NCBI GenBank assembly: GCA_000471045.1
Contig: KI301992.1
Location: 295,701-359,700 of the forward strand
DNA length: 64,000 bases
Source: an actinobacterium LLX17
Lineage (GTDB): Bacteria > Actinomycetota > Actinomycetes > Propionibacteriales > Nocardioidaceae
Direction: 5' to 3'
This document shows, in pieces, positions 1 through 64,000 of this stretch; position 1 is the stretch's first letter, and every line of letters starts with the position of its first letter. Both the position numbers and the translations under genes were made by a program. The notes under the pieces were generated by a model. It was not told the origin of the DNA, ran no database searches, and was given only the letters and a program-made list of their open reading frames with translations.

Positions 1-245
1 GGTGCCGGCGACCGAGGCGGGAGCCAGCGCCGAGGGGTCGGCCGGCGGCGGTGCTGTGGGCGGTGGCGCGGGAGGGGGCCGGTCGACGGCGTCGACTCGG
101 GCGCGGCAGGGGAGGTGCCCGCGCCGGCGGCGTCCGTGGGGTTGTCCCGCACCATGCCGTCCGGCGAGGTCAGGCCGAGCGCGACCGCGCCGACGGCGAC
201 GAGCGCGACGACGGCCGTCAGGACCTTGACCACCCAGGACGACAC
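1..245 (-). CDS. Membrane-anchored hypothetical protein (partial)
   Basis: The gene runs off the left edge. A GTG at 245 begins SSWVVKVLTAVVALVAVGAVALG, written here in pieces: SSWVVK, then a hydrophobic segment of about 17 residues, then a Thr/Ser/Pro-rich stretch. This looks like an N-terminal anchor followed by an extracytoplasmic linker. It lies 21 bases past the stop of the aldo-keto reductase on the same strand, so it is probably co-transcribed. Near position 75 the reading frame turns Arg-rich, while the neighbouring frame reads as a proline/alanine linker (PPPAPPPTAPPPAD), so a frameshift or sequencing error in a C-rich run is possible. Function not recognised. Confidence 0.45.
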   Translation of the reverse strand, partial: MSSWVVKVLTAVVALVAVGAVALGLTSPDGMVRDNPTDAAGAGTSPAAPESTPSTGPLPRHRPQHRRRPTPRRWLPPRSPA

Positions 246-266
246 GAGGTCAGGATAGGAGCTCCG

Positions 267-1094
267 TCAGGCGACGTTGAACGTGTTGGGGTCGGGGCCC
301 ACGCGGTGGTCGCGGTTGAGCGAGCTGATCTGCTCGATCTCGGCGTCGGTGAGCACGATCTCGGTGGCCGCGAAGTTCTCGGCGATGCGCGACGGGGTGA
401 CCGACTTCGGGATCACGACGTTGCCGAGCGCGAGGTGCCACGCCAGCACGACCTGCGCGGGGGTGGCGTCCTTCGCCTGGGCGATGCCGGCGATGACGGG
501 CTCGTCGAGCACCTCGCCCTGGGCCAGCGGGCTCCACGCCTCGGTGAGGATGCCGTTGGCGGCGTGGTACTCGCGCAGCGAGACCTGCGTGAGCGCCGGG
601 TGCAGCTCGACCTGGTTGATGGCCGGCGTCGTCAGGCCCTGCTCGGCGAGCTGCGCGAGGTCCTGCGGACGGAAGTTGGACACGCCGATCGCGCGCACCC
701 GGCCGTCGGCGTGCAACTTCTCGAAGGCCTGCCAGGTCTCGGCGAACAGTCCGCGTTCCGGGGTGGGCCAGTGGATCAGGTAGAGGTCGAGGACGTCGAG
801 GCCCAGGCGCTCCATGCTGGCGTCGAAGGCCTCAAGGGTGGTGTCGTGGCCCTGGTCGGAGTTCCACAGCTTGGTGGTCACGAAGACCTCGTCGGCCGGC
901 ACCCCTGAGGCCTTGAGGGCCGCGCCGACGGCGGCCTCGTTGCCATACACCTTGGCGGTGTCGATGTGCCGGTAGCCGACCTCGAGGGCCGTCTCGACGG
1001 CCTGCTGCGTCTGGTCGGGATCGACCTGGAAGACGCCGAAGCCCAGCTGGGGGATGGTGACGGAATCGGTCAGGGGGAAGTCAGGAACGGTCAT
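267..1094 (-). CDS. Aldo/keto reductase
   Basis: 275-residue (alpha/beta)8 NADPH-dependent oxidoreductase of the AKR5-like bacterial group. The catalytic tetrad is visible: Asp45 and Tyr50 (HIDTAKVYGNE), Lys75 (TTKLW) and His108 (LIHWP). The cofactor-binding C-terminal part carries IPKSVTPSRI and ends GPDPNTFNVA. The ATG at 1094 follows GGTGGAGGA, a good ribosome site, and gives the usual family length of about 275. Similar proteins reduce 2,5-diketo-gluconate or assorted carbonyls; the substrate cannot be told from sequence. Confidence 0.93.
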   Translation of the reverse strand: MTVPDFPLTDSVTIPQLGFGVFQVDPDQTQQAVETALEVGYRHIDTAKVYGNEAAVGAALKASGVPADEVFVTTKLWNSDQGHDTTLEAFDASMERLGLDVLDLYLIHWPTPERGLFAETWQAFEKLHADGRVRAIGVSNFRPQDLAQLAEQGLTTPAINQVELHPALTQVSLREYHAANGILTEAWSPLAQGEVLDEPVIAGIAQAKDATPAQVVLAWHLALGNVVIPKSVTPSRIAENFAATEIVLTDAEIEQISSLNRDHRVGPDPNTFNVA

Positions 1095-1140
1095 TCCTCC
1101 ACCGTAGGAGGCAACCCCCAGTGGCGCGTGCCGAGCCGCG

Positions 1141-2247
1141 TCAGCCTTGGGCCCACTCCGGGTTCCAGCCCTCGATCTCGTCGGCGTCGCGCGAGGGCGG
1201 ACCGGTGTAGATCGACGACGGACGGATGAGGCGTCCGGTGCGCTTCTGCTCGAGGATGTGCGCACTCCAGCCGGCCGTGCGGGCGGAGGTGAACATCGCG
1301 GTGAACATGTGCGGGGGGATCTCGGCGTAGTCGAGCATGATGGCGGCCCAGAACTCGACGTTGGTCTCGAGCACCCGGTCGGGACGACGCTCGCGGAGCT
1401 CCTTGAGCGCAGCCTGCTCGAGCGCCTCGGCCACCTCGGCGCGGGGGGCCTTCAGCTCCTGCGCGGTGCGGCGCAGCGTGCGGGCGCGCGGGTCCTGGGC
1501 GCGGTAGACGCGGTGGCCGAAGCCCATCAGGCGCTCGCCGGAGTCGAGCAGCTGCTTGACGTACTTCTCGGCGTCACCGAGACGCTCGACCTCCTCGATC
1601 ATCGTGAGCACGCGGGCCGGGGCACCACCGTGCAGCGGGCCGGACATCGCGCCCACGGCGCCGGACAGCGCGGCGGCGCAGTCGGCACCGGTCGAGGCGA
1701 TGACGCGCGCGGTGAACGTGGAGGCGTTCATGCCGTGCTCGGCGGCCGAGACCCAGTAGGCGTCGATGGCCTTGACGTGGTCGGGGTTGACCTCGCCGCG
1801 CCAACGCATCAGGAAGCGCTCGGTGACGGTGGAGCACTCGTCGATCTCGGCCTGCGGCACGAACGGCTGGCCGACGCCGCGCGCGGCCTGCGCCACGTAC
1901 GACAGCACCATGACCGCGGCCCGGGCGAGGTCGTCGCGCGCCTGCACGTCGTCGATGTCGTAGAGCTGCTTCATGCCCCAGGCGGGCGCCGTCAGCGCGA
2001 TGGCGCTCTGCACGTCGGCGCGGATGTCGCCGGAGTGCACGGGGATGGGGAACGGCTCGGCCGGCGGCAGGCCGGGCTCGTAGGCCCCGTCGACCAGCAG
2101 GCCCCAGATCTTCTCGAACGGCACACGGCCGACGAGGTCGTCGATGTCGACGCCGCGGTAGCGCAGGGCCGAACCTTCCTTGTCCGGCTCGGCGATCTCG
2201 CTCTCGAACGCGATGACGCCTTCCAGTCCGTGATGCACCTCAGTCAT
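1141..2247 (-). CDS. citA: Citrate synthase 2
   Basis: 368 residues, typical of the short type-I citrate synthase that condenses oxaloacetate and acetyl-CoA. The two active-site histidines lie in GPLHGGA and MGFGHRVY. The position of the catalytic Asp of classical enzymes is Glu here (NVEFW), which I recall as normal for the actinobacterial CitA (citrate synthase 2) subgroup. The C-terminus has RTAGWSAHILEQ, a family hallmark. It is divergent from pdxH with only 35 bases between starts, so the two share a promoter region. A 2-methylcitrate synthase role is possible but no prp genes are nearby. Confidence 0.92.
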   Translation of the reverse strand: MTEVHHGLEGVIAFESEIAEPDKEGSALRYRGVDIDDLVGRVPFEKIWGLLVDGAYEPGLPPAEPFPIPVHSGDIRADVQSAIALTAPAWGMKQLYDIDDVQARDDLARAAVMVLSYVAQAARGVGQPFVPQAEIDECSTVTERFLMRWRGEVNPDHVKAIDAYWVSAAEHGMNASTFTARVIASTGADCAAALSGAVGAMSGPLHGGAPARVLTMIEEVERLGDAEKYVKQLLDSGERLMGFGHRVYRAQDPRARTLRRTAQELKAPRAEVAEALEQAALKELRERRPDRVLETNVEFWAAIMLDYAEIPPHMFTAMFTSARTAGWSAHILEQKRTGRLIRPSSIYTGPPSRDADEIEGWNPEWAQG

Positions 2248-2282
2248 GGGCTCATCGTGCCACCCCCGGCTACGTTGTGCGC

Positions 2283-2999
2283 ATGGTCACCCCCGATCCG
2301 TCTGGCGCCAATCCGTCTGGCCCTGGTCCGTCTGGCGCGCCGCCCACCGCTTCGGCCGGCCCCGACCTGGCGGCGATGCGTCACGAGTACGGCGCCCAGG
2401 GGCTCGACGAGGCGGCGGCCGGCGCCGACCCCTATCCGTTGTTCGACCGCTGGCTGGCCGACGCGGTCGCCGCGGGCATCACCGAGCCCAACGCGATGGC
2501 TCTGGCGACGAGCACCCGCGACGGGGTCCCGTCGGTGCGCGTCGTGCTGCTGAAGGGTCTGGACCGAGCGGGCGCGGTCTTCTACACCAACTACGAGTCC
2601 CGCAAGGGCGTCGAGCTGATCGAGAACCCGCGAGCCTCCGCCACGCTCCTGTGGCACGACCTGTCGCGACAGGTGCGCCTCGAGGGGAGCGTCGAGAAGG
2701 TCTCGCCGGAGGAGTCCGACGCCTACTTCGCCGTGCGGCCCGAGGGCGGGCGGATCAGCGCGTCCGCCTCGCCCCAGTCGCGCGTGGTGGCCGACCGTGA
2801 CGAGCTGGAGCGACGCTGGGCGGAGGCGGCCGAGGCGGCCGAGGCCGGGACACCCGGAACCCGCCCCGAGTCCTGGGGAGGGTTCCGCATCGTCGTCGAG
2901 TCGTTCGAGTTCTGGCAGGGCCGCCGCAACCGTCTGCACGACCGCATCCGGTTCCGGCGCGACGGCGCCGACTGGGTCCGCGACCGCCTCGCCCCCTAG
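2283..2999 (+). CDS. pdxH: Pyridoxamine/pyridoxine 5'-phosphate oxidase
   Basis: 238-residue FMN flavoprotein making pyridoxal 5'-phosphate. Family features: FMN-binding segment SVRVVLLKGLD...FYTNYESRKG, the WQGRRNRLHDR substrate-binding stretch and the conserved C-terminal RLAP. I chose ATG 2283; a GTG two codons upstream is also in frame. Residues 5-20 are encoded by three 15-bp direct repeats (Pro-Ser-Gly units) that are probably disordered and not part of the fold. Divergent from citA. Confidence 0.94.
   Translation: MVTPDPSGANPSGPGPSGAPPTASAGPDLAAMRHEYGAQGLDEAAAGADPYPLFDRWLADAVAAGITEPNAMALATSTRDGVPSVRVVLLKGLDRAGAVFYTNYESRKGVELIENPRASATLLWHDLSRQVRLEGSVEKVSPEESDAYFAVRPEGGRISASASPQSRVVADRDELERRWAEAAEAAEAGTPGTRPESWGGFRIVVESFEFWQGRRNRLHDRIRFRRDGADWVRDRLAP
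2296..2340 (+). repeat. Three 15-bp direct repeats in the 5' end of pdxH
   Basis: Units at 2296, 2311 and 2326, each built on TCCGTCTGGC, encode Pro-Ser-Gly-rich residues. Being a multiple of three, copy-number change would keep the frame. Confidence 0.8.
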
Positions 3000-3097
3000 C
3001 CTGCCGACCACGAACCGCCCCGGGGTCGCGTCCAACGTTCACGCGCCCGTCACGTCTGCGTCGGCGCGTCGACGGCTGACCGGGGGAGCGTGGTCAG

Positions 3098-3775
3098 GTG
3101 AGTGCGGTGTGGCCCCTGCTGGCCGGCTTCGGGATCGCGTTCGGCGAGTCCGGGCTCGGCATCGGCATGTTCCTGCCGGGCGAGACTGCCGTCGTCCTGA
3201 TCGCCGCGACCCAGCCCACCTGGCAGCTCATGGTGGTCCTCGGAGTGCTCGTCGCTGTCGGAGCCTGCCTGGGTGACCACGTGGGCTACCTGCTCGGGCG
3301 TCGGTACGGCCTGCGCCTGCGCGAGACCCGCGCGGTGCGCCGCATCGGGGTCCGGCACTTCGACCGCGCCACCGATCTCCTGCGGCGTCGCGGTGCCGGG
3401 GCGGTCTTCGGCAGCCGTCTGCTCCCGGTGCTGCGCACGCTCACACCGGCGGCCGCCGGCGTCGCCGGCCTGCGGTACCCGTCGTTCGTGGCGGCGTCCT
3501 TCGCCGGCTCGTGCACGTGGGCCGCGGTCTACGTCGGCGGCGGCTCCGTCGTGGCTGTGCTCGCGGACGCGGCCGACGGACTGCTCGGCCGTGCGGCCTG
3601 GCTGCTGCTCGTGGTGGCCGCCCTCGTCGTGGTGCCGCTGGCGGTCGTGCGCGCGGTCGCCGGCGTGCGACCGGCCGCCGCCCTGCCCGACGTCGCCTCG
3701 GTCGAACGCTCTGCCGCAGGCCCCCGAGCACGGCGCTCCGCGGTCTCGCCGCTGATCGGCGAGTTCCAGGTCTGA
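3098..3775 (+). CDS. DedA-family (SNARE-associated/VTT) membrane protein
   Basis: 225 residues with about five hydrophobic segments. The DedA hallmarks are an acidic residue early (FGESGLGIGMFLPGE), GDHVGYLLGRRYG, and the FGSRLLPVLRTLTPAAAG segment with the conserved arginine. DedA proteins are thought to be lipid scramblases/transporters (undecaprenyl phosphate or phosphatidylethanolamine) of the cytoplasmic membrane. Start is GTG 3098 with GGGGGAG nine bases upstream. It stands alone, convergent with the next gene. Confidence 0.85.
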   Translation: MSAVWPLLAGFGIAFGESGLGIGMFLPGETAVVLIAATQPTWQLMVVLGVLVAVGACLGDHVGYLLGRRYGLRLRETRAVRRIGVRHFDRATDLLRRRGAGAVFGSRLLPVLRTLTPAAAGVAGLRYPSFVAASFAGSCTWAAVYVGGGSVVAVLADAADGLLGRAAWLLLVVAALVVVPLAVVRAVAGVRPAAALPDVASVERSAAGPRARRSAVSPLIGEFQV

Positions 3776-3797
3776 CCGGGTCGGCGACCCGAGACCG

Positions 3798-4517
3798 TCA
3801 GGCGAACGCGGCGGGGTCGACCTCGATCCACACCTGCTCGGCCCGGCCCACGAGCTCCCCGTCGGGCCGGTAGAGCGCGGTGGACGTCAGGAACTTGCGC
3901 CCCTGACGCTCGTCGAGCCGCCCGCTCGCGTGGTACCGGACGCCCGCCTCGAGCGGGGCCAGGACCTCCGCAGTCATCCGACCGAGCACCATCGTGTGCT
4001 CGGAGAAGTCGGCCGCCCAGCCGCCGGGGCAGTCGAGCGCGGCCCACGCGATCGGCAACGGGATGACGCCGTCGACGGCGAAATCCGGGTGGGCGTCCCA
4101 CGGACCCGCCGTGTGCCCGTCGCCGACCGGCCCCGTGAACAGGCGGAGGCCGTCGCCGTCCTCGCGGGCCGTGCCACACGTGAAGCAGCGATCGAACGGG
4201 TGGTGGTGGAAGCCGGGGTAGGCGGCCAGTCCCGCCTCGATCGTGGCGTCGTCGGCGAACGGCACCGGCTCGCGCACCAGCTCGCCGGCCACGGCCGTGC
4301 CGACCACGGCACCGCCATGCGTCTCGAGGCGCACCTCGGCCGGTCCGTCGCCGGCCGGCGCGTGCTCCCACGAGAGCGGAGTGTCCAGCGGAGGAGGGAG
4401 CCGCAGCATCGACGTGACGGGTCCCTGAGCACCGTGCTCCTCGGCCAGCAGGCCGCACACGTAGCCACCGTTGCCGGACCGCTCGGGACCGTTGAACCGT
4501 GCCGCGATCATCACCAT
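3798..4517 (-). CDS. Uncharacterised protein, possibly hotdog-fold acyl thioesterase-like
   Basis: About 239 residues from ATG 4517 (a second Met lies two codons on). Opens MVMIAARFNGPERSGNGGY, a segment common in a family of uncharacterised actinobacterial proteins resembling hotdog thioesterases. A short Cys motif (FDRCFTCGTAR) sits mid-protein and the second half (WAALDCPGGWA, TMVLGRMTAEV, GRKFLTSTALY, ELVGRAEQVWIEV) reads like a hotdog half. Longer in-frame N-termini would translate a tandem repeat, so I exclude them. Function is inferred only from the fold resemblance. Confidence 0.75.
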   Translation of the reverse strand: MVMIAARFNGPERSGNGGYVCGLLAEEHGAQGPVTSMLRLPPPLDTPLSWEHAPAGDGPAEVRLETHGGAVVGTAVAGELVREPVPFADDATIEAGLAAYPGFHHHPFDRCFTCGTAREDGDGLRLFTGPVGDGHTAGPWDAHPDFAVDGVIPLPIAWAALDCPGGWAADFSEHTMVLGRMTAEVLAPLEAGVRYHASGRLDERQGRKFLTSTALYRPDGELVGRAEQVWIEVDPAAFA

Positions 4518-4525
4518 GCGGACAC

Positions 4526-4602
4526 GGTATTGCCTGAGCCGCCCACGGCCCGGCACCCCCGCCAGGTATTGCCTCAGCCGCCCACGGCCCGGCACCCTGC
4601 CA
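4526..4602. repeat. Tandem pair of a dispersed intergenic repeat
   Basis: Two adjacent copies (4526-4564 and 4565-4602) of a roughly 39-bp unit with core GCCGCCCACGGCCCGGCACC. The same core recurs at 17070-17095. They lie between the starts/ends of non-related genes and appear to be non-coding. Confidence 0.8.
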
Positions 4603-4614
4603 GGTGGACTGCGC

Positions 4615-5976
4615 CTACGTGATGCGCTCGTAGCGGGCCAGGGCCTCGCGGCGTTCCTCGGCGTGGTCGACGATCGGCGGCGGGTAGTCGGCCGGCGGCG
4701 CGGGCGCCTTCCACGGCTCGTGCACGTGCTTCGCGGCCACGTCGCGCAGCTCGGGCACCCAGCGCTTCACGTAGGTGCCGTCCGGGTCGAACTTCTTGCC
4801 CTGCGTCGTCGGGTTGAACACCCGGAAGAACGGCGACGCGTCCGTGCCGCACCCGGCGGTCCACTGCCAGCCGTGCTGGTTCGAGGCGATGTCACCGTCG
4901 ACCAGCGAGTCCATGAAGTACGCGGCGCCATGCGTCCACTCCACGTGTAGGTCCTTCACCAGGAAGCTCGCCACGATCATCCGCACGCGGTTGTGCATCC
5001 AGCCCTCGGCCCGCAGCTGGCGCATGCCCGCGTCGACGATCGGGTAGCCGGTCGTGCCCTCGCGCCACGCGTCGAAGCCGTCCCCCGGCTCGTCGTACGC
5101 CATGCGCTCGAACTTCTTGTCGTAGTAGCCGGTGGCCGAGTCCGGACGGTGGTGCAGAACGTCAGCGTAGAACTCGCGGAACCCCAGCTCGCGCACGTAG
5201 GCCGCCACTCCGGCGGACGGCGCACCGTCCACCCGCGGCAGGGCAGCGAGGTCGGCGAGCATCGTCCGCGGGTGGATCGCCCCCCACTTCAGGTGCGGCG
5301 ACATCCGCGACGTGGCATCGACGCCCGGCAGGTTGCGCACGTCGTCGTACTCGTCGGCCTGGTCGAGCCACTCGCGCCACCGCTCGTGCGCCGCCGGCTC
5401 GCCGAGGGGCGGCAGCGTCATTCCATCCGGCGCCGGGTCGTCCGGCAGTGGACGGGTCCGGCCCTCCGGCCGCAACCACGGCACCGAGTCCGGCGCGGGC
5501 GCCGGGTCGCGCCACCCGTGGTCCTGCCAGGCACGGTAGAACGGTGTGAACACCTTGTACGGCGTGCCGTCCGCCTTGGTGACTCGTCCCGGCGAGACCG
5601 CGTAGCCGGACCCGGTTCGCGCCAGGGGGACGCCCACCTCGTCGAGGGCGGCCTCGACCTCGGCGTCGCGCTCCGCGCCGTACGGCGTGAAGTCGGCGGT
5701 GACGTGCACCGAGGCCGCCTCGACCTCCCGCGCCACCCGCGGCACCTCGGTCTCCGGCGGACCGTGCAGCACGTGCAGACCGCCCACCTGCTCGTCCAGC
5801 GCGGCCAGCACACGTGACAGCGCGGCCCGCCGGACCGGACCGGCCGTCTGGAACATCCGGTCGTCCAGCACGAACAGCGGCACCACCCCGTCCGGTCCCG
5901 CGGCCACCGCATCGCAGAGGGCGGGGTTGTCGTGCAGGCGGAAGTCGGCGCGGAACCACATCACAGATCGGGTCAC
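4615..5976 (-). CDS. phrB: Deoxyribodipyrimidine photolyase
   Basis: 453-residue class-I CPD photolyase/cryptochrome family flavoprotein that repairs UV dimers. N-terminal antenna (Rossmann) domain starts VMWFRADFRLHDNPAL; the FAD domain has REFYADVLHHRP, YPIVDAGMRQLRAEGWMHNRVRM and WQWTAGCGTDASPFFRVFNP, which hold the conserved Trp/Asn residues. A GTG at 5976 fits the normal family start; longer N-termini would run into the divergent ideR. The start codons of phrB and ideR are about 60 bases apart. Confidence 0.95.
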   Translation of the reverse strand: MTRSVMWFRADFRLHDNPALCDAVAAGPDGVVPLFVLDDRMFQTAGPVRRAALSRVLAALDEQVGGLHVLHGPPETEVPRVAREVEAASVHVTADFTPYGAERDAEVEAALDEVGVPLARTGSGYAVSPGRVTKADGTPYKVFTPFYRAWQDHGWRDPAPAPDSVPWLRPEGRTRPLPDDPAPDGMTLPPLGEPAAHERWREWLDQADEYDDVRNLPGVDATSRMSPHLKWGAIHPRTMLADLAALPRVDGAPSAGVAAYVRELGFREFYADVLHHRPDSATGYYDKKFERMAYDEPGDGFDAWREGTTGYPIVDAGMRQLRAEGWMHNRVRMIVASFLVKDLHVEWTHGAAYFMDSLVDGDIASNQHGWQWTAGCGTDASPFFRVFNPTTQGKKFDPDGTYVKRWVPELRDVAAKHVHEPWKAPAPPADYPPPIVDHAEERREALARYERIT

Positions 5977-6038
5977 CGGTTCATCGTCCACCGAGCGACC
6001 GTGTCCCGCTCGACGCACGACGTGGAACAATGAAGCAC

Positions 6039-6728
6039 GTGAGCGACCTGATCGACACCACCGAGATGTACCTGCGCACGATCTTCGAGCTCGAGGAGGA
6101 GGGGATCGTCCCTCTGCGCGCCCGGATTGCCGAGCGCCTGCACCAGTCCGGACCCACCGTCAGCCAGACGGTGGCGCGCATGGAGCGCGACGGTCTGCTC
6201 ACCGTCGAGGGCGACCGGCACCTCGAGCTGTCCGAGAAGGGCCGCCAGCTGGCCACCCGCGTGATGCGCAAGCACCGCCTCGCCGAGCGGCTCCTCACCG
6301 ACGTCATCGGGCTCGAGTTCGAGTTCGTGCACGAGGAAGCCTGCCGCTGGGAGCACGTCATCTCCGAGCAGGTCGAGCGTCGTCTGGTCCAGCTGCTCGA
6401 GCACCCCACCGAGTCGCCCTACGGCAACCCCATCCCGGGTCTCGCCGAGCTGGGCGAGGAGTCGCCAGAGGACCCGTTCCTGCACGGCGTCACCCCGCTG
6501 CCGCGTGCAGTGCCGCCCGGCGACGAGCCGACCCGCCTGGTCGTGCGCCGCATCGCCGAGGAGATCCAGAAGGACACGCAGGTCATGTCGGTCCTGCGCC
6601 GCGTCGGCGCCCTGCCCGGCAACGACGTGCTCGCCACCCGCGGCCACGACGGCGTCGTGCTGGCCCGCCAGGGCGAGTCGGCCGAGATCGACTCCGACGC
6701 CGCGATGCACATCTTCGTCAGCCTGTAG
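6039..6728 (+). CDS. ideR: Iron-dependent repressor of the DtxR/IdeR family
   Basis: 229 residues, full-length IdeR type: winged-helix domain (IDTTEMYLRTI, RIAERLHQSGPTVSQTVARMERDGLL), dimer/metal domain with the HEEACRWEHV motif carrying Cys, Glu and His ligands, and the C-terminal SH3-like domain that MntR-type proteins lack. With Fe(II) it represses iron uptake and siderophore genes. GTG 6039 matches the usual MSxLIDTTEMY start; ATG 6030 is the alternative. Its last 11 bases overlap the end of the convergent next gene. Confidence 0.95.
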   Translation: MSDLIDTTEMYLRTIFELEEEGIVPLRARIAERLHQSGPTVSQTVARMERDGLLTVEGDRHLELSEKGRQLATRVMRKHRLAERLLTDVIGLEFEFVHEEACRWEHVISEQVERRLVQLLEHPTESPYGNPIPGLAELGEESPEDPFLHGVTPLPRAVPPGDEPTRLVVRRIAEEIQKDTQVMSVLRRVGALPGNDVLATRGHDGVVLARQGESAEIDSDAAMHIFVSL

Positions 6729-7623
6729 GACGCTCCACGGCGACTCGCAGCGCCGAGGCCAGGTCCATCCGGTCGTAGCCGGGGGGCAGGTACGTCGCGA
6801 AGTCGTCCTCGCGCATCACCATGTCCACCGACAGGCTGTGCACGAGCGCAGAGTTGAGCGAGGACACCCCCGGGCTGAGCATGCCGGCCACGAGGCTCGT
6901 GGTCTCCGGGAGCAGGACGGGGAACGTCACGACCGGACGCGGTCGACGTCCCGTGGCGCGCGCGAACGCTGCCAGGAGCTCCTTGTAGGTGACGGCGTCG
7001 GTGCCGCCGATGTCGAACGCGCGGCTGACGTCCGGCGGGAGCTGGCCGGCGACCTCGAGGTGGACGAGCAGGTCGGCGAGCGCGATGGGCTGGACCAGGT
7101 TGCCCAACCAGCTCGGACCGACGACCACGGGCAGCCACTCGACCGCGAACGCGAGCAGCTCGAGCGACGCCGAGCCGGGACCGAGGACGATGCCGGCCTG
7201 CAGGACCGTCGTCGGGACGCCGGACGCGAGGAGGATGTCGCCGACCTCGCGTCGCGACGCCAGGTGCTCGGTCAGCGGTGCGTCGTCGGGCCAGAGGCCG
7301 CCGAGGTAGACGATCCGCCCCACGCCGGCGTCCGCGCAGGCAGCGCCGAAGCCGGTGGCCAGGTCCCGGTCGACCTCGGCGTAGTCGTGCCCGTCGGCCA
7401 TGGCGTGCACGAGGTAGTACGCCACGTCGACACCCTCGAGAGACTCGGCGAGCGCGTCGGGGTCCGCGACGGACCCGACGACGACGTCGGCCCGGTGCAC
7501 CCAGGCGGCGTCGGGCAGCTGTGACGGGTTGCGCACGAGGACGCGGACGGCATGGCCCCGGTCGTCGAGACGTTCGGCGAGGTGACGGCCGACGTGGCCG
7601 GTCGCGCCCGTGACCAGGTGCAC
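6718..7623 (-). CDS. NAD(P)-binding SDR/NmrA-like protein
   Basis: 301 residues. Rossmann start MHLVTGATGHVGRHL (atypical-SDR GxxGxxG), a VAYYLVHAM segment and GRIVYLGGLWPDD place it with the atypical SDR family often annotated as epimerase or NmrA-like. No YxxxK catalytic pair is evident, so redox sensing or a non-classical reductase is as likely as dehydrogenase activity. Its 3' end overlaps ideR convergently by 11 bases. It follows the DUF1295 gene by six bases on the same strand, so it is probably the third gene of the methyltransferase operon. Confidence 0.88.
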   Translation of the reverse strand: MHLVTGATGHVGRHLAERLDDRGHAVRVLVRNPSQLPDAAWVHRADVVVGSVADPDALAESLEGVDVAYYLVHAMADGHDYAEVDRDLATGFGAACADAGVGRIVYLGGLWPDDAPLTEHLASRREVGDILLASGVPTTVLQAGIVLGPGSASLELLAFAVEWLPVVVGPSWLGNLVQPIALADLLVHLEVAGQLPPDVSRAFDIGGTDAVTYKELLAAFARATGRRPRPVVTFPVLLPETTSLVAGMLSPGVSSLNSALVHSLSVDMVMREDDFATYLPPGYDRMDLASALRVAVERPTG

Positions 7624-7629
7624 CTCGAC

Positions 7630-8433
7630 TCAGCCCCGGCGCGGCGGCAGGGGGATGAAGCCGCTGGTGCGGCGTACGTAGTCCTCGTAGCCGGGCTTGC
7701 TGCTCTTCATGCCCTTCTCGTTGAGCGAGGCTCCGGTGACCTTGGTGAGGAAGAAGGTCATGGCGATCGGGCTGATGACGGCGGCCAGGCCGGCCCACGA
7801 CGACGCGGCGACGAGCCACAGTCCGGCCCACACACAGGCGTCACCGAAGTAGTTCGGGTGCCGGGTGTAGCGCCACAGGCCCTGGTCCATGACCTGGCCC
7901 TTGTTCGAGGGGTCGGCCTTGAAGCGCTTGAGCTGCGCGTCACCCACCGACTCGAACACGAACCCGAGCAACCACACCGCGACGCCGATGCCGACGAGCC
8001 ACCAGATCGGGTCGCGCGTGCCCGCGCCGACCATCAGCGGCGTCGCCACGAGGAACATCGCGATGCCCTGCGGCAGGAACACCTTGAACAGGGCGACCTG
8101 CGCGAACGGACGTCCGTCCTTCTCCGCGAGCTCGGCGTAGCGCGGGTCCTCGTCCTTGCCGTGGTTGCGCTGGTGCAGGTGCCAGGCGAGGCGCCCACCC
8201 CAGACAGCGGTCAGGGCGAGCAGGATCCACGGCAGCACGGGGTCGCCGTCGCCGCCGAGCGAGACCAGCGCGCTGACGAGCGCCACCGCGACGAAGCCGA
8301 GGCCCCACAACGTGTCGACCCCGGTGAGCATGTGGGTGCGCCGCGCCTGGAGCAGGCCGAACGCCATCACCGCGACGACCGTGACGAACCCCGCTCCGAG
8401 GGCGATGAGAACAATCGACCCGTCGAACTCCAT
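7630..8433 (-). CDS. DUF1295 membrane reductase (steroid 5-alpha-reductase-like)
   Basis: 267 residues with about six or seven transmembrane segments. The C-terminal half has the family signature QGLWRYTRHPNYFGD followed by GYEDYVRRTSGFIPLPP, as in isoprenylcysteine methyltransferase/steroid-reductase-fold proteins that bind NADPH. The ATG at 8433 overlaps the stop of the preceding methyltransferase (TGATG), so translation is coupled. Coupling suggests it acts on the product of that enzyme, for instance reducing a methylene-fatty acyl chain; this is inference. Confidence 0.9.
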   Translation of the reverse strand: MEFDGSIVLIALGAGFVTVVAVMAFGLLQARRTHMLTGVDTLWGLGFVAVALVSALVSLGGDGDPVLPWILLALTAVWGGRLAWHLHQRNHGKDEDPRYAELAEKDGRPFAQVALFKVFLPQGIAMFLVATPLMVGAGTRDPIWWLVGIGVAVWLLGFVFESVGDAQLKRFKADPSNKGQVMDQGLWRYTRHPNYFGDACVWAGLWLVAASSWAGLAAVISPIAMTFFLTKVTGASLNEKGMKSSKPGYEDYVRRTSGFIPLPPRRG

Positions 8434-9755
8434 CAGTTTTCCTCGAGCCAGGCCAGCGGCGAGGGGGGCATGCCGCTGACACCGCTGGGGGAGGGCTTGA
8501 CCGCGAGGATCTGGTCCACGCCCATGCGGTTCTCCTCGAAGGCCAGTGAGCCGCCGACGAGGTAGAGACGCCAGACGCGGGCCATCTCCTCACCGACCAG
8601 CGCGACGGCGGTCGACCAGTTGCGCTCGAGGTTCTCGGCCCAGGCGGCGACGGTCTGGGGGTAGTGCTCGCGCATCGCCTGCACGTCGCGGATCTCCAGA
8701 CCTGGCGCCGCGATCAGGCCGATCGTCTTGGCGAGCGGCTTCATGTGCATGTCGGGCGCGATGTAGGTCTCGATGAACGGTCCGCCGCCGGGCCGGTCGC
8801 CCACGGCGTCGTTGCTGCGCGACATCTGCTGGATCAGCACGCGGCCACCCGGACGCAGGTAGCGGTGGATGGCGGCGGTGAAGACCTCGTACTCGGCGTC
8901 GCCGACGTGCTCGCCCATCTCGATCGAGGCGACCGCGTCGATCGTGCCGTCCACGACGCCGGCGCCGGAGAGGTCGCGGAAGTGCCGCAGGCTGACGTCG
9001 ACCCGGTCGGCCAGACCGCGCTCGGTGGCACGCTTCATGACGAAGTCGCGCTGTTCGGTCGACAGCGTCACGCCGGTGACGTGCACGCCGTAGTGCTCGG
9101 CCGCGTGCAGTGACAGGGAGCCCCAGCCCGACCCGATGTCGAGCATCTTCATGCCCGGCTTCAGGTCGAGCTTGCGGCACACCAGGTCGAGCTTGGCGCG
9201 CTGCGCCTCCTCGAGCGACATCGACGGGTCGCGGTGGAAGCCCGACGAGTACGCCATGTGTGGGTCGAGGATCAGCTCGTAGAACTCGTTGGAGAGGTCG
9301 TAGTGGTGGCTGATGGCGGCCAGGTCGCGCTCGCGGCTGTGCAGGTCACCGCTCAGGCTGGCCTCGGCGGCCGGCAGGGCAGGTCGACGCCCGACGAGCC
9401 CGTACCGCGCGGCCAGGCCGACGGCTCGAGCCACGTGACTCGGACGGACGCGCGGTCGACCGGCCTGTGGGTCGGCCTCGCGCGCCTCGCGCACGGCGGC
9501 CCACACGGCGCTGAGCCCGGAGGCGAGATCGCCCTCGACGTCGAGGTGTCCCTGCACGTAGGCGCGGGCGATGCCCAGCTCGCCCGGCTGCCAGAGCACG
9601 TGGCGGATGGCCCGCTTGTCGCGGATGACGAGGACGGGGCCGGTGGGGTCACCGGCCTCGCTGCCGTCCCAGGCGCGGAGCAGGACGGGGAGGCGGAGGC
9701 CGAGGACGTCCTCGGCCAGGGAGAGGAGTCGCGAAGCTGCAGTCACATCGACCAT
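8433..9755 (-). CDS. Cyclopropane-fatty-acyl-phospholipid synthase family methyltransferase
   Basis: 440 residues. A variable N-terminal domain of about 140 residues precedes the SAM methyltransferase core: SRERDLAAISHHYDLSNEFY, then LDIGSGWGSLSLHAAEHYG (SAM motif), VTGVTLSTEQ, and SIEMGEHVG. This is the CFA/UfaA family that adds a methylene from SAM to an unsaturated acyl chain in membrane phospholipids. ATG 9755 follows GGTGGA and gives the usual length. It leads a three-gene minus-strand operon with DUF1295 and the SDR protein. Product could be a cyclopropane or a 10-methylene/methyl acid. Confidence 0.93.
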   Translation of the reverse strand: MVDVTAASRLLSLAEDVLGLRLPVLLRAWDGSEAGDPTGPVLVIRDKRAIRHVLWQPGELGIARAYVQGHLDVEGDLASGLSAVWAAVREAREADPQAGRPRVRPSHVARAVGLAARYGLVGRRPALPAAEASLSGDLHSRERDLAAISHHYDLSNEFYELILDPHMAYSSGFHRDPSMSLEEAQRAKLDLVCRKLDLKPGMKMLDIGSGWGSLSLHAAEHYGVHVTGVTLSTEQRDFVMKRATERGLADRVDVSLRHFRDLSGAGVVDGTIDAVASIEMGEHVGDAEYEVFTAAIHRYLRPGGRVLIQQMSRSNDAVGDRPGGGPFIETYIAPDMHMKPLAKTIGLIAAPGLEIRDVQAMREHYPQTVAAWAENLERNWSTAVALVGEEMARVWRLYLVGGSLAFEENRMGVDQILAVKPSPSGVSGMPPSPLAWLEEN

Positions 9756-9840
9756 TCCACCGCGCGGCACCCCGGACCGCCATCTGAAAATTTTGGAAGT
9801 CCGCAACTCGGGCTGGTTGGGCGGTGGCATGCTGGAGGGC

Positions 9841-10392
9841 ATGACCGGAGAGGCTCGGGAGCGTGGGCGCCGGTCGTGGCGCGCCCGGCTCGGAGCCTGG
9901 TTCGGTCGCACGGGCAGCGAGGCGCTGGGCTGGCTCCTGGTCGTCCTCGGCGTGGTGCTGATGCCGCTGCCCGGTCCGGGGATGCTCATCGTGGTCTCGG
10001 GCATGGCGTTGCTCGCGCGGCACTACACGTGGGCACGCCGCCTCCTGGGACCGCTGCAGCGCCAGGCGGTCGAGGCCGCGCGGTACGGCGTCGCGACCTG
10101 GCCGCGCATCGGCCTGAGCTTCCTCGGGGGTGTGTGGCTCTTCGCCGTGGGCGTCGTCTGGTGGGTGGCGCCGACCATCCCCACGTTCGAGGTGCTGGGC
10201 TTCGGGTTCGGGCCCGAGCTGCCCGCAGCCGGCTGGGTCACGGGTCTCGGCGTCATCATCTCGGCGTGCGCCGCATGGGGCCTGCTGGCCTACAGCGTCC
10301 GTCGGTGGCGCGGGCCGGCCGTCGCCGCCGTGGCCTCTCCGGTCGCGGAGGTTGTCACGGGGCCGGTCGCTGCGCCGGTCATGACCGACTGA
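9841..10392 (+). CDS. PGPGW-motif (TIGR02611-like) transmembrane protein
   Basis: 183 residues with four hydrophobic segments. The first hairpin contains MPLPGPGMLIVVSGMALLA, the glycine/proline motif of a small actinobacterial membrane family of unknown function. ATG 9841 lies just behind GGAGG (only two bases between), so ATG 9829 is an alternative start. It is divergent from the cyclopropane-synthase operon with an A/T-rich patch (9786-9796) between them that may hold the promoters. Confidence 0.78.
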   Translation: MTGEARERGRRSWRARLGAWFGRTGSEALGWLLVVLGVVLMPLPGPGMLIVVSGMALLARHYTWARRLLGPLQRQAVEAARYGVATWPRIGLSFLGGVWLFAVGVVWWVAPTIPTFEVLGFGFGPELPAAGWVTGLGVIISACAAWGLLAYSVRRWRGPAVAAVASPVAEVVTGPVAAPVMTD

Positions 10393-10420
10393 GGCTTCGG
10401 CGTTCCGCTCGGCGCTCCGG

Positions 10421-10999
10421 TCACGGAGCCGCGTCGGGCCGACTGACGAGACAACGGAGCTGGCGACGCACCAGCTCGGCCGGCTCGGTCGAGCGCGCCG
10501 CCCGGGACAGCACCCCCGCTCCCTCAGCTGCACTGATGCAGGTCGTGGCGACCTCGCGGGCTCGGGCGTCGTCCATGCCGAGGTCTCCGAAGCGCGTCGC
10601 GACGACGTCGACCCACTCGGCCAGGACGTCGGCGGCGGCGTCGCGCAGGTCGAGCGTGCCGCTGGCCGCTGCAGCGAGTACCGGGCAGCTGCGGTCGGCG
10701 GGCAGTCCCACGACGGCGATCATGCCGTCGACGAGGACATCGACGATCTCGGTCGGCGTCGATCCACGGGTGCGGAGCCGATCGGTCACGACCTCGCCGG
10801 CAGCCCGCGTGGCGGCGACCATCAAGTCGTCCTTGCCGGCGAAGTGCTGGTAGAGCGACCCTCGTGCGCTGCCACTGCGGTCGAGCAGCTCTGCGAGGCC
10901 CGCCCCGTGCGGACCGTGCTCGGCCAGCAGGGCGACGGCCGTTCCCACCAGCTCGCCGCGAGTGTCGGTCGAGGTGCGTCGGGTGCGTGAGCGGACCAT
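10421..10999 (-). CDS. TetR/AcrR-family repressor
   Basis: 192 residues. The N-terminal helix-turn-helix reads AGLAELLDRSGSARGSLYQHFAGKDDLM, characteristic of the AcrR/YxaF-like group; the C-terminal ligand domain resembles TetR_C_33-type regulators (SCPVLAAA). The gene starts a few bases from a perfect 11-bp inverted repeat (11003-11032) and is divergent from a thioesterase gene. This suggests it represses both itself and the thioesterase in response to an acyl or aromatic ligand. Confidence 0.92.
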   Translation of the reverse strand: MVRSRTRRTSTDTRGELVGTAVALLAEHGPHGAGLAELLDRSGSARGSLYQHFAGKDDLMVAATRAAGEVVTDRLRTRGSTPTEIVDVLVDGMIAVVGLPADRSCPVLAAAASGTLDLRDAAADVLAEWVDVVATRFGDLGMDDARAREVATTCISAAEGAGVLSRAARSTEPAELVRRQLRCLVSRPDAAP

Positions 11000-11002
11000 G
11001 TG

Positions 11003-11032
11003 CCTACTATAGAACAGTCGGTCTATAGTAGG
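11003..11032. promoter_or_regulatory. TetR-family operator between tetR and thioesterase
   Basis: Perfect inverted repeat with arms CCTACTATAGA (11003-11013) and TCTATAGTAGG (11022-11032) around an 8-bp spacer. Its centre has the AGAC...GTCT-like spacing frequent in TetR operators. It sits 4 bases from the repressor start and 27 bases before the thioesterase start. Confidence 0.85.
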
Positions 11033-11058
11033 CCTTTCGTCCTCTCAAGGAGCTCCGC

Positions 11059-11523
11059 ATGTCCCGTTCCCTGTCGACCGAACAGCTCGAGCACATGGCC
11101 TCGCTGAGCGGGCTGGAGTTCCTGCGCACCGCCTTCGCCCTGGAAGACAGGCCTCCCTTCATCGGGGACCTCTTCGAGATGCACGCTGAGGAGCTCGAGC
11201 ACGGCACGGCCACGTTGTCGATCCCGACGCGACCCTCGTTCGCCAACCCGCTCGGTGTGCTGCACGGAGGGGCTGCGGCGACGCTGCTCGACTCCGTGAT
11301 GGGGTGCTCGGTCCACACGACCCTGGAGGCGGGCATCGGGTACGGGACGCTGGAGCTGAAGGTGAACTACATCCGGACGGTGCCGATCGACGGTCGTCGG
11401 CTCACGGGCACGGGCACGGTCATCCACGTCGGCCGGCAGGTGGCCACGGCCGAGGGAAAGGTCGTCGACGAGGCTGGTCGACTGGTGGCGCACGGCACGA
11501 CGACCTGCCTCATCTACGGCTGA
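11059..11523 (+). CDS. PaaI-type hotdog thioesterase
   Basis: 154 residues, single hotdog domain. The active-site loop reads FANPLGVLHGGAAATLLDSVMGC, with the HGG(A/T) motif and the helix acid of the PaaI/thioesterase-4 family, followed by ELKVNYIRTV and the GRQVATAEGKVVD strand. Such enzymes hydrolyse acyl- or aryl-CoA. ATG 11059 has AAGGAG six bases ahead. Controlled in all likelihood by the divergent TetR gene. Confidence 0.92.
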   Translation: MSRSLSTEQLEHMASLSGLEFLRTAFALEDRPPFIGDLFEMHAEELEHGTATLSIPTRPSFANPLGVLHGGAAATLLDSVMGCSVHTTLEAGIGYGTLELKVNYIRTVPIDGRRLTGTGTVIHVGRQVATAEGKVVDEAGRLVAHGTTTCLIYG

Positions 11524-11597
11524 CCAGTTGCGGACGCGCCGCGCGCCCGGGCCGACGGAGCGTGTCGCGTCAGTCCGGGCGCGCCGTCCGGGTGTGT

Positions 11598-11626
11598 GTG
11601 GCGGGCCGGGGGAGTGGCCCCGCCAC
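11598..11626. terminator. Bidirectional hairpin between convergent genes
   Basis: Arms GTGGCGGG (11598-11605) and CCCGCCAC (11619-11626) with a 13-base loop lie between the thioesterase and the convergent whiB-type gene. No clear T-tract, so termination is inferred. Confidence 0.5.
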
Positions 11627-11683
11627 GGTGGCGTTCGGGTGATGCTGGGTGTTCTGTGGTGCTGGGTGCAGCTGGGTCGTGCG

Positions 11684-11965
11684 TCAGCTGGCGTGCGAGC
11701 GCCAGAGCTGCTCGCGCTCGTCGACCGTGAGGCCGCCCCACACGCCGTAGGGCTCGCGCGCGGCGAGAGCGTGCTCGCGGCAGGAGTCGATGACGGGGCA
11801 GCTGGCGCAGACGGCCTTGGCGCCCTGCTCACGCATCTGCTTGGCGGCGCCGCGCTCGGCGTCGGGCGAGAAGAAGACGGCGGAGTCGAGACCGACACAG
11901 GCCCCTTCGTGCTGCCATTCGTAGACCTCGATGAGAGGCATCGGAAGTCGCTTCAAGTTCGGCAT
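11684..11965 (-). CDS. WhiB-family iron-sulfur regulator (WhiB3/WhiD-like)
   Basis: 93 residues. The four cluster-binding cysteines are Cys23, Cys53, Cys56 and Cys62, followed by the GVWGG turn (74-78) of the sigma-factor/DNA-binding region. The stretch around WQHEGACVGLDSAVFF resembles WhiB3 of mycobacteria and WhiD of Streptomyces more than the WhiB1, WhiB2 or WhiB4 types. These proteins bind sigma A region 4 and sense redox/NO through a 4Fe-4S cluster. Divergent from the small MerR-like gene; the A/T-rich 145-bp gap holds shared control elements. Confidence 0.93.
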   Translation of the reverse strand: MPNLKRLPMPLIEVYEWQHEGACVGLDSAVFFSPDAERGAAKQMREQGAKAVCASCPVIDSCREHALAAREPYGVWGGLTVDEREQLWRSHAS

Positions 11966-12047
11966 GGTTCCCCCTGGGTACGAGGTGGTGCTCGCGGCCG
12001 GATCGGCCTCGTTCCGGCTGCTCGAAACTGTTCCACAACTTACTCAG

Positions 12048-12082
12048 AACTTGTTCAGTTGCGCAACCCCCTTGAACAAGTT
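12048..12082. promoter_or_regulatory. Inverted repeat in the whiB-merR divergent promoter
   Basis: Perfect 10-bp arms AACTTGTTCA (12048-12057) and TGAACAAGTT (12073-12082), spacer 15 bp. Related TGTTC/GAACA pieces occur near 12029 and 12088. The region is unusually A/T-rich for this genome and faces both starts, so it is a likely regulator binding site, perhaps for one of the two flanking regulators. Confidence 0.6.
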
Positions 12083-12110
12083 TCACTGAACACGAGTGTA
12101 TGGGGGTCTC

Positions 12111-12377
12111 ATGACCGATCAGCAGACCGAGATGAACGCGCCTCACGGCATCACGCGGACGGTGGGTTCCGCGGCGCGCGTGCTCGGAATCTCGGCCGCG
12201 ACGCTGCGCACCTGGGACCGCCGGTACGGCGTCGGCCCGGCCGCGCGGACGCGCGGAGGTCATCGCCGGTACTCGCAGGACGACCTCGCCCGCGCCCGGC
12301 GGATGGCCGACCTGGTGGCCGACGGGGCGTCGCCGGAGTCCGCCGCCCGAGCAGTTCGCGCCCAGCATTTCAGGTGA
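12111..12377 (+). CDS. Small MerR-type helix-turn-helix regulator
   Basis: 88 residues, essentially just a winged helix: GSAARVLGISAATLRTWDRRYGVGPAARTRGGHRRYSQDDLARAR, shown here by its landmarks LGISAATLRTWDRRYG and GGHRRY. This is the DNA-binding half of MerR/CarH-type regulators without an effector domain, comparable in layout to BldC but closer to the B12-type MerR subgroup. ATG 12111 has GGGGGT upstream. Divergent from the WhiB gene, so probably part of a developmental or stress circuit. Confidence 0.85.
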   Translation: MTDQQTEMNAPHGITRTVGSAARVLGISAATLRTWDRRYGVGPAARTRGGHRRYSQDDLARARRMADLVADGASPESAARAVRAQHFR

Positions 12378-12456
12378 ATCGCGCGAGTGTCGGGTTCGCC
12401 GACATGCGCTTTCCCAGAAGTAGGGCCACGATCAAATCAACGAAAGGTGGTACGAG

Positions 12457-12600
12457 ATGGAACTCATCCTGTGGATCCTGGCCGTCATCCTGGTGGTCTC
12501 TGGAGTTGTGGCCTTGCTGCGTCGCGAGATGCTGTGGGGCATCATCCTCATCGTCGTCGGTCTGCTCGTCGGGCCCGGCGGAGTGAGCATCTTCACCTGA
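12457..12600 (+). CDS. GPGG-motif small membrane protein
   Basis: 47 residues: MELILWILAVILVVSGV, a short basic turn (LLRREMLWG), a second hydrophobic helix and the terminal VGPGGVSIFT. AAAGGTGG lies seven bases before ATG 12457. This matches a widespread actinobacterial family of tiny two-helix membrane proteins with a conserved GPGG near the C-terminus. Function unknown. Confidence 0.85.
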   Translation: MELILWILAVILVVSGVVALLRREMLWGIILIVVGLLVGPGGVSIFT

Positions 12601-12779
12601 CACACGCAACAGGGAGAACAGTGGGGGTCGCGGCCGATTGGCCGCGGCCCCCGCTGCCGTCCACCGAGCAGCCGTCTCATGGGCAGCCGACCTGCGATGC
12701 CAGGCGAGGCGCCTCGACCCCGACCGCGGTGACCGCGTAGCCTGACAGCCCGCAGGTCGCTTCGCGCGTCTCGCGCCCC

Positions 12780-12875
<96 letters not shown>

Positions 12876-12911
12876 GGTGGCCGGTTGGGTTCTCGCCCGC
12901 ACAATAGGGTC

Positions 12912-13832
12912 ATGCGTCGACGTCACCGCCTGCGCGCCCGGCACGTCCTCGTCGTCGGTGCCCTGAGCGCCCTGATCGCCGCTGGTCTCGCCGCCTGCAC
13001 ATCTCCGCAGCAGCTCGACGCCTGTGGGTCCGCGGGCACCGACGGCGCGAAGCACACGGTCGAGGTGGCCGGCGACGACCGCCGGTACATCGTCTACGGC
13101 CCCGACGACCTCGAGGCCGGCGCCACGCTGCCGGTCGTCTACCTCCTGCACCCACTCGGCAACACCGCCGAGGAGGTCGCCGGCGCCACGAGCTTCCCGG
13201 AGGCTGCCGCCGACGGTGAGTTCCTCGTGGTCGCCCCGCAGGCCGCCACGGACGAGCTGCAGTGGGACGTGGACAGCCCAGTCTCGGAGCCGGAGTCCGA
13301 CCTCGCCTTCCTCCAGGCGCTCATGCAGACCGTGGCCGACGAGCACTGCGGCGACCCGCAACGGCAGTACGTGGCGGGCATCTCGAACGGCTCGATGATG
13401 GCGTTCGCCATGGCCTGCTCCGGGGAGTTCCCGATCCAGGCCTACGGCGGCGCCGCCGCGATCACCTACGAGTCCGGGTGCGAAACCGCCCCGCCGGCGT
13501 CGATCGTGTACTTCCACGGCGCGGGTGACAGCGTCGTGCCGTTCACGGGCGGCGAGACGCCGGTGGGCCCCATGCAGGCCGTGACGCTCACGCTGCAGTC
13601 CTGGGCGGCGCACGACGGCTGCCCGGCAGCGCCGAAGCAGTCGACCGTGGACGCCGGGGGAGCTCGGTGGACGTGGGACTGCGGTGCCGCGACGATCGAC
13701 GCCTACGTCCTGGCCGACGGCGGGCACACCTGGCCGGGCGGCGACGGCTCGATCGGCGCGGGAGCGACGTCGAAGGCGGTCGACGCGACCTCGACGATGG
13801 TGGACTTCTTCGAACTGGGGGACGAGGCATGA
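12912..13832 (+). CDS. Lipoprotein esterase of the PHB-depolymerase/LpqC family (copy 1)
   Basis: 306 residues. Signal peptide with lipobox LAAC (Cys29 is lipidated), then an alpha/beta-hydrolase: oxyanion segment YLLHPLGNT, nucleophile motif GISNGS, and catalytic-His region GGHTWPGG. Related proteins are poly(3-hydroxybutyrate) depolymerase-like or feruloyl-esterase-like. Four to six cysteines suggest disulfides outside the membrane. Its stop overlaps the start of a paralogue (ATGA), so the two are translated together. Substrate unknown. Confidence 0.87.
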   Translation: MRRRHRLRARHVLVVGALSALIAAGLAACTSPQQLDACGSAGTDGAKHTVEVAGDDRRYIVYGPDDLEAGATLPVVYLLHPLGNTAEEVAGATSFPEAAADGEFLVVAPQAATDELQWDVDSPVSEPESDLAFLQALMQTVADEHCGDPQRQYVAGISNGSMMAFAMACSGEFPIQAYGGAAAITYESGCETAPPASIVYFHGAGDSVVPFTGGETPVGPMQAVTLTLQSWAAHDGCPAAPKQSTVDAGGARWTWDCGAATIDAYVLADGGHTWPGGDGSIGAGATSKAVDATSTMVDFFELGDEA

Positions 13833-14746
13833 GGATCTTCCGCGCGACCATGGCCGGGGCGCTGCTCCTCGGGTCCCTCGTCGCGTGCACGCCCTCCGGC
13901 GATCCGGCGCCGGACGCGACCGGAACCGCGACCGCGAGCTGCGCGGTGGGGGCCGAGTCCGAGGAGGGCGGCACCACCCACACCGTCGAGGTCGACGGGG
14001 TCGAGCGCTCCTACCGGGTCTACGCGCCCGACGACGCCCCGGAGGGCACCCCCATCCCTGTGGTCTACGTCTTCCACCCGCTGGGAGTCAGCGGTGAGAT
14101 CGCGGCCGCCTACACCGAGTTCCCCGCCGAGGGGCGGGAGCACGGATTCATGGTGGTGGCCCCGGAGTCCGGACCCCAGCTGCGGTGGGACTTCCTGACG
14201 CCCTCGACCACGCCCGGGTCGGACCTGGCGTTCGCGCGAGCCGTCATGACCGCAGCGGTCGAGGAGCACTGCGCCGACCCCGATCGTCAGTACGTGACGG
14301 GCATGTCCAACGGCTCGGCCATGTCCTTCGCCATCGCCTGCGAGGGTGACTTCCCGGTGCAGGCCTACGCGAGCGTGGCCGCCATCGGTTATGCCAGCAC
14401 CTGCCAGGACGCACCACCCACATCCTTCCTCTACATCCACGGCACCGGCGACAAGGTCGTGCCGTTCGAGGGTGGTCAGACCCCTGTGGGCCCCGCAGCT
14501 CCCGTCGCGCAGTCCCTCTCGGCATGGGCCGCCCACAATGAGTGCGAGCCCGAGCCCGCGACCTCCGAGATCGCGGACGACGTCGAGCGCTGGTTGTGGG
14601 GATGCCCCGAGGCGACGATCGACACCTACGTGATCGACGGGGGTGGTCACTCCTGGCCCGGCGCCCAGGAGATCGAGGGCCTCGGCCCGAGCACCGACAC
14701 GATCGACGCAACCCAGCTCATGCTGGAGTTCTTCGAGCTGGTCTGA
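13829..14746 (+). CDS. Lipoprotein esterase of the PHB-depolymerase/LpqC family (copy 2)
   Basis: 305 residues, clear paralogue of the upstream gene along its whole length: lipobox LVAC (Cys20), oxyanion YVFHPLG, nucleophile GMSNGS, histidine motif GGHSWPG. ATG 13829 overlaps the upstream stop. A tandem duplication followed by divergence is the simplest history. The pair probably works on the outer face of the cell membrane. Confidence 0.87.
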   Translation: MRIFRATMAGALLLGSLVACTPSGDPAPDATGTATASCAVGAESEEGGTTHTVEVDGVERSYRVYAPDDAPEGTPIPVVYVFHPLGVSGEIAAAYTEFPAEGREHGFMVVAPESGPQLRWDFLTPSTTPGSDLAFARAVMTAAVEEHCADPDRQYVTGMSNGSAMSFAIACEGDFPVQAYASVAAIGYASTCQDAPPTSFLYIHGTGDKVVPFEGGQTPVGPAAPVAQSLSAWAAHNECEPEPATSEIADDVERWLWGCPEATIDTYVIDGGGHSWPGAQEIEGLGPSTDTIDATQLMLEFFELV

Positions 14747-14859
14747 GCCGGACTGATCTGGACCGAGCTGATCCGGGCCGGCGTTCCGGTGCCTCCGGTA
14801 GACTGGGCCGCTGCGCTGGAGCAGATGGCGAGCCAGGGCCGTCCCACGAAGGAGTCCGC

Positions 14860-15756
14860 GTGAAGGTGTTCGTGACCGGCGCCAGCGGTGTCGTGGGTCG
14901 CGCTGCCGTCAGGAGCCTTCTCGACGGTGGTCACACGGTGACCGGTGTCGTGCGCTCGGAGGCCGCTCGTCGGGCCGTCGCCCAGCTGGGTGCCGCGACC
15001 TGCGAGGTCGACCTCTTCGACACCGAGGCGATGGCCGACGCCATGCGCGGCAGCGACGCGGTGGCCAACCTGGCCACCAAGGTGCCGGTCGGCGCCCAGG
15101 CCCTGCGGCCGGGATCCCTGGACGAGATCGCGCGCCTGCGCATCCATGGCTCCCGCGTCGTTGCCGACGCCGCCGCAGTCGCCGGGGTCCGCCGGATCGT
15201 GCAGCAGAGCCTGAGCTTCGTCTACGCCGACGCCGGCGACGACTGGATCGACGAGGACGCGTTGGTCGCGGTCACGCGTGCTGCGGAACCCGTGCTGGTG
15301 GCCGAGGACCACATGGCTGCCTTCACCCGTGCCGGTGGCGAGGCCGTCAGCCTGCGGCTCGGTCTGATCACCGGCGACGACGCCAACACACGGTGGCTCC
15401 TGCGGCGGGCCCGCGCCGGCCGCCGGTTCACGGTCGGGGCGGCAAGCTCATGGATGCACGTGCTGCACCCGGAGGACGCGGGCACCGCCGTGACCGCCGC
15501 CCTCGCGGCCCCGCCCGGCGTCTACAACGTCGGCGCCGAGCCGGTCACTCGCGGCGACTACTCCGACGTCTTCGCCGCCGTGGCCGGTGGCCCGTCGGCC
15601 CGGCGACTGCCGCGGTGGGTCGTGCGGATGGGATCGGACAAGCTCGAGATGCTCACCCGTTCGCAGCGCATCAGCTCGCAACGCTTCAGCGACCGCACCG
15701 GCTGGTACCCGCGGCACCCCAAGCTCACCCCGGAGTGGCTCGATGACGCGGTCTGA
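14860..15756 (+). CDS. NAD-dependent epimerase/dehydratase-family protein
   Basis: 298 residues, extended SDR. Cofactor motif FVTGASGVVGRAA at the start, and a SLSFVYAD segment near residue 115 where the catalytic Tyr is expected, though the usual YxxxK is not obvious. C-terminus RTGWYPRHPKLTPEWL resembles uncharacterised actinobacterial epimerase-like proteins. GTG 14860 has AAGGAG six bases upstream. Its 3' end overlaps the next small gene by 14 bases. Confidence 0.88.
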   Translation: MKVFVTGASGVVGRAAVRSLLDGGHTVTGVVRSEAARRAVAQLGAATCEVDLFDTEAMADAMRGSDAVANLATKVPVGAQALRPGSLDEIARLRIHGSRVVADAAAVAGVRRIVQQSLSFVYADAGDDWIDEDALVAVTRAAEPVLVAEDHMAAFTRAGGEAVSLRLGLITGDDANTRWLLRRARAGRRFTVGAASSWMHVLHPEDAGTAVTAALAAPPGVYNVGAEPVTRGDYSDVFAAVAGGPSARRLPRWVVRMGSDKLEMLTRSQRISSQRFSDRTGWYPRHPKLTPEWLDDAV

Positions 15757-15901
15757 GCGCGTGCGGCGCGCGCTCGAGCTCATGGGTGAGCTCGAGTCGC
15801 GCACCACGCGCGACGAGACCGCCGAGGGGTGGGGCGAGTCGGCGGACGGATCGCGCGACGACGAGCTGCGGCGCGACGTCCCGCCGCACCACGGCGACTG
15901 A
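15743..15901 (+). CDS. Small conserved hypothetical protein
   Basis: 52 residues, highly charged: helical ERVRRALELMGELESR followed by an acidic/arginine tail ending DVPPHHGD. The start lies inside the end of the epimerase-like gene. Composition and the RxDxPPHH tail look like a family of tiny actinobacterial proteins often seen near mscL; function not known. No membrane segment. Confidence 0.6.
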   Translation: MTRSERVRRALELMGELESRTTRDETAEGWGESADGSRDDELRRDVPPHHGD

Positions 15902-15930
15902 GACGGTTCTGCCCCAGGTCGGTCGGCCTC

Positions 15931-16323
15931 CTAGCGCGGCGACTGCAGGGCGTCGCGGATCTCGCGGAGCAGGGCCACGTCCTCCGGCACGCCCTCGGGC
16001 TCCGGCTCCTGGCCACGGTCGCGCAGCGTGTTGAGGCGCTTCATCGGCAGGACCACGAAGAAGTACACGACCGCCGCGGTGATGACGAACGTGATGGCGG
16101 CGTTGAGGAAGTCGCCGATGTTCACGAACGTCGACTCCACACCATCGCGAAGGTAGAAGCCGAGCCCCAGCTCGGTGCCACCGCCGGTCGCCGCGATCAT
16201 CGGGTTGATGATCGCCTCGGTGAAGCGGCTGACCACGGCGGTGAACGCGGTGCCGATGACGACCGCGACGGCCAGGTCGACGATGTTCCCGCGCAGCAGG
16301 AACTCCTTGAATCCTCTGAACAT
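15931..16323 (-). CDS. mscL: Large-conductance mechanosensitive channel
   Basis: 130 residues, standard MscL length. MFRGFKEFLLRGNIVDLAVAVVIGTAF forms the N-terminal helix and pore helix M1 (given by its landmarks FLLRGNIVDLAVAVVIG), then a periplasmic loop, M2 (AAITFVITAAVVYFFVV) and a charged cytoplasmic bundle starting PMKRLN. Releases solutes during hypo-osmotic shock. GGGAG is seven bases before the ATG. Confidence 0.96.
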   Translation of the reverse strand: MFRGFKEFLLRGNIVDLAVAVVIGTAFTAVVSRFTEAIINPMIAATGGGTELGLGFYLRDGVESTFVNIGDFLNAAITFVITAAVVYFFVVLPMKRLNTLRDRGQEPEPEGVPEDVALLREIRDALQSPR

Positions 16324-16395
16324 GTGGGTGCTCCCGGGGTTGGTGACTGGTGGACACCTCGACCTTAGCGCCGGGGGAGAGGGGTGGGTGGACGC

Positions 16396-16995
16396 TCAGC
16401 GCGCCACGACCGCGAGAGCTGCACTGAGCCCTGCGGCAGCCACCTGACCCGCCGACTGCGTGTCGGTCACCACGCCGATCGCGTCCTCGCCGGCCGACCT
16501 GCCCTCGGCCGTCGGCAACGAGACCACAATCGCGCCGGCGGCCACCACCTGGGGGCCCTCCTGGCCCTGCGGGTCGACGGCCACCACGTCGACGCGGTCG
16601 CCCACCCGCAGCATCCCCAGCGCCCCGGTGTCCGTGAGGCGCACCGGCACCAGGGCGGGGTCGTCGACCGCGTAGCCGCCGAGGTCACGAGGGTCGAGCA
16701 CGCGGCGGTCGGTCAGCACCTCACCGGCCCGCGCGGGACCGACCAGCGTGCGTCCCGCGACGTCCTGGGTCTCGGTGGCCGCACCGTCCGGCAGCGCCTC
16801 GACGGGCAGGGACGCCACGCGCAGGTCCGCCGCCGTGAGGACGGTGCCGGCCGGGAGGTCGCGGTCCACCACGACCGCCGATCCGGTCTCGCCGTCGGCG
16901 CGCACGGCCGCCAGGACGAGCAGCACGGCCACTCCGGCGCAGACGGCGGCGAGGAGACGGCGGTGGGCGAAGACGAGCTGGTCGAGGCGCTCCAT
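16396..16995 (-). CDS. SAF-domain protein (CpaB/FlgA-like)
   Basis: 199 residues: one N-terminal membrane helix (LLAAVCAGVAVLLVLAAV) and an SAF domain starting AVVVDRDLPAGTVLTAADLRV with the GEVLTDRRVLDP loop, then GDRVDVVAVDPQG. Same architecture as RcpC/CpaB pilus proteins, but it lies away from the Tad locus, next to mscL. The usual role is unknown; a periplasmic/cell-wall carbohydrate-binding function is only a suggestion. Confidence 0.8.
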   Translation of the reverse strand: MERLDQLVFAHRRLLAAVCAGVAVLLVLAAVRADGETGSAVVVDRDLPAGTVLTAADLRVASLPVEALPDGAATETQDVAGRTLVGPARAGEVLTDRRVLDPRDLGGYAVDDPALVPVRLTDTGALGMLRVGDRVDVVAVDPQGQEGPQVVAAGAIVVSLPTAEGRSAGEDAIGVVTDTQSAGQVAAAGLSAALAVVAR

Positions 16996-17069
16996 GGCCG
17001 CGAGGCTAGGCGCGGTCAGGCAGCCGCGTCAGCCGGTCATCCACAGGTGGTGCGGACAGTGTGCCGTCT

Positions 17070-17095
17070 GCCGCCCACGGCCCGGCACCCCCGCC
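17070..17095. repeat. Third copy of the dispersed GCCGCCCACGG repeat
   Basis: Same core as the tandem pair at 4526-4602, here between the SAF gene and the 3' end of the FmdB gene. Confidence 0.7.
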
Positions 17096-17101
17096 GGTGC
17101 C

Positions 17102-17398
17102 TCAGGCAGCCGAGTCGGAGCCGGAGGACTTCGGGGTGCTGGGCTTGGACTCGGTCTTCGTCTCGCTCTTCGCGGACGACGAGCTCGACGAGTCGCTGGA
17201 GCTCGACCCTGACCCGTTCGCCGCCCGGCTGTCGTTGCGGTAGAAGCCCGAGCCCTTGAACACGACGCCGACGGCGTTGAACACCTTGCGCAGGCGGCCC
17301 TGGCAGGCCGGGCACTCGGTCAAGGCGTCGTCGGTGAAGCTCTGCTGCACCTCGAGGCCCTCGCCGCAGGCGGTGCACTGGTACTGATAGGTCGGCAC
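17102..17398 (-). CDS. FmdB-family zinc-ribbon protein
   Basis: 98 residues. Begins MPTYQYQCTAC; zinc ribbon Cys8/Cys11 and Cys29/Cys32, then FNAVGVVFKGSGFYRND and a Ser-rich low-complexity tail. I chose GTG 17398 because GGAG lies five bases before it and the family starts MPTYQY; the GTG two codons upstream overlaps the ribosome site. FmdB proteins are small putative regulators first noted near formamidase genes. Confidence 0.9.
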   Translation of the reverse strand: MPTYQYQCTACGEGLEVQQSFTDDALTECPACQGRLRKVFNAVGVVFKGSGFYRNDSRAANGSGSSSSDSSSSSSAKSETKTESKPSTPKSSGSDSAA

Positions 17399-17536
17399 GT
17401 TCACTCCAACTCGTCACGTCTGGTGTGCCGAGGATACAGTTGGCTGCACTGTGAACGAGCCTCCGCCTGCCCGTCCTGTCCAACCCGTCCGGTTCGCACC
17501 TCCTGCTGAACCTCCGGCGTCGTCCGGAGTCGGCTC

Positions 17537-18910
17537 ATGACCGAGCTGCTGCTCCTGCTGTTCGCCGTGCTGCTGGCCCTCGCCTGCGGCGTGTTCGTCG
17601 CCGCCGAGTTCTCCTTCGTCACCGTCGACCGCGCGACGGTCGACCGGGCTGCGGCCGAGAACAAGCCCGGGGCGGTCGGCACCCAGAAGGCGCTCCGCAC
17701 CCTCTCGACCCAGCTCAGCGGTGCCCAGCTGGGCATCACGATCACCAACCTCGCGATCGGCTACCTCTCGGAGCCGGCCGTCGGTGCGCTGCTGCGCCCG
17801 GTGCTGGAGGACCTCGGCCTGTCCGGGCGTGGTCTCGGTGCCGCCTCGTACCTGGTGGCGCTGACCCTCAGCACCATCGTCACGATGCTGATCGGTGAGC
17901 TGATCCCCAAGAACGTGGCCCTGGCGCTGCCCATGACGACCGCCCGCTTCACCCAGCTGCCGCAGCGCTGGTTCACCACGGCCATGGCCTGGCCCATCCG
18001 CTGGCTCAACGGCACCGCCAACGCGATCCTGCACTCGTGGGGTGTCGAGCCTCAGGAGGAGCTGCGCTCGGCCCGTTCGCCGCTCGAGCTGCGCTCGCTG
18101 GTGCTGCGCTCGGCGCAGGAGGGCTCGATCGACGACGAGACCGCGCGCCTGGTGGCCCGCAGCATCACCTTCGGCGACCGCACGGCCGCCGACGTCCGCA
18201 CCCCGCGCGTGCGAGTCACGTTCCTCGAGGGCCGCGAGACCGCCACCTCCGTCATCGAGGCTGCGCGCAAGACCGGTCACTCCCGGTTCCCGGTCATCGG
18301 CCGCACACCCGACGACATCCTCGGCGTCGTGCACGTGAAGCACGCGGTCAGCGTCCCGCTGGAGCGCCGGCGCAGCACGCGCATCGAGGACATCGCGGCC
18401 CCGGCCGCCACCGTGCCCGACAGCCTCGAGCTCGACCCGTTGCTGGCGCTGCTGCGTGAGCAGGGCATGCAGATGGCGATCGTCGTCGACGAGTACGGCG
18501 GCACCGACGGCGTCGTCACGCTGGAGGACCTGGTCGAGGAGATCGTCGGCGACATCGCCGACGAGCACGACCGGGTCGCGTCCACCTCGCGCCACCGCAC
18601 CGACGGCACGTGGTCACTGTCGGGCCTGCTGCGCCCCGACGAGGTCTTCGAGGAGACAGGTGTCGCGCTGCCGGAGGGAGACGACTACGAGACGATCGCC
18701 GGTCTCGTGCTGCAGGAGCTGGGCCGTCTGGCGCAGCGCGGTGACCAGATCACCCTGTTCGTCGACCCCACGCCCGAGGACGACGACGACGAGCCGGACC
18801 CGCTGCGGGTCGAGCTCACCGTCGAGCGGGTCGACGGCCGACGCATCGACCGCCTGACCCTGACGGTCTCGCCGATCACCTCCGACGAGAACGAGGAGGC
18901 GAGCCGATGA
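17537..18910 (+). CDS. CorC/HlyC-type membrane transporter (CNNM/DUF21-CBS), copy 1
   Basis: 457 residues: DUF21 transmembrane domain (about 1-190, with GAQLGITITNLAIGYLSEP and GELIPKNVALA), two CBS motifs (VIEAARKTGHSRFPVIG; LREQGMQMAIVVDEYGG...VTLEDLVEEIVG), and a C-terminal CorC_HlyC domain. Proteins of this group (CorB/CNNM) export or sense Mg2+/Co2+; the label hemolysin is historical. Followed by an overlapping paralogue. Confidence 0.93.
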   Translation: MTELLLLLFAVLLALACGVFVAAEFSFVTVDRATVDRAAAENKPGAVGTQKALRTLSTQLSGAQLGITITNLAIGYLSEPAVGALLRPVLEDLGLSGRGLGAASYLVALTLSTIVTMLIGELIPKNVALALPMTTARFTQLPQRWFTTAMAWPIRWLNGTANAILHSWGVEPQEELRSARSPLELRSLVLRSAQEGSIDDETARLVARSITFGDRTAADVRTPRVRVTFLEGRETATSVIEAARKTGHSRFPVIGRTPDDILGVVHVKHAVSVPLERRRSTRIEDIAAPAATVPDSLELDPLLALLREQGMQMAIVVDEYGGTDGVVTLEDLVEEIVGDIADEHDRVASTSRHRTDGTWSLSGLLRPDEVFEETGVALPEGDDYETIAGLVLQELGRLAQRGDQITLFVDPTPEDDDDEPDPLRVELTVERVDGRRIDRLTLTVSPITSDENEEASR

Positions 18911-19947
18911 GCTGGTACGTCGGCATCCTCGTCACCCTCGTCCTGCTGGGCCTCAACGCCCTGTTCGTGGCCGCCGAGTTCGCGTTGATCTCGGCACGGC
19001 GCACGCAGCTCGAGCCGGCCGCCGCGCAGGGCTCGCGAGCCGCCAAGCTCGCCCTCAAGGCGATGAGCAACGTCTCGATGATGATGGCGGCCGCGCAGCT
19101 CGGCATCACCATCTGCTCGCTGCTGCTCGGCGCGGTCAGCGAGCCGGCCATCGCGCACGCCATGGAGCCGGCCTTCGAGGCGGTGGGTGTGCCCGAGAAC
19201 CTCGTGCACCCCATCTCGTTCGCCATCGCGCTCTCGCTGGTCGTCTACGCCCACGTGGTGATCGGCGAGATGGTGCCCAAGAACCTGGCCCTCGCCGCGC
19301 CCGACAAGGCCGCGCTCTGGCTGGGTCCGTTCATGCTCGCGGTCGTCGCAGTCCTCAAGCCCTTGGTCATCGTCCTCAACGGCATCGCCAACATCGCCCT
19401 GCGGGCCATGCGGATCGAGCCCAAGGACGAGGTCGCCTCCACGTACACCCATGACGAGGTCGCGGGCCTGGTCGAGGAGTCGCGCCGTGAGGGTCTGCTC
19501 GACGACGCCGAGTACGGCCTGGTCCAGGGCGCCCTGGAGTTCCACGACGGCACGATCGAGCAGGTCCTGCTGCCGGTCGACGTCCTCGTCACCATCACGG
19601 CCGACGCGACCGCCGCCGACGTGGAGGTTGCGTGCGCCGAGACCGGGTTCTCGCGCTTCCCGGTCGTTGACGAGCTCGGTGACCTGTCGGGCTACCTGCA
19701 CATCAAGGACGCCCTCGAGACCGACGAGAGCGCCCGCCTGAGACCCATCGCCGACAAGTGGGTGCGTCCGCTGGCCACCGTGCCGGTCGCGTCGGGGCTG
19801 TACGAGGCGTTGCGCGTCATGCAGGCCCGCGGCTCGCACATGGCGCGGGTGGCCGACGCCGACGGGCGCATCACCGGCGTCGTGATGCTCGAGGACGTGC
19901 TGGAGGAGCTGGTCGGCGAGATCCGCGACGCCGAACGTGCGGGCTGA
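18907..19947 (+). CDS. CorC/HlyC-type membrane transporter (CNNM/DUF21-CBS), copy 2
   Basis: 346 residues, ATGA overlap with copy 1. DUF21 domain with AAQLGITICSLLLGAVSEP and GEMVPKNLALA, then a CBS pair (VACAETGFSRFPVVDELG; GRITGVVMLEDVLEELVG). Unlike copy 1 it ends right after the CBS domain and has no CorC_HlyC tail. The pair arrangement, one long and one short, is common in actinobacteria and suggests a heteromeric cation transporter. Confidence 0.92.
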   Translation: MSWYVGILVTLVLLGLNALFVAAEFALISARRTQLEPAAAQGSRAAKLALKAMSNVSMMMAAAQLGITICSLLLGAVSEPAIAHAMEPAFEAVGVPENLVHPISFAIALSLVVYAHVVIGEMVPKNLALAAPDKAALWLGPFMLAVVAVLKPLVIVLNGIANIALRAMRIEPKDEVASTYTHDEVAGLVEESRREGLLDDAEYGLVQGALEFHDGTIEQVLLPVDVLVTITADATAADVEVACAETGFSRFPVVDELGDLSGYLHIKDALETDESARLRPIADKWVRPLATVPVASGLYEALRVMQARGSHMARVADADGRITGVVMLEDVLEELVGEIRDAERAG

Positions 19948-19966
19948 GCGAGTCAGCCGCCCTCGT

Positions 19967-20548
19967 TCACGCTGAGTGGGGCCGGAACAGTCCGGACTCG
20001 GTCAGCACCAGGTCGACCGGTTGGTCGTGCGGCTCGTGCGGCACCTCGGGCAGCAGCTCGGCGGCGAACACGATCGCGCACCGCAGGGCCGTGACCCCGG
20101 CCAGTGCGCGGTCGTAGTACGCCGCGCCGCGACCCAGTCTGCGGCCGGCGTGGTCGACCGCGAGAGCCGGCACCAGCACGAGGTCGACGTCGTCGAGCGC
20201 CTGTGGACCGAGCGACGGCCCGTCCGGCTCGGGGACGCCGAGTGGCCCCTGCCGCAGCGGAGCGGCCGCGTCCAGTGCCACCCAGTCGAGGGTGCCGTCG
20301 GGCAGGGCCCGGGGCACCACCACCTCGGCGCCGTTCTCGGCCAGCGCGGCCAGCAGTGGACCGGTTCCCGGCTCGGTGGGCATCGACACGTAGGCCGCCA
20401 CTCGCCGCGCCCGGGCCAGGGAGGGTTCGGACGTGGCGTGCCAGGCCAGCGACTCGGCGACCGCCTGGCGATCGGCCGGCCCGCGGTCGCGGCGCGCAGC
20501 CAGGAGGCGCCGTCGCAGGCGGTCCTTCTCAGCGCGGGCGCCACTCAC
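19967..20548 (-). CDS. 5-formyltetrahydrofolate cyclo-ligase
   Basis: 193 residues. Family features: N-terminal basic KDRLRRRLLAARR (ATP/phosphate), VVVPRAL, GVPEPDG with the conserved Glu-Pro, and the C-terminal nucleotide/Mg site LVLVPALAVDHAGRRLGRGAAYYDR. Converts 5-formyl-THF to 5,10-methenyl-THF with ATP. Starts at GTG 20548 and is divergent from the UGPase gene, as in the equivalent mycobacterial region. Confidence 0.93.
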   Translation of the reverse strand: MSGARAEKDRLRRRLLAARRDRGPADRQAVAESLAWHATSEPSLARARRVAAYVSMPTEPGTGPLLAALAENGAEVVVPRALPDGTLDWVALDAAAPLRQGPLGVPEPDGPSLGPQALDDVDLVLVPALAVDHAGRRLGRGAAYYDRALAGVTALRCAIVFAAELLPEVPHEPHDQPVDLVLTESGLFRPHSA

Positions 20549-20571
20549 GCCCCGACGCTATCGTGTGGCGG

Positions 20572-21954
20572 GTGACAGGACTTGCGGAAGCGCAGCGCCG
20601 GATGGTGGAGGCGGGTGTCCCGCAGCGAGCGATCGATGTGTTCACCGACTTCTACGGTCAGCTCGAGGGGGGCGCCACCGGGATGATCCCGGAGTCGGAG
20701 GTCGAGCCGCTCACGGGCGTCGAACGGGCCGCGACCCTGGACGTCGACGAGGCTGCGTGCCGGGCGGCGGCCGAGTCGACCGTCGTCATCAAGCTCAACG
20801 GTGGTCTCGGCACCTCGATGGGCATGGATCGAGCCAAGTCGCTCCTGCCCGTGCGGCCGGACCTGACCTTCCTCGACGTCATCGCGCGGCAGGTGCAGCA
20901 TGTGCGCCGCGAGCTCGACGTGCGGCTGCCGCTGGTCTTCATGAACAGCTTCCGCACCCACGACGACACCCTCGACGCGCTGGCGGCCTATGACGACCTG
21001 GCGGTGCCGGGCCTGCCGTTGGACTTCGTGCAGAACCTCGAGCCCAAGCTGCGAGCCGACGACCTCTCGCCGGTCGACTGGCCGGCGGACCCGTCGCTGG
21101 AGTGGTGCCCGCCGGGTCACGGCGATCTCTACACGGCCCTGCAGACCTCGGGGATGCTCGACGCGCTGCTCGACGCCGGTTTCCACTACGCGACGGTCTC
21201 GAACTCCGACAACCTCGGTGCCGTGCCGGACCCGGAGATGATGGCGTGGTTCGCGGAGTCCGGGGCTCCGTACGCGGCCGAGGTCTGCCGGCGCACACCG
21301 GCCGACATCAAGGGCGGTCACCTGGTCGTTCGCAAGAATGATGGCCGCCTCGTCCTGCGCGAGACCTCGCAGACCCCGTCCGAGGACGCCGAGGCCGCAG
21401 CCGATCTCTCGCGGCACCGCTACTTCCACACCAACAACCTGTGGTTCGACCTCCGCGTGCTGCACAAGACCCTGGAGGAGCGCCACGGAATCCTGGGACT
21501 GCCGCTCATTCGCAATCACAAGACCGTCGACCCGCGCGACCCGTCGTCGCCGGAGGTCGTGCAGATCGAGTCGGCCATGGGGGCGGCGATCGAGGTGTTC
21601 GACGGCGCCACCGCGATCGAGGTCGACCGCTCGCGCTTCCTGCCGGTCAAGACCACGAACGACCTGCTCCTGCTGCGTTCCGACGTGTACGGCGTCGGCG
21701 ACGACTACCAGGTCAGGGCCACCGTCGAGCCGCCGCTGGTGGACCTCGACTCCCGCTTCTTCAAGGGCATCGACGACTTCGACGCCCGCCTCCCGCACGT
21801 GCCCTCGCTGGCCGGCGCCACCTCCTTCACGGTGCGCGGCGACTGGCGCTTCGGTGAGGGTGTCGTCGTCACCGGCGACGTCGTCCTGGAGGAACAGCCC
21901 GACGACGCGCCCCCATCGGCCACCCGGGTCGTGGAGGGTACGCGACTAGGCTGA
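20572..21954 (+). CDS. UTP-glucose-1-phosphate uridylyltransferase (UDPGP family)
   Basis: 460 residues. It has the eukaryote-like UDPGP signature KLNGGLGTSMGMDRAKSL and later ATVSNSDNLGAVPD, FHTNNLWFDL and FLPVKTTNDLLLLRSD. It makes UDP-glucose for glycan and glycolipid synthesis. GTG 20572 is preferred; GTG 20563 is also in frame. First gene of the conserved cluster with the MoeA-like, RimJ and membrane-protein genes; five bases separate it from the next start. Note it is not the NTP_transferase-type GalU found at this locus in mycobacteria. Confidence 0.93.
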   Translation: MTGLAEAQRRMVEAGVPQRAIDVFTDFYGQLEGGATGMIPESEVEPLTGVERAATLDVDEAACRAAAESTVVIKLNGGLGTSMGMDRAKSLLPVRPDLTFLDVIARQVQHVRRELDVRLPLVFMNSFRTHDDTLDALAAYDDLAVPGLPLDFVQNLEPKLRADDLSPVDWPADPSLEWCPPGHGDLYTALQTSGMLDALLDAGFHYATVSNSDNLGAVPDPEMMAWFAESGAPYAAEVCRRTPADIKGGHLVVRKNDGRLVLRETSQTPSEDAEAAADLSRHRYFHTNNLWFDLRVLHKTLEERHGILGLPLIRNHKTVDPRDPSSPEVVQIESAMGAAIEVFDGATAIEVDRSRFLPVKTTNDLLLLRSDVYGVGDDYQVRATVEPPLVDLDSRFFKGIDDFDARLPHVPSLAGATSFTVRGDWRFGEGVVVTGDVVLEEQPDDAPPSATRVVEGTRLG

Positions 21955-21959
21955 CCCCC

Positions 21960-23549
21960 ATGGTCTCTGGAGAGCACGGCACGTCGAGTGAGCAGGATCA
22001 CCTGCCCGGCGTCGATCCCGAGACCCGCGACGCGGCCGAGGGCGGGTCCGGCGAAGAGTCCGCCGCCGCCCCCGAGACCGATGCGGGAGACGCTGTGACG
22101 GCCGGTGCGGACGACGCCCAGAGCGCGACGGCGGAGGCTGGTGATGATCGGTCGAAGCCCGAGTCCGAGTCCGAGTTCGGCGGCGCCACCCCGGACCACG
22201 AGTCGTCGTCGGCCTCCACCGACGACCAGCCTGCGGGCGAGAAGCCTGTGGACGCGAAGCCGGCGAACGAGGAGCCGGCGAAGCCGCGGCGCAAGACGCG
22301 TCAGCGGGCCGGCAGCATCCCCGATGGCGTGCTGACGGTGGAGGACCACCTGGAGAAGATCCTCGTCGGCACCGGGCCACTGGAGGCGTACGACCAGCCG
22401 CTCGTGGAGTCGTTGGGCCTGCCCCTGCACGGTGACTTCGTCAGCCCCATCGACCTGCCGCGCTTCGACCAGTCGACGGTCGACGGGTACGCCATCCGTG
22501 CGGCCGACGCCGTCGACGCGACCCGCGACATCCCGGTCGTGCTGCCCGTGGCCGGTGACGTGCGCGCCGGCGGCGCCCGCCCGTTCGCCATCAGCGCCGG
22601 CACGGCGGCTCGCATCACGGCCGGTGCCCCGGTGCCGCGTGGTGCCGACTGCATCGTGCCGTTGCATCACACCGATCGCGGGTCGTCCCGCGTCGGTGTG
22701 CGCGTGGCCCCGCGGCCCGGACAGGGGGTGCGCCGCACGGGCTCGGAGGTCTCCGCCGGTTCCACCGTGCTGCCGGCCGGTTCGGTCCTGGGTGCTCGCG
22801 AGATCGGGCTGCTGGCCTCGCTCGGCTCCTCGCGGGTGCAGGCGCGTCCACGTCCGCGCGTCGTGATCTTCTCGATGGGTTCGGAGCTGCGTGAGCCGGG
22901 TGCCCACCTGGCACACGACTCGACGTACGACGGCAACAGCTACATGCTGGCCGCTGCCGTGCGCAGTGCCGGCGCCATCGCCTACCGCGTGGGCGCCGTG
23001 GGCGACGACCCCAAGGCGTTCCGCCGGGTGCTGAGCGACCAGCTGGTGCGAGCCGACCTGGTCATCACCACCGGCGGCATCAGCGACGGTGCCCGTGACG
23101 TGGTGCGCCAGACGCTGCGAGCGCTGGGCACCGTGGAGTTCAACGACGTCGCGATCTACCCGGGCCGCACGCAGGGCTTCGGTCGGGTCTTCGACGAGCG
23201 CACGCCCATCATCACGCTTCCCGGCAATCCGGTCTCGGCCTACGTGGGCCTCGAGGTGTTCGTGCTGCCGGCCCTGCGCCGCATGATGGGCCGCACGCCC
23301 TTCCGTCGGCCGATGGTGCACGCGGTGCTGGCTGCTGACGTGTCGTCGCCCTCGGGCCGGCGCCAGTACGTGCCGGGCATCTTCGAGGTGACGCACCGCG
23401 GCGCCAAGGTCACGCCGTTGCCGGACCCAGACGCCCTGGAGCTCTCGGAGCTGGCCCGCGCGAACGCCTTCATCGTGGTGGGGGAGGACGAGACCGCCCT
23501 CAACCTGGGTGACACGGTGCGCACTCTCGTGCTCGACCGCCCGTACTGA
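21960..23549 (+). CDS. Molybdopterin molybdenumtransferase MoeA / gephyrin-like protein (Glp)
   Basis: 529 residues, about 110 longer than usual MoeA because of an acidic, Glu/Ala/Asp-rich disordered N-terminus followed by a basic patch (KPRRKTRQR). The MoeA core follows: FDQSTVDGYAIRA, GAPVPRGADCIVP, GSELREPG, TTGGISDGARDVV and ITLPGNPVSAYVG. Classical role: insertion of molybdate into molybdopterin. No moa/mob genes are in the window, and in corynebacteria the equivalent gene of this cluster is the gephyrin-like division protein Glp, which binds FtsZ. A division role is therefore a serious alternative. Confidence 0.9.
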   Translation: MVSGEHGTSSEQDHLPGVDPETRDAAEGGSGEESAAAPETDAGDAVTAGADDAQSATAEAGDDRSKPESESEFGGATPDHESSSASTDDQPAGEKPVDAKPANEEPAKPRRKTRQRAGSIPDGVLTVEDHLEKILVGTGPLEAYDQPLVESLGLPLHGDFVSPIDLPRFDQSTVDGYAIRAADAVDATRDIPVVLPVAGDVRAGGARPFAISAGTAARITAGAPVPRGADCIVPLHHTDRGSSRVGVRVAPRPGQGVRRTGSEVSAGSTVLPAGSVLGAREIGLLASLGSSRVQARPRPRVVIFSMGSELREPGAHLAHDSTYDGNSYMLAAAVRSAGAIAYRVGAVGDDPKAFRRVLSDQLVRADLVITTGGISDGARDVVRQTLRALGTVEFNDVAIYPGRTQGFGRVFDERTPIITLPGNPVSAYVGLEVFVLPALRRMMGRTPFRRPMVHAVLAADVSSPSGRRQYVPGIFEVTHRGAKVTPLPDPDALELSELARANAFIVVGEDETALNLGDTVRTLVLDRPY

Positions 23550-23555
23550 CGCGTC

Positions 23556-24155
23556 ATGGCACGTTCGTGGGCGGTGACCCTGGGTCACGGCCGCATCGGG
23601 GTGCGGCCGCTGCGCCGCCGGGATGCGCCCGTGTGGGAACGGTTGCGGGCCGACAGCCTCGCCTGGCTGCAGCCGTGGGAGGCGACCCTCCCGCGGGAGG
23701 GAGGCCGGGCCACGTCGTCGTACTGGCAGACGGCCTCGGTGCTGCTGCGCCGGGCCCGGCGAGGTGAGGGCATGCCGTTCGTCTCGACGTGGGACGGACA
23801 GATGGTCGGGCAGGTGACGGTGAACTCGATCAGCTGGGGCTCGGCCCGCTCGGCCAGCATCGGCTACTGGGTGGCGCGGAGCCACGCCGGTCGCGGCGTC
23901 ACCCCGACGGCGGTCGCGCTGGTGTGTGACCACCTGTTCGAGTCGGTCAACCTGCACCGCGTCGACATCGCCATCCGGCCCGAGAACGAGCCGAGCCTTG
24001 CCGTGGTGCGCAAGCTCGGCTTCACCGAGGTCGGCACCGCCCCGCGCTACCTCCACATCGGCGGGGAATGGGCCGACCACCAGCTGTTCCAGCTGGTCCG
24101 CGAGGACGTCGACGGTCGCGTCATCGACCGTCTCGCCTCCAATTCCGCTCGTTGA
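23556..24155 (+). CDS. rimJ: GNAT acetyltransferase, RimJ-like
   Basis: 199 residues, full GNAT domain of the RimJ/RimL type: IGYWVARSHAGRGVTPTAVALVCDHLF carries the acetyl-CoA loop (RGVTPTA), then NLHRVDIAIRPENEPSLAVVRKLGF. Such enzymes acetylate protein N-termini, e.g. of ribosomal proteins. It starts six bases after the MoeA-like gene and keeps the conserved order UGPase-MoeA-RimJ-membrane protein. Confidence 0.92.
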   Translation: MARSWAVTLGHGRIGVRPLRRRDAPVWERLRADSLAWLQPWEATLPREGGRATSSYWQTASVLLRRARRGEGMPFVSTWDGQMVGQVTVNSISWGSARSASIGYWVARSHAGRGVTPTAVALVCDHLFESVNLHRVDIAIRPENEPSLAVVRKLGFTEVGTAPRYLHIGGEWADHQLFQLVREDVDGRVIDRLASNSAR

Positions 24156-24334
24156 GGTGCAAGGGCGCTCAGCGCCCGAGCCACGAAACGCGCGGACGGG
24201 GACTTCGTGGTTCGTCGTTTCACTCCTCGCGACTCAGCCGTCGGGACACGTCGGCCTCGTCACATCAACAATTTCTGTCACGACACACGTCGAGGATGCG
24301 GGGTTCGTCGGCCGCTGCGTCATACGGTCATACC

Positions 24335-25213
24335 GTGTTCGGTGGAGCCAGTGGCGTGATTTTCGCCTTCGTCGTCGTTGTGTGGGTGGCCTATGTGGTG
24401 CCGCTCGCCCTGCGGCGCTACGACGATGCGTCAAAGACGTCGTCGCTCGGCTCGTTCTCCTCCCTCAGCCGGGTCATCTCCCGCCCGTCCTCCGAGACCA
24501 CCGAGCACGCTGACTCCTCCACCCGCGCCGCTGTCATCAAGGCCGAGGCGAAGCCGCGGGGGCCCATCGACGAGTCCGAGACCGTCTCGGAGTTCTGGGG
24601 CGCCGACGACGCCGAGGCCCGTCCGGTCAACCGTGCCGCCGCGCGCCTGGCCGCTCGCCGACGTCGCCGGGTGCTCATCACGCTGCTGACCAGCCTCGTG
24701 GTCGTCGCCGGCCTCGCCGTCGCCGGCATCGTTGCCGCCCCCTGGGTCGGCGTGCCGGTCGCGGTCATCGTCGCGTGGCTCGTCACGTGCCGCATCCAGG
24801 TGCGGGGCGAGCGCGGGCTGCGTCGTCCCTCGCGCCGCGAGGTGCAGCGTCGCGCCGCCGAGACCGCGTCTGACACCGAGGAGACCGTCGTCCTCTCGGG
24901 TCAGTTCGAGGACGTCGAGCCCGACCGCCCGCACGTCATGGCGCAGGAGCCGCTGGCTGCGGACGCCTTGGACGAGCAGCTGGTCATCGCCGTGCCGTCC
25001 ATCTCCACGACCGGTGAGGCCCTGTGGGACCCGCTGCCGGTCACCTTGCCGACCTACGTCACGAAGCCGCGCGTCGGACGCACCGTGCGCACCATCGACT
25101 TCGGTCAGGCCGGCGCGTGGACCTCGGGCCACGTCGAGGCCGACGACACCGAGCTGCCGTCGCGCCAGCAGGCTGCTGACAGCGGCGAGGCCCGCGAGGC
25201 CGTCGGCCACTGA
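24335..25213 (+). CDS. Membrane protein of the MoeA/Glp cluster (GlpR/SepX-like candidate)
   Basis: 292 residues: short N-terminus, TM1 (GVIFAFVVVVWVAYVVPLAL) followed by RRYDDA, a cytoplasmic Ser/Glu-rich linker with ESETVSEFWG, basic stretch, TM2/TM3 (LLTSLVVVAGLAVAGIVA; VGVPVAVIVAWLVTC), then a long C-terminal tail with VTLPTYVTKPRVGRTVRTIDF. The same topology occurs for the membrane partner of Glp in corynebacteria and, I believe, SepX in Streptomyces; the assignment is by position and layout. GTG 24335 or GTG 24356 may be the start. A 180-bp gap before it suggests its own promoter. Confidence 0.75.
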   Translation: MFGGASGVIFAFVVVVWVAYVVPLALRRYDDASKTSSLGSFSSLSRVISRPSSETTEHADSSTRAAVIKAEAKPRGPIDESETVSEFWGADDAEARPVNRAAARLAARRRRRVLITLLTSLVVVAGLAVAGIVAAPWVGVPVAVIVAWLVTCRIQVRGERGLRRPSRREVQRRAAETASDTEETVVLSGQFEDVEPDRPHVMAQEPLAADALDEQLVIAVPSISTTGEALWDPLPVTLPTYVTKPRVGRTVRTIDFGQAGAWTSGHVEADDTELPSRQQAADSGEAREAVGH

Positions 25214-25255
25214 CCACCGAGCCGGTGCTAGGCTCGTTCCTGCTGTTCGCAGCAT

Positions 25256-25328
25256 GGGGCATTGGCGCAGTTGGTAGCGCGCTTCGTTCGCATCGAAGAG
25301 GTCAGGAGTTCGAATCTCCTATGCTCCA
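25256..25328 (+). tRNA. tRNA-Ala (CGC)
   Basis: 73-nt cloverleaf: acceptor GGGGCAT/ATGCTCC (one G-U pair), anticodon arm CTTCG-TTCGCAT-CGAAG with anticodon CGC, T-arm CAGGAG TTCGAAT CTCCT. Discriminator A. Confidence 0.96.
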
Positions 25329-25335
25329 CCCGCAG

Positions 25336-25369
25336 GTCAGGGCCCCACGACATGTCGTGGGGCCCTGAC
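25336..25369 (+). terminator. Strong rho-independent terminator after tRNA-Ala
   Basis: A perfect 34-base palindrome (17-bp arms beginning GTCAGGGCCCCACGACA) is followed by TTTTGTC. It ends the tRNA transcript and isolates the ribosomal-protein block. Confidence 0.9.
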
Positions 25370-25502
25370 TTTTGTCGCAACGTCGTGAGGCCCTGAGCTG
25401 CGGATCACGATGGGTGATTCGAGGAGGAGCCCGGCTCGTCTGGGTCGGCGGCGCCGGGAACTCTCTCGCGGGGGCTCCGGAACTCTCTCGCGCGCGGCGG
25501 GG

Positions 25503-25625
25503 TCAGCCCTGGCGGGCCTTGAGGCGGGGGTTCTGCTTGTTGATCACGTAGGTGCGGCCGCGGCGGCGGACGACCTGCGAGCCGGGCTGGTTCTTGAGCG
25601 AGCGCAGGGAGTTGCGGACCTTCAT
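25503..25625 (-). CDS. rpmJ: 50S ribosomal protein L36, cysteine-free type
   Basis: 40 residues: [15 protein letters not shown] then [22 protein letters not shown]. This is the zinc-independent L36 (YkgO type); the CxxC...CxxxxH zinc site of standard L36 is absent. AAGGAG lies six bases ahead of ATG 25625. Last gene of the minus-strand arm of the zinc-starvation block. Confidence 0.95.
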
Positions 25626-25636
25626 GGGTTTCTCCT

Positions 25637-25810
25637 TCAGAGGGTGTCGGGGTCGATGAGCCCGGCGTGCACCGCGCGGACGATGCGGCGCGGCACCCGC
25701 ACCTCGCGTCCGTCGACGGTGATGGGGACGAGGTCGGGTGCGGTCGCCTTCCACTGCGACCGGCGGTGCCGGGTGTTGCTGCGTGAGGTCTTGCGCTTCG
25801 GGACGGCCAT
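25637..25810 (-). CDS. rpmF: 50S ribosomal protein L32, cysteine-free type
   Basis: 57 residues: [21 protein letters not shown] followed by [11 protein letters not shown] and a basic tail. Standard L32 carries four zinc-binding cysteines in its second half; here none is present. Position in the block and the missing zinc knuckle mark it as the zinc-sparing paralogue. Confidence 0.95.
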
Positions 25811-25849
25811 GGTGCTCCTTGCTTCTGGTTCTCCGGCAGGGATGACGGT

Positions 25850-26929
25850 TCAGGCGACGCGGCGCACCGGGCCGAGCCACGGCTCGAGCCCGTCGTGCGC
25901 GGCCTCCCAGTACAGGCCGCGCTCGGTGGCTTCGGCCTCGGTCAGCAGGCAGTGCTCGAACGCGGCGCGGATCTCGTCGGCCCCGTCGTCGACGCCGGTC
26001 ACGACGATGCGGGTGGCCGGCGTGGAACGCCCCCAGGAGGCGCCGGTGCCGATGCTGAGCTGGCCGCCGGCGCCCTCCCACTCGCAGGCCACGCCGGGAC
26101 GCGTCGGCAGCCAGAAGCAGCCGCGCGACCGTCGAGGGCCGCCGCCGATCAGCTCGACGCAGTCGAGCAGGCGTCCCGGGTGCAGGGGCCGGGTCGAGCG
26201 AAGGTCCAGTCGCCACACGTGCGCGGACTCGAGCTCGGGCAGCGAGCCGGCACGCGCGACGTCGACCCAGCGCTCGGTGCGGTGGTGCTGGTGCAGGTCG
26301 GTGACGAGTCGGCGGGCGTCCAGAGCCGAGGCGTCCTCGACGATCTCGGCGCCGGGCCGTACCAGTGCGCGCAGCAGGTCGCGGGACGGGTCGTCGAGGC
26401 CGCCGGTGGCGATGATGATGTCGGCGTACTCGACCAGGGCTGCGTGGGCCTCGGCCACGCCGCGCGAGTCCTCCTCGCTGGTGTGCAGGCCGCGCTCGCC
26501 GAGCAGGTCCTCGCCGAGCAGGTCGTCGTGGACCCGGCCACCGTCGAGGGCGTGGACCACCGCAGTGATGGTGACGTGGGGTGCCGCCTGGGGATCGACC
26601 GCCAGGACGCGGCACACCTGTGAGGCGTCGGCCGCGACAGGGAGGTGCGCCACGATGGCATCCCACCGACCTGAGGCGGCCAGACGCTCCAGGCTCGGCA
26701 CGATGTCCTCGCGCAGGGCACAGCTGACGCAGGCGTGGTCGAGGTCATGGTGCTCGGACTCCACCAGACCGGTGAGGTCGCTGACCCGCCGGGTGAGCCG
26801 CTGGGACGGCACGTCGAGGACGTGCCGCATGACGGCAGCCTGAGAGAGGTCGAACTGCATCCCGACAGTGGCCGACGCCGTGGCGGCGTCGTCGATGCCG
26901 GTGACGAGGACGACCGGGACGCGGCTCAC
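25850..26929 (-). CDS. CobW/COG0523-like protein, candidate ribosome-hibernation recruiter (Mrf-like)
   Basis: 359 residues with COG0523 shape: N-terminal Rossmann-like part ([18 protein letters not shown]), a CxxC (Cys67, Cys70 in [12 protein letters not shown]) at the site of the CxCC metal motif, and a CobW C-terminal domain (WLPTRPG...WGRS). The P-loop GxxxxGKS/T is not preserved, so GTP hydrolysis is doubtful. In mycobacteria a CobW-like gene in the zinc-repressed ribosomal operon encodes Mrf, which brings the hibernation factor MPY to zinc-free ribosomes. The context here is the same. GTG start overlaps the rpmE stop. Confidence 0.82.
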
Positions 26930-27171
26930 GACTCGATCCCGTAGCGGCGGCGGAACTTCTCGACGCGTCCCTCGCTGTCGACGACGCGGCCCTTGCCGGT
27001 CCAGAACGGGTGGCTCGCGGCCGAGACGTCGACGTCGACGACCGGATAGGTCTGGCCGTCGAGCTCGATCGTCTCGGTGCTCGTGCGGGTGGAGCGGGTC
27101 AGCATCGTCAGTCCGCCGGACCGGTCGCGGAAGACGACGGGGGCGTACTCGGGATGCGCGTTCTGCTTCAT
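26926..27171 (-). CDS. rpmE2: 50S ribosomal protein L31 type B
   Basis: 81 residues: [20 protein letters not shown]..., [22 protein letters not shown]. Type B L31 has a longer middle loop and none of the cysteines of type A. First gene of the minus-strand arm; ATG 27171 lies 43 bases from the Zur box. Its stop overlaps the next start (GTGA). Confidence 0.96.
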
Positions 27172-27214
27172 GGATCTCCGTCTCGTGGTGCGGGGCGTCA
27201 TACCGTAGGCTACA

Positions 27215-27229
27215 TGAGAATGATTCCCA
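27215..27229. promoter_or_regulatory. Fur-family (Zur) box in the divergent promoter
   Basis: TGAGAAT-G-ATTCCCA is a 7-1-7 inverted repeat with one mismatch, the usual Fur/Zur layout, in an A/T-rich patch. It sits between rpmE2 and rpmB, both cysteine-free ribosomal genes, so Zur with zinc would shut off both arms. Fur rather than Zur cannot be excluded from the site alone. Confidence 0.78.
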
Positions 27230-27248
27230 TCATACAGAAGGAGGTGTC

Positions 27249-27485
27249 ATGTCCCAGGTCTGCCAGGTGACCGGCGCCCAGCCCGGGTTCGGTCACCACG
27301 TCTCGCACTCGCACCGGCGCACCAAGCGGCGCTTCGACGTCAACGTGCAGCGCAAGCGCTACTGGGTGCCGAGCCTCGGTCGCCACGTCACGCTGCGGGT
27401 CAGTGCCCGTGGCATCAAGACGGTTGACCGTCGCGGCATCGAGGCCGTCGTCGCCGATCTGCTCGGCCGGGGGGTGAAGCTCTGA
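27249..27485 (+). CDS. rpmB: 50S ribosomal protein L28, zinc-independent type
   Basis: 78 residues: [29 protein letters not shown] single Cys remains, so no zinc knuckle. AGAAGGAGGTG lies ideally before ATG 27249. First gene of the plus-strand arm; its stop overlaps the rpmG start. Confidence 0.95.
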
Positions 27486-27655
27486 TGGCACGCAAGGGCA
27501 ACGAGCTGCGACCCATCGTGAAGCTTCGGTCCACGGCGGGCACGGGGTTCACGTACGTGACCCGCAAGAACCGGCGCAACGATCCGGACCGCTTGGTGCT
27601 GCGCAAGTTCGACCCCACGATCCGCCGACACGTCGACTTCAAGGAGGAGCGCTGA
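27485..27655 (+). CDS. rpmG: 50S ribosomal protein L33, cysteine-free type
   Basis: 56 residues: [52 protein letters not shown]. None of the four cysteines of zinc-type L33 is present. ATG overlaps the rpmB stop (TGATG). Confidence 0.95.
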
Positions 27656-27681
27656 GATGGCGCCGCGACGGAGGAGCAAGA

Positions 27682-27987
27682 ATGGCTGAACGGAGCAAGA
27701 TCGTCGCGAACGAGCGACGCAAGGAGATCGTGGCGCGATACGCCGAGCGGCGTGACGCACTGCGGGCCGCCAGCAAGGACGTGTCGCTGAGCCTGGCCGA
27801 GCGCCAGGCTGCCTCGCGCGCCCTGTCGAGGCTGCCGCGCGACTCGTCGCCCGTGCGGGTGCGCAACCGCGATCAGGTGGACGGGCGGCCCCGCGGGCAC
27901 GTCGGCAAGACCGGACTGTCCCGCATCCGGTTCCGGGAGGCGGCGCACGCCGGCCACCTGCCGGGCATCACCAATTCCAGCTGGTGA
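27682..27987 (+). CDS. rpsN: 30S ribosomal protein S14, zinc-independent type
   Basis: 101 residues, the long S14 form: AERSKIVANERRKEIVARYAERR, RLPRDSSPVRVRNRDQVDGRPRG, GLSRIRFREAAHAGHLPG. The CxxC...CxxC of the short zinc form is lacking. AGGAGC is eight bases ahead of ATG 27682. It ends the plus-strand arm just before a strong hairpin. Confidence 0.96.
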   Translation: MAERSKIVANERRKEIVARYAERRDALRAASKDVSLSLAERQAASRALSRLPRDSSPVRVRNRDQVDGRPRGHVGKTGLSRIRFREAAHAGHLPGITNSSW

Positions 27988-27991
27988 GGCC

Positions 27992-28023
27992 GGTGGTCCA
28001 CCCGGTCGCCCGGGTGGACCACC
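27992..28023. terminator. Hairpin terminator between rpsN and the MmpL gene
   Basis: Perfect 14-bp stem, GGTGGTCCACCCGG (27992-28005), TCGC loop, complementary arm 28010-28023. It lies between convergent genes and can act in both directions. Confidence 0.85.
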
Positions 28024-28026
28024 ACG

Positions 28027-30324
28027 TCAGCGGCCGGCGCCGACGAGCTCGTCCTCGCGGTCGGGCTGACGCAGGTGCGGCCGGTCGAGCTTCTCGCCCT
28101 CGACGTCCACCTCGGGCAGGATGCGGTCGAGCCAGCGCGGCATCCACCAGGCCTTCTCGCCCAGCAGGTACATCAGCGCCGGGATCAGCGTCATGCGCAC
28201 CACGAAGGCGTCGATCGCGACGGCGACGGCCAGAGCGAAGCCCATCGAGCGGATGATCGGCTCGTCCTGCAGGATGAACGCCGCGAACACCGAGATCATG
28301 ATCGCCGCGGCGGCCGCCACGACTCGCGCGCTGTTGCGGAAGCCGTCGACGACGGCATCGCGGGTCGACATGCCGTGCACGTGCGCCTCACGGATCCGCG
28401 TCACCAGGAACACCTGGTAGTCCATCGCCAGCCCGAACACCACGCCGATGAGGAAGATCGGCATGAAGCTCACGATCGGCTGACCCTCCATCCAGCCGAA
28501 CGCGCCCTCCTGGAAGACCGCGACAGTCGCACCCAACGTGGCGAGCACCGTCAGCAGGAACCCGAAGGTGGCCGTGAGCGGCACGATGACCGAGCGGAAC
28601 ACGATCATCAGCAGGATGAACGCGAGACCGACCACGACCGCCAGGTAGACCGGCAGGGCGTCGCTGAGCCGCTCCGAGACGTCGACGGTGATGGCGGTCA
28701 GGCCGGTGACGCCGATCGTGGTGCCGGTGTCGGACTCGATGCCGGACTGCCCGTCGCGCAGGTCGGCCAGCAGCGCCTCGGTCTCGGTGTCGTCCGGCCC
28801 AGCGGCCGGGGTCACCAGCACGGTGGCGCCGGTGCCCTCCTCGTTGGTGCCGACGACCTGGGCGTTGGTCACGCCGTCCTGCTCGCCGGCCCACGCCGCG
28901 ACCTCGCCGAAGGCGGCGCCGCGGTCGTCCTCGGTCACGTCGCGGGCGTCGACCACGACGAGCATCGGTGCTTCGCGACCCGGCCCGAACGACTCGGCGA
29001 TGAGGTCGGACGCCTGACGCTGTGTGGTGTCGGAGGCGGCGGTGCTGTCGGTCGGGAAGGCCAGGTGCAGGCCCGTCATCGGCACGGCCAGCGCGCCGAG
29101 GGCGATCACGACCGCGACGACGGCGACCACCGGAGCCCGGCCCACGGTGCGGGCCCAGCGCACGCCGTTGTTGAGGATGTGTCCGTCCTCGTCGCGCTTC
29201 GGGCGGTACTTGCGCACGGAGCCGCCGAAGGCCTTGCCGCCGAGCATGCCGAGCAGCGCCGGCAGCAGGGTCAGGGCCACGAGCACGGCCACGAACACGG
29301 TGGCCGCGGCCGCGATACCCATGGAGGTCAGGAACGGGATGCCGACGACCGACAGGGCAGCCAGGGCGATGAGCACGGTCAGGCCGGCGAACACCACGGC
29401 CGAGCCGGCGGTGCCGACCGCGATGCCGATCGCAGCCCGGCGGTCATCAGTGTGGTGGAGCTCGGCGCGGTAGCGAGCCAGGATGAAGAGGGCGTAGTCG
29501 ATGCCGACGGCGAGGCCGATCATCGTGGCCAGCATCGGGGTGCTCGAGCCGATGTCCATCACGGAGGTGAGCGCGGTGACGCCCGCGATGGACAGGCCGA
29601 CGCCGAGCACGGCGGTGAGGATGGGCAGGCCCGACGCGACGAGGGAGCCGAACGTCAGCACGAGCACCATGAGGGCCACGCCGATGCCGATGGCCTCGGA
29701 CGCCGCACCCGGAGGAGCGAACGCCGTCATGCCGGAGCCGTTGGCCTCGGCGGTGAGTCCGGCGTCGCGGGCCTCGGCCAGCAGGTCCTTGACCGCGTCC
29801 TGGGTCGCCGGCTCGATGTCGGCCGGCGTCTCGACGTCGAGCTCGAAGGTGATGGTGCCGACGCGACCGTCCTCGGACAGCGGGGCCAGGGCGGCGGCGT
29901 CCTCGAAGGCCGCCTGCGGGTCCTGGCCGGACTCGAGCAGCGCGTCGAGCTGTGCCTGAGCCGCATCGGCGGGGTGCGCCACCTGCACGTCGTCGGCCAC
30001 CTGGGGCAGATCAGGGATCGCGCTGACGACGTCGTCGACAGCGGCCCGGTACTCACCCTGGACGATGTTCTCGCCCTCCGGTGCCGCCAGCACGATGGTC
30101 ACGCTCGACTCGTCGAAGGCGCTGGTGGTGCCCGGGAAGAGCTGAGCCTGCAGGTCGGCGGCCTGCTCCGAGGGGATGCCGGGGATGCTGAAGTTGTCGG
30201 TCATCGGCTTCGACATCGTCGCGGCGACGGTGCCGACGGCGGCCAGCAGCACGATCCAGACGGCGATGAACAGCGGCCAGCGCCGGAAGGCGGTGGCGCC
30301 GAGGCGGGACAAGAGGGTGGCCAT
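28027..30324 (-). CDS. MMPL/RND-family transporter
   Basis: 765 residues, two repeats each with one TM, a large outer loop and five TMs. First repeat starts RRWPLFIAVWIVLLA; the proton-relay helices carry VGIDYALFILARYR and GLAMDYQVFLVTRIRE, the typical MMPL GxxxDYxxF motifs with Asp and Tyr. Exports lipids or drugs. Shorter than mycobacterial MmpL3. Its start is one base past the stop of the upstream tetR gene, so regulator and transporter form one operon. Confidence 0.94.
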   Translation of the reverse strand: MATLLSRLGATAFRRWPLFIAVWIVLLAAVGTVAATMSKPMTDNFSIPGIPSEQAADLQAQLFPGTTSAFDESSVTIVLAAPEGENIVQGEYRAAVDDVVSAIPDLPQVADDVQVAHPADAAQAQLDALLESGQDPQAAFEDAAALAPLSEDGRVGTITFELDVETPADIEPATQDAVKDLLAEARDAGLTAEANGSGMTAFAPPGAASEAIGIGVALMVLVLTFGSLVASGLPILTAVLGVGLSIAGVTALTSVMDIGSSTPMLATMIGLAVGIDYALFILARYRAELHHTDDRRAAIGIAVGTAGSAVVFAGLTVLIALAALSVVGIPFLTSMGIAAAATVFVAVLVALTLLPALLGMLGGKAFGGSVRKYRPKRDEDGHILNNGVRWARTVGRAPVVAVVAVVIALGALAVPMTGLHLAFPTDSTAASDTTQRQASDLIAESFGPGREAPMLVVVDARDVTEDDRGAAFGEVAAWAGEQDGVTNAQVVGTNEEGTGATVLVTPAAGPDDTETEALLADLRDGQSGIESDTGTTIGVTGLTAITVDVSERLSDALPVYLAVVVGLAFILLMIVFRSVIVPLTATFGFLLTVLATLGATVAVFQEGAFGWMEGQPIVSFMPIFLIGVVFGLAMDYQVFLVTRIREAHVHGMSTRDAVVDGFRNSARVVAAAAAIMISVFAAFILQDEPIIRSMGFALAVAVAIDAFVVRMTLIPALMYLLGEKAWWMPRWLDRILPEVDVEGEKLDRPHLRQPDREDELVGAGR

Positions 30325-30325
30325 G

Positions 30326-30922
30326 TCAGGACTCCTGGGGTGGGGAGAGCAGCTCGCGGGCGTGCTGCAGGGCGTGGTCGAAGGCGTCGGCCAGCGTGGG
30401 TTGGTCGGGATCGTTGACGAAGCGGTCGAGGGCGCTCTTGAAGAGGGCGCCGAGCACCGCGATCGCGATGCGGCCGCGGAGCGCGTCGAAGGCGGGGCCC
30501 TCGCGCAGGGAGATCTCGTGGACGAGGACGGTGGTCAGCTCCACGAATCGCTGGTGTGCGGCGGCCAGGACACGCGGCTGCTGCATGACGGAGTGGGCCA
30601 GCGCGAACTCCTCGCGGTCACCGACCTCCTGGTCGAACAGCGCATGGGCCACGACGCCGAGGTCGAGCACCAGGTCGCCGTGCGGGCCACCGGCGCGGAA
30701 GGTCGCCATCGTGTCCTCGGGCAGCACGAGGGCCGGACCCATGACGGCGTCGAGCTTGCCGGGGAAGTAGTTGAACAGGGTGCGTCGGGAGACGTCGCTC
30801 GCGGCCGCGAGGTCGTCCATCGTGAACCCGTCGAACCCATGCTGGTGCGCGAGGCGCTGGGCCTCGCGCGTGATGCGCCGTTGCGTGGCGGCGCGGCGAT
30901 CGGTGGTTGCACTCTCAGTCAT
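30326..30922 (-). CDS. TetR-family regulator of the MmpL operon
   Basis: 198 residues; HTH DGFTMDDLAAASDVSRRTLFNYFPGK is a canonical TetR N-terminus. ATG 30922 gives a standard length; a longer form would overrun the operator. Two palindromes cover and precede the start codon (30907-30941), so autoregulation and control of the MmpL gene are likely. Confidence 0.93.
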   Translation of the reverse strand: MTESATTDRRAATQRRITREAQRLAHQHGFDGFTMDDLAAASDVSRRTLFNYFPGKLDAVMGPALVLPEDTMATFRAGGPHGDLVLDLGVVAHALFDQEVGDREEFALAHSVMQQPRVLAAAHQRFVELTTVLVHEISLREGPAFDALRGRIAIAVLGALFKSALDRFVNDPDQPTLADAFDHALQHARELLSPPQES

Positions 30923-30941
30923 CGAGTGCAACTCTGCACTC
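30907..30941. promoter_or_regulatory. Overlapping TetR operators at the tetR-mmpL promoter
   Basis: GAGTGCA (30924-30930), ACTC, TGCACTC (30935-30941) is a perfect 7-4-7 palindrome; TTGCACTC (30907-30914) pairs with GAGTGCAA (30924-30931) across nine bases. The shared half site suggests either two alternative dimers or cooperative binding. Confidence 0.75.
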
Positions 30942-31049
30942 GACAGCATCTCAGTGCAAGTCCGCCGTGCGTGACGTGGCCCACGCCGAGAGGGCCTCCA
31001 CGGGCGACTGGCGTGCCGTCGAGGGTCGCGATCCCGTATCTTCAGGTAT

Positions 31050-31079
31050 TCAGGGAGCATCGCTTGAGGGAGCGGTGAG
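31050..31079 (+). promoter_or_regulatory. Leader hairpin, copy A (upstream of orphan tadG)
   Basis: A 30-base stretch identical but for one base to the flp leader at 34329-34358. Core stem CATCGCT / AGCGGTG (one G-U) with loop TGAGGG. Downstream, CACAGGC (31083-31089) and GCCTGTG (31103-31109) form another stem, and GGGAGGGAG precedes an ATG at 31129 that opens a short N-terminal extension in frame with tadG. Confidence 0.7.
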
Positions 31080-31206
31080 TATCACAGGCTTGTCCACGGG
31101 CGGCCTGTGTGCAGCGGGAGGGAGTCCCATGGGCATGTCATGTCGAGCGCAGGACCCGCGCGTCTGTTGCAGCCGGCGATCACGGTCTGGGGGAGTGCGA
31201 GACGTG

Positions 31207-32517
31207 ATGAGCTTCTTCCGGCATCCCCGCGAGGAGCGTGGAGCTAGTGCCGTCTTCTTCGCTCTCGCCCTCACCATCCTGGTCGCGGCGCTCGGCCTGA
31301 GCGTCGACGTCGGCAACGTCGCCTACGAGCGGACCAAGGCGCAGCATGCCGCCGACACGGCAGCCCGCCAACTGGCCTATCAGTGCGCGCGGTACCCCAC
31401 CGGCGCGGACTGCTCGGCGTTCGACGAGACCGCCGCAGCCATCGCCGGCGAGTCGATCGAGGGTGGTGCGGTCACGGCGTTCCGGGACCCCGTCAGCAAG
31501 AGGGTGACGGTCACGGTCGACAAGACCGTCGACACTCCTTTGCTGGCCATGATCGGCGTCTCCACGAAGGACATCGCCGCCACGGCGGCAGCCCAGTACG
31601 GCGTGATGCAGCCGACCGAGGCCTACAACGTGCTGCCGCTCGGGGTGCACTACTGCACGTGGAAGAACTGGAGCAACCTGGCAGGCACCTCGCAGGAAGC
31701 CACCCGAAAGACGACTCTCCGCACCGACGTCCTGCAGGGCCTGGAGAACCTGTTGTCGCCCATCACCGGGAGCCTGCTGGGCGGCCTGGAGACGAAACGC
31801 CTGACCGACCAGCTCGGGACCGATGCCGTGGCCAAGTGCGACGACGCCGACGGCAACCAGATCCTCACGCTCAACGGCGCCTCGTGGCTCACCGGCGAGA
31901 CCGTCATCACCAGCGTCGTCGGCGGCCTGTTCGGGTGGGACGCGGCCAAGTGCGAGCTCGACGTGGACAGCGACCTGGAGACGTTCATCGGTGGTCTGGA
32001 GAACAGCGGCTTCATGCCCCAGGGCTGCCCGAAGCACTTCGGCAACGGCAAGATGGTGGACAAGGGCAATGTCATCCTGCTGCCGATCTTCAAGCCTGCC
32101 TCGCAGCTGCAGGACCGGCTCGACTTCAAGCTACGTGCCTGCGTCGGGCTCTTCCCCTCCGGCCAGACGTGCGCCGAGGTGCCGCCCAAGATCGGCGTCG
32201 AGGTCGTCGGGTTCGCCCCGTTCCACGTGACCGGCTGGAAGTACCCGGGCAACCCGGCGAACGTCGACAGCTCCGTGGGGTGTGCGACCATCCCGCTCGC
32301 CCTGAACCTGCGCAGCCTGGTCGCCAACGTCCTCGGCATGCTGGAGATCCTCGTCAACGCCCTGTTGGGGGCGATCGTCCCCACGAACCTCACTGCCTCG
32401 ATCAGCTGCAACGGGCTCCAGGGCTACTTCACGAAGTCGTTCACGAAGGACCCGAACATGCACTACGAGGTGGGCGGCGAGGACTTCGGGTCGAGCTACG
32501 CCTCGCTCGTCGAGTAG
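31207..32517 (+). CDS. tadG: TadG-like pilus-assembly protein, orphan copy
   Basis: 436 residues. TadG N-terminus HPREERGASAVFFALALTILVAALGLSVD (landmarks GASAVFFALALT and SVDVGNVAYERTKAQHAAD) with one TM, then a long extracytoplasmic part with several cysteines (VHYCTWKNW, CDDADGNQ, GCPKHFG). Highly similar throughout to the second copy at 35146. ATG 31207 is chosen; a GTG at 31195 aligns with the paralogue's start but overlaps the ribosome site. It has no flp or tadE next to it and looks like the remnant of a duplicated locus. Confidence 0.88.
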   Translation: MSFFRHPREERGASAVFFALALTILVAALGLSVDVGNVAYERTKAQHAADTAARQLAYQCARYPTGADCSAFDETAAAIAGESIEGGAVTAFRDPVSKRVTVTVDKTVDTPLLAMIGVSTKDIAATAAAQYGVMQPTEAYNVLPLGVHYCTWKNWSNLAGTSQEATRKTTLRTDVLQGLENLLSPITGSLLGGLETKRLTDQLGTDAVAKCDDADGNQILTLNGASWLTGETVITSVVGGLFGWDAAKCELDVDSDLETFIGGLENSGFMPQGCPKHFGNGKMVDKGNVILLPIFKPASQLQDRLDFKLRACVGLFPSGQTCAEVPPKIGVEVVGFAPFHVTGWKYPGNPANVDSSVGCATIPLALNLRSLVANVLGMLEILVNALLGAIVPTNLTASISCNGLQGYFTKSFTKDPNMHYEVGGEDFGSSYASLVE

Positions 32518-32545
32518 TCCCGCTCGCCCCGGAGGACGGGCAATG

Positions 32546-33535
32546 TCAGCGTCCTCGCCGACGGATCACCCGCCTGGCGGCGGTGACCACCAGGGCGAGC
32601 AGTGCGGCGACCCCGAGCCACGGGACGAGCACGCCCAGGCCTTCGACGATCCCGTTGACCGACCGGACCAGTGCGTCCCAACCGGTCTGCAGTCCACCCA
32701 GGAAGCCGCCGGGCTCGACCGAGGGTGCCTCCGGATCGGCGGAGAAGGTGACGTCGAGCGTCGAGAGCTCGACCTGGTCACCGAGTGTGTCGCGCTGGGC
32801 GCGCAGCCCCTGCAGCTCGGACTGGCGCTGAGTCAGCTGGGTCTCGCCCTCGATGACCTCGGAGGTGGTGGTTGCCGCCGTGATCAGCTCGGTCAGTCGG
32901 GCGACGGAGGCCTCGAGTGCCTCGATGCGGGCATCGAGGTCGACCACCTCGGTGGTCACGTCGACCTCCTGCACGGTGGACGACTCGACCTCACCCAGCT
33001 GTGCCAGCTTCTCGAGCGCGGCCGTGACCGCTCCCGCCGGGACCCGCACGGTGAGGGTGGAGAGCTGGTCGCGGTCGGTGCGCTGGTCGACCCGTCCGCC
33101 CTCGGCCTCGGCCCAGGTGGCCAGCTCGAGGGCGGCGTCCGCAGGATCATCGACGATGACGCTGGCCGACCCTGTGGTGATGACGGCGCGGTCCGGGTCG
33201 ACCGGCTCGGCCTCGGGCACGGGTGCCTGGCCCGGTTCAACGGCCGGCGCCGCCTCGGTCAGGTCGGTGGGTCCGGCGACGCCACCGGAGTCGCCGCGCT
33301 CCACGGAGGACCCCCCGGCGGGGATGCCCGAGACGTCCGTGGAACCCGTCCCCACCAGCTGGAGTCCGGTGCCGATCACCAGCACCACGGCACCGATGCC
33401 CGCACCGACCGAGACGAGACGCGCACGCCGCGCCCGGCGCCGGACGTCGGTGTCGACCGCGCCCATCACGCCGGACCGCATCAGGGCGACGCGCTCGTCG
33501 TCAAGCACGGGAGTCTGGGTCGGGGGGCGGTTCAT
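32546..33535 (-). CDS. DUF4349 membrane protein, possible partner of the ECF sigma factor
   Basis: 329 residues: cytoplasmic N-terminus of about 40 residues with RRRARRARLVS, TM (GAGIGAVVLVIGTGLQLVG), an outer DUF4349 region (ITTGSASVIVDDPADA, LTVRVPAG, coiled coil around DLDARIEALEASVARL and TQRQSELQGLRAQRD), a second TM (LGVAALLALVVTAA) and RRRGR tail. Its ATG overlaps the sigma-factor stop. An anti-sigma role for the N-terminal part is inference from that coupling; no classic zinc anti-sigma motif is seen. Confidence 0.85.
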   Translation of the reverse strand: MNRPPTQTPVLDDERVALMRSGVMGAVDTDVRRRARRARLVSVGAGIGAVVLVIGTGLQLVGTGSTDVSGIPAGGSSVERGDSGGVAGPTDLTEAAPAVEPGQAPVPEAEPVDPDRAVITTGSASVIVDDPADAALELATWAEAEGGRVDQRTDRDQLSTLTVRVPAGAVTAALEKLAQLGEVESSTVQEVDVTTEVVDLDARIEALEASVARLTELITAATTTSEVIEGETQLTQRQSELQGLRAQRDTLGDQVELSTLDVTFSADPEAPSVEPGGFLGGLQTGWDALVRSVNGIVEGLGVLVPWLGVAALLALVVTAARRVIRRRGR

Positions 33536-34107
33536 GAGGTCTCCCGCAGTGATCGGAGGTCGGAGCGCAGTCGGGTGCGGAGCCGCGAGAGCCGGTTGCG
33601 CACCGCCGCGTGGCTGAGGCCGAGCTGCTCGGCGGCCTGGGCGTAGGTGAGGTCACCGTCGAGGCACAGCTCGTAGAGCTGGCGGTCGGTCGGGGCCAGG
33701 GTGCCGACGGCCTTGTCGATCTCGGCGCGGACGATGCCGTCCACGACCGACTGCTCGACGGTCTCGTCCGCCGGCAGGTCGTCGTCGAGCTCGGTCGAGC
33801 GCAGCGCTCGGCGTCGATCGCCACGCCGCGCGTTGAGGGCCGTGTAGCGAGCGGTGACGAGGAGCCACGGCAGCGCCGAGTCGTCCACTGTGAGGTCGTG
33901 CCGCTTCTGCCAGGCCGTGATGAAGACGTCCTGGGTGACGTCCTCCGCGAGCGTCCGGTCAGCCACCACGCCGTAGGCCTGCCAGTAGACGGGCCGCACG
34001 TGCCGGTCGTACAGGCCGGCGAAGGCGGCACGGTCGCCGGTGCGCGCACGTTGAACGAGCACGGCGTCACTCACGTCGTCCACGGTGGTCCCCTCGGTCG
34101 GTCTCAC
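33532..34107 (-). CDS. ECF-type RNA polymerase sigma factor
   Basis: 191 residues, sigma region 2 (LYDRHVRPVYWQAYGVV, AEDVTQDVFITAWQKR) and region 4 (LAPTDRQLYELCLDGDLTYAQAAEQLGLSHAAVRNRLSRLR, cited by DLTYAQAAEQLGLSHAAVRN). No extra SnoaL domain. Divergent from flp and coupled to the DUF4349 gene. Embedded between the two tadG copies, so the pilus genes are plausible targets. Confidence 0.92.
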   Translation of the reverse strand: MRPTEGTTVDDVSDAVLVQRARTGDRAAFAGLYDRHVRPVYWQAYGVVADRTLAEDVTQDVFITAWQKRHDLTVDDSALPWLLVTARYTALNARRGDRRRALRSTELDDDLPADETVEQSVVDGIVRAEIDKAVGTLAPTDRQLYELCLDGDLTYAQAAEQLGLSHAAVRNRLSRLRTRLRSDLRSLRETS

Positions 34108-34255
34108 CTGATCATGTCCGCAGGGGATGGATTCGTCTCACGCTCGGCTGATCGTTCGGTGGCGGGACGGGACCTTGGTGCTTTCGGGCCAGTGACGGTG
34201 GACCACCGTGCGCGTACCGTAACGAGAGGGAGATTGCGATGTCGCCACGCCGACA

Positions 34256-34271
34256 TAGTTCTAAAGAACTA
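34256..34271. promoter_or_regulatory. Palindrome in the flp promoter region
   Basis: TAGTTCT-AA-AGAACTA is a perfect 16-base inverted repeat in an A/T-rich patch about 115 bases before flp. A TAACTT hexamer at 34317 with ATGACA 17 bases before it is a candidate flp promoter. The palindrome may bind a regulator; none is identified. Confidence 0.6.
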
Positions 34272-34328
34272 CGGAAAGATGGCCCGTAACTTCCATGACA
34301 ACTGGGTCGTTGGACATTAACTTTGTTC

Positions 34329-34358
34329 TCAGGGAGCACCGCTTGAGGGAGCGGTGAG
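34329..34358 (+). promoter_or_regulatory. Leader hairpin, copy B (flp mRNA leader)
   Basis: CACCGCT (34337-34343), loop TGAGGG, AGCGGTG (34350-34356). Thirty bases match copy A with one change (C for T) that swaps a G-C for a G-U pair, so the stem is kept in both. It ends 26 bases before the flp start codon. Confidence 0.7.
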
Positions 34359-34384
34359 CAACACCACCACCAAGGGAGAACAAC

Positions 34385-34594
34385 ATGAACAAGCTCAACT
34401 TCGTCATGGCGTACGCGATGGCGACGCTGGTCGCCCCGAAGCGCGAGGAGAAGGGCGCGACCATCGTCGAGTACGCCCTGGTGATCGGCCTGATCTCGCT
34501 GGTCCTGCTCGTGTCGTGGGCCGCGCTCGGCCCGAAGATCTCGAGCATGGTCGACGGCATCAACTTCGGTGGCAGCGCGCCGGCCGCGACCTGA
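34385..34594 (+). CDS. flp: Flp-type type IVb pilin
   Basis: 69 residues. Prepilin cleavage site G24-A25 within REEKGATIVEYALVIGL; Glu29 is the mature +5 glutamate and Tyr30 the Flp tyrosine. One hydrophobic assembly helix and a short Gly/Ala tail. AAGGGAG lies nine bases ahead of the ATG. Major fibre subunit of the Tad pilus; the prepilin peptidase TadV is not in this window. Followed by a strong hairpin, so it is likely transcribed in excess of the downstream genes. Confidence 0.94.
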   Translation: MNKLNFVMAYAMATLVAPKREEKGATIVEYALVIGLISLVLLVSWAALGPKISSMVDGINFGGSAPAAT

Positions 34595-34635
34595 GCCTGA
34601 GGAGCGCTGGGCGCCAGCCTCGCTGACGCCACCCG

Positions 34636-34669
34636 GACGGGGTGGAGCCACCCGTGGCTCCACCCCGTC
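34636..34669 (+). terminator. Hairpin (attenuator/terminator) after flp
   Basis: Perfect 15-bp stem (34636-34650 with 34655-34669, arm GACGGGGTGGAGCCA), CCCG loop, followed by TGTTCATT. Partial termination here would give high pilin and lower levels of assembly proteins. Confidence 0.8.
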
Positions 34670-34712
34670 TGTTCATTCAGGTCGTTGGGAGGCGACCTGT
34701 TCGTTCCAAGTG

Positions 34713-34733
34713 CCCCCTGTGGTCCACAGGGGG
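34713..34733 (+). promoter_or_regulatory. Hairpin masking the tadE ribosome-binding site
   Basis: CCCCCTGTGG (34713-34722) pairs with CCACAGGGGG (34724-34733), whose 3' arm runs into the GGGGGAGGGAG ribosome site of tadE (ATG 34745). With a one-base centre it may instead form between strands, but as RNA a slightly opened loop would still cover the start of the Shine-Dalgarno region. Confidence 0.6.
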
Positions 34734-34744
34734 AGGGAGACACT

Positions 34745-35158
34745 ATGGACACCACCCTTTGCACCCCACGCGCGGCACGTGTGCGCAATGACCGCGGCGT
34801 CGCCGCCGTCGAGTTCGCCTTCGTGGTCCCGCTGCTCGTCCTGTTCATCTTCGGCATCATCGAAGGCGGAACGCGGTACGCGCAGCAGAGCCAGGTCAAC
34901 CACTATGCCTTCGTGGCAGCGCGCGACGTGGCCATCCAGCCGACGGCCAGCCCGGCGACGATCGTCGACGAGCTGAACGGCTCCGACTCGACGAGCTACG
35001 CCGTGAGCGTCCAGTACCTGCCGGCCGGTAGTACCTCCTGCTCGACGGCTGGCGCCGAGTCGGTGACCGTGACGGTCCAAGCCACCAAGACCTCGGCGAC
35101 CCGCATGTTCGGGGACTACACGCTCAGCGGCAAGGGAGTGGCACGATGCGAGAACTGA
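34745..35158 (+). CDS. tadE: TadE-like minor pseudopilin
   Basis: 137 residues. TadE core NDRGVAAVEFAFVVPLLVLFIFGIIEGG (landmarks RGVAAVEFAFVVPLL, FGIIEGG) with processing after Gly and the +5 Glu, then a C-terminal soluble part with two to three cysteines. Its last codons overlap the tadG start by 13 bases. Part of the pilus-biogenesis operon. Confidence 0.92.
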   Translation: MDTTLCTPRAARVRNDRGVAAVEFAFVVPLLVLFIFGIIEGGTRYAQQSQVNHYAFVAARDVAIQPTASPATIVDELNGSDSTSYAVSVQYLPAGSTSCSTAGAESVTVTVQATKTSATRMFGDYTLSGKGVARCEN

Positions 35159-36468
35159 TGGCCTACCTTGCCCATCCCCGCGAGGAGCGCGGTGCCAGCG
35201 CCGTCTTCTTCGCCATGTCGTTGATCATCCTCGTCGCCGGCCTCGGTCTGAGCGTCGACGTCGGCAACGTGGCCTACGAGCGGACCAAGGCGCAGCACGC
35301 CGCCGACACGGCAGCCCGCCAGCTGGCCTACCAGTGCGCCCGCTACCCCACGGGCCCGGAGTGCTCGGCGCTCCAGGAGACCGCCACGACCATCGCCGGC
35401 GAGTCGATCGACGGGGGCGCGGTCCTCGCGTCCCGGAACGACGTCGAGGACACCGTGACCGTCAGCGTCGACAAGACGATCGACACCCCCTTGCTCTCCA
35501 TGATCGGCGTCTCCACGAAGGACGTCGCCGCCACGGCCACCGCGCAGTTCGGTGTCATGCAACCGACCGAGGCGTACAACGTGCTGCCGCTCGGCGTGCA
35601 CTACTGCACCTGGAAGAACTGGAGCAACCTGGCCGGCACGTCGTCGGAGGACACCCGCAAGACCACGCTGCGCACCGATGCCCTTCAAGGGGTGGAGAAC
35701 CTGCTGGCGCCCGTCACGGGCAACCTGCTGGGCACCCTCGAGACCAAGCGCCTCACCGACCAGCTCGGCACCGACGCAGTGCAGCAGTGCAACGACGCGG
35801 ACGGCAACCAGATCCTCACGCTCAACGGCGCCTCATGGCTGACCGGCGAGACCGTGGTCACCAGCGTCGTGCAGGGACTCTTCGGGTGGGATGCCTCGAA
35901 GTGTGAGCTCGACGTCGACAGTGACCTCGAGACGTTCATCGGCGGCCTGGAGAACAGTGGGTTCATGCCGCAGGGCTGCCCGCAGCACTTCGGTCAGGGC
36001 AAGCTCGTCGACAAGGGCAAGACGATCCTCCTGCCGATCTTCAAGCCGGCGTCGCAGCTGCAGGACCGGCTCGACTTCAAGGTGCGTGCCTGCGCCGGCC
36101 TCTTCCCCTCGGGACAGACATGCGCCGAGGTGCCACCCAAGATCGGTGTGGACATCGTGGGCTACGCGCCGTTCAAGGTGACGGGCTGGAAGTACCCGGG
36201 CAACCCGTCGAACGTCGACAGCACCGTCGGATGCGCAGCCATTCCGCTCACTCTCAATCTCCGCAGTCTCATCGCGAACGTCCTCGGCGTGCTGGAGACG
36301 GTCGTCAACCTTCTGCTCGGAGCCATCGTGCCGACGAACCTCACAGCGTCGATCAGCTGCAACGGGCTCCAGGGCTACTTCACCAAGTCCTTCACCAAAG
36401 ACCCGAACTTCCAGTACGAGGCCGGGGGCGAGGACTTCGGGTCCAGCTACGCCTCACTCATCAAGTAA
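35146..36468 (+). CDS. tadG: TadG-like pilus-assembly protein, main locus copy
   Basis: 440 residues. N-terminal Tad domain (HPREERGASAVFFAMSLIIL, SVDVGNVAYERTKAQHAAD), then conserved blocks also in the orphan copy (YCTWKNWSNLAGTS, LTLNGASWLTGETV, CELDVDSDLETFIGGLENS, CNGLQGYFTKSFTKDPN). AAGGGAG is seven bases ahead of ATG 35146. Extracytoplasmic subunit of unknown detail in the Tad apparatus. Confidence 0.9.
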   Translation: MRELMAYLAHPREERGASAVFFAMSLIILVAGLGLSVDVGNVAYERTKAQHAADTAARQLAYQCARYPTGPECSALQETATTIAGESIDGGAVLASRNDVEDTVTVSVDKTIDTPLLSMIGVSTKDVAATATAQFGVMQPTEAYNVLPLGVHYCTWKNWSNLAGTSSEDTRKTTLRTDALQGVENLLAPVTGNLLGTLETKRLTDQLGTDAVQQCNDADGNQILTLNGASWLTGETVVTSVVQGLFGWDASKCELDVDSDLETFIGGLENSGFMPQGCPQHFGQGKLVDKGKTILLPIFKPASQLQDRLDFKVRACAGLFPSGQTCAEVPPKIGVDIVGYAPFKVTGWKYPGNPSNVDSTVGCAAIPLTLNLRSLIANVLGVLETVVNLLLGAIVPTNLTASISCNGLQGYFTKSFTKDPNFQYEAGGEDFGSSYASLIK

Positions 36469-36513
36469 GTCCCTCTGCACCATCCACTCCATCGATGAAG
36501 GGAAACCATCGAT

Positions 36514-37212
36514 ATGAACAAGCGCGTCATTGCCGCTGTAGGAGCCGCCGTCCTGGCAGCCCTCGGTGTCATCATCCTGATCGTCTGGGCCCAAGGGGCC
36601 AATCAGCGAGCCTACGAAGGTGCTGAGCTGGTGAGCGTGGTCCGCGTGACCGAGACGGTTCCGTCCGGCACCAAGGCCGCCGACCTGGCGACCAGCACCG
36701 AGACGGCCGAGCTGCCGGCCGATGCCATCCCCGACGGCGCCGTGACGGACCTCGCGGAGGTGCAGGGCCTGTCGACGTTGGCCGAGCTGCAGCCCGGGGA
36801 GGTTCTCGTCGAGGCCCGCATGGGCGCGGCCGGAGCCAGCGAGGAGAAGGGCGCCTCGGACGTGCCGCCGGGCCTGCAGGAGGTCTCGATCTTCCTCGAC
36901 AGCCAACGCACCGTCGCTGCCTCCATCAAGCCGGGCGACCGGGTCGGCGTGCTCGGCAGCTATGAAGCCGTCGGCGCGACGCCCACGAAGATCACCGACC
37001 TGCTGCTGCACGACGTGCTGGTGACGCGAGTCAACGGTGCCGTCGGGGAGGAGGCCGTCACCGGTCTCACCATCACCTTGGCCGTGAGCACCGTCGATGC
37101 CGAGCGCATCGTCTTCACCCAGGAGTGGGGTCGGATCTGGCTGACCCTCCAGAATGCCGACACGGCCAAGACGGGCGAGCGCATCATCCAGGATCTGGGG
37201 GTGCTCGAATGA
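36514..37212 (+). CDS. cpaB: CpaB/RcpC pilus-assembly protein
   Basis: 232 residues: TM (VIAAVGAAVLAALGVIILIVW) then SAF-like domain VVRVTETVPSGTKAADL, LSTLAELQPGEVLVEARMG and a RcpC domain (VSIFLDSQRTVAASIKPGDRVGVLG, TITLAVSTVDAERIVFTQEWGRIWLTL, cited in pieces). Periplasmic/cell-wall part of the Tad export channel. ATGA overlap with cpaE. Confidence 0.9.
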   Translation: MNKRVIAAVGAAVLAALGVIILIVWAQGANQRAYEGAELVSVVRVTETVPSGTKAADLATSTETAELPADAIPDGAVTDLAEVQGLSTLAELQPGEVLVEARMGAAGASEEKGASDVPPGLQEVSIFLDSQRTVAASIKPGDRVGVLGSYEAVGATPTKITDLLLHDVLVTRVNGAVGEEAVTGLTITLAVSTVDAERIVFTQEWGRIWLTLQNADTAKTGERIIQDLGVLE

Positions 37213-38408
37213 CCAAGGTCCTGATGCTGGCCAGCTCGCAGGAGCTGGTGGCCCGCGTGAACGTGCTGCCCGGCACCCAGGTGGTGGCGCTGGACGCCGC
37301 CACCGTGACGCCCGAGCGATTCGACCTGATGCGGAGCCTGGATCCCCAGAGCCTGCCCGACCTGATGGTGCTCGGTGAGCACCTGCCGGTCGATCGGGCC
37401 TTGGCGATCGCCCGTGATTCCGACCTGCGGTATCCCACGATCGACGTCGTCGTCGTCGGGGAACCCGAGCCTGGCCTGCTGGTCGAGCTCATGCGGGCGG
37501 GGGTCCGCGACGTGCTGGAGCAGGGCGTCGACGAGGAGCGGTTGCTCGCCATCATCCGGCGGGCCGACGTGCACCGCGCCGCCCCGCCCGTGCCGAGTGC
37601 TCCCGGCGCGCCGGCGGCACCGCCCAGCGACCCCGAGTTCTCCCGCGTCGTCACGGTGATCTCGCCCAAGGGCGGAGTGGGCAAGACGAGCATCTCCACC
37701 AACCTGGCCATCGCGATGGCGCAGAGTGCGCCGCAGGACGTCGTGCTGGTCGATCTCGACCTGCAGTTCGGCGACGTGGCGGCCACGCTCGACCTGGTGC
37801 CGACCCGGACGATGGAGGACGCGCTGTCGCCCGAGGCGGCCTCGGACACTCTCGCCCTGAAGACGATGCTGACGGTGCACCCGGCCGGTCTGTTCGTCCT
37901 GTGCGGGGCCGAGTCGCCGGCCGCCAACGAGGACGTGACGGCCGAGCAGGTGCGCCGCTTGTTGGCCCAGCTCTCGAGCCAGTTCTCGTGGGTCGTGGTC
38001 GACACGGCCGCCGGGCTGGACGAGCCGACGCTCGCCGCGCTCGACGTCACTGACGACGTGGTCGTGGTCTCGACGATGGACGTGGCCTGCGTGCGCAGCG
38101 TTCGGCGCGAGGTCGACCTGCTGAGCGACCTGGGACTGCTGCCGACGGCACGCACCCTGGCACTGAACCTGGCGGATCGGCAGAGCGGCATGAAGGTCAA
38201 GGACGTCGAGGCCGTCATCGGACTGCCGGTCGACATCGTCATTCCACGTTCCAGCGACGTGCAGCTGGCTGCCAACCACGGCCGGCCGATCATGCTGCGC
38301 AAGAAGCGCGGCGGTCCGTTCGTCAAGGCCATCAAGTCGCTCAGCGACCGGCTGCTGAGCCATGCGCCGCAGGCCGGGCACAAGCACAAGCGGCTGGAGG
38401 TGGCATGA
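37209..38408 (+). CDS. cpaE: CpaE/TadZ-type localisation ATPase
   Basis: 399 residues: receiver-like N-terminal domain (about 1-130, no clear phospho-Asp triad), Ala/Pro linker, then a ParA/MinD ATPase domain with VISPKGGVGKTSISTNLAIAMA (deviant Walker A), LVDLDLQFGDVAATL and VVVDTAAGLDEPTL. TadZ places the pilus machine at the pole. Coupled to cpaB and cpaF by ATGA overlaps. Confidence 0.92.
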   Translation: MTKVLMLASSQELVARVNVLPGTQVVALDAATVTPERFDLMRSLDPQSLPDLMVLGEHLPVDRALAIARDSDLRYPTIDVVVVGEPEPGLLVELMRAGVRDVLEQGVDEERLLAIIRRADVHRAAPPVPSAPGAPAAPPSDPEFSRVVTVISPKGGVGKTSISTNLAIAMAQSAPQDVVLVDLDLQFGDVAATLDLVPTRTMEDALSPEAASDTLALKTMLTVHPAGLFVLCGAESPAANEDVTAEQVRRLLAQLSSQFSWVVVDTAAGLDEPTLAALDVTDDVVVVSTMDVACVRSVRREVDLLSDLGLLPTARTLALNLADRQSGMKVKDVEAVIGLPVDIVIPRSSDVQLAANHGRPIMLRKKRGGPFVKAIKSLSDRLLSHAPQAGHKHKRLEVA

Positions 38409-39826
38409 GCATCTCCGATCGTCTCGCCACGGCGAAGCACCGCTCCGACGGCGACGTCGTCGCCCCGGCTCCCGTCGCGCCAGCCGCCGCACCTCCTCGC
38501 GCCCCTCGGGTCGCAGAGGCCACGGTGCACCCGCAGGCCACCGCCACTGACCCGTTGGCTGCAGTGCGCGCCAAGGTGACCGAGGAGCTGTTCCGCCGCA
38601 TCGGCAGCCGCATCAACGACTCCTCGCTGACCGAGGTCGCCTTGCACGAAGTGGTGCGCGAGGAGCTGATCGCCATCATCGGCGAGGAGCAGCTCCTGCT
38701 CACGGTCGACGAGCGCAACCGGCTGATCCAAGACATCGTCGACGACGCCCTGGGTCTCGGCCCGCTGGCGCGACTGCTGAAGGACAAGGCCGTCAGCGAG
38801 ATCATGGTCAACGGCTACGACCAGATCTACGTGGAGCGCGACGGCAAGATCCAGCTCAGCAGCTCGCGATTCGCCTCGGAGCTGCACCTGCGTCGCGCGA
38901 TCGAGCGCATCGTGAGCAAGGTCGGACGCCGCATCGACGAGTCTTCCCCGATGGTCGACGCGCGCCTGGCCGACGGATCCCGCGTCAACGCCGTGGTGCC
39001 ACCGTTGGCGGTCAAGGGTTCCGCGCTCACGATCCGTAAGTTCTCCGAGACGCCCCTGACGGTCCAGGACTTGATCAACTACGGATCCATGACACCGCAG
39101 ATCGCCGAGCTGCTGCGGGCGGCGGTCGAGGCGAGGCTCAACATCCTGGTGAGCGGTGGCACGGGCACCGGCAAGACGACGCTGCTCAACGTGCTCTCGA
39201 GCTTCATCCCCGAGGGTGAACGCATCGTCACGATCGAGGACGCGATCGAGCTCAACCTGCAGCAGGACCACGTGGTGCAGCTGGAGTCGCGGCCACCGAA
39301 CATCGAGGGGACGGGCGCCGTCTCGATCCGCGACCTCGTGCGCAACTCGCTGCGCATGCGGCCCGATCGCATCGTCATCGGTGAGTGCCGCAGCGGCGAG
39401 GCGCTCGACATGCTGCAGGCGATGAACACGGGCCACGACGGGTCCATCAGCACCCTGCACTCCAACTCGCCCCGAGACTGCATCGCGCGTCTGGAGACCC
39501 TGGTGCTCATGGCGGGCATGGACCTGCCGCTCCGTGCCATTCGAGAGCAGGTGGCCTCGGCCGTCGACCTCATCGTGCAGATCCAGCGTCTGCGCGACGG
39601 CACGCGGCGCATCACGCACGTCACCGAGGTCATCGGCATGGAGGGCGACGTCGTCACGCTCCAGGACGCCTTCCTGTTCGACTTCGCGGCCGGCGTCGAC
39701 GCCTCGGGCAAGTTCCTCGGCGTGCAGCAGCCCACCGGCGTTCGTCCGCGGTTCTCGGACAAGTTCGAGGAGATGGGCATCACCTTCGACCTCAACGCCT
39801 TCGCGACCCCGAGTCGGAGGCGATGA
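38405..39826 (+). CDS. cpaF: CpaF/TadA secretion ATPase
   Basis: 473 residues of the VirB11-like family: N-terminal helical domain, LARLLKDKAVSEIMVNGYDQIYVER, Walker A SGGTGTGKTTLLNVLSS, Asp box IVTIEDAIEL, Walker B RPDRIVIGECRSGEALDML and His box GHDGSISTLHSNSP. Powers both extension and retraction of Flp pili. ATG overlaps the cpaE stop; its own stop overlaps tadB. Confidence 0.95.
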   Translation: MSISDRLATAKHRSDGDVVAPAPVAPAAAPPRAPRVAEATVHPQATATDPLAAVRAKVTEELFRRIGSRINDSSLTEVALHEVVREELIAIIGEEQLLLTVDERNRLIQDIVDDALGLGPLARLLKDKAVSEIMVNGYDQIYVERDGKIQLSSSRFASELHLRRAIERIVSKVGRRIDESSPMVDARLADGSRVNAVVPPLAVKGSALTIRKFSETPLTVQDLINYGSMTPQIAELLRAAVEARLNILVSGGTGTGKTTLLNVLSSFIPEGERIVTIEDAIELNLQQDHVVQLESRPPNIEGTGAVSIRDLVRNSLRMRPDRIVIGECRSGEALDMLQAMNTGHDGSISTLHSNSPRDCIARLETLVLMAGMDLPLRAIREQVASAVDLIVQIQRLRDGTRRITHVTEVIGMEGDVVTLQDAFLFDFAAGVDASGKFLGVQQPTGVRPRFSDKFEEMGITFDLNAFATPSRRR

Positions 39827-40779
39827 CGATGTCCTCGTCCACGACTCTCATCATCGGCATCGTGCTGGTGGCCTGTGCCGTCGCGGCGGTCGCCTACGCA
39901 CTGTTCGGGTCGACCGCTCCCCGCATCTCCAAGGACCGGAGACGCGGCAGCACCGCTGTGCCGTCGGAGCCGTTGGGCGGTCGCATCTACAAGATGTTCG
40001 TCGACGCCATCGATCTGCTCCTGCGGCAGGGCGGATGGGTCCCGTTCCGGGCCGCCGAGCTGGAGGGTGCCGGCGTCCACCGGCCGGCCAGCGTCGTGCT
40101 GTCGTGGATCCTCATCGGCTCGGTGGGAGCCTTCCTCGCCGGCTTCGTCGTGCTCGGCGGGGTCCTGGGCGCGCTCCTGTCAGCGGCTGCCGTTCCCGTC
40201 GTCGCCAAGCTGGTGCTGAGGAGGCGCACGTCGAAGCGCCGCCGCAAGTTCGAGAACCAGCTGGACTCCACGCTGCGGATCCTCGCCTCGGCCATGCGAG
40301 CCGGGCAGAGCCTCACCATGGCCATGGCCTCCGTCGCCAAGGACGCCGAGGCTCCCATGTCAGAAGAGCTGCACCGCGTCGTCAACGAGAACCGCGTCGG
40401 CCGCGACCTGGTGGAAGCCATGCTGGAGTCGGCCGACCGGATGCACAGCGAGGACTTCCGGTGGTTCGCCGAAGCCGTCGCCGTGCAGCGCGACACCGGC
40501 GGCAATCTCAATGACATCATCGACGTGGTGGCCGAGACCATCCGTGACCGGTCCGAGATCCGGGCCAAGGTCGACGCCTACGCGTCGGAGGGCAGGGCGT
40601 CCATGTGGGTGCTGATGTCCCTCCCGGTCGCCCTGGCCATCCTCTACTCGTTCATCCGACCGGGTTACATGAACCCGCTCGTGGAGACCACCATCGGCCG
40701 GATCCTGTTCGGCAGCTCCGTCATCCTCTACGGCCTCGGCTACCTGTGGATGAAGAGCATCGTGGACGTCAAGGTCTGA
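39823..40779 (+). CDS. tadB: TadB inner-membrane platform protein
   Basis: 318 residues. T2SS-F domain with helices in GSVGAFLAGFVVLGGVLGALL and conserved FENQLDSTLRILASAMRAGQSLTMAM, VQRDTGGNLNDIIDVVAETIRDR. Ends with two TM helices. Ten bases before tadC. Assembles with TadC above CpaF. Confidence 0.93.
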   Translation: MTMSSSTTLIIGIVLVACAVAAVAYALFGSTAPRISKDRRRGSTAVPSEPLGGRIYKMFVDAIDLLLRQGGWVPFRAAELEGAGVHRPASVVLSWILIGSVGAFLAGFVVLGGVLGALLSAAAVPVVAKLVLRRRTSKRRRKFENQLDSTLRILASAMRAGQSLTMAMASVAKDAEAPMSEELHRVVNENRVGRDLVEAMLESADRMHSEDFRWFAEAVAVQRDTGGNLNDIIDVVAETIRDRSEIRAKVDAYASEGRASMWVLMSLPVALAILYSFIRPGYMNPLVETTIGRILFGSSVILYGLGYLWMKSIVDVKV

Positions 40780-40788
40780 GGGGGAGTC

Positions 40789-41664
40789 ATGGTCGTCATC
40801 GGCATCACATTCATCGCCCTGTCACTGGTCGCGCTCACCGTCGCCACCGGCGCCGTCGCGCTGCCCGACAGCATCGTCCGAGAGCGCCTGCTCTCGCGCA
40901 AGGCACCGGCTCTGGCGGACACCAGCAATCAGCGGATGCGTCAGGTCGACCGCCTGGAGGGCTCCGAGAAGTACGTCATGCCCGGCGGCATGTTCCGCCG
41001 GATCGAACGCAACCTCGTGCTGGCCGGTCACCCCGCCATGTGGACGACGCGCAAGATCGCGGCCGCCAAGGTGGTGCTTCCCATCGTCGTAGGTTTTCTG
41101 GCCGTCACGTTGGTGGCGGGTGACAGCGGGACGATGGTCAAGGTGCTGTCCATCGGGGCCGTCATCGTGGCGTACTTCGTGCCCGACCTGCTCATCAGCA
41201 GCAAGGCGAAGGAGCGCCAGGAGCAGATCCAGCGCGACCTGCCCGACGTGCTGGACAAGATCGTCATCTCGATCGATGCCGGGCTCGGCTTCGAGGCCGC
41301 CATGTCGAAGATCTCGCGCACGAGTGAAGGTCCGCTCGCCGAGGAGCTGGTGCGCACCGGCCAGGACGTCGCCCTGGGCATGGCGCGTCGCGACGCCTAC
41401 GAGGCGTTGCAGCGTCGCACCAGCTCAGAGGACCTCACGTCCTTCGTCCGCGGCGTCATCCAGGCCGAGGAGCACGGATCATCGATGTCGGCGATGGTGC
41501 GCATCCAGAGCAAGGAGATGCGGCTCAAGCGCAAGCTGCGGGCTGAGGGCAAGGCCGGCAAGGTCTCGGTCAAGCTGCTGGCACCGCTCATGGCCTGCAT
41601 CTTCCCCGTGTTGTTCGTCGTCGTGCTCGCGCCGGGGGTCATCAGCGCGATCGCCATGATGTAG
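40789..41664 (+). CDS. tadC: TadC inner-membrane platform protein
   Basis: 291 residues, T2SS-F domain: LPDVLDKIVISIDAGLGFEAAMSKI, LTSFVRGVIQAEEHGSSMSAMVRIQSKEMRLKRKLRAEG (cited by EEHGSSMSAMVRIQ) and final TM PVLFVVVLAPGVISAIAMM. Last gene of the Tad operon; a hairpin at 41777 follows. Confidence 0.93.
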   Translation: MVVIGITFIALSLVALTVATGAVALPDSIVRERLLSRKAPALADTSNQRMRQVDRLEGSEKYVMPGGMFRRIERNLVLAGHPAMWTTRKIAAAKVVLPIVVGFLAVTLVAGDSGTMVKVLSIGAVIVAYFVPDLLISSKAKERQEQIQRDLPDVLDKIVISIDAGLGFEAAMSKISRTSEGPLAEELVRTGQDVALGMARRDAYEALQRRTSSEDLTSFVRGVIQAEEHGSSMSAMVRIQSKEMRLKRKLRAEGKAGKVSVKLLAPLMACIFPVLFVVVLAPGVISAIAMM

Positions 41665-41776
41665 ACCTCGCCTCGGCGCCGCAAGGCGCTGGGGCTGTGG
41701 GGGCAGGTCGTTGCGTCGTTTCCCGCGCGGCGATCTCCAGGGGTATTCCCGGCCCCGGCCCCCCTGTAGGGGCGCA

Positions 41777-41809
41777 CCCGGGCCCGTCCGTGAGGGAGGC
41801 GGGCCCGGG
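41777..41809. terminator. Hairpin terminator at the end of the Tad operon
   Basis: Perfect 10-bp stem CCCGGGCCCG (41777-41786) with 41800-41809, loop 13 bases. Lies between convergent tadC and the HTTM gene; no T-tract. Confidence 0.7.
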
Positions 41810-41815
41810 ATCGCG

Positions 41816-42589
41816 TCATGTCGGTGCGGTCTCGACGGCCAGAGCCGGGCGAGTGAGCGCGAGCGGGTAGACGCTGACACAGAGCAGGGCGAAGCCCACG
41901 AAGACGAACGGCGCCGGCATCACCAGCGCGATCGAGGTGTGCAGTCCCAGACCGAGCACGATGGCCGCCAGCCTCACGCGGGGCAGCCACAGGCCGATGC
42001 TGATCGCGATCTCGGTGAGGATCGTCGCGGCAGCCAGCACGTGGAGCTGTGTGCCGCTCAGCTCGATCCATCGCAGGCCGTCCAGCTGACTGCCGCTCCA
42101 CCACTCGGGGTTGATCTTGCTGAGGCCCGCGAAGAGGTAGCAGGACGAGACCGCAGCGAGCATCAGCAGCTGCGGCCACCATGGGACGGCGTCAGGTCGA
42201 CTCGATGCGCCCGGTGCGAGCGCCGCGTCTGCCCGGGCGAACACCATGCCCGCACAGACGAGCAGGAGCAGAATGCGGTGATTGCTGTACAGCTGCTGGT
42301 CGGCCAGCAGCACCAGGCTCTCGGTCACCACGATGAGAGCGGCGCACCACCCCGGGCGGATCCCGACGACGAGACCGACTCCCGCCACGGCGCTCAGGAG
42401 CAGTGGCGCGATCCCCAGATCGTCGGCCCCGAGCCATGGCCCGGGGACAGGCACAGCCATCCGTCCCTCCGCAATGTGCAGCAAGATCACCGCGCCCTCG
42501 AGGGCGACGAGCAACGTCGCGAAGCCCAGCGCGATGCGGGTGACGGCGACCGGGCGAGGCGGGACGGTGAGGGAGATCAGGTCGGACAC
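41816..42589 (-). CDS. HTTM-domain membrane protein
   Basis: 257 residues with six or seven TM helices. The SSCYLFAGLSKINPEWWSGSQ and LAAATILTEIAISIGLWLP segments match the HTTM (vitamin-K-carboxylase-like) family found in many actinobacteria without known function. Start overlaps the upstream small gene by 13 bases, so the two are a unit. Confidence 0.82.
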   Translation of the reverse strand: MSDLISLTVPPRPVAVTRIALGFATLLVALEGAVILLHIAEGRMAVPVPGPWLGADDLGIAPLLLSAVAGVGLVVGIRPGWCAALIVVTESLVLLADQQLYSNHRILLLLVCAGMVFARADAALAPGASSRPDAVPWWPQLLMLAAVSSCYLFAGLSKINPEWWSGSQLDGLRWIELSGTQLHVLAAATILTEIAISIGLWLPRVRLAAIVLGLGLHTSIALVMPAPFVFVGFALLCVSVYPLALTRPALAVETAPT

Positions 42590-42921
42590 GTCAGCCGTCC
42601 CACGCGGTCGCCGCCGCGATCGGTCTGCCGCACCTCGACCGATGTGGCCTTGGGAAGGTGGCGGCAGAGGTGCGGGGGGAGGAGGGACGTCCAGTCGGTC
42701 TCGACCCGCGCGGACGCCACGAGTTCGTCGAGATCGACGCCGTGGTCAGCGCCGTCGGCGTCCTGCCAGGTGGCGCTCACCTCGCCGTAGCCCGAGTACA
42801 TCTGGAAGCCGAAGCGCGACGGGGCGGGCCCCGCCAGCAGCACGAAGGCCGGGACCACGAACATGGCCGCCGCCAGTCCGGCAACCAGGCGTGAGCGCCA
42901 GCTGGTGAGCGAGACCTGCAT
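42577..42921 (-). CDS. Small membrane-anchored hypothetical protein, partner of HTTM
   Basis: 114 residues from ATG 42921: TM (LVAGLAAAMFVVPAFVLLAG), then a soluble part with MYSGYG, VDLDELVASARVETDW and one conserved-looking Cys pair (LPPHLCRHL...RLTC). Genes with this layout commonly precede HTTM proteins. Function not known. Divergent from alkB across the operator region. Confidence 0.72.
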   Translation of the reverse strand: MQVSLTSWRSRLVAGLAAAMFVVPAFVLLAGPAPSRFGFQMYSGYGEVSATWQDADGADHGVDLDELVASARVETDWTSLLPPHLCRHLPKATSVEVRQTDRGGDRVGRLTCPT

Positions 42922-42967
42922 GGGCCGGATCGTAGGCGGCAGACGGGTCAGGCTTCGACTGCGCGAA

Positions 42968-43024
42968 CTTGACACATCACACCCCCTTGTCAAGTCACTT
43001 GACATGTCATACGGTGGTGTCAAG
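42968..43024. promoter_or_regulatory. Two phased dyad operators upstream of alkB
   Basis: Heptamer CTTGACA occurs at 42968-42974 and 42998-43004, its complement TGTCAAG at 42988-42994 and 43018-43024. This makes two identical CTTGACA-N13-TGTCAAG dyads 30 bp apart, and the whole 57-bp array is symmetric about 42996; the inner pair also reads as a 7-3-7 palindrome. The TTGACA parts could serve as -35 elements. It lies 20 bases before alkB, a natural site for the TetR encoded at 44771. Confidence 0.82.
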
Positions 43025-43044
43025 TGGCCTTCAAGGAGGACGAC

Positions 43045-44313
43045 ATGACGATCTCAGCAGTGGTCGATGGACAACGCGTCGAGTGGCGTGACAAGAAGCG
43101 GTACCTGTGGATCATGGGCGCGATCATCCCGCTCATCCCCCTGATCATCTGGGGCGCGTACGCGGCCACCGGCTGGTCGATCTGGTGGTTCTTCGGCCCC
43201 TTCTTCGTCTTCGTGCTGATCCCGATATTCGACCTGATCGCCGGACTCGACCCGAACAACCCGCCGGACGAGCTGATCGAGGCGCTCGAGGAGGACCGCT
43301 ACTACCGCTGGGTGACCTACGCGTTCATCCCGCTGCAGATCGTTGGCTTCCTCTGGGGCTGCTTCCTCCTGGGTGACGGCACGATCTTCGGCTGGGACCC
43401 GTTCTCGGCCGCGGTGCTGCCCGGCATCGCCGAGAACCTCGCTTGGTACGAGAAGCTCGGTCTCGCCACCGGCATGGGCATGGTCGCCGGCATCGGCATC
43501 AACACCGCCCACGAGCTGGGGCACAAGAAGGAGGAGATGGAGCGCTGGTTCGCGCGCATCGCCCTCGCTCAGACCGCCTACGGCCACTTCTACATCGAGC
43601 ACAACCGCGGCCACCACGTGCGCGTCGCGACGCCGGAGGACCCGGCCAGTGGCCGCCTCGGCGAGACCGTGTGGGAGTTCATGCCGCGCACCGTCTTCGG
43701 CAGCCTGCGGAGCGCCTGGTCGCTCGAGAAGAAGCGCTTCGCCCGCCTCGGCAAGTCGCCGTACAGCCTCAAGAACGACCTCATCAACGCTTGGATGTTC
43801 ACCGTCCTGCTGTGGGGCTTCGCCCTGGCGGCGTTCGGTTGGCAGATCGCGCCCTACCTGCTGGTGCAGGCGGTGCTCGGCATCTGGCTGCTGGAGAGCG
43901 TCAACTACCTGGAGCACTACGGCATGAAGCGCCAGAAGCTCGAGTCCGGCCGCTACGAGCGGGTCAACCCCTCGCACAGCTGGAACAGCAACAACATCGG
44001 CACCAACGTGCTGCTCTACCACCTGCAGCGCCACAGCGACCACCACGCCAACCCGACCCGCCGCTACCAGGCCCTTCGCGACTTCAAGGAGGCTCCGGTG
44101 CTGCCCACCGGGTACGCCGGGATGATCGTGCTCAGCTGGGTGCCGCAGGTCTGGCGGTCGGTCATGGACAAGCGCGTGCTGTCGCACTACGACGGCGACA
44201 TCACGATGGCCAACCTGCACCCGCGCACTGCGGACAAGTACCTGGCGAAGTACGGTCCTGCCGACACCGACCGTCGCCCGGAGACGGGCTCGACCATGGA
44301 AGCCGCCTCCTGA
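43045..44313 (+). CDS. alkB: Alkane 1-monooxygenase
   Basis: 422 residues, integral-membrane non-haem diiron hydroxylase oxidising medium-chain alkanes at the terminal carbon. About six TM helices; His motifs are NTAHELGHKK, EHNRGHHVRVATPEDPAS, and LQRHSDHHANPTRRY, plus NYLEHYGMKR, the AlkB signature. AAGGAGG is eight bases ahead of ATG 43045. Receives electrons from the two rubredoxins encoded immediately after; a rubredoxin reductase is not in this window. Confidence 0.97.
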   Translation: MTISAVVDGQRVEWRDKKRYLWIMGAIIPLIPLIIWGAYAATGWSIWWFFGPFFVFVLIPIFDLIAGLDPNNPPDELIEALEEDRYYRWVTYAFIPLQIVGFLWGCFLLGDGTIFGWDPFSAAVLPGIAENLAWYEKLGLATGMGMVAGIGINTAHELGHKKEEMERWFARIALAQTAYGHFYIEHNRGHHVRVATPEDPASGRLGETVWEFMPRTVFGSLRSAWSLEKKRFARLGKSPYSLKNDLINAWMFTVLLWGFALAAFGWQIAPYLLVQAVLGIWLLESVNYLEHYGMKRQKLESGRYERVNPSHSWNSNNIGTNVLLYHLQRHSDHHANPTRRYQALRDFKEAPVLPTGYAGMIVLSWVPQVWRSVMDKRVLSHYDGDITMANLHPRTADKYLAKYGPADTDRRPETGSTMEAAS

Positions 44314-44314
44314 C

Positions 44315-44575
44315 ATGGGTACCCAATTCATCTGCCCCAACTGCGAGTACGTCTACGACGAGGCGAAGGGCGACCCCCGCGAGGGTTGGCCGCCCGGCAC
44401 CCCGTTCACCGACATCGATCCCGACTGGACGTGCCCCGACTGCGCCGTGCGCGAGCAGGTCGACTTCGTCCCGATCGAGGAGTTCGAGGGCAACGACCAG
44501 GACGGCAACGTGATCAGCGCGGAGACCCGCGCGAAGTGGCAGAAGAAGCACGCCGAGCGGGAGGCAGCAGAGTGA
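44315..44575 (+). CDS. rubA: Rubredoxin 1 (AlkG type, extended)
   Basis: 86 residues. Iron site [15 protein letters not shown] and [14 protein letters not shown] (CxxC twice), then a charged extension of about 30 residues. The first-position rubredoxin downstream of alkB often belongs to the AlkG1 type that cannot replace AlkG2 in electron transfer; whether this holds here is not known. One base separates it from alkB. Confidence 0.92.
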
Positions 44576-44739
44576 AGGTCTGGGAGTGCCAGCAGTGCGG
44601 GTTCGTCTACGACGAGGCTCAGGGCTGGGAGGAGGAGGGGTTCGCCCCCGGAACGAAGTGGGAGGACATCCCCGACGACTGGACGTGCCCCGACTGCGGC
44701 GCCGCCAAGGTCGACTTCACCATGGTGCAGGTGGCCTGA
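44572..44739 (+). CDS. rubB: Rubredoxin 2 (AlkG2-like)
   Basis: 55 residues, compact rubredoxin: [44 protein letters not shown] 44572 overlaps the stop of rubredoxin 1 (GTGA). Likely the direct electron donor to AlkB. Confidence 0.94.
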
Positions 44740-44770
44740 TGCCCGACCACGGACTCGGTAGATTTCGGGC

Positions 44771-45379
44771 ATGACCGTCACCTACCGGGAGTCCGTGCAG
44801 GGTCTGCTGCGCGACCGTCTGCTCGACTCCGCGCAGGCGCAGATCGAGCGACGCGGCTGGTCGTCGGTCACGATGGCCCGCATCGCCGACGAGGTCGGCG
44901 TGAGCCGCCAGACGGTCTACAACGAGCTGGGTGCCAAGCGGCAGATCGCCGAGCACCTCGCCATGCGTGAGCTGGCCCGCTTCCTCGACGTCGTGCGCGA
45001 TCGCATGTCCGAGCGCGACGACCTCGTCGAGGCCATCACCTGGACGTGCCGCGGCGTCCTCGAGCTGGGGGAGCGCAGCCTGCTGGTGCGCACCATCGTC
45101 GGCTCGGTGCCGGGCGAGCACGACCCCGACCTGCTGGCGATCCTGACTGTCGAGTCCGGCGAGATCGTCGAGGCCGCGTCGGTCGTCGTCAAGGAGTGCA
45201 TCGTCAGCCTGGGAGCCGAGCTGCCGCTGAGCGACGCCGAGCTCGACGTGGCGGTCGAGAGCGTCGTCCGGCTCGTGCTGTCGGCCATCACCCGGCCGTC
45301 GAAGCCGCCGGAGCAGGCTGCCGCCGACATCGGCTGGATCCTCGGCCTTGCTCTCGCAGGAGCGCGCGACCGCTCCTGA
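44771..45379 (+). CDS. TetR-family regulator of the alkane operon (AlkU-like)
   Basis: 202 residues. HTH MARIADEVGVSRQTVYNELGAKRQI is TetR type; the C-terminus TRPSKPPEQAAADIGWIL is typical of the regulator that follows alkB-rubA-rubB in Rhodococcus, Gordonia and relatives. It probably binds the dyads before alkB and responds to alkane or fatty-acid products. Confidence 0.9.
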   Translation: MTVTYRESVQGLLRDRLLDSAQAQIERRGWSSVTMARIADEVGVSRQTVYNELGAKRQIAEHLAMRELARFLDVVRDRMSERDDLVEAITWTCRGVLELGERSLLVRTIVGSVPGEHDPDLLAILTVESGEIVEAASVVVKECIVSLGAELPLSDAELDVAVESVVRLVLSAITRPSKPPEQAAADIGWILGLALAGARDRS

Positions 45380-45382
45380 TGC

Positions 45383-45697
45383 TCAGTGCGTCAGCTTGAG
45401 GCCCACGACGCAGGCCACGATGCCGAGCAGCAGCAGGACTCGCACGGCCGAGAACGCCTCCTGGCCGGTGGCCATGGCGTAGGCGGCCGTGAGGCTGGCG
45501 CCGATGCCCACCCACACGGCGTAGGCCGTGCCCACGGGCAGCGAGCGCATCGCCCAGGCGAGCCCGCCCATGCTGGCGGTGACCGACACCGCGAAGACGA
45601 CGGTCGGCACCAGGCGCGTGAAGCCCTGGGTGCGGTCGAGGGCCGTGGCCCACACCGCCTCGAGCACTCCGGAGGCGACCAGGACGATCCAGGACAT
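45383..45697 (-). CDS. SMR-family exporter, guanidinium (Gdx) type
   Basis: 104 residues, four TM helices. SMR active-site Glu in VASGVLEAVWATALDRTQGF; PVGTAYAVWVGIGA is the SugE/Gdx signature. ATG 45697 has AAGGAG seven bases upstream, and directly before that lies a guanidine-III-like RNA. The Gdx subgroup exports guanidinium in exchange for protons, unlike EmrE-type drug pumps. The riboswitch makes that role more probable than multidrug efflux. Confidence 0.9.
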   Translation of the reverse strand: MSWIVLVASGVLEAVWATALDRTQGFTRLVPTVVFAVSVTASMGGLAWAMRSLPVGTAYAVWVGIGASLTAAYAMATGQEAFSAVRVLLLLGIVACVVGLKLTH

Positions 45698-45710
45698 GAC
45701 GACGCTCCTT

Positions 45711-45754
45711 CGCATCGTCTTGTCGCTGGCCGGGTACGACGCGCCTCGTCCGGG
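45711..45754 (-). promoter_or_regulatory. Guanidine-III riboswitch (ykkC-III-like)
   Basis: On the minus strand the RNA reads CCGGACGAGG...CGUACCCGG...GACAAGACG, the conserved landmarks of the class as I know it. GCGUCGU can pair with ACGAUGC just before the AAGGAG ribosome site of the SMR gene, so guanidine binding would act on translation. The match to the class consensus is by memory; no covariance search was run. Confidence 0.85.
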
Positions 45755-45785
45755 TGCCGGTGGCACCTCCGACGCTAGCAAGCCG

Positions 45786-47264
45786 TCAGATCCAGCGGTC
45801 GAACCACATCCGGTCGGCCCAGTCAGCGCGCGGGACGACCTCGCCGGTCAGCACGGGCAGGAAGAACCAGAACACCGCCACGACGGTCAGGACGTAGGCC
45901 ACCACGCCGCCCAGCAGGACGCGCCGCGCCCGAAGACCCGCGGCCTCCCACACCATCCGGCCGAGCACGCAGATCAGCACGATCATGAACGGCAGCATCA
46001 CGACGGCGTAGAACGAGAAGATCGGACGGTCGTCGAAGACCACCCACGGCAGCCATGCCGCCAGGTAGCAGGCCAGCGCGAGCCCGAGCTGCCACGTGCG
46101 CGCGTACAGCCAGATGACGACCGCGGCGATCACCGCGGCCGTGCCGGCCCACCAGACCGCCGGGTTGCCGAGCAGCGTGATGACCTCGATGCAGCTGGAG
46201 TCGGCCGCCGCATGACACAGCGGTGAGGGGAGGTCGTTCTGTGCGTCGACCGCGACCGGCCGGTCGAGGAACGGCCACGACCACGCCTTCGACTCGTACG
46301 GATGGGTCTGACCGGCCAGGTAGTCGCCGGTGTGGAAGCTCCAGGTCAGCTGGTGGAACTGCCACAGCTGGGCGAAGCGGTTGCCGGTCAGGTCGTACCG
46401 CTGCGCGTAGACCTCGTGGTTCACCAGCCAGCCCGTCCAGGTCACGAGGTAGACGGCGAGGGCGACCAGAACCAGCGAGGCGAAGGCCGGGATCCCGACA
46501 GCCAGGGTGGTGCGCAGCCACCAGCGCGGACGTGGTCGCGGGCCCACGGCGACCAGTGCGGCGCGGCGGCGGGCGAACATCTCCCAACCGACCACCAGCA
46601 GACCGAGGACAGCGAGCAGCACCAGCCCGCTCCACTTCGTCGCGACGGCCATGCCCAGGCAGACCCCGGCCGCGACCTGCCACGGCCGCCACGGCAGCAG
46701 CTGGGTCGAGACCTCGACCCGGCGCACCATGTGGTCGCGATCGGCGGCGAGACAGGCGACGGCGCACACGATCCAGAAGGCCAGGAAGCCGTCGAGCAGG
46801 GCGAGCCGCGACATGACGAAGTGCATGCCGTCGAGGCACAGCAGCAGTCCGGCGAGACAGCCGAGCCAGGTCGAGCCGGTCAGGCGGCGCACGAGGCGAG
46901 CCAGCACCAGCACCGTCAGCGCGCCCACGACGACGGCGCTGATGCGCCACCCGAAGGAGTCGAGCCCGAAGACCTGCTCCCCGAGGGCGATCAGCCACTT
47001 GCCGCCCTCGGGGTGGGCGATCTGCGTGGGACCGTCGGCGAACAGCCCTTCCGTGCGGCCCGCGGCGATGCGTGCGTCGGCGCCGGACTCGAAGTCACGC
47101 ACGTACCCGTGCTGCAGCAACGACCACGCGTGCTTGGCATAGTAGGTCTCGTCGAACAGCAGTCGGGACGGCGAGGCGAGGTCGCGCACGCGGAGCGCGA
47201 ACGCCAGCAGCGCCACCGCGAGGGGACCGAGCCAGCCCCACGTCCGCTCACCGATCCGCAGCAC
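45786..47264 (-). CDS. pmt: Protein O-mannosyltransferase
   Basis: 492 residues, GT39 family with about eleven TM helices. The first outer loop has the acidic catalytic pair (LLFDETYYAKHAWSLL) and HPEGGKWLIALGEQVFG; CLDGMHFVMSRLALLDGFLAFW follows. Transfers mannose from polyprenyl phosphate to secreted proteins in actinobacteria. Divergent from rsmI, the same arrangement as Rv1002c/Rv1003. Start at 47264. Confidence 0.94.
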   Translation of the reverse strand: MLRIGERTWGWLGPLAVALLAFALRVRDLASPSRLLFDETYYAKHAWSLLQHGYVRDFESGADARIAAGRTEGLFADGPTQIAHPEGGKWLIALGEQVFGLDSFGWRISAVVVGALTVLVLARLVRRLTGSTWLGCLAGLLLCLDGMHFVMSRLALLDGFLAFWIVCAVACLAADRDHMVRRVEVSTQLLPWRPWQVAAGVCLGMAVATKWSGLVLLAVLGLLVVGWEMFARRRAALVAVGPRPRPRWWLRTTLAVGIPAFASLVLVALAVYLVTWTGWLVNHEVYAQRYDLTGNRFAQLWQFHQLTWSFHTGDYLAGQTHPYESKAWSWPFLDRPVAVDAQNDLPSPLCHAAADSSCIEVITLLGNPAVWWAGTAAVIAAVVIWLYARTWQLGLALACYLAAWLPWVVFDDRPIFSFYAVVMLPFMIVLICVLGRMVWEAAGLRARRVLLGGVVAYVLTVVAVFWFFLPVLTGEVVPRADWADRMWFDRWI

Positions 47265-47333
47265 CCGGTCATGCTAGAGGCTCCCCGCGGGTGGGCGCGG
47301 CGGCCACGGGGTTCCGGATGGGACGATGCGGGC

Positions 47334-48161
47334 ATGCTGATCCTCGCGGGCACCCCGATCGGACAGGTCGCCGACGCCTCCAGCCGGCTCGGTCCGGCCC
47401 TCGCCGGCGCCGACGTCGTGGCGGCCGAGGACACGCGGCGTCTCGGGCGGCTGGCGTCCGACCTCGGCATCGAGGTGAAGGGCCGCGTCGTCTCCTTCTT
47501 CGAGGGCAACGAGGAGGCCCGCACGACCGAGCTGGTCGGGCTGCTGCGCTCGGGGTTCACGGTCGTGCTGGTGACCGACGCCGGCATGCCGAGCGTCTCC
47601 GACCCGGGCTACCGCCTCGTGGCCGCTGCGGTCGACGCGGGCGTCGACGTCTCGGTCATCCCCGGTCCGAGCGCCGTGCTCACCGCGCTCGCGGTCTCCG
47701 GTCTGCCGGTCGACCGGTTCGCCTTCGAGGGCTTCTGTCCGCGCAAGGCGGGGGAGCGCGCGAAGGTGTTCGGTGCCCTGGCCGAGGACCCCCGCACGCT
47801 CGTCTTCTTCGAGTCACCGCACCGCACGGGCGACACGCTCGCGTCGATGGCCGAGGTGTTCGGGCCGGATCGCCGGGCGGCGGTCTGCCGCGAGCTGACC
47901 AAGACGTACGAGGAGGTCGTCCGCGGCCCCCTGTCGGAGCTGGTGACGTGGGCCCGCACCCAGGAGCACGGCGTGCGCGGTGAGGTCACGCTCGTCGTCG
48001 CGGGCGCCGACGCACGCCCCGTCCAGCACGACGCCGCGAGCCTTGCCGCGCTCGTGCGGGAGGCCGAGGCGACCGGACTCAGCCGCAAGGACGCGATCGC
48101 GCAGGTCGTCGCCCGCACCGGCGCGCGCCGCAACGAGGTCTACGAGGCAGCGCACTCCTGA
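47334..48161 (+). CDS. rsmI: 16S rRNA (cytidine(1402)-2'-O)-methyltransferase
   Basis: 275 residues, SAM tetrapyrrole-methylase fold: LILAGTPIGQVADAS, VVAAEDTRRLGRLASDLG, LVTDAGMPSVSDPGYRLV, IPGPSAVLTALAVSGL, LVFFESPHRTGDTL. Methylates the decoding-site C1402. Followed by metG with 64 bases between. Confidence 0.96.
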   Translation: MLILAGTPIGQVADASSRLGPALAGADVVAAEDTRRLGRLASDLGIEVKGRVVSFFEGNEEARTTELVGLLRSGFTVVLVTDAGMPSVSDPGYRLVAAAVDAGVDVSVIPGPSAVLTALAVSGLPVDRFAFEGFCPRKAGERAKVFGALAEDPRTLVFFESPHRTGDTLASMAEVFGPDRRAAVCRELTKTYEEVVRGPLSELVTWARTQEHGVRGEVTLVVAGADARPVQHDAASLAALVREAEATGLSRKDAIAQVVARTGARRNEVYEAAHS

Positions 48162-48225
48162 CCCGGCACGCGTCGGGCAGCGGCACGCGTCAGACGTCGG
48201 GGGAGCGCTCACTAGGATCGACCCC

Positions 48226-49830
48226 ATGGCCGACCGGACGTTCTACGTCACCACGCCCATCTACTACGTGAACGACGCGCCCCACATCGGGCACGGCTAC
48301 ACGACGACGATGGGCGACGTGCTCACGCGCTGGCACCGTCAGCGAGGCGAGTCGGTGTTTTACCTGACCGGCGTCGACGAGCACGGTCAGAAGGTGCTGC
48401 GCAAGGCCGAGGCCAACGGCGTCGACCCGCAGGAGTGGGTCGACGGTCTGGTCGAGCGCGAGTGGAAGCCGATGCTCGCCACGATCGACGTCGCCAACGA
48501 CGACTTCATCCGCACCACCGAGTCCCGCCACGAGGTCGGCACGCAGGCCTTCTGGGAACGGCTGCGTGATCGCGACGCGGTCTACAAGGGCGAGTTCTCC
48601 GGCTACTACTCGGTGAGCTCGGAGGAGTTCGTCGGCGACGACGACGTCGTCGACGGCGAGGGCGACGACGAGGGCTTCAAGATCTCGTCGCTCGACGGCT
48701 CGCGCGTCGAGCACATGACCGAGTCCAACTACTTCTTCCGGCTCAGCGACTACCAGCAGCAGCTGCTCGACTTCTACGAGGCCAACCCCGACTTCATCGC
48801 ACCGGCCTCGGCCCGCAACGAGGTGATCTCGTTCGTCAGTCGCGGCCTGACCGACCTCTCCATCTCGCGCTCGACGTTCGACTGGGGCATCCGCGTGCCG
48901 TGGGACGACGACCACATCTTCTACGTGTGGATCGAGGCGCTGCTCAACTACGTGACCGCTGTCGGGTACGGCAGTGCCGACTCTGGGGACTCCGAGCGCT
49001 TCGAGCGGATGTGGCCCGCCGACGTGCACATCGTCGGCAAGGACATCGTGCGCTTCCACGCCATCATCTGGCCCGCGATGCTGATGGCGGCGGGCCTGCC
49101 GGTGCCGCACCGGGTCTTCGCGCACGGCTGGATCCTCGTGGGCGGGCAGAAAATGTCCAAGAGCAAGGCCAACGGCATCCACCCGAACCAGATCGTCGAG
49201 ACGTTCGGCTCCGACGCCTACCGGTACTACTTCTCGCGCGCGCTGACGTTCGGCAACGACGGCTCCATCTCGTGGGAGGACATCGGCGCGCGCTACCACG
49301 CCGAGCTCGCCAACGGCCTGGGCAACCTGGCGTCGCGCGTGGCGGCCATGGTCGGCAAGTACTTCGACGGCGTGCTGCCGGCCGCCGGGCCCTCCACGCC
49401 AGCCGAGGACGCGATCATCGAGCTGGTCGCGACGGCTACCGCAGACGCCGACGCGGCGATCGACGCCATCGCCCCGCAGGACGCCGTGGCTGCCGTGTGG
49501 CGCATCGTCGACGCCCTCAACGGCTACGTCACCGAGCAGCAGCCGTGGCAGGTTGCGAAGGACGAGTCGCAGCGCGAGCGCCTCGGCACGATCCTCGCCA
49601 CCACCGCCGAGGGCCTGCGGGCGCTCGCGGTGCTGCTGCACCCGGTCATGCCGAAGGCCACCGTCGTGCTGTGGGAGTCGCTCGGCGCCGTCGACGCGAT
49701 CGGTCCACTCGCCGACCAGCGCATCGCCGACGCGCCGCGCTGGGGCCAGCTGCCCGCCGGCACGCCCATCACCAAGTCGCCCGCCCTCTTCCCCCGCATC
49801 GACCTCGACGTCGCCGAGCCGGGGGCCTGA
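48226..49830 (+). CDS. metG: Methionyl-tRNA synthetase
   Basis: 534 residues, class-I synthetase. HIGH motif in APHIGHGYTTTMGD, KMSKS in LVGGQKMSKSKANG, C-terminal anticodon helix bundle. The connective-peptide zinc cysteines are absent (the knuckle region reads SSEEFVGDDDVVDGEG), so it is the zinc-free short type; no C-terminal dimer domain. ATG 48226. Forms a run with tatD, rpfB, rsmA. Confidence 0.97.
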   Translation: MADRTFYVTTPIYYVNDAPHIGHGYTTTMGDVLTRWHRQRGESVFYLTGVDEHGQKVLRKAEANGVDPQEWVDGLVEREWKPMLATIDVANDDFIRTTESRHEVGTQAFWERLRDRDAVYKGEFSGYYSVSSEEFVGDDDVVDGEGDDEGFKISSLDGSRVEHMTESNYFFRLSDYQQQLLDFYEANPDFIAPASARNEVISFVSRGLTDLSISRSTFDWGIRVPWDDDHIFYVWIEALLNYVTAVGYGSADSGDSERFERMWPADVHIVGKDIVRFHAIIWPAMLMAAGLPVPHRVFAHGWILVGGQKMSKSKANGIHPNQIVETFGSDAYRYYFSRALTFGNDGSISWEDIGARYHAELANGLGNLASRVAAMVGKYFDGVLPAAGPSTPAEDAIIELVATATADADAAIDAIAPQDAVAAVWRIVDALNGYVTEQQPWQVAKDESQRERLGTILATTAEGLRALAVLLHPVMPKATVVLWESLGAVDAIGPLADQRIADAPRWGQLPAGTPITKSPALFPRIDLDVAEPGA

Positions 49831-49836
49831 GTCCTC

Positions 49837-50703
49837 GTGGACGAAGAGGCTGACGCCTGGCCCTGGCCCGACGCGCCGGAGGCCCTGCCGCACCCGGTCG
49901 TCGACAACCACTGCCACCTCGACCACCGCATCAAGGATGGCCTGATCATCGACGTCGCCGACGCCCTCGACCGGGCCGCTGCCGTCGGCGTCCCGCGCAT
50001 CGTGCAGGTCGGCTGCGACCTGGAGGGGGCTCGTTGGGCCGTCGAGACGGCACGCCAGCACGACGCGATCGCCGCCGCCGTCGCCCTGCACCCCAACGAG
50101 GCGCCGGGACTCGACGAGGCCGGTGAGCTCGCCGCCGCCCTGGCCGAGATCGACGCCCTCGCTGCCGACCCCCAGGTGCGGGCGGTGGGGGAGACCGGCC
50201 TCGACTACTTCCGCACCGGAGAGGCCGGTCGCGCGGCCCAGCATGCGTCGTTCCGCGAGCACGTCCGCATGGCCAAGCGGCACGGCAAGGCACTGATGAT
50301 CCACGACCGCGACGCGCACGACGACGTGCTGGCGATCCTCGACGACGAAGGCGTGCCGGAGCGGACGATCCTGCACTGCTTCTCGGGCGACGCCGACTTC
50401 GCCCGGGCCTGCCTCGAGCGGGGCGCGTTTCTCTCCTTCGCCGGCACCGTGACCTTCAAGAACGCCCCGGACCTGAGGGATGCGCTCAAGGTCACACCGA
50501 TCGACCGGATCCTCGTCGAGACCGACGCCCCGTTCCTGACGCCCGTGCCGTACCGCGGCCGGCCGAACGCCTCGTTCCTCGTGCCGATCACCCTGCGAAA
50601 CATGGCAGAAACGCGGGGTGACGACCTTGCCGAGCTCTGCGCGGCCGTCGAGGCCAACACCGACCGCGCATTCGGCGGGTCGTGGCCGCGCCATACCACC
50701 TGA
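49837..50703 (+). CDS. tatD: TatD-family metal-dependent deoxyribonuclease
   Basis: 288 residues, TIM barrel. Metal ligands in NHCHLDHR, GETGLDYFRTG, IHDRDAHDDV, LHCFSGDADF and ETDAPFLTPVPYRG. 3'-5' exonuclease acting on damaged DNA/RNA. GTG 49837, six bases after metG. N-terminal 18 residues are an acidic Trp/Pro extension. Confidence 0.94.
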   Translation: MDEEADAWPWPDAPEALPHPVVDNHCHLDHRIKDGLIIDVADALDRAAAVGVPRIVQVGCDLEGARWAVETARQHDAIAAAVALHPNEAPGLDEAGELAAALAEIDALAADPQVRAVGETGLDYFRTGEAGRAAQHASFREHVRMAKRHGKALMIHDRDAHDDVLAILDDEGVPERTILHCFSGDADFARACLERGAFLSFAGTVTFKNAPDLRDALKVTPIDRILVETDAPFLTPVPYRGRPNASFLVPITLRNMAETRGDDLAELCAAVEANTDRAFGGSWPRHTT

Positions 50704-50807
50704 AGCCCGGCATTCTGGGGATTCCAGTTTGATCTGACCTCGCGCGTCGCTACGCTGGCACGGCTGACCGAGCGCTGCGAAGCGTGTGCCAACAGACGAG
50801 GAAAGCC

Positions 50808-52040
50808 TTGAACCAGCTTCACCCCCACGACCACCAAGCCCCCAACGCCTCCGGATGGCGGGCCCGCGCCGGCCGAATCCGCAGCCGTCTCACCCGCTCC
50901 GGCTCCGACGAGTCGACGGCCCACGAGGGTGGTTTCCGCAAGGCTCCGTGGATCGTCGCCCTGAACGTCTTCGTCCTGTTGATCATCACTGGTGGCGCCG
51001 CCGCGTACGCGGCCATGAGCACCACGGTCGAGCTGACGGTCGACGGTGAGACCGAGAAGGTCCGCACCTTCGCCTCGAGCGTCGAAGAAGTGCTCGAGAG
51101 CCGCGACATCGAGCTGCGCGACGCCGACAAGGTCAGCGTCGACCTCGACGCCAAGCCGTCGGGTGACGAGCCGATCGTCGTCGAGTACGCCAAGCCCGTC
51201 ACCGTGACGGTCGACGGCGACACCACCCAGGACGTCACCTACGCCCCCACGGTCGGCGACTTGCTGGACGAGAACGGCGTCCAGGCGCCCGACGAGGCCT
51301 ACGTCTCCGACGACCACGACGCCTCCATCCCGCGCAAGGGACTCGATGTCGTCGTCAGCACCCCGAAGAACATCACGGTCACCGCCGACGGCCAGACCCA
51401 GCAGCTACAGACCTCGGCCCCCACGGTCGAGGACGTGCTGAAGGAGGCCGATGTCGAGCTCGGTGCTGACGACGAGGTCAACCCCGGCCTCGAGTCCTTC
51501 GTGACGCCCGACGCCGCCCTCTCGGTCGTGCGCATCGTCAAGGAGACGCGCACCGAGGAGGTCGACGTCCCGTTCGAGACGCAGGTCCAGGAGGATCCGC
51601 AGGCTCCGAAGGGTGAGACCACCGTCGTCACGCCGGGCGTGGTCGGCAAGGCCAGCGAGAAGGTCGACGTCGTCATCGCCGACGGCGTGGTCCGTGACCG
51701 CGTGGTCCTCGAGCGCGTCGTGATTGCCGAGCCGGTCGCCCAGGTCGAGAAGATCGGCACGAAGGAGAAGCCCGCCACCGGTGGCACCAACTTCGCGCCC
51801 GGCGACACCGTGTGGGACCAGCTCGCGCAGTGCGAGTCCGGTGGCAACTGGGCGTCGAACACCGGCAACGGCTACTACGGCGGCGTGCAGTTCAGCCTCC
51901 CGACCTGGCGCGCCATGGGCGGTTCGGGTCTGCCCAGCGAGGCGAGCCGCGAGGAGCAGATCCAGCGCGCCAGCGCCCTGCAGGCACAGTCCGGCTGGGG
52001 CCAGTGGCCCGCCTGCTCCGCAAAGCTGGGCCTCCGCTGA
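50808..52040 (+). CDS. rpfB: Resuscitation-promoting factor RpfB
   Basis: 410 residues: signal-anchor TM ([22 protein letters not shown]), three DUF348 repeats ([42 protein letters not shown]), a G5 domain ([14 protein letters not shown]) and a C-terminal lysozyme-like Rpf domain ([27 protein letters not shown] with the catalytic Glu in CESGG; cited in part as [13 protein letters not shown]). Cleaves peptidoglycan to exit dormancy. TTG 50808 is preferred because GAGGAAAG precedes it; GTG 50784 is in frame but has no ribosome site. Confidence 0.95.
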
Positions 52041-52081
52041 ACGACTCTGGGCTGAACGAGCCTGGGTTGAACGAGCCCGAC
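52037..52081 (+). repeat. Three 15-bp repeats, each opening with a possible start codon, before rsmA
   Basis: Units at 52037 (CTG), 52052 (CTG) and 52067 (TTG), each continuing AACGA and ending GGG or GAC, all in the rsmA frame. The first overlaps the rpfB stop codon. The start of RsmA could therefore be any of three near-cognate codons. Confidence 0.75.
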
Positions 52082-52969
52082 CCTGGAGTCCGCCTCCTCG
52101 GCGCCACCGACATTCGTCGGCTCGCCGAGGCGGGCGGGGTCCGGCCCACCAAGCAGCGTGGGCAGAACTTCGTCATCGACGCCAACACGGTGCGGCGCAT
52201 CGTCCGTGTGTCCGGGGTCGGTCCCGGCGACGTGGTCGTCGAGATCGGTCCCGGTCTCGGCTCGTTGACCCTGGCGCTGGCCGACGTGGCGCAGCGCGTC
52301 GTGGCGGTCGAGGTCGACGAGGCGCTGGCGGCGATGCTGCCGCAGACGCTCGCCGAGCGCGCGCCCGGTCGCGACGTCGAGGTGGTGCTGGCCGACGCGA
52401 TGCGCATGGAGTCGCTGCCGGGGCCCGCGCCCACGGCGCTCGTCGCCAACCTGCCGTACAACATCTCGGTTCCCGTGCTGCTGCACGTGATGCACCGCTT
52501 CGAGTCGATCGTGCTCGGCCTGGTCATGGTGCAGGCCGAGGTCGCGCACCGTCTGGCGGCCGGCCCCGGGTCGCGCATCTACGGCGTGCCAAGCGTGAAG
52601 GCGGCCTGGTACGGCACGGTCGAGGCCGCCGGCACCGTCAGCCGGCGGGTCTTCTGGCCCGAGCCCAACGTCGACTCCGAGCTGGTGTCGTGGCGTCGGC
52701 GCGAGACCCCGCTCGGTGACGAGGATCTGCGGCGCCGCACCTTCACCGTCGTCGACGCCGCGTTCGCCCAGCGCCGCAAGACGCTGCGCGCCGCGCTGTC
52801 GTCGCTGATGGGCTCGGGCGACGCCGCCGAGAGCGTGCTCCGCGCCGCCGGCATCGATCCCCGCACCCGCGGCGAGCAGCTGTCGGTGCACGACTTCGTG
52901 GCCGTCGCCACCGCTTACGCCGAGGCAGCACCCACGGTGGACGGGACCCGAGAGGGTCGCGCCCACTAG
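52067..52969 (+). CDS. rsmA: 16S rRNA dimethyladenosine transferase
   Basis: 300 residues from TTG 52067. [22 protein letters not shown] motif [15 protein letters not shown], catalytic [13 protein letters not shown], and C-terminal [14 protein letters not shown]. Dimethylates A1518/A1519 in 30S assembly (kasugamycin sensitivity). Follows rpfB as in mycobacteria. Start uncertain: see the triple repeat. Confidence 0.94.
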
Positions 52970-53035
52970 GGTTGGCCGGGCCATGACCCCCGTCCCACCG
53001 GCCTCATCGAGGCCTTCGACGCCTTCGAGCGCGCG

Positions 53036-54466
53036 TTGATGTCCGACGACCTCGACACGCTCGACCGACTGACAGCGCCGTGGTCGGACACCGTGGCCGT
53101 CGACGCGGCCGGGGTCGCGGTGGGCGGCGACGAGGTCCTGGCCCGCCGCCGCGCGCGCGGACCGGCGACCAGCCGCCAGGTGGTCGGCACGCACGTGCAG
53201 GTCGTGGCCGAAGGGCGTGCCCTCGTCGTGGCGGAGTTCGAGCAGAGCAGCGGGCGACGCGGCGTGCAGACCCAGCTGTGGCAGCGCGGAGTCGACGGCT
53301 GGGAGGTCTCGGCCACCCACGTCATGCTGCAGCCGCCGGCGTTCGACCGGCGCATCTGGCGGGTCGTCGGCGATCCCCTGGTGCTGCCCCTGGCCTCCGG
53401 GCCCCTCGATGGCACCCGGATCGCGGTGCAGGACCTGTTCGCCGTGGCCGGTCAGGCCATCGGCGCCGGCAACCCCACGTGGCGCGCCACCTCGCCGCTG
53501 GAGCACGCCCATGCGCCCGTCGTCGAGCGGCTGCTGGCCGCCGGGGCGTCGGTCGCCGGCCTGGCCCGCTGTGACGAGCTGGGCTGGTCGGCCGACGGCC
53601 GCAGCCCGCACCACGGCGCCACCCCCAACCCGCGGTCCGGCTTCCGCGTCTCAGGTGGCGCGGCGTCGGGCTCCGCCGCGGCGGTGGCGGCCGGCCACGC
53701 CGACGTCGGCCTGGGCATCGACTCCGCCGGTGGGGTGCGCGTGCCTGCCGCCTATCAAGGCCTCTGGGCCATCCGCACGACGCAGGACGTGGTGAGCCGC
53801 GACGGCTCGCTCCCCCTGGCGCCCACGTTCGACGCGATCGGGTGGGTCGCGCGCGACGCCGCCACGCTCGCGGCCATCGGCAGCGTCCTCCTCCCGGAGC
53901 CCGTGACGGCGATATCTGACGTCGTCACGGTCGACGCCGTGCTCGAGCTGGCCGACGACGACGTCCGCACGGTGCTGGGTGCGGCGGTCGACCGCATCGG
54001 CCGGTGGGAGGTCGACCTGGTGACCCCCGACCCGTGGGTGCAGGCGTACGAGGTCCTGCAGCAGGTGGAGCGGCACCGGGCCTTCGGCGAGTTCGCCGCT
54101 GCGCACCCCGGTGAAATGGGTGAGCTCGCCGCAGAGCGTGCGCGGCAGGCCGCTGCCATCGACGACGAGTCGGCGGCCCAGGCCCGCGAGCAGGTCGCCG
54201 ACGCGCGCGAGCGGTTGCGCAAGGCCATCGCCGACCGCGTCGTGGTCTTGCCGTCCGCTCCCACGGTGGCGCCGCGCCTCGACGCCGCTGACACCGCTGC
54301 CCTCCGACAGGCCACGACGCGCCTGACCTGCCTGGCCGAGATCGGCGGACTGCCGGTCGTCTCGGTGCCGTTGGCCACCGCGGCCGGGCTGCCGGTCGGT
54401 CTGAGCCTGATGGGTCCGCCGCACAGCGACGCCATGCTGCTCGAGCTGGCTGCTTCCCTCGCATGA
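53036..54466 (+). CDS. AtzH-like domain fused to a degenerate amidase
   Basis: 476 residues. N-terminal AtzH-like (SnoaL-fold) domain about 1-115, then an amidase-signature fold whose triad is lost: Lys is Gln132 (IAVQDLF), cis-Ser is Ala210 (SGGAASGSAAA), nucleophile Ser is Gly233 (DSAGGVRVPAA). So hydrolysis is unlikely and a binding/regulatory role probable. Upstream in the same frame GLIEAFDAFERAL continues the AtzH domain but has no start codon; an ATG at 52983 reaches it only by a one-base shift in a C-run. TTG 53036/ATG 53039 may be a truncated start. Confidence 0.78.
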   Translation: MMSDDLDTLDRLTAPWSDTVAVDAAGVAVGGDEVLARRRARGPATSRQVVGTHVQVVAEGRALVVAEFEQSSGRRGVQTQLWQRGVDGWEVSATHVMLQPPAFDRRIWRVVGDPLVLPLASGPLDGTRIAVQDLFAVAGQAIGAGNPTWRATSPLEHAHAPVVERLLAAGASVAGLARCDELGWSADGRSPHHGATPNPRSGFRVSGGAASGSAAAVAAGHADVGLGIDSAGGVRVPAAYQGLWAIRTTQDVVSRDGSLPLAPTFDAIGWVARDAATLAAIGSVLLPEPVTAISDVVTVDAVLELADDDVRTVLGAAVDRIGRWEVDLVTPDPWVQAYEVLQQVERHRAFGEFAAAHPGEMGELAAERARQAAAIDDESAAQAREQVADARERLRKAIADRVVVLPSAPTVAPRLDAADTAALRQATTRLTCLAEIGGLPVVSVPLATAAGLPVGLSLMGPPHSDAMLLELAASLA

Positions 54467-54491
54467 CGCCCGACCGCTTAGGTTGGGACGT

Positions 54492-55412
54492 GTGACCACC
54501 TCGACCGCTCGCGTTCCCGCGAAGATCAACCTGGCGCTCGCGGTGGGTCCTCGCCGCGACGACGGGTATCACGACGTGGCCACCGTCTTCCAGACCCTCG
54601 ACCTGCACGACGAGGTGCGGGCGACCGCGCGGCCCGACGGCCAGATCACGGTGCGCGTCCACGCCGATGTCGACGAGCAGGTCGAGCACGCCGACGTGCC
54701 CACGGGTGACGACAACCTCGCCGTCCGCGCCGCCCGCCGCCTCGCGGAGGTGGCGGGTGTCGAGACGGGCGTCGATCTCGTCATCCGCAAGGTCATCCCG
54801 GTCGCCGGTGGCATGGCCGGCGGGTCGGCCGACGCCGCGGCGACCCTGGTGGCGTGCAACGCCGTGTGGAAGCTGGGCCTCGGTCGCGACGTGCTCGACT
54901 CGGTGGCGGCCGATCTCGGCAGCGACGTGCCCTTCCTGCTGCACGGTGGCACCGCGGTCGGCACCGGACGTGGCGAGCGCATCAGCCCGGCCCTCGCGCG
55001 GGGCAGCTATCGCTGGGTCGTGGCCACCGCGGCCGAGGGCCTGTCCACGCCCGACGTCTACGCCGAGCTCGACCGGCTCAATGCCCACCGAGAGGTGCCG
55101 GACCCTCAGGTCTCGGAGGACGTGCTCACGGCGCTGCGCAGCGGCAGTCCGGCCGAGCTGGGGACCATGCTCACCAACGACCTGCAGAAGGCGGCGATCT
55201 CGTTGCGTCCGGAGCTGCGCGACACGCTCGACGTCGGGCTGGGGGCAGGTGCACTCGGCGGCATCGTCTCCGGATCCGGGCCCACGTGCGTCTTCCTGGT
55301 GCACGACGAGCAGCACGGCCTCGACGTCTCGTTCGCGTTGGCCAGCTCGTTGACCTGTGCCGACGTCGTCCAGGCGCGGGGCCCCGTGCCCGGCGCCCGA
55401 CTGCTCTCGTGA
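54492..55412 (+). CDS. ispE: 4-diphosphocytidyl-2-C-methyl-D-erythritol kinase
   Basis: 306 residues, GHMP kinase of the MEP isoprenoid pathway. VPAKINLALAVGPRRDDGYHDV (landmark KINLALAVG), ATP loop PVAGGMAGGSADAAATL and SGSGPTCVFLV. GTG 54492. Its stop overlaps the next start (GTGA). Confidence 0.96.
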   Translation: MTTSTARVPAKINLALAVGPRRDDGYHDVATVFQTLDLHDEVRATARPDGQITVRVHADVDEQVEHADVPTGDDNLAVRAARRLAEVAGVETGVDLVIRKVIPVAGGMAGGSADAAATLVACNAVWKLGLGRDVLDSVAADLGSDVPFLLHGGTAVGTGRGERISPALARGSYRWVVATAAEGLSTPDVYAELDRLNAHREVPDPQVSEDVLTALRSGSPAELGTMLTNDLQKAAISLRPELRDTLDVGLGAGALGGIVSGSGPTCVFLVHDEQHGLDVSFALASSLTCADVVQARGPVPGARLLS

Positions 55413-57199
55413 GGCCGCTGATCGGCGCCGAGGACGTCTCGGTCGCCTACCCGAACCGCCGGGTGCTCGACGGTGTGACCACGGGCATCGGTGAAGGCGA
55501 CCGCATCGGAGTCGTCGGCCGCAACGGCGACGGCAAGTCGACGCTGATGCGGGTGCTGGCCCGGCGGTCGGAACCCGACTCCGGCCGGGTCACCTGGCGA
55601 CGCGACCTGCGCGTGGGCTTCCTGGAGCAGGCCGACATCCTCGATCCCGCCGCGTCGGTGACCGACGTCGTGGTGGGCGGGCGGCCCGAGCACGAGTGGG
55701 CCTCCGACGCCCGCATCCGCGACGTGGTCGGCGGGCTCCTCGGCGACGTGCCATGGGAGGGCCTGGTGGGCGACCTCAGCGGTGGTCAGCGTCGCCGCAC
55801 GGCGCTCGCGGCGCTGCTGGTCGGCGAGCACGACGTGATCTTCCTCGACGAGCCCACCAACCACCTCGACCTCGAGGGCGTCACCTGGCTGGCCGGCCAC
55901 CTCAAGGCCGCGCGCGTGGCCTTCGCGGTGGTCACCCACGATCGCTGGTTCCTCGACGAGGTTTGCACGGCCACCTGGGAGGTGCACGACGGTGTCGTCG
56001 ACGCCTTCGAGGGTGGCTACGCCGCGTACGTGCTGCAGCGGGTCGAGCGCGACCGGCAGGCCGCCGCGTCGGAGGGCCGCCGCCAGAACCTCATGCGCAA
56101 GGAGCTGGCCTGGTTGCGCCGGGGTGCGCCCGCGCGCACGGCCAAGCCGAAGTTCCGCATCGACGCGGCCAACGCGCTGATCGAGCGTGAGCCGCCCATC
56201 CGCGACACGGTCGAGCTCGTACAGCTGGCGACCTCGCGGCTCGGCAAGGACGTCGTCGACGTGCTCGACGTGTCGGTCGCCTTCGACGGTCGGCCGGTGC
56301 TGCGCGACGTGGAGTGGCGCATCGGACCGGGGGAGCGCACCGGCATCCTCGGCGTCAACGGGGCCGGAAAGAGCACGCTGCTCAAGGTCATCACCGGTGA
56401 GGTCGAGCCGACGAGCGGCCGGGTCAAGCGGGGCAAGACCGTCCGCATCGCCACCCTCACGCAGTCGTTGTCCGAGCTCGACGCCGTGGCCAATGACCGC
56501 GTCACCGACCTCGTGGCTCGCCAGCGCACGACCTACGAGGCGGGTGGCAAGGAGCAGACACCCGGCCAGCTGCTCGAGCGACTCGGCTTCGGGTCGGCGC
56601 ACCTGTCGACCGCCGTGCGCGACCTCTCCGGCGGGCAGAAGCGCCGGCTGCAGCTGCTGCTGATCCTGCTGGAGGAGCCGAACGTCCTGATCCTGGACGA
56701 GCCGACCAACGACCTCGACACCGACATGCTGGCGGCGGTCGAGGACCTGCTCGACACCTGGCCCGGCACCCTGCTGGTGGTCTCGCACGACCGCTACCTG
56801 CTCGAGCGCGTGACCGACCACCAGTACGCCGTGCTCGACGGCCACCTGCGCCACCTCCCCGGCGGCGTCGACGAGTACCTGCGGCTGCGGGCGCTGACCC
56901 CCGACAGTGGTGGTAGTGACGCCCTGACGGCCACGGGCAGGCCGGGGTCGGCGGCTCCCCGGACGAGCAAGATCTCCGAGGGTGACCGCCGGCAGGCGCG
57001 CAAGGACGCGACGCGGCTGGAGCGCCAGGTCGAGAAGTTCACGGCGCGCGAGCACGAGCTCGAGGTGGCGATGGTCGAGCACGCCATGGACGCCGACCGT
57101 CTGCAGAAGGCCGCGGCCGAGCACGCCGAGGTGGTCACGAAGCGTGAGACCGCCGAGACCGAGTGGCTCGAGGTCCTCGAGCGCCTCGAGACCGACTGA
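55409..57199 (+). CDS. ABC-F family ATPase
   Basis: 596 residues, two ABC domains without TMs: Walker A GRNGDGKST and GVNGAGKST, signatures LSGGQRRR and LSGGQKRR, Walker B VIFLDEPTNHLDL and LILDEPTNDLDT, H-loops. The C-terminus (from about 530) is a coiled coil as in Uup. ABC-F proteins act on ribosome E-site or antibiotic protection. Linked to ispE by overlap. Confidence 0.94.
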   Translation: MRPLIGAEDVSVAYPNRRVLDGVTTGIGEGDRIGVVGRNGDGKSTLMRVLARRSEPDSGRVTWRRDLRVGFLEQADILDPAASVTDVVVGGRPEHEWASDARIRDVVGGLLGDVPWEGLVGDLSGGQRRRTALAALLVGEHDVIFLDEPTNHLDLEGVTWLAGHLKAARVAFAVVTHDRWFLDEVCTATWEVHDGVVDAFEGGYAAYVLQRVERDRQAAASEGRRQNLMRKELAWLRRGAPARTAKPKFRIDAANALIEREPPIRDTVELVQLATSRLGKDVVDVLDVSVAFDGRPVLRDVEWRIGPGERTGILGVNGAGKSTLLKVITGEVEPTSGRVKRGKTVRIATLTQSLSELDAVANDRVTDLVARQRTTYEAGGKEQTPGQLLERLGFGSAHLSTAVRDLSGGQKRRLQLLLILLEEPNVLILDEPTNDLDTDMLAAVEDLLDTWPGTLLVVSHDRYLLERVTDHQYAVLDGHLRHLPGGVDEYLRLRALTPDSGGSDALTATGRPGSAAPRTSKISEGDRRQARKDATRLERQVEKFTAREHELEVAMVEHAMDADRLQKAAAEHAEVVTKRETAETEWLEVLERLETD

Positions 57200-57210
57200 C
57201 CCCGCCCCTC

Positions 57211-57279
57211 CCCGCTGAGTGTCACGGTTCGGTCGCGAAATGGCTGGTTTCACGACCGAAACGTGACACTCAGCGCGGG
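57211..57279. repeat. Long palindromic element (about 30-bp arms)
   Basis: Arms 57211-57240 and 57248-57279 match over about 30 bases with two mismatches and a 2-base bulge; the loop is TGGCTGG. The inner core is GTGTCACG...CGTGACAC. It follows the ABC-F gene and may terminate it, but the length and form suggest a dispersed REP-like element. Confidence 0.8.
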
Positions 57280-57456
57280 CCGGGCAGCGACCTGGCTCGC
57301 CGGGCTCGAGGACCGCTGGTTCGAGATCGCCGACGTCCTCGGCTGGGCCGGGAGCCATCCATGCGATGTGGTCCACCCTGGACCCGGGGGGTGGCAGGAT
57401 GAGGTGCTCGCACCGTCGGCGCGAGCTTCACGCTCGCTCTGAACTCGGAGATCCAC

Positions 57457-58857
57457 TTGTTCATCATTCGCTCACGCCGCGCCCTCACGTGGGGCACGGC
57501 GGCCGCCACGACCTCCGTGCTGGCGCTCGCCGTCACGTCGGCCGCCTTCGCCGCGCCCACCCCTGAGGTCACCACGCCCAACATGCAGTGGATTGACATC
57601 TACGACGACCGGCCGACCATCGCGGACGTCCAGGCGACCTACCCGAACCTGCTCGGCACGGGAGTGGCTCTCGACTCGGGATGGACCGCGGACGCCTTCG
57701 ACGACGCCCTCCAGGCCTGGCAAGTCACCACGGCCGGCGGCGTCAACGAGGTCATCGACTGGACCCCGGGCACGCAGACCACCGCAAACGGGCTGTCGAC
57801 CTGGACGTACTCGGGCACGACACTGACGGCGGGTGTCGCGCTCGACGTCTCGCTCGAGATCCAGGGCAACACGGCCCGGTGGACCGTCACGCCCACGGCC
57901 GGCCCCGCAGACGCCATCGTCACGGCCAACGCCAACCTCGGATCCGATGGCGACGAGACCGTCGTGGAGGTCACCCCCGAGACCGCGGTCGTCACGTCGG
58001 ACGACGACGGTGTTGATCCCGTGCTGGGCTTCTCGATCGACGCCGCCGACGGCCTGATCGACGCCCAGCCCGGGGCCGGCGGGGTGGACTTCTCGTTCGC
58101 GACGGCACGGACGGCGACCATCGTGGCCGCACTGCAGGACTACGCGCCCTGTGCTGAGCAGGTCGCGATCGACGGGATGATCGGCCGCGTCGCCACCCTG
58201 CAGACCAACTTCGGCATCACGATCGAGGGTGCGCTCGACTGTGCGACGGTGGCCGCTCCGGCTGTGGCTACGCAGGGCACGGCGACCTCCCAGGTGCTGG
58301 CTGTCGGGATCGATCCTGCGGTCGACGCGGTCACGGACGGCACGAGCTCAAGCAACATCGACTTCGAGAGCGGTGAGGGCGCCTACCTGGAGTTCCCCGA
58401 CGTGGTCGAGTCCACCACCACGGGCCTGCCGGCGGGTCTCACGGCGACGTTCGACCCGTTGGCGCAGACGCTCACCCTGGCCGGCACGCCGACGCAGTCA
58501 GGTGTCTTCAACGCGACCCTGGTGCTCTATCGCACCGATGTGCTGGACTACTGGAACAGCGACCTCGGCGAAGGTGCGCCGGTCGTGGCTCGTTTCACCG
58601 TGACGGTGGCCCCGGTCCCGACCGACCCCGGGACGGGTGGTCCGGGTACGGGTGGTCCGGGTACGGGTGGGCCCGGCACCGGCGGCACCGGCACCGGCGG
58701 TGCCGGTGCGGGCCTGGGAAGCGGGACCGGCGTGGGCGTGAGTCGCTCGCTGCCCGAGATCGGGGCGGGCGACCTCCCGGCCGGCGTGATCGGTCTCGCG
58801 ATGCTCGCGGCAGGCGCTACCGCGGTGGCCGCGGGACGTCGGACCCGCCGGGCCTGA
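57457..58857 (+). CDS. Secreted surface protein with C-terminal sorting-like signal
   Basis: 466 residues. Sec signal peptide (TTSVLALAVTSAAFAAP), a long Thr/Ala/Val-rich beta region with a putative-Ig-like segment (GVFNATLVLYRTD), a PGTGG repeat linker, then LPEIG (about 432-436), a hydrophobic helix and RRTRRA. That is the cell-wall-sorting layout, though LPEIG departs from LPxTG. GGAG lies six bases before TTG 57457. Function not recognised; no sortase in the window. Confidence 0.78.
   Translation: MFIIRSRRALTWGTAAATTSVLALAVTSAAFAAPTPEVTTPNMQWIDIYDDRPTIADVQATYPNLLGTGVALDSGWTADAFDDALQAWQVTTAGGVNEVIDWTPGTQTTANGLSTWTYSGTTLTAGVALDVSLEIQGNTARWTVTPTAGPADAIVTANANLGSDGDETVVEVTPETAVVTSDDDGVDPVLGFSIDAADGLIDAQPGAGGVDFSFATARTATIVAALQDYAPCAEQVAIDGMIGRVATLQTNFGITIEGALDCATVAAPAVATQGTATSQVLAVGIDPAVDAVTDGTSSSNIDFESGEGAYLEFPDVVESTTTGLPAGLTATFDPLAQTLTLAGTPTQSGVFNATLVLYRTDVLDYWNSDLGEGAPVVARFTVTVAPVPTDPGTGGPGTGGPGTGGPGTGGTGTGGAGAGLGSGTGVGVSRSLPEIGAGDLPAGVIGLAMLAAGATAVAAGRRTRRA
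58630..58704 (+). repeat. Five 15-bp repeats coding the PGTGG linker
   Basis: Units at 58630, 58645, 58660, 58675 and 58690, the first three nearly identical (GGTACGGGTGGTCCG type), encode Gly-Thr-Gly-Gly-Pro. A wall-spanning spacer before the sorting-like signal. Confidence 0.85.
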
Positions 58858-58869
58858 CTCTCGTCGAGT

Positions 58870-58911
58870 CCGGGTGTCCTGGGCGGCCGTACGGCCGCCC
58901 AGGACACCCGG
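58870..58911. terminator. 42-base perfect palindrome, terminator
   Basis: 21-bp arms CCGGGTGTCCTGGGCGGCCG+T and its complement meet without a loop base. Just downstream of the secreted-protein gene and before the convergent marR gene. Confidence 0.8.
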
Positions 58912-58979
58912 GAGGGCGCACCAAGGTGCGCAAGCTCGAGATCACCGACGTCCTTGGCAGCAACCTCCCGCTCGCCTGA

Positions 58980-59060
58980 GCGGTCAGCCAGCAACCTTCT
59001 CGGCGTGGATGGGGTTGCTCACTGACCGCCCCGTGCGGGGATGAGTTGCAGGCTGACCGC
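58980..59060. repeat. 81-bp structured repeat element, copy A
   Basis: Three half-sites of a motif near GCGGTCAGCCAGCAACC: one forward at 58980, two reversed ending at 59029 and 59060. Forward and first reverse sites can form a 17-bp stem (15 matches); the second reverse site could pair instead. Same length and architecture as copy B at 61861-61941. Confidence 0.8.
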
Positions 59061-59064
59061 CGCG

Positions 59065-59565
59065 TCAGGTGCGGAAGGGACTTGTCAGGGTGCGCAGGGC
59101 CGCCACGAGGGACTCGGCCTCGGCGGGGGACAGCCCGGCCAGCAGCTCGGCCTCGCGGTCCATCAGCTCCGACAGCGCGCCGTCGACCCGTTCCCGGCCG
59201 GTCTCGGTGAGCCGCACCAGGACTCCGCGACGATCGCCCGGGTCGGGACGGCGCTCGACGAGACCGCGCCCCGCCAGCCGGTCGACGCGGTTGGTCATGG
59301 TGCCACTGGTCACAAGCGTCTCGCCCACGAGGCGTCCGGGGGACAGCTCGTAGGGTGCGCCCGAGCGACGCAGCGCGGCCAGCACGTCGAACTCCCACGA
59401 CTCCAGCGAGTGCGCGGTGAACGCCTCGCGGCGGGCGCGGTCGAGATGATGCGCGAGGCGCGAGACCCGGCTGAGCACGTGCATCGGCGCCACGTCGACG
59501 TCGGGCCGCTCGCGACGCCAGGCCTCGACGATGAGGTCGACCTCATCAGGACCGGTTGTGCTCAT
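59065..59565 (-). CDS. MarR-family regulator
   Basis: 166 residues. Winged helix LVTSGTMTNRVDRLAGRGLVERRPDPGDRRGVLVRLTETG (landmark SGTMTNRVDRLAGRGLV) is typical MarR. ATG 59565 is preferred over an upstream ATG. Divergent from an intact amidase gene; two palindromes lie between. Confidence 0.92.
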   Translation of the reverse strand: MSTTGPDEVDLIVEAWRRERPDVDVAPMHVLSRVSRLAHHLDRARREAFTAHSLESWEFDVLAALRRSGAPYELSPGRLVGETLVTSGTMTNRVDRLAGRGLVERRPDPGDRRGVLVRLTETGRERVDGALSELMDREAELLAGLSPAEAESLVAALRTLTSPFRT

Positions 59566-59582
59566 GGCCTGACGATAGACGG

Positions 59583-59617
59583 TCAAGAATCTTGATGTAG
59601 AGAGACTTTCGTCTCTC
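59583..59617. promoter_or_regulatory. MarR operator region
   Basis: TCAAG-AAT-CTTGA (59583-59595) is the usual MarR palindrome, and GAGAGAC-TTTC-GTCTCTC (59600-59617) is a second perfect 7-4-7 repeat. They sit between divergent marR and the amidase gene (ATG 59642). Confidence 0.78.
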
Positions 59618-59641
59618 CGCCCGGGCGCGTAGGTTCACGTC

Positions 59642-60979
59642 ATGGATGCCACCGACGCCGTCGCCGCGGGTGCGGCCCGCCAGTCCGCCCTCCTCGCCGC
59701 AGGGGAGATCACCAGCCGCCGGCTGGTCGAGGCCACGCTCGTCGCCGTCGGGAAGGCCGATGCGCAGCTCAACGCCGTGGTCGCGACCTACGCCGATCAG
59801 GCGCTCGCGGCGGCCGACGAGGCTGACCGACGTCGGGCGGCCGGTGACGCTGGTCCGCTGACCGGTGTGCCGATCGCGGTGAAGGACGACCTCGCCATGG
59901 CGGGGGAGGTGACCGGGTGGGGCAGCCGGGCCCAGGTGCGGCCAGCGTCCATCGACGCCGACCTCGTGGCGACCCTCCGAGCCGCGGGCATGGTGCCGCT
60001 CGCCAAGACGACGTTGCCGGAGCTGGCGATCTGCGGCTTCACCGAGACCGAGGCGCACGGCATCACCCGTAACCCGGTCGACCCGTCCCGGACGCCCGGC
60101 GGATCGTCGGGTGGATCGGCGGCCCTCGTGGGCGCCGGCGCGATCGGCATCGCCACCGCGTCGGACGGCGCCGGGTCCATCCGCATTCCGGCCGCGTGCT
60201 GCGGCCTGGTCGGCTTCAAGCCCACCCACGGGCACGTGCCGAGCAGCGGCTCCTGGCACGGCATGTCCACCCAGGGGTGTGTCACGCCGACCCTGGCCGA
60301 CTCGGCCTTGTTCCTCGACACGATCGGCTCGTTCGACGACTCGCTGACGGACGCGCTCGATCGCGACCCCGGAACGCTGCGGATCGGACTCTCCACCAGC
60401 GGCTCGGCGGCCACCCGGCCGGAGCGACTCGACCCGCAGGTGCGAGCGGCTCTCGACCGCGCCGCGGGCGTCCTCGCCGTGGCGGGACACGAGGTCAGCG
60501 AGGTGGCGGTGCCGTACGGCGTCGACGCGAAGTCGCTGATCGTGCGGTACCTGCGGGGCATCCGCGACAGCGCCCGGAGCGTCGACGAGCCGGAGCGACT
60601 GGAGGCCCGCACGAAGCGCATCGCCCGTCTCGGCGCCCCGTTCGGCCGGCGGGCCCTCGGCTGGTCGATCCGGCAGGGCGAGCAGTTCGGCACCTCGGTG
60701 CACGACCGTCTGGGGGTCGACGTGCTGCTGATGCCGGTCATGTCCGGTCCGCCGATCCCCGTCGGCCACTGGCGCCGCAAGCGGGGGCTGAGCCTCGTGC
60801 TGGCGATGAACGCGTTCTACGCCTACACCGCGCAGTGGAACCACGCCGGCGTCCCCGCGGTCTCGCTGCCGGCCGGCACGACTCCGGACGGACTGCCGCT
60901 CGCGGTCCAGCTGGTCGGTCGACGCGGCCGCGACGCCGAGCTGATGTCGCTCGCCGCTCAGCTCGAGGGCCGGTTGTGA
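59642..60979 (+). CDS. Amidase (amidase-signature family)
   Basis: 445 residues with an intact triad: Lys81 (PIAVKDDLAM), cis-Ser156 (TPGGSSGGSAA) and nucleophile Ser179 (DGAGSIRIPAA). C-terminal half has WNHAGVPAVSLPAG. Hydrolyses an amide or carbamoyl substrate; which one is unknown. ATG 59642. Stop overlaps the tam start. Contrast with the triad-less paralogue at 53036. Confidence 0.93.
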   Translation: MDATDAVAAGAARQSALLAAGEITSRRLVEATLVAVGKADAQLNAVVATYADQALAAADEADRRRAAGDAGPLTGVPIAVKDDLAMAGEVTGWGSRAQVRPASIDADLVATLRAAGMVPLAKTTLPELAICGFTETEAHGITRNPVDPSRTPGGSSGGSAALVGAGAIGIATASDGAGSIRIPAACCGLVGFKPTHGHVPSSGSWHGMSTQGCVTPTLADSALFLDTIGSFDDSLTDALDRDPGTLRIGLSTSGSAATRPERLDPQVRAALDRAAGVLAVAGHEVSEVAVPYGVDAKSLIVRYLRGIRDSARSVDEPERLEARTKRIARLGAPFGRRALGWSIRQGEQFGTSVHDRLGVDVLLMPVMSGPPIPVGHWRRKRGLSLVLAMNAFYAYTAQWNHAGVPAVSLPAGTTPDGLPLAVQLVGRRGRDAELMSLAAQLEGRL

Positions 60980-61743
60980 CCGCTGGCCCCGGCTGGGACC
61001 CGAACGTCTACCTGCGGCACGCCTCCGACCGATCTCGTCCGTTCGTCGACCTCCTCGCCCGGGTGCCGGGGGAGCCGCGCTCGATCATCGACCTCGGGTG
61101 CGGTCCCGGCCATCTCACCGACGTGCTGCTGGCGCGGTGGCCCGATGCGACCGTGCACGGTGTCGACTCCTCGGCCGAGATGATCGAGGCCGCCCGCGCC
61201 CGCGCCGATGGCGCGACGTACGAGCACGCCGACGTGGTCACCTGGACGCCCTCGCGAGCGGTCGACCTCATCGTGTCGAACGCACTGTTCCAGTGGGTGC
61301 CGGAACGCGCCGAGGTGATTCGCCGGCTGACCGACTCGGTGTCGCCCGGCGGGGCCTTCGCGCTGCAGGTGCCGGACAACGCCGACGCGCCCAGTCATCG
61401 GCTGCTGCGCGAGCTGGCGGCGCGAGAGCCGTACGCACCGCACACCGCGAGCGCGCAGCACGTGCCGCCGGGGCCGCCGGAGGAGTACCTCGACCTCTTC
61501 GCCGGGCTGGGGTGGACGGTCGACGCGTGGTCGACGACCTACCTGCACGTGCTGCCGGGCGAGGACCCGGTGTGGAGCTGGGTCTCCGGCACCGGCGCCC
61601 GGCCCGTGCTGCAGTCGTTGCCGGACCACCTGCGCGAGCGCTTCGTCGCCGAGTACCAGGCGGCCTTGCGCGAGGCCTACCCCTCGCGGCCGTACGGCAC
61701 GGTCCTGCCCTTCCGACGCACCTTCGCCGTCGCCCAGCGGTAG
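60976..61743 (+). CDS. tam: Trans-aconitate 2-methyltransferase
   Basis: 255 residues, SAM methyltransferase: WDPNVYLRHASDRSRPFVDLL, motif I IIDLGCGPGHLTDVL, SNALFQWVPE, and C-terminal LPFRRTFAVA. Methylates trans-aconitate, which inhibits the TCA cycle. GTG overlaps the amidase stop. Confidence 0.92.
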   Translation: MTAGPGWDPNVYLRHASDRSRPFVDLLARVPGEPRSIIDLGCGPGHLTDVLLARWPDATVHGVDSSAEMIEAARARADGATYEHADVVTWTPSRAVDLIVSNALFQWVPERAEVIRRLTDSVSPGGAFALQVPDNADAPSHRLLRELAAREPYAPHTASAQHVPPGPPEEYLDLFAGLGWTVDAWSTTYLHVLPGEDPVWSWVSGTGARPVLQSLPDHLRERFVAEYQAALREAYPSRPYGTVLPFRRTFAVAQR

Positions 61744-61756
61744 CCTTGTGCCGCGA

Positions 61757-61838
61757 TCCCCGGTTGGTCTGCCGGCAGGGCCCGCCTGACTTTGAATCAG
61801 GACAAGCGACGCAGGTTCGACTCCTGCCCGGGGAGCCA
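61757..61838 (+). tRNA. tRNA-Gln (TTG), atypical arms
   Basis: Acceptor TCCCCGG/CCGGGGA, anticodon arm CCTGA-CTTTGAA-TCAGG (anticodon TTG), T-arm GCAGG-TTCGACT-CCTGC, encoded CCA at 61836-61838. 79 nt before CCA because of a long D region and a 9-nt variable region. Position upstream of glmU agrees with actinobacterial tRNA-Gln. Confidence 0.85.
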
Positions 61839-61860
61839 CGTGCGATGTCAGCCACTCTGG

Positions 61861-61941
61861 GCGGTCAGCGCGCAACCCTTCCCCGCTCGGAAAGGTTGCG
61901 GACACACCGCCCCGCCGCCGGAAGGGTTGCTGGCTCACCGC
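61861..61941. repeat. 81-bp structured repeat element, copy B
   Basis: Half-sites forward at 61861-61882, reversed at 61889-61910 and 61920-61941; forward versus last reversed match in 19 of 22. Exactly the same length as copy A and about 54 of 81 bases identical, the identities lying mostly in the half-sites. Confidence 0.8.
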
Positions 61942-62003
61942 TCCTGGTGGGCCCCGGGACGCCGTAAGGTGTCAGGGTTCGCCCCGCCACCTCGAGGAGA
62001 CAC

Positions 62004-63434
62004 GTGAGCACCCAGGTCACCGCGGTCGTGCTGGCCGCCGGCGCCGGCACCCGCATGCGGTCGTCCCGCGCGAAGGTCCTGCACGAGATCGGCGGACGCA
62101 GCCTCGTGGCGCACGCCCTCGGTGCGGTCCGCGAGGTCGGAGCCGAGGTCCGCGTCGCCGTGGTGGGTCACGACCGCGAGGCCGTGTCGGCCGCCGTCAC
62201 CGAGACCGATCCCGATGCCGTGCAGGTCGTGCAGGAGGAGCAGCGCGGCACGGGTCACGCCGTCCAGGTGGCGCTGCAAGGTCTGCCTCAGGCGCCCGTC
62301 GGCACCGTGCTGATCACCTACGGCGACGTGCCGCTGCTCGACGCCCCCACGCTGGCGGGCTTCCTGGCCGATCACCATGAGGCCTCCCGCGCGGTGACGA
62401 TCCTGACGGCTCGGGTCGGCGATCCCACCGGCTACGGCCGCATCGTGCGCGACGAGTCCGGCGCGGTGCAAGCGATCCGCGAGCACCGCGACGCCTCCGA
62501 CGAGGAGCGCCGCATCCCGGAGATCAACAGCGGGGTGCTCGCGGTCGAGGCCGAGTTCCTGGCGCGGGCGCTCGCCGGCCTGCGGTCCGACAACGACCAG
62601 GGCGAGCTGTACCTGACCGACGTCGTGGCCCGCGCCGTCGCCGACGGCCTGCCGGTCGGAGCTCACGTGCTCGAGGACGTCTGGCAGACCGAGGGCGTCA
62701 ACGATCGCGCCCAGCTGGCGCGCCTGGGCCGCGAGCTGAACCGCCGCATCGTCGACCGCTGGATGCGTGAGGGCGTCACGGTCGTCGACCCCGAGACGAC
62801 GTGGATCGACTCCGCCGTCGAGCTCGCCCCTGACGTCACCCTCCTGCCCGGCATCCAGCTGCTCGGCGCCACGAGCGTGGCCACCGGCGCGACGATCGGC
62901 CCCGACACCACGCTGCGCAACGTCGAGGTGCACGCCGGTGCCCAGGTGGTGCGCACGCACGGGTCCGACGCAGTCGTCGGCGTCGGCGCCACCGTCGGCC
63001 CCTTCGCGTACCTGCGTCCCGGCACGGTCCTCGACACCGAGGCCAAGGTCGGCACCTTCGTCGAGACCAAGAACTCCCACGTCGGCGCCGGTGCCAAGGT
63101 GCCGCACCTCAGCTACATCGGCGACGCCGAGATCGGCGACGGGTCAAACATCGGCGCAGGCACCATCACCGCCAACTACGACGGCGTCGCCAAGCACCGC
63201 ACGACGGTCGGCAAGCACGCCCGCACCGGCTCCGACAACGTCTTCGTCGCACCGGTCACGATCGGTGACGGCGCCTACACTGCCGCGGGTACCACAGTGC
63301 GCGACGACGTCCCGCCGGGGGCGCTGGCGATCGGCGAAGGTCGTCAGAGGACCATGGAGGGGTGGGTCGAGTCGAAGCGACCCGGTACCTCGGCCGCCGA
63401 GGCAGCACGTCGAGCACGGGAGAACCAGCAGTGA
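62004..63434 (+). CDS. glmU: Bifunctional GlmU (acetyltransferase/uridyltransferase)
   Basis: 476 residues. N-terminal uridyltransferase: VVLAAGAGTRMRSSRAKVL, ITYGDVPLLD; C-terminal left-handed beta-helix acetyltransferase with hexapeptides and SYIGDAEIGDGSNIGAG, NYDGVAKHRTTVG. Makes UDP-GlcNAc. GTG 62004 behind GAGGAG. Stop overlaps prs. Confidence 0.97.
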   Translation: MSTQVTAVVLAAGAGTRMRSSRAKVLHEIGGRSLVAHALGAVREVGAEVRVAVVGHDREAVSAAVTETDPDAVQVVQEEQRGTGHAVQVALQGLPQAPVGTVLITYGDVPLLDAPTLAGFLADHHEASRAVTILTARVGDPTGYGRIVRDESGAVQAIREHRDASDEERRIPEINSGVLAVEAEFLARALAGLRSDNDQGELYLTDVVARAVADGLPVGAHVLEDVWQTEGVNDRAQLARLGRELNRRIVDRWMREGVTVVDPETTWIDSAVELAPDVTLLPGIQLLGATSVATGATIGPDTTLRNVEVHAGAQVVRTHGSDAVVGVGATVGPFAYLRPGTVLDTEAKVGTFVETKNSHVGAGAKVPHLSYIGDAEIGDGSNIGAGTITANYDGVAKHRTTVGKHARTGSDNVFVAPVTIGDGAYTAAGTTVRDDVPPGALAIGEGRQRTMEGWVESKRPGTSAAEAARRARENQQ

Positions 63435-64000
63435 CCGACCTCCAGTCCGCCACCGGTCAGACGACGGCGAGCTCGCCCAGCTCGAGCTCCCGCACGCCGA
63501 CCAAGAACCTCATGCTGTTCTCGGGTCGTGCGCACCAGCCGCTCGCCCAGGAGGTCGCCGAGCTCCTCGACGTCGAGCTCGTGCCCACCACGGCGTACGA
63601 CTTCGCCAACGGCGAGATCTACGTCCGCTTCGACGAGTCGGTGCGCGGCTGCGACGCCTTCGTCATCCAGAGCCACGCCGCGCCCATCAACGACGCGATC
63701 ATGGAGCAGCTCATCATGATCGACGCCCTCAAGCGCGCGTCGGCCAAGCGCATCACGGTCGTGCTGCCCTTCTACGGCTACGCCCGCCAGGACAAGAAGC
63801 ACCTCGGCCGCGAGCCCATCTCGGCCCGCCTGGTCGCCGACCTCTTCCTGGCCGCCGGCGCCGACCGCCTCATGACGGTCGACCTGCACACGGCGCAGAT
63901 CCAGGGCTTCTTCGACGGCCCCGTCGACCACCTGCTCGCCATGCCGATCCTCACCCGCTACGTGCGTGAGAAGTACAGCGACCGCTCGTTCGCGGTCGTC
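63431..64000 (+). CDS. prs: Ribose-phosphate pyrophosphokinase (partial)
   Basis: 190 codons visible before the right edge. Ser/Thr-rich N-terminal extension of about 25 residues, then NLMLFSGRAHQPLAQEVA, FANGEIYVRFDESVRG, YGYARQDKKHLGREPISA (ATP loop) and DLHTAQIQGFF (Mg2+ site). Makes PRPP. GTG overlaps the glmU stop. Confidence 0.96.
   Translation, partial: MTDLQSATGQTTASSPSSSSRTPTKNLMLFSGRAHQPLAQEVAELLDVELVPTTAYDFANGEIYVRFDESVRGCDAFVIQSHAAPINDAIMEQLIMIDALKRASAKRITVVLPFYGYARQDKKHLGREPISARLVADLFLAAGADRLMTVDLHTAQIQGFFDGPVDHLLAMPILTRYVREKYSDRSFAVV

What the first reader, a model, noticed from the sequence alone, without database searches (positions are those of the whole stretch)
58980..61941. 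Two copies of a new-looking 81-bp three-half-site element bracket marR-amidase-tam-tRNA-Gln
Copies at 58980-59060 and 61861-61941 have the same length and the same order of half-sites (forward, reverse, reverse) of a motif near GCGGTCAGCCAGCAACC. About two thirds of bases match, concentrated in the half-sites, as expected of selection on structure. The forward arm can pair with either reverse arm, so the RNA could switch folds. Copy A lies between convergent genes, copy B between tRNA-Gln and glmU. It may be a mobile miniature element, a terminator/antiterminator, or a protein site.
Basis: seen in the sequence. Interest (0 to 1): 0.7.

Follow-up and report, generated by a model that had tools for sequence, protein, structure and literature searches.

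The report
Phased repeat arrays with cognate nuclease
Two short DNA elements beside a tRNA gene belong to a family of repeat arrays, found in one family of actinobacteria, whose sites are spaced by whole turns of the DNA helix and flank genes for a predicted DNA-cutting protein that likely recognises them.

Summary
Copies A and B (F33R31R, 54/81 identical) are two of 14 arrays in this 3.0 Mb genome; as far as searched the family is confined to Nocardioidaceae. Sites sit 30-33, 39-43, 51 or 62-63 bp apart centre to centre in 345 of 347 spacings, whatever their orientation: whole helical turns, which points to protein on one face of DNA. Paired sites are, pooled, less complementary within an element than between elements, so an RNA switch is not favoured. 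At 30 of 30 top homologue loci (22 of 22 not used to build the profile) such sites flank a gene for a protein with AbiEi-like and EDxHD/Vsr-like halves. Paralogues with other 3' blocks reveal a recognition code: residue 32 Q/E/R with A/C/G, residue 29 R/K/H with A/T/G. I read A and B as solitary targets of this predicted nuclease; binding, cutting and mobility are inferred. In this genome the gene flanked by this array type is frameshifted.

The parts
58980..59060 (+). Copy A, array F33R31R
58980..58996 (+). Copy A site 1 (F), GCGGTCAGCCAGCAACC
   Evidence: matrix score 27.9
59013..59029 (-). Copy A site 2 (R)
59044..59060 (-). Copy A site 3 (R), 31 bp further
61861..61941 (+). Copy B, array F33R31R
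61861..61877 (+). Copy B site 1 (F)
61894..61910 (-). Copy B site 2 (R), the weakest of copy B
61925..61941 (-). Copy B site 3 (R), 31 bp further
58869..58912 (+). Separate 20-bp perfect hairpin, candidate terminator of the upstream gene (neighbour, not part of the array)

Best explanation
Copies A and B are solitary members of a dispersed family of helically phased site arrays that are likely the binding, and possibly the cutting, targets of a predicted two-domain nuclease (AbiEi-like winged helix plus EDxHD/Vsr-like domain) whose genes lie between two such arrays. Shown by sequence: each site is 17 bp with a 5' block GCGGTSAG and a 3' block (here GCAACC) that differs between paralogous systems; sites recur at about 3, 4, 5 or 6 helical turns irrespective of orientation; arrays flank the nuclease gene; the 3' block varies with residues 29 and 32 of the protein. 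Inferred: the winged helix reads the 3' block; an F-R pair (50 bp) binds a dimer; further sites add copies on the same helix face; nuclease action and host repair spread arrays with or without the gene, mostly to gene 3' ends. In this genome the array-gene-array unit of this type, between a thrS-like and a HIT-family gene, is frameshifted, so A and B are probably remnants or sites kept for another use.
Against: No binding, cleavage or movement was tested. In G000 the gene flanked by this array type is frameshifted and its residue 29 is H, which the code pairs with G, while the arrays have A. By hand, 16 of 69 array-positive genomes lack a homologue at E<=1e-20, and 139 of 272 array-negative genomes have one. 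No target duplication was resolved. Couplings are not corrected for relatedness beyond a tree check; in 7 of 14 nearest pairs that differ at residue 32 the base stays the same. The block scan looked only for sites beginning like GCGGT, so the shared 5' end is partly by construction. Two paralogue loci space same-orientation sites by 29 (L392, L393), and two distant ones are flanked by single palindromes (L398, L399).
Confidence: 0.72

Rival explanations
1. The arrays are docking sites of a host protein (nucleoid protein or gyrase) at gene 3' ends, like BIME-2 in E. coli, and the nuclease merely lives among them.
For: 51 convergent, 35 tandem, 7 divergent and 0 intragenic of 93 placed arrays, against 12/37/33 for other gaps of 50 bp or more in the same loci (Fisher 2e-8 and 2e-7); sites more conserved than spacers at ten orthologous pairs, 491/542 against 246/354.
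Against: The 3' block varies with the helix of the adjacent gene and differs between paralogues; 12 of 394 class genomes have the array, all in one family, which does not suit a universal enzyme such as gyrase.
Confidence: 0.12
2. The protein is an AbiEi-like autoregulator and the arrays are its operators, with no role in mobility.
For: AbiEi of S. agalactiae binds inverted repeats in its promoter cooperatively (abstract of PMC7319586); the N-terminal half matches AbiEi.
Against: Arrays lie on both sides of the gene in 22 of 30 loci and at many loci without it, mostly gene 3' ends; the C-terminal half matches nucleases.
Confidence: 0.13
3. Structured RNA: a bidirectional terminator or fold switch.
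For: Folding z -3.6 to -4.9; covariation on 18 sequences above shuffles, 0.178 against 0.134, 0/500; gene-end location.
Against: Within-genome pairing below the permuted level on 159 distinct F-R units of 14 genomes (14.87 against 15.10 of 17, z -4.2; centre base 0.352 against 0.495), though G000 alone leans the other way (z 1.65, p 0.07); 10-bp steps also in F-F and R-R spacings, which form no hairpin; no Rfam match.
Confidence: 0.05
4. Chance similarity or one segmental duplication of the two copies.
For: Two copies 2.9 kb apart.
Against: 14 arrays in the genome, 69 of 341 family genomes; spacers differ (12/30 identical).
Confidence: 0.01

Closest known systems
REP/BIME repeats and REPtrons (REPs with a RAYT, a Y1 HuH transposase)
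   Same: Short extragenic palindromic units, from single units to arrays, in alternating orientation, associated with a dedicated gene (passages of PMC2817692 and PMC3733652).
   Different: Y1 transposase found in 0 of 49 genus genomes; the gene encodes an AbiEi/EDxHD-like protein; spacing is phased by helical turns; no GTAG/CGTC tag seen at the 15 G000 cores (by eye).
EDxHD homing endonucleases (I-Bth0305I)
   Different: Gene lies among repeats, with many genomic sites and an AbiEi-like N-terminal half; no intron or intein was seen or searched for.
AbiEi antitoxins
   Different: Nuclease-like C-terminal half; arrays are dispersed; a toxin partner was not looked for.
MITEs
   Same: Short non-coding repeats at lineage-specific places; a sister clade adds outer inverted repeats.
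   Different: That outer repeat has 0 matches in G000; no target duplication shown.

Membership tests
REP/RAYT (REPtron) | Y1 (PF01797) transposase in the genome | tested here: not met
   0 of 49 genus genomes; control rings in 5 of 14
REP/RAYT (REPtron) | Repeats flank the dedicated gene | tested here: met
   sites on both sides in 22 of 30 loci, but of another kind of gene
REP/RAYT (REPtron) | GTAG or CGTC tag at one end | tested here: not met
   read by eye at the 15 G000 cores only
EDxHD/Vsr-like nuclease | Fold of the catalytic domain | tested here: met
EDxHD/Vsr-like nuclease | Conserved E, D, H, D residues | tested here: met
   E187, D218, H235, D245 invariant in 46 sequences; their catalytic role is inferred
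EDxHD/Vsr-like nuclease | Cleaves DNA | not testable with these tools
   needs an assay
AbiEi | Two-domain antitoxin fold | tested here: inconclusive
Intrinsic terminator | Hairpin followed by a T run | tested here: not met
   none at either copy in 58700-62100; terminators without a T run not excluded
MITE | Terminal inverted repeats and target duplication | tested here: inconclusive
   outer repeat 0 in G000, 40 matches in G032; flanks at the tRNA-Gln/glmU sites without array too diverged for a duplication

The most novel reading that the evidence does not exclude
A new class of selfish repeat-nuclease element: an AbiEi-EDxHD nuclease carried between arrays of its own target, reading the 3' block through a short readable helix code (residue 32 Q/E/R to A/C/G, residue 29 R/K/H to A/T/G), binding sites three or four helical turns apart, and seeding whole genomes with array copies at gene ends, each paralogue with its own private motif.
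Probability: 0.55. Interest if true: 0.92.

Novelty: categorically new. Interest (0 to 1): 0.85.

Why it matters
Dispersed palindromic repeats are known with HuH (RAYT) transposases. Here a repeat family is genetically tied to an unrelated predicted nuclease, and natural variation across paralogues suggests which residue reads which base. That makes three questions directly testable: what spreads interspersed repeats in bacteria without RAYTs, how a small winged-helix nuclease changes target, and what helical phasing of its sites is for. It would also give a set of naturally retargeted site-specific DNA-binding proteins.

Tried and rejected
RNA switch/terminator: covariance, folding, Rfam and within-genome permutation; not favoured, with the covariation told as evidence for it. 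RAYT: none found. A possible fourth half-site 31 bp upstream of copy A, seen by eye, has no positive score and is not claimed. Outer repeat GGACAAGCGGCCACGGACC: in a sister clade, not in G000, at variable distance from the sites (28-36) and also around unrelated inner repeats. Pfam and NCBIfam did not name the protein; a sequence search of solved structures gave nothing convincing; Foldseek alone had no match at E<=0.001. Papers: search listings only; passages of PMC3733652, PMC2817692, PMC6379681 and PMC3943268; outline and abstract of PMC7319586. That I found no report of these arrays or of their link to this protein rests on those ten searches in open-access papers. None of the three full 17-mers is in the 10 listed of 118 papers; the other 108 were not listed.

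Rows dropped: of the 70 homologue loci, 64 went into the block analysis; left out were L378, L382, L397, L400 and L404 (an in-frame stop) and L403 (no flank signal); 59 of 64 passed the filter of at least 3 sites and a listed spacing. The gene-context count leaves out 3 of 96 arrays at edges and uses a simple codon-score gene finder of my own that misses some genes. The spacing count needs a score of 12 at both sites; below that, G227 and G228 add centre spacings of 49 (1) and 52 (3). The site centre (base 10 of 17) was chosen because it makes spacings agree across orientations; the 10-bp steps do not depend on it.

Full report
1. Observation. Copies A (58980-59060) and B (61861-61941) are real and alike: 54/81 identical, 42/51 in half-sites and 12/30 in spacers; 10,000 shuffles reached 38 at most. 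A BLAST of copy A against the window's genome (G000, 3.0 Mb, one contig) already gave 16 matches. Half-site scanning and a weight matrix give 14 arrays with 15 F-R cores: F33R31R (A, B, 997878), F41F33R (647101, 970631), F33R41R (971729), F31F34R (419317), F31F33R (2657987), F41F33R31R with a degenerate last site (2109143), two F33R units 49 bp apart (252607), and F33R alone (1385231, 1768308, 2173434, 2991193).

2. Spread. Model R1, built from 18 cores of three species, finds the element in 21 of 49 genus genomes at E<=0.01, some of them weakly, in 69 of 341 family genomes at E<=1e-4, in 3 of 26 genera, and in 12 of 394 genomes of the class, all in the same family. A pattern scan of 84,980 species genomes gave 34 stretches, titled Nocardioides, Aeromicrobium or an unplaced Actinomycetes MAG. 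These are lower bounds for the wider system, because the half-site varies.

3. Geometry. Raw spacings are F-F or R-R 30-32 or 40-42, F-R 32-35 or 43/44 (once 41), R-F 28/29, 38-41 or 47-50, with single cases from 61 up. With the site centre put at base 10 the orientations agree: of 347 spacings under 75 bp between sites scoring 12 or more, 235 are 30-33, 101 are 39-43, 1 is 51, 8 are 62-63, 1 is 66 and 1 is 73; weaker sites add 49 once and 52 three times. Grouped by genome, orientation and spacing there are 71 classes; the 30 outside 30-33 keep the phase of 31.4 (mean cosine 0.76 at 10.4 bp; p at the floor of 1e-5 in 100,000 uniform draws), though the vector length alone peaks broadly near 11. 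In G000, a scan of offsets 20-74 on both sides of every core found outer sites only at 31, 41 and 51. Common descent fixes part of this, but a step of about 10 bp appears in F-F, R-R, F-R and R-F pairs and in different genera. I read this as sites on one face of double-stranded DNA.

4. Not a conserved hairpin. Across 159 distinct F-R units of 14 genomes, F and R of one element pair slightly worse than F and R of different elements of the same genome (14.87 against 15.10 of 17, z -4.2); the centre base shows it most (0.352 against 0.495). Neighbouring inverted sites avoid an identical centre (F-R 38 against 60.1 expected, R-F 5 against 18.8), while neighbours in one orientation share it (23 against 16.1). 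Against this, a three-species alignment shows covariation above shuffles, G000 alone leans to better pairing (z 1.65), and both copies fold well. A hairpin with an obligatory central mismatch is not excluded.

5. Where they sit. Of 96 arrays, 93 could be placed: 51 convergent, 35 tandem, 7 divergent, none inside a gene; other gaps of 50 bp or more in the same loci are 12, 37 and 33. At ten orthologous pairs, sites are 491/542 identical, spacers 246/354, flanks 730/1137; loci were found by the motif, so some bias towards conserved sites remains. At tRNA-Gln/glmU none of 13 other species read has such an array, and several have other palindromes (by eye).

6. The gene. In G000 two arrays bracket a gene between a thrS-like and a HIT-family gene. 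The same block is at this place in G032 and G030, and next to thrS in G014; in G010 and G040 it lies elsewhere. Of the 30 best thrS loci fetched, 28 were long enough to judge; 4 carry two or more sites after thrS (G000, G032, G030, G014), and G004 and G038 one weak site each. In G000 the gene is split by a frameshift. tblastn found homologues beside arrays in G199, G263, G220, G247 and N. soli too; all five loci whose flanks I extended (these four and G014) have sites on both sides, though the gene of G220 also looks broken.

7. Linkage tested from the protein side. A profile of 8 such proteins hits 192 of 341 family genomes at E<=1e-20. The 30 best loci all carry array sites within 400 bp, 22 on both sides; without the 8 loci of the profile the numbers are 22 of 22 and 14 of 22; control flanks give 4 of 106 and 0 of 106. 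Of 40 further loci, 38 have left and right flanks more alike than any of 60 shuffles; controls 9 of 76 and 6 of 110. Many of these carry the same geometry with another 3' block, for example GCGGTGAGTTAGGGCCC (31, 31, 34) in G023 and GCGGTGAGTTAGTGGCC (31, 34, 31) beside a second paralogue with an open frame in G000. The scan asked for a GCGGT-like start, so that part is shared by construction. Counting by hand, 53 of 69 array-positive genomes have a homologue and 139 of 272 array-negative ones do.

8. A recognition code. The block was read from DNA alone; 59 of 64 loci passed the filter. Protein identity and block distance correlate most in residues 11-45 (r -0.38 and -0.40 for the windows from 11 and 21; other windows -0.05 to -0.25); the helix segment stays correlated given the rest (-0.286, p 0.0005), the rest given the helix does not (-0.093, p 0.11). 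Residue by residue, 32 couples to block base 3 (Q-A 17/18, E-C 14/14, R-G 14/16, D/N-C 6/6) and 29 to base 4 (R-A 38/38, K-T 8/11, H-G 4/5), z 22.7 and 21.7 with the next at 9.0. On a tree built without the first 50 residues the block bases change 18 and 14 times; in nearest disjoint pairs base 4 differs in 10 of 12 where residue 29 differs and in 1 of 17 where it does not, base 3 in 7 of 14 and 1 of 15.

10. Verdict. The arrays are likely the cognate targets of this predicted nuclease, and A and B solitary copies. Shown: family, geometry, linkage, coupling; predicted: fold. Inferred: binding, cleavage, mobility, and any host use at gene ends (a BIME-like role remains a rival; gyrase binding of BIME-2 is from PMC6379681 passages). 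In G000 the gene of this array type is broken and its residue 29 (H) does not fit the arrays' base 4 (A).

Noticed in passing
window 45709-45769 (-): Guanidine-III riboswitch aptamer, 60.4 bits.
   Followed up: no
window 58869-58912: A 20-bp perfect hairpin right after the gene that ends at 58857; the 60-nt stretch folds at -52.8 kcal/mol, z -8.6.
   Followed up: partly
G032, G030, G002 loci, e.g. L271, L142, L150: A second inverted repeat, GGACAAGCGGCCACGGACC, caps the arrays about 31-36 bp out, and elsewhere caps unrelated inner repeats (L276, L290), so elements are mosaic.
   Followed up: partly
L365 (G000:C1:2845920-2846858): A second paralogue of the nuclease with an open frame, flanked by its own array type GCGGTGAGTTAGTGGCC; copies of that array elsewhere in the genome were not searched.
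   Followed up: partly
L398 (G376), L399 (G099): Distant paralogues flanked on both sides by one long palindrome instead of phased sites.
   Followed up: no
L111, L104, L085: The tRNA-Gln/glmU gap holds different palindromes in other species.
   Followed up: no
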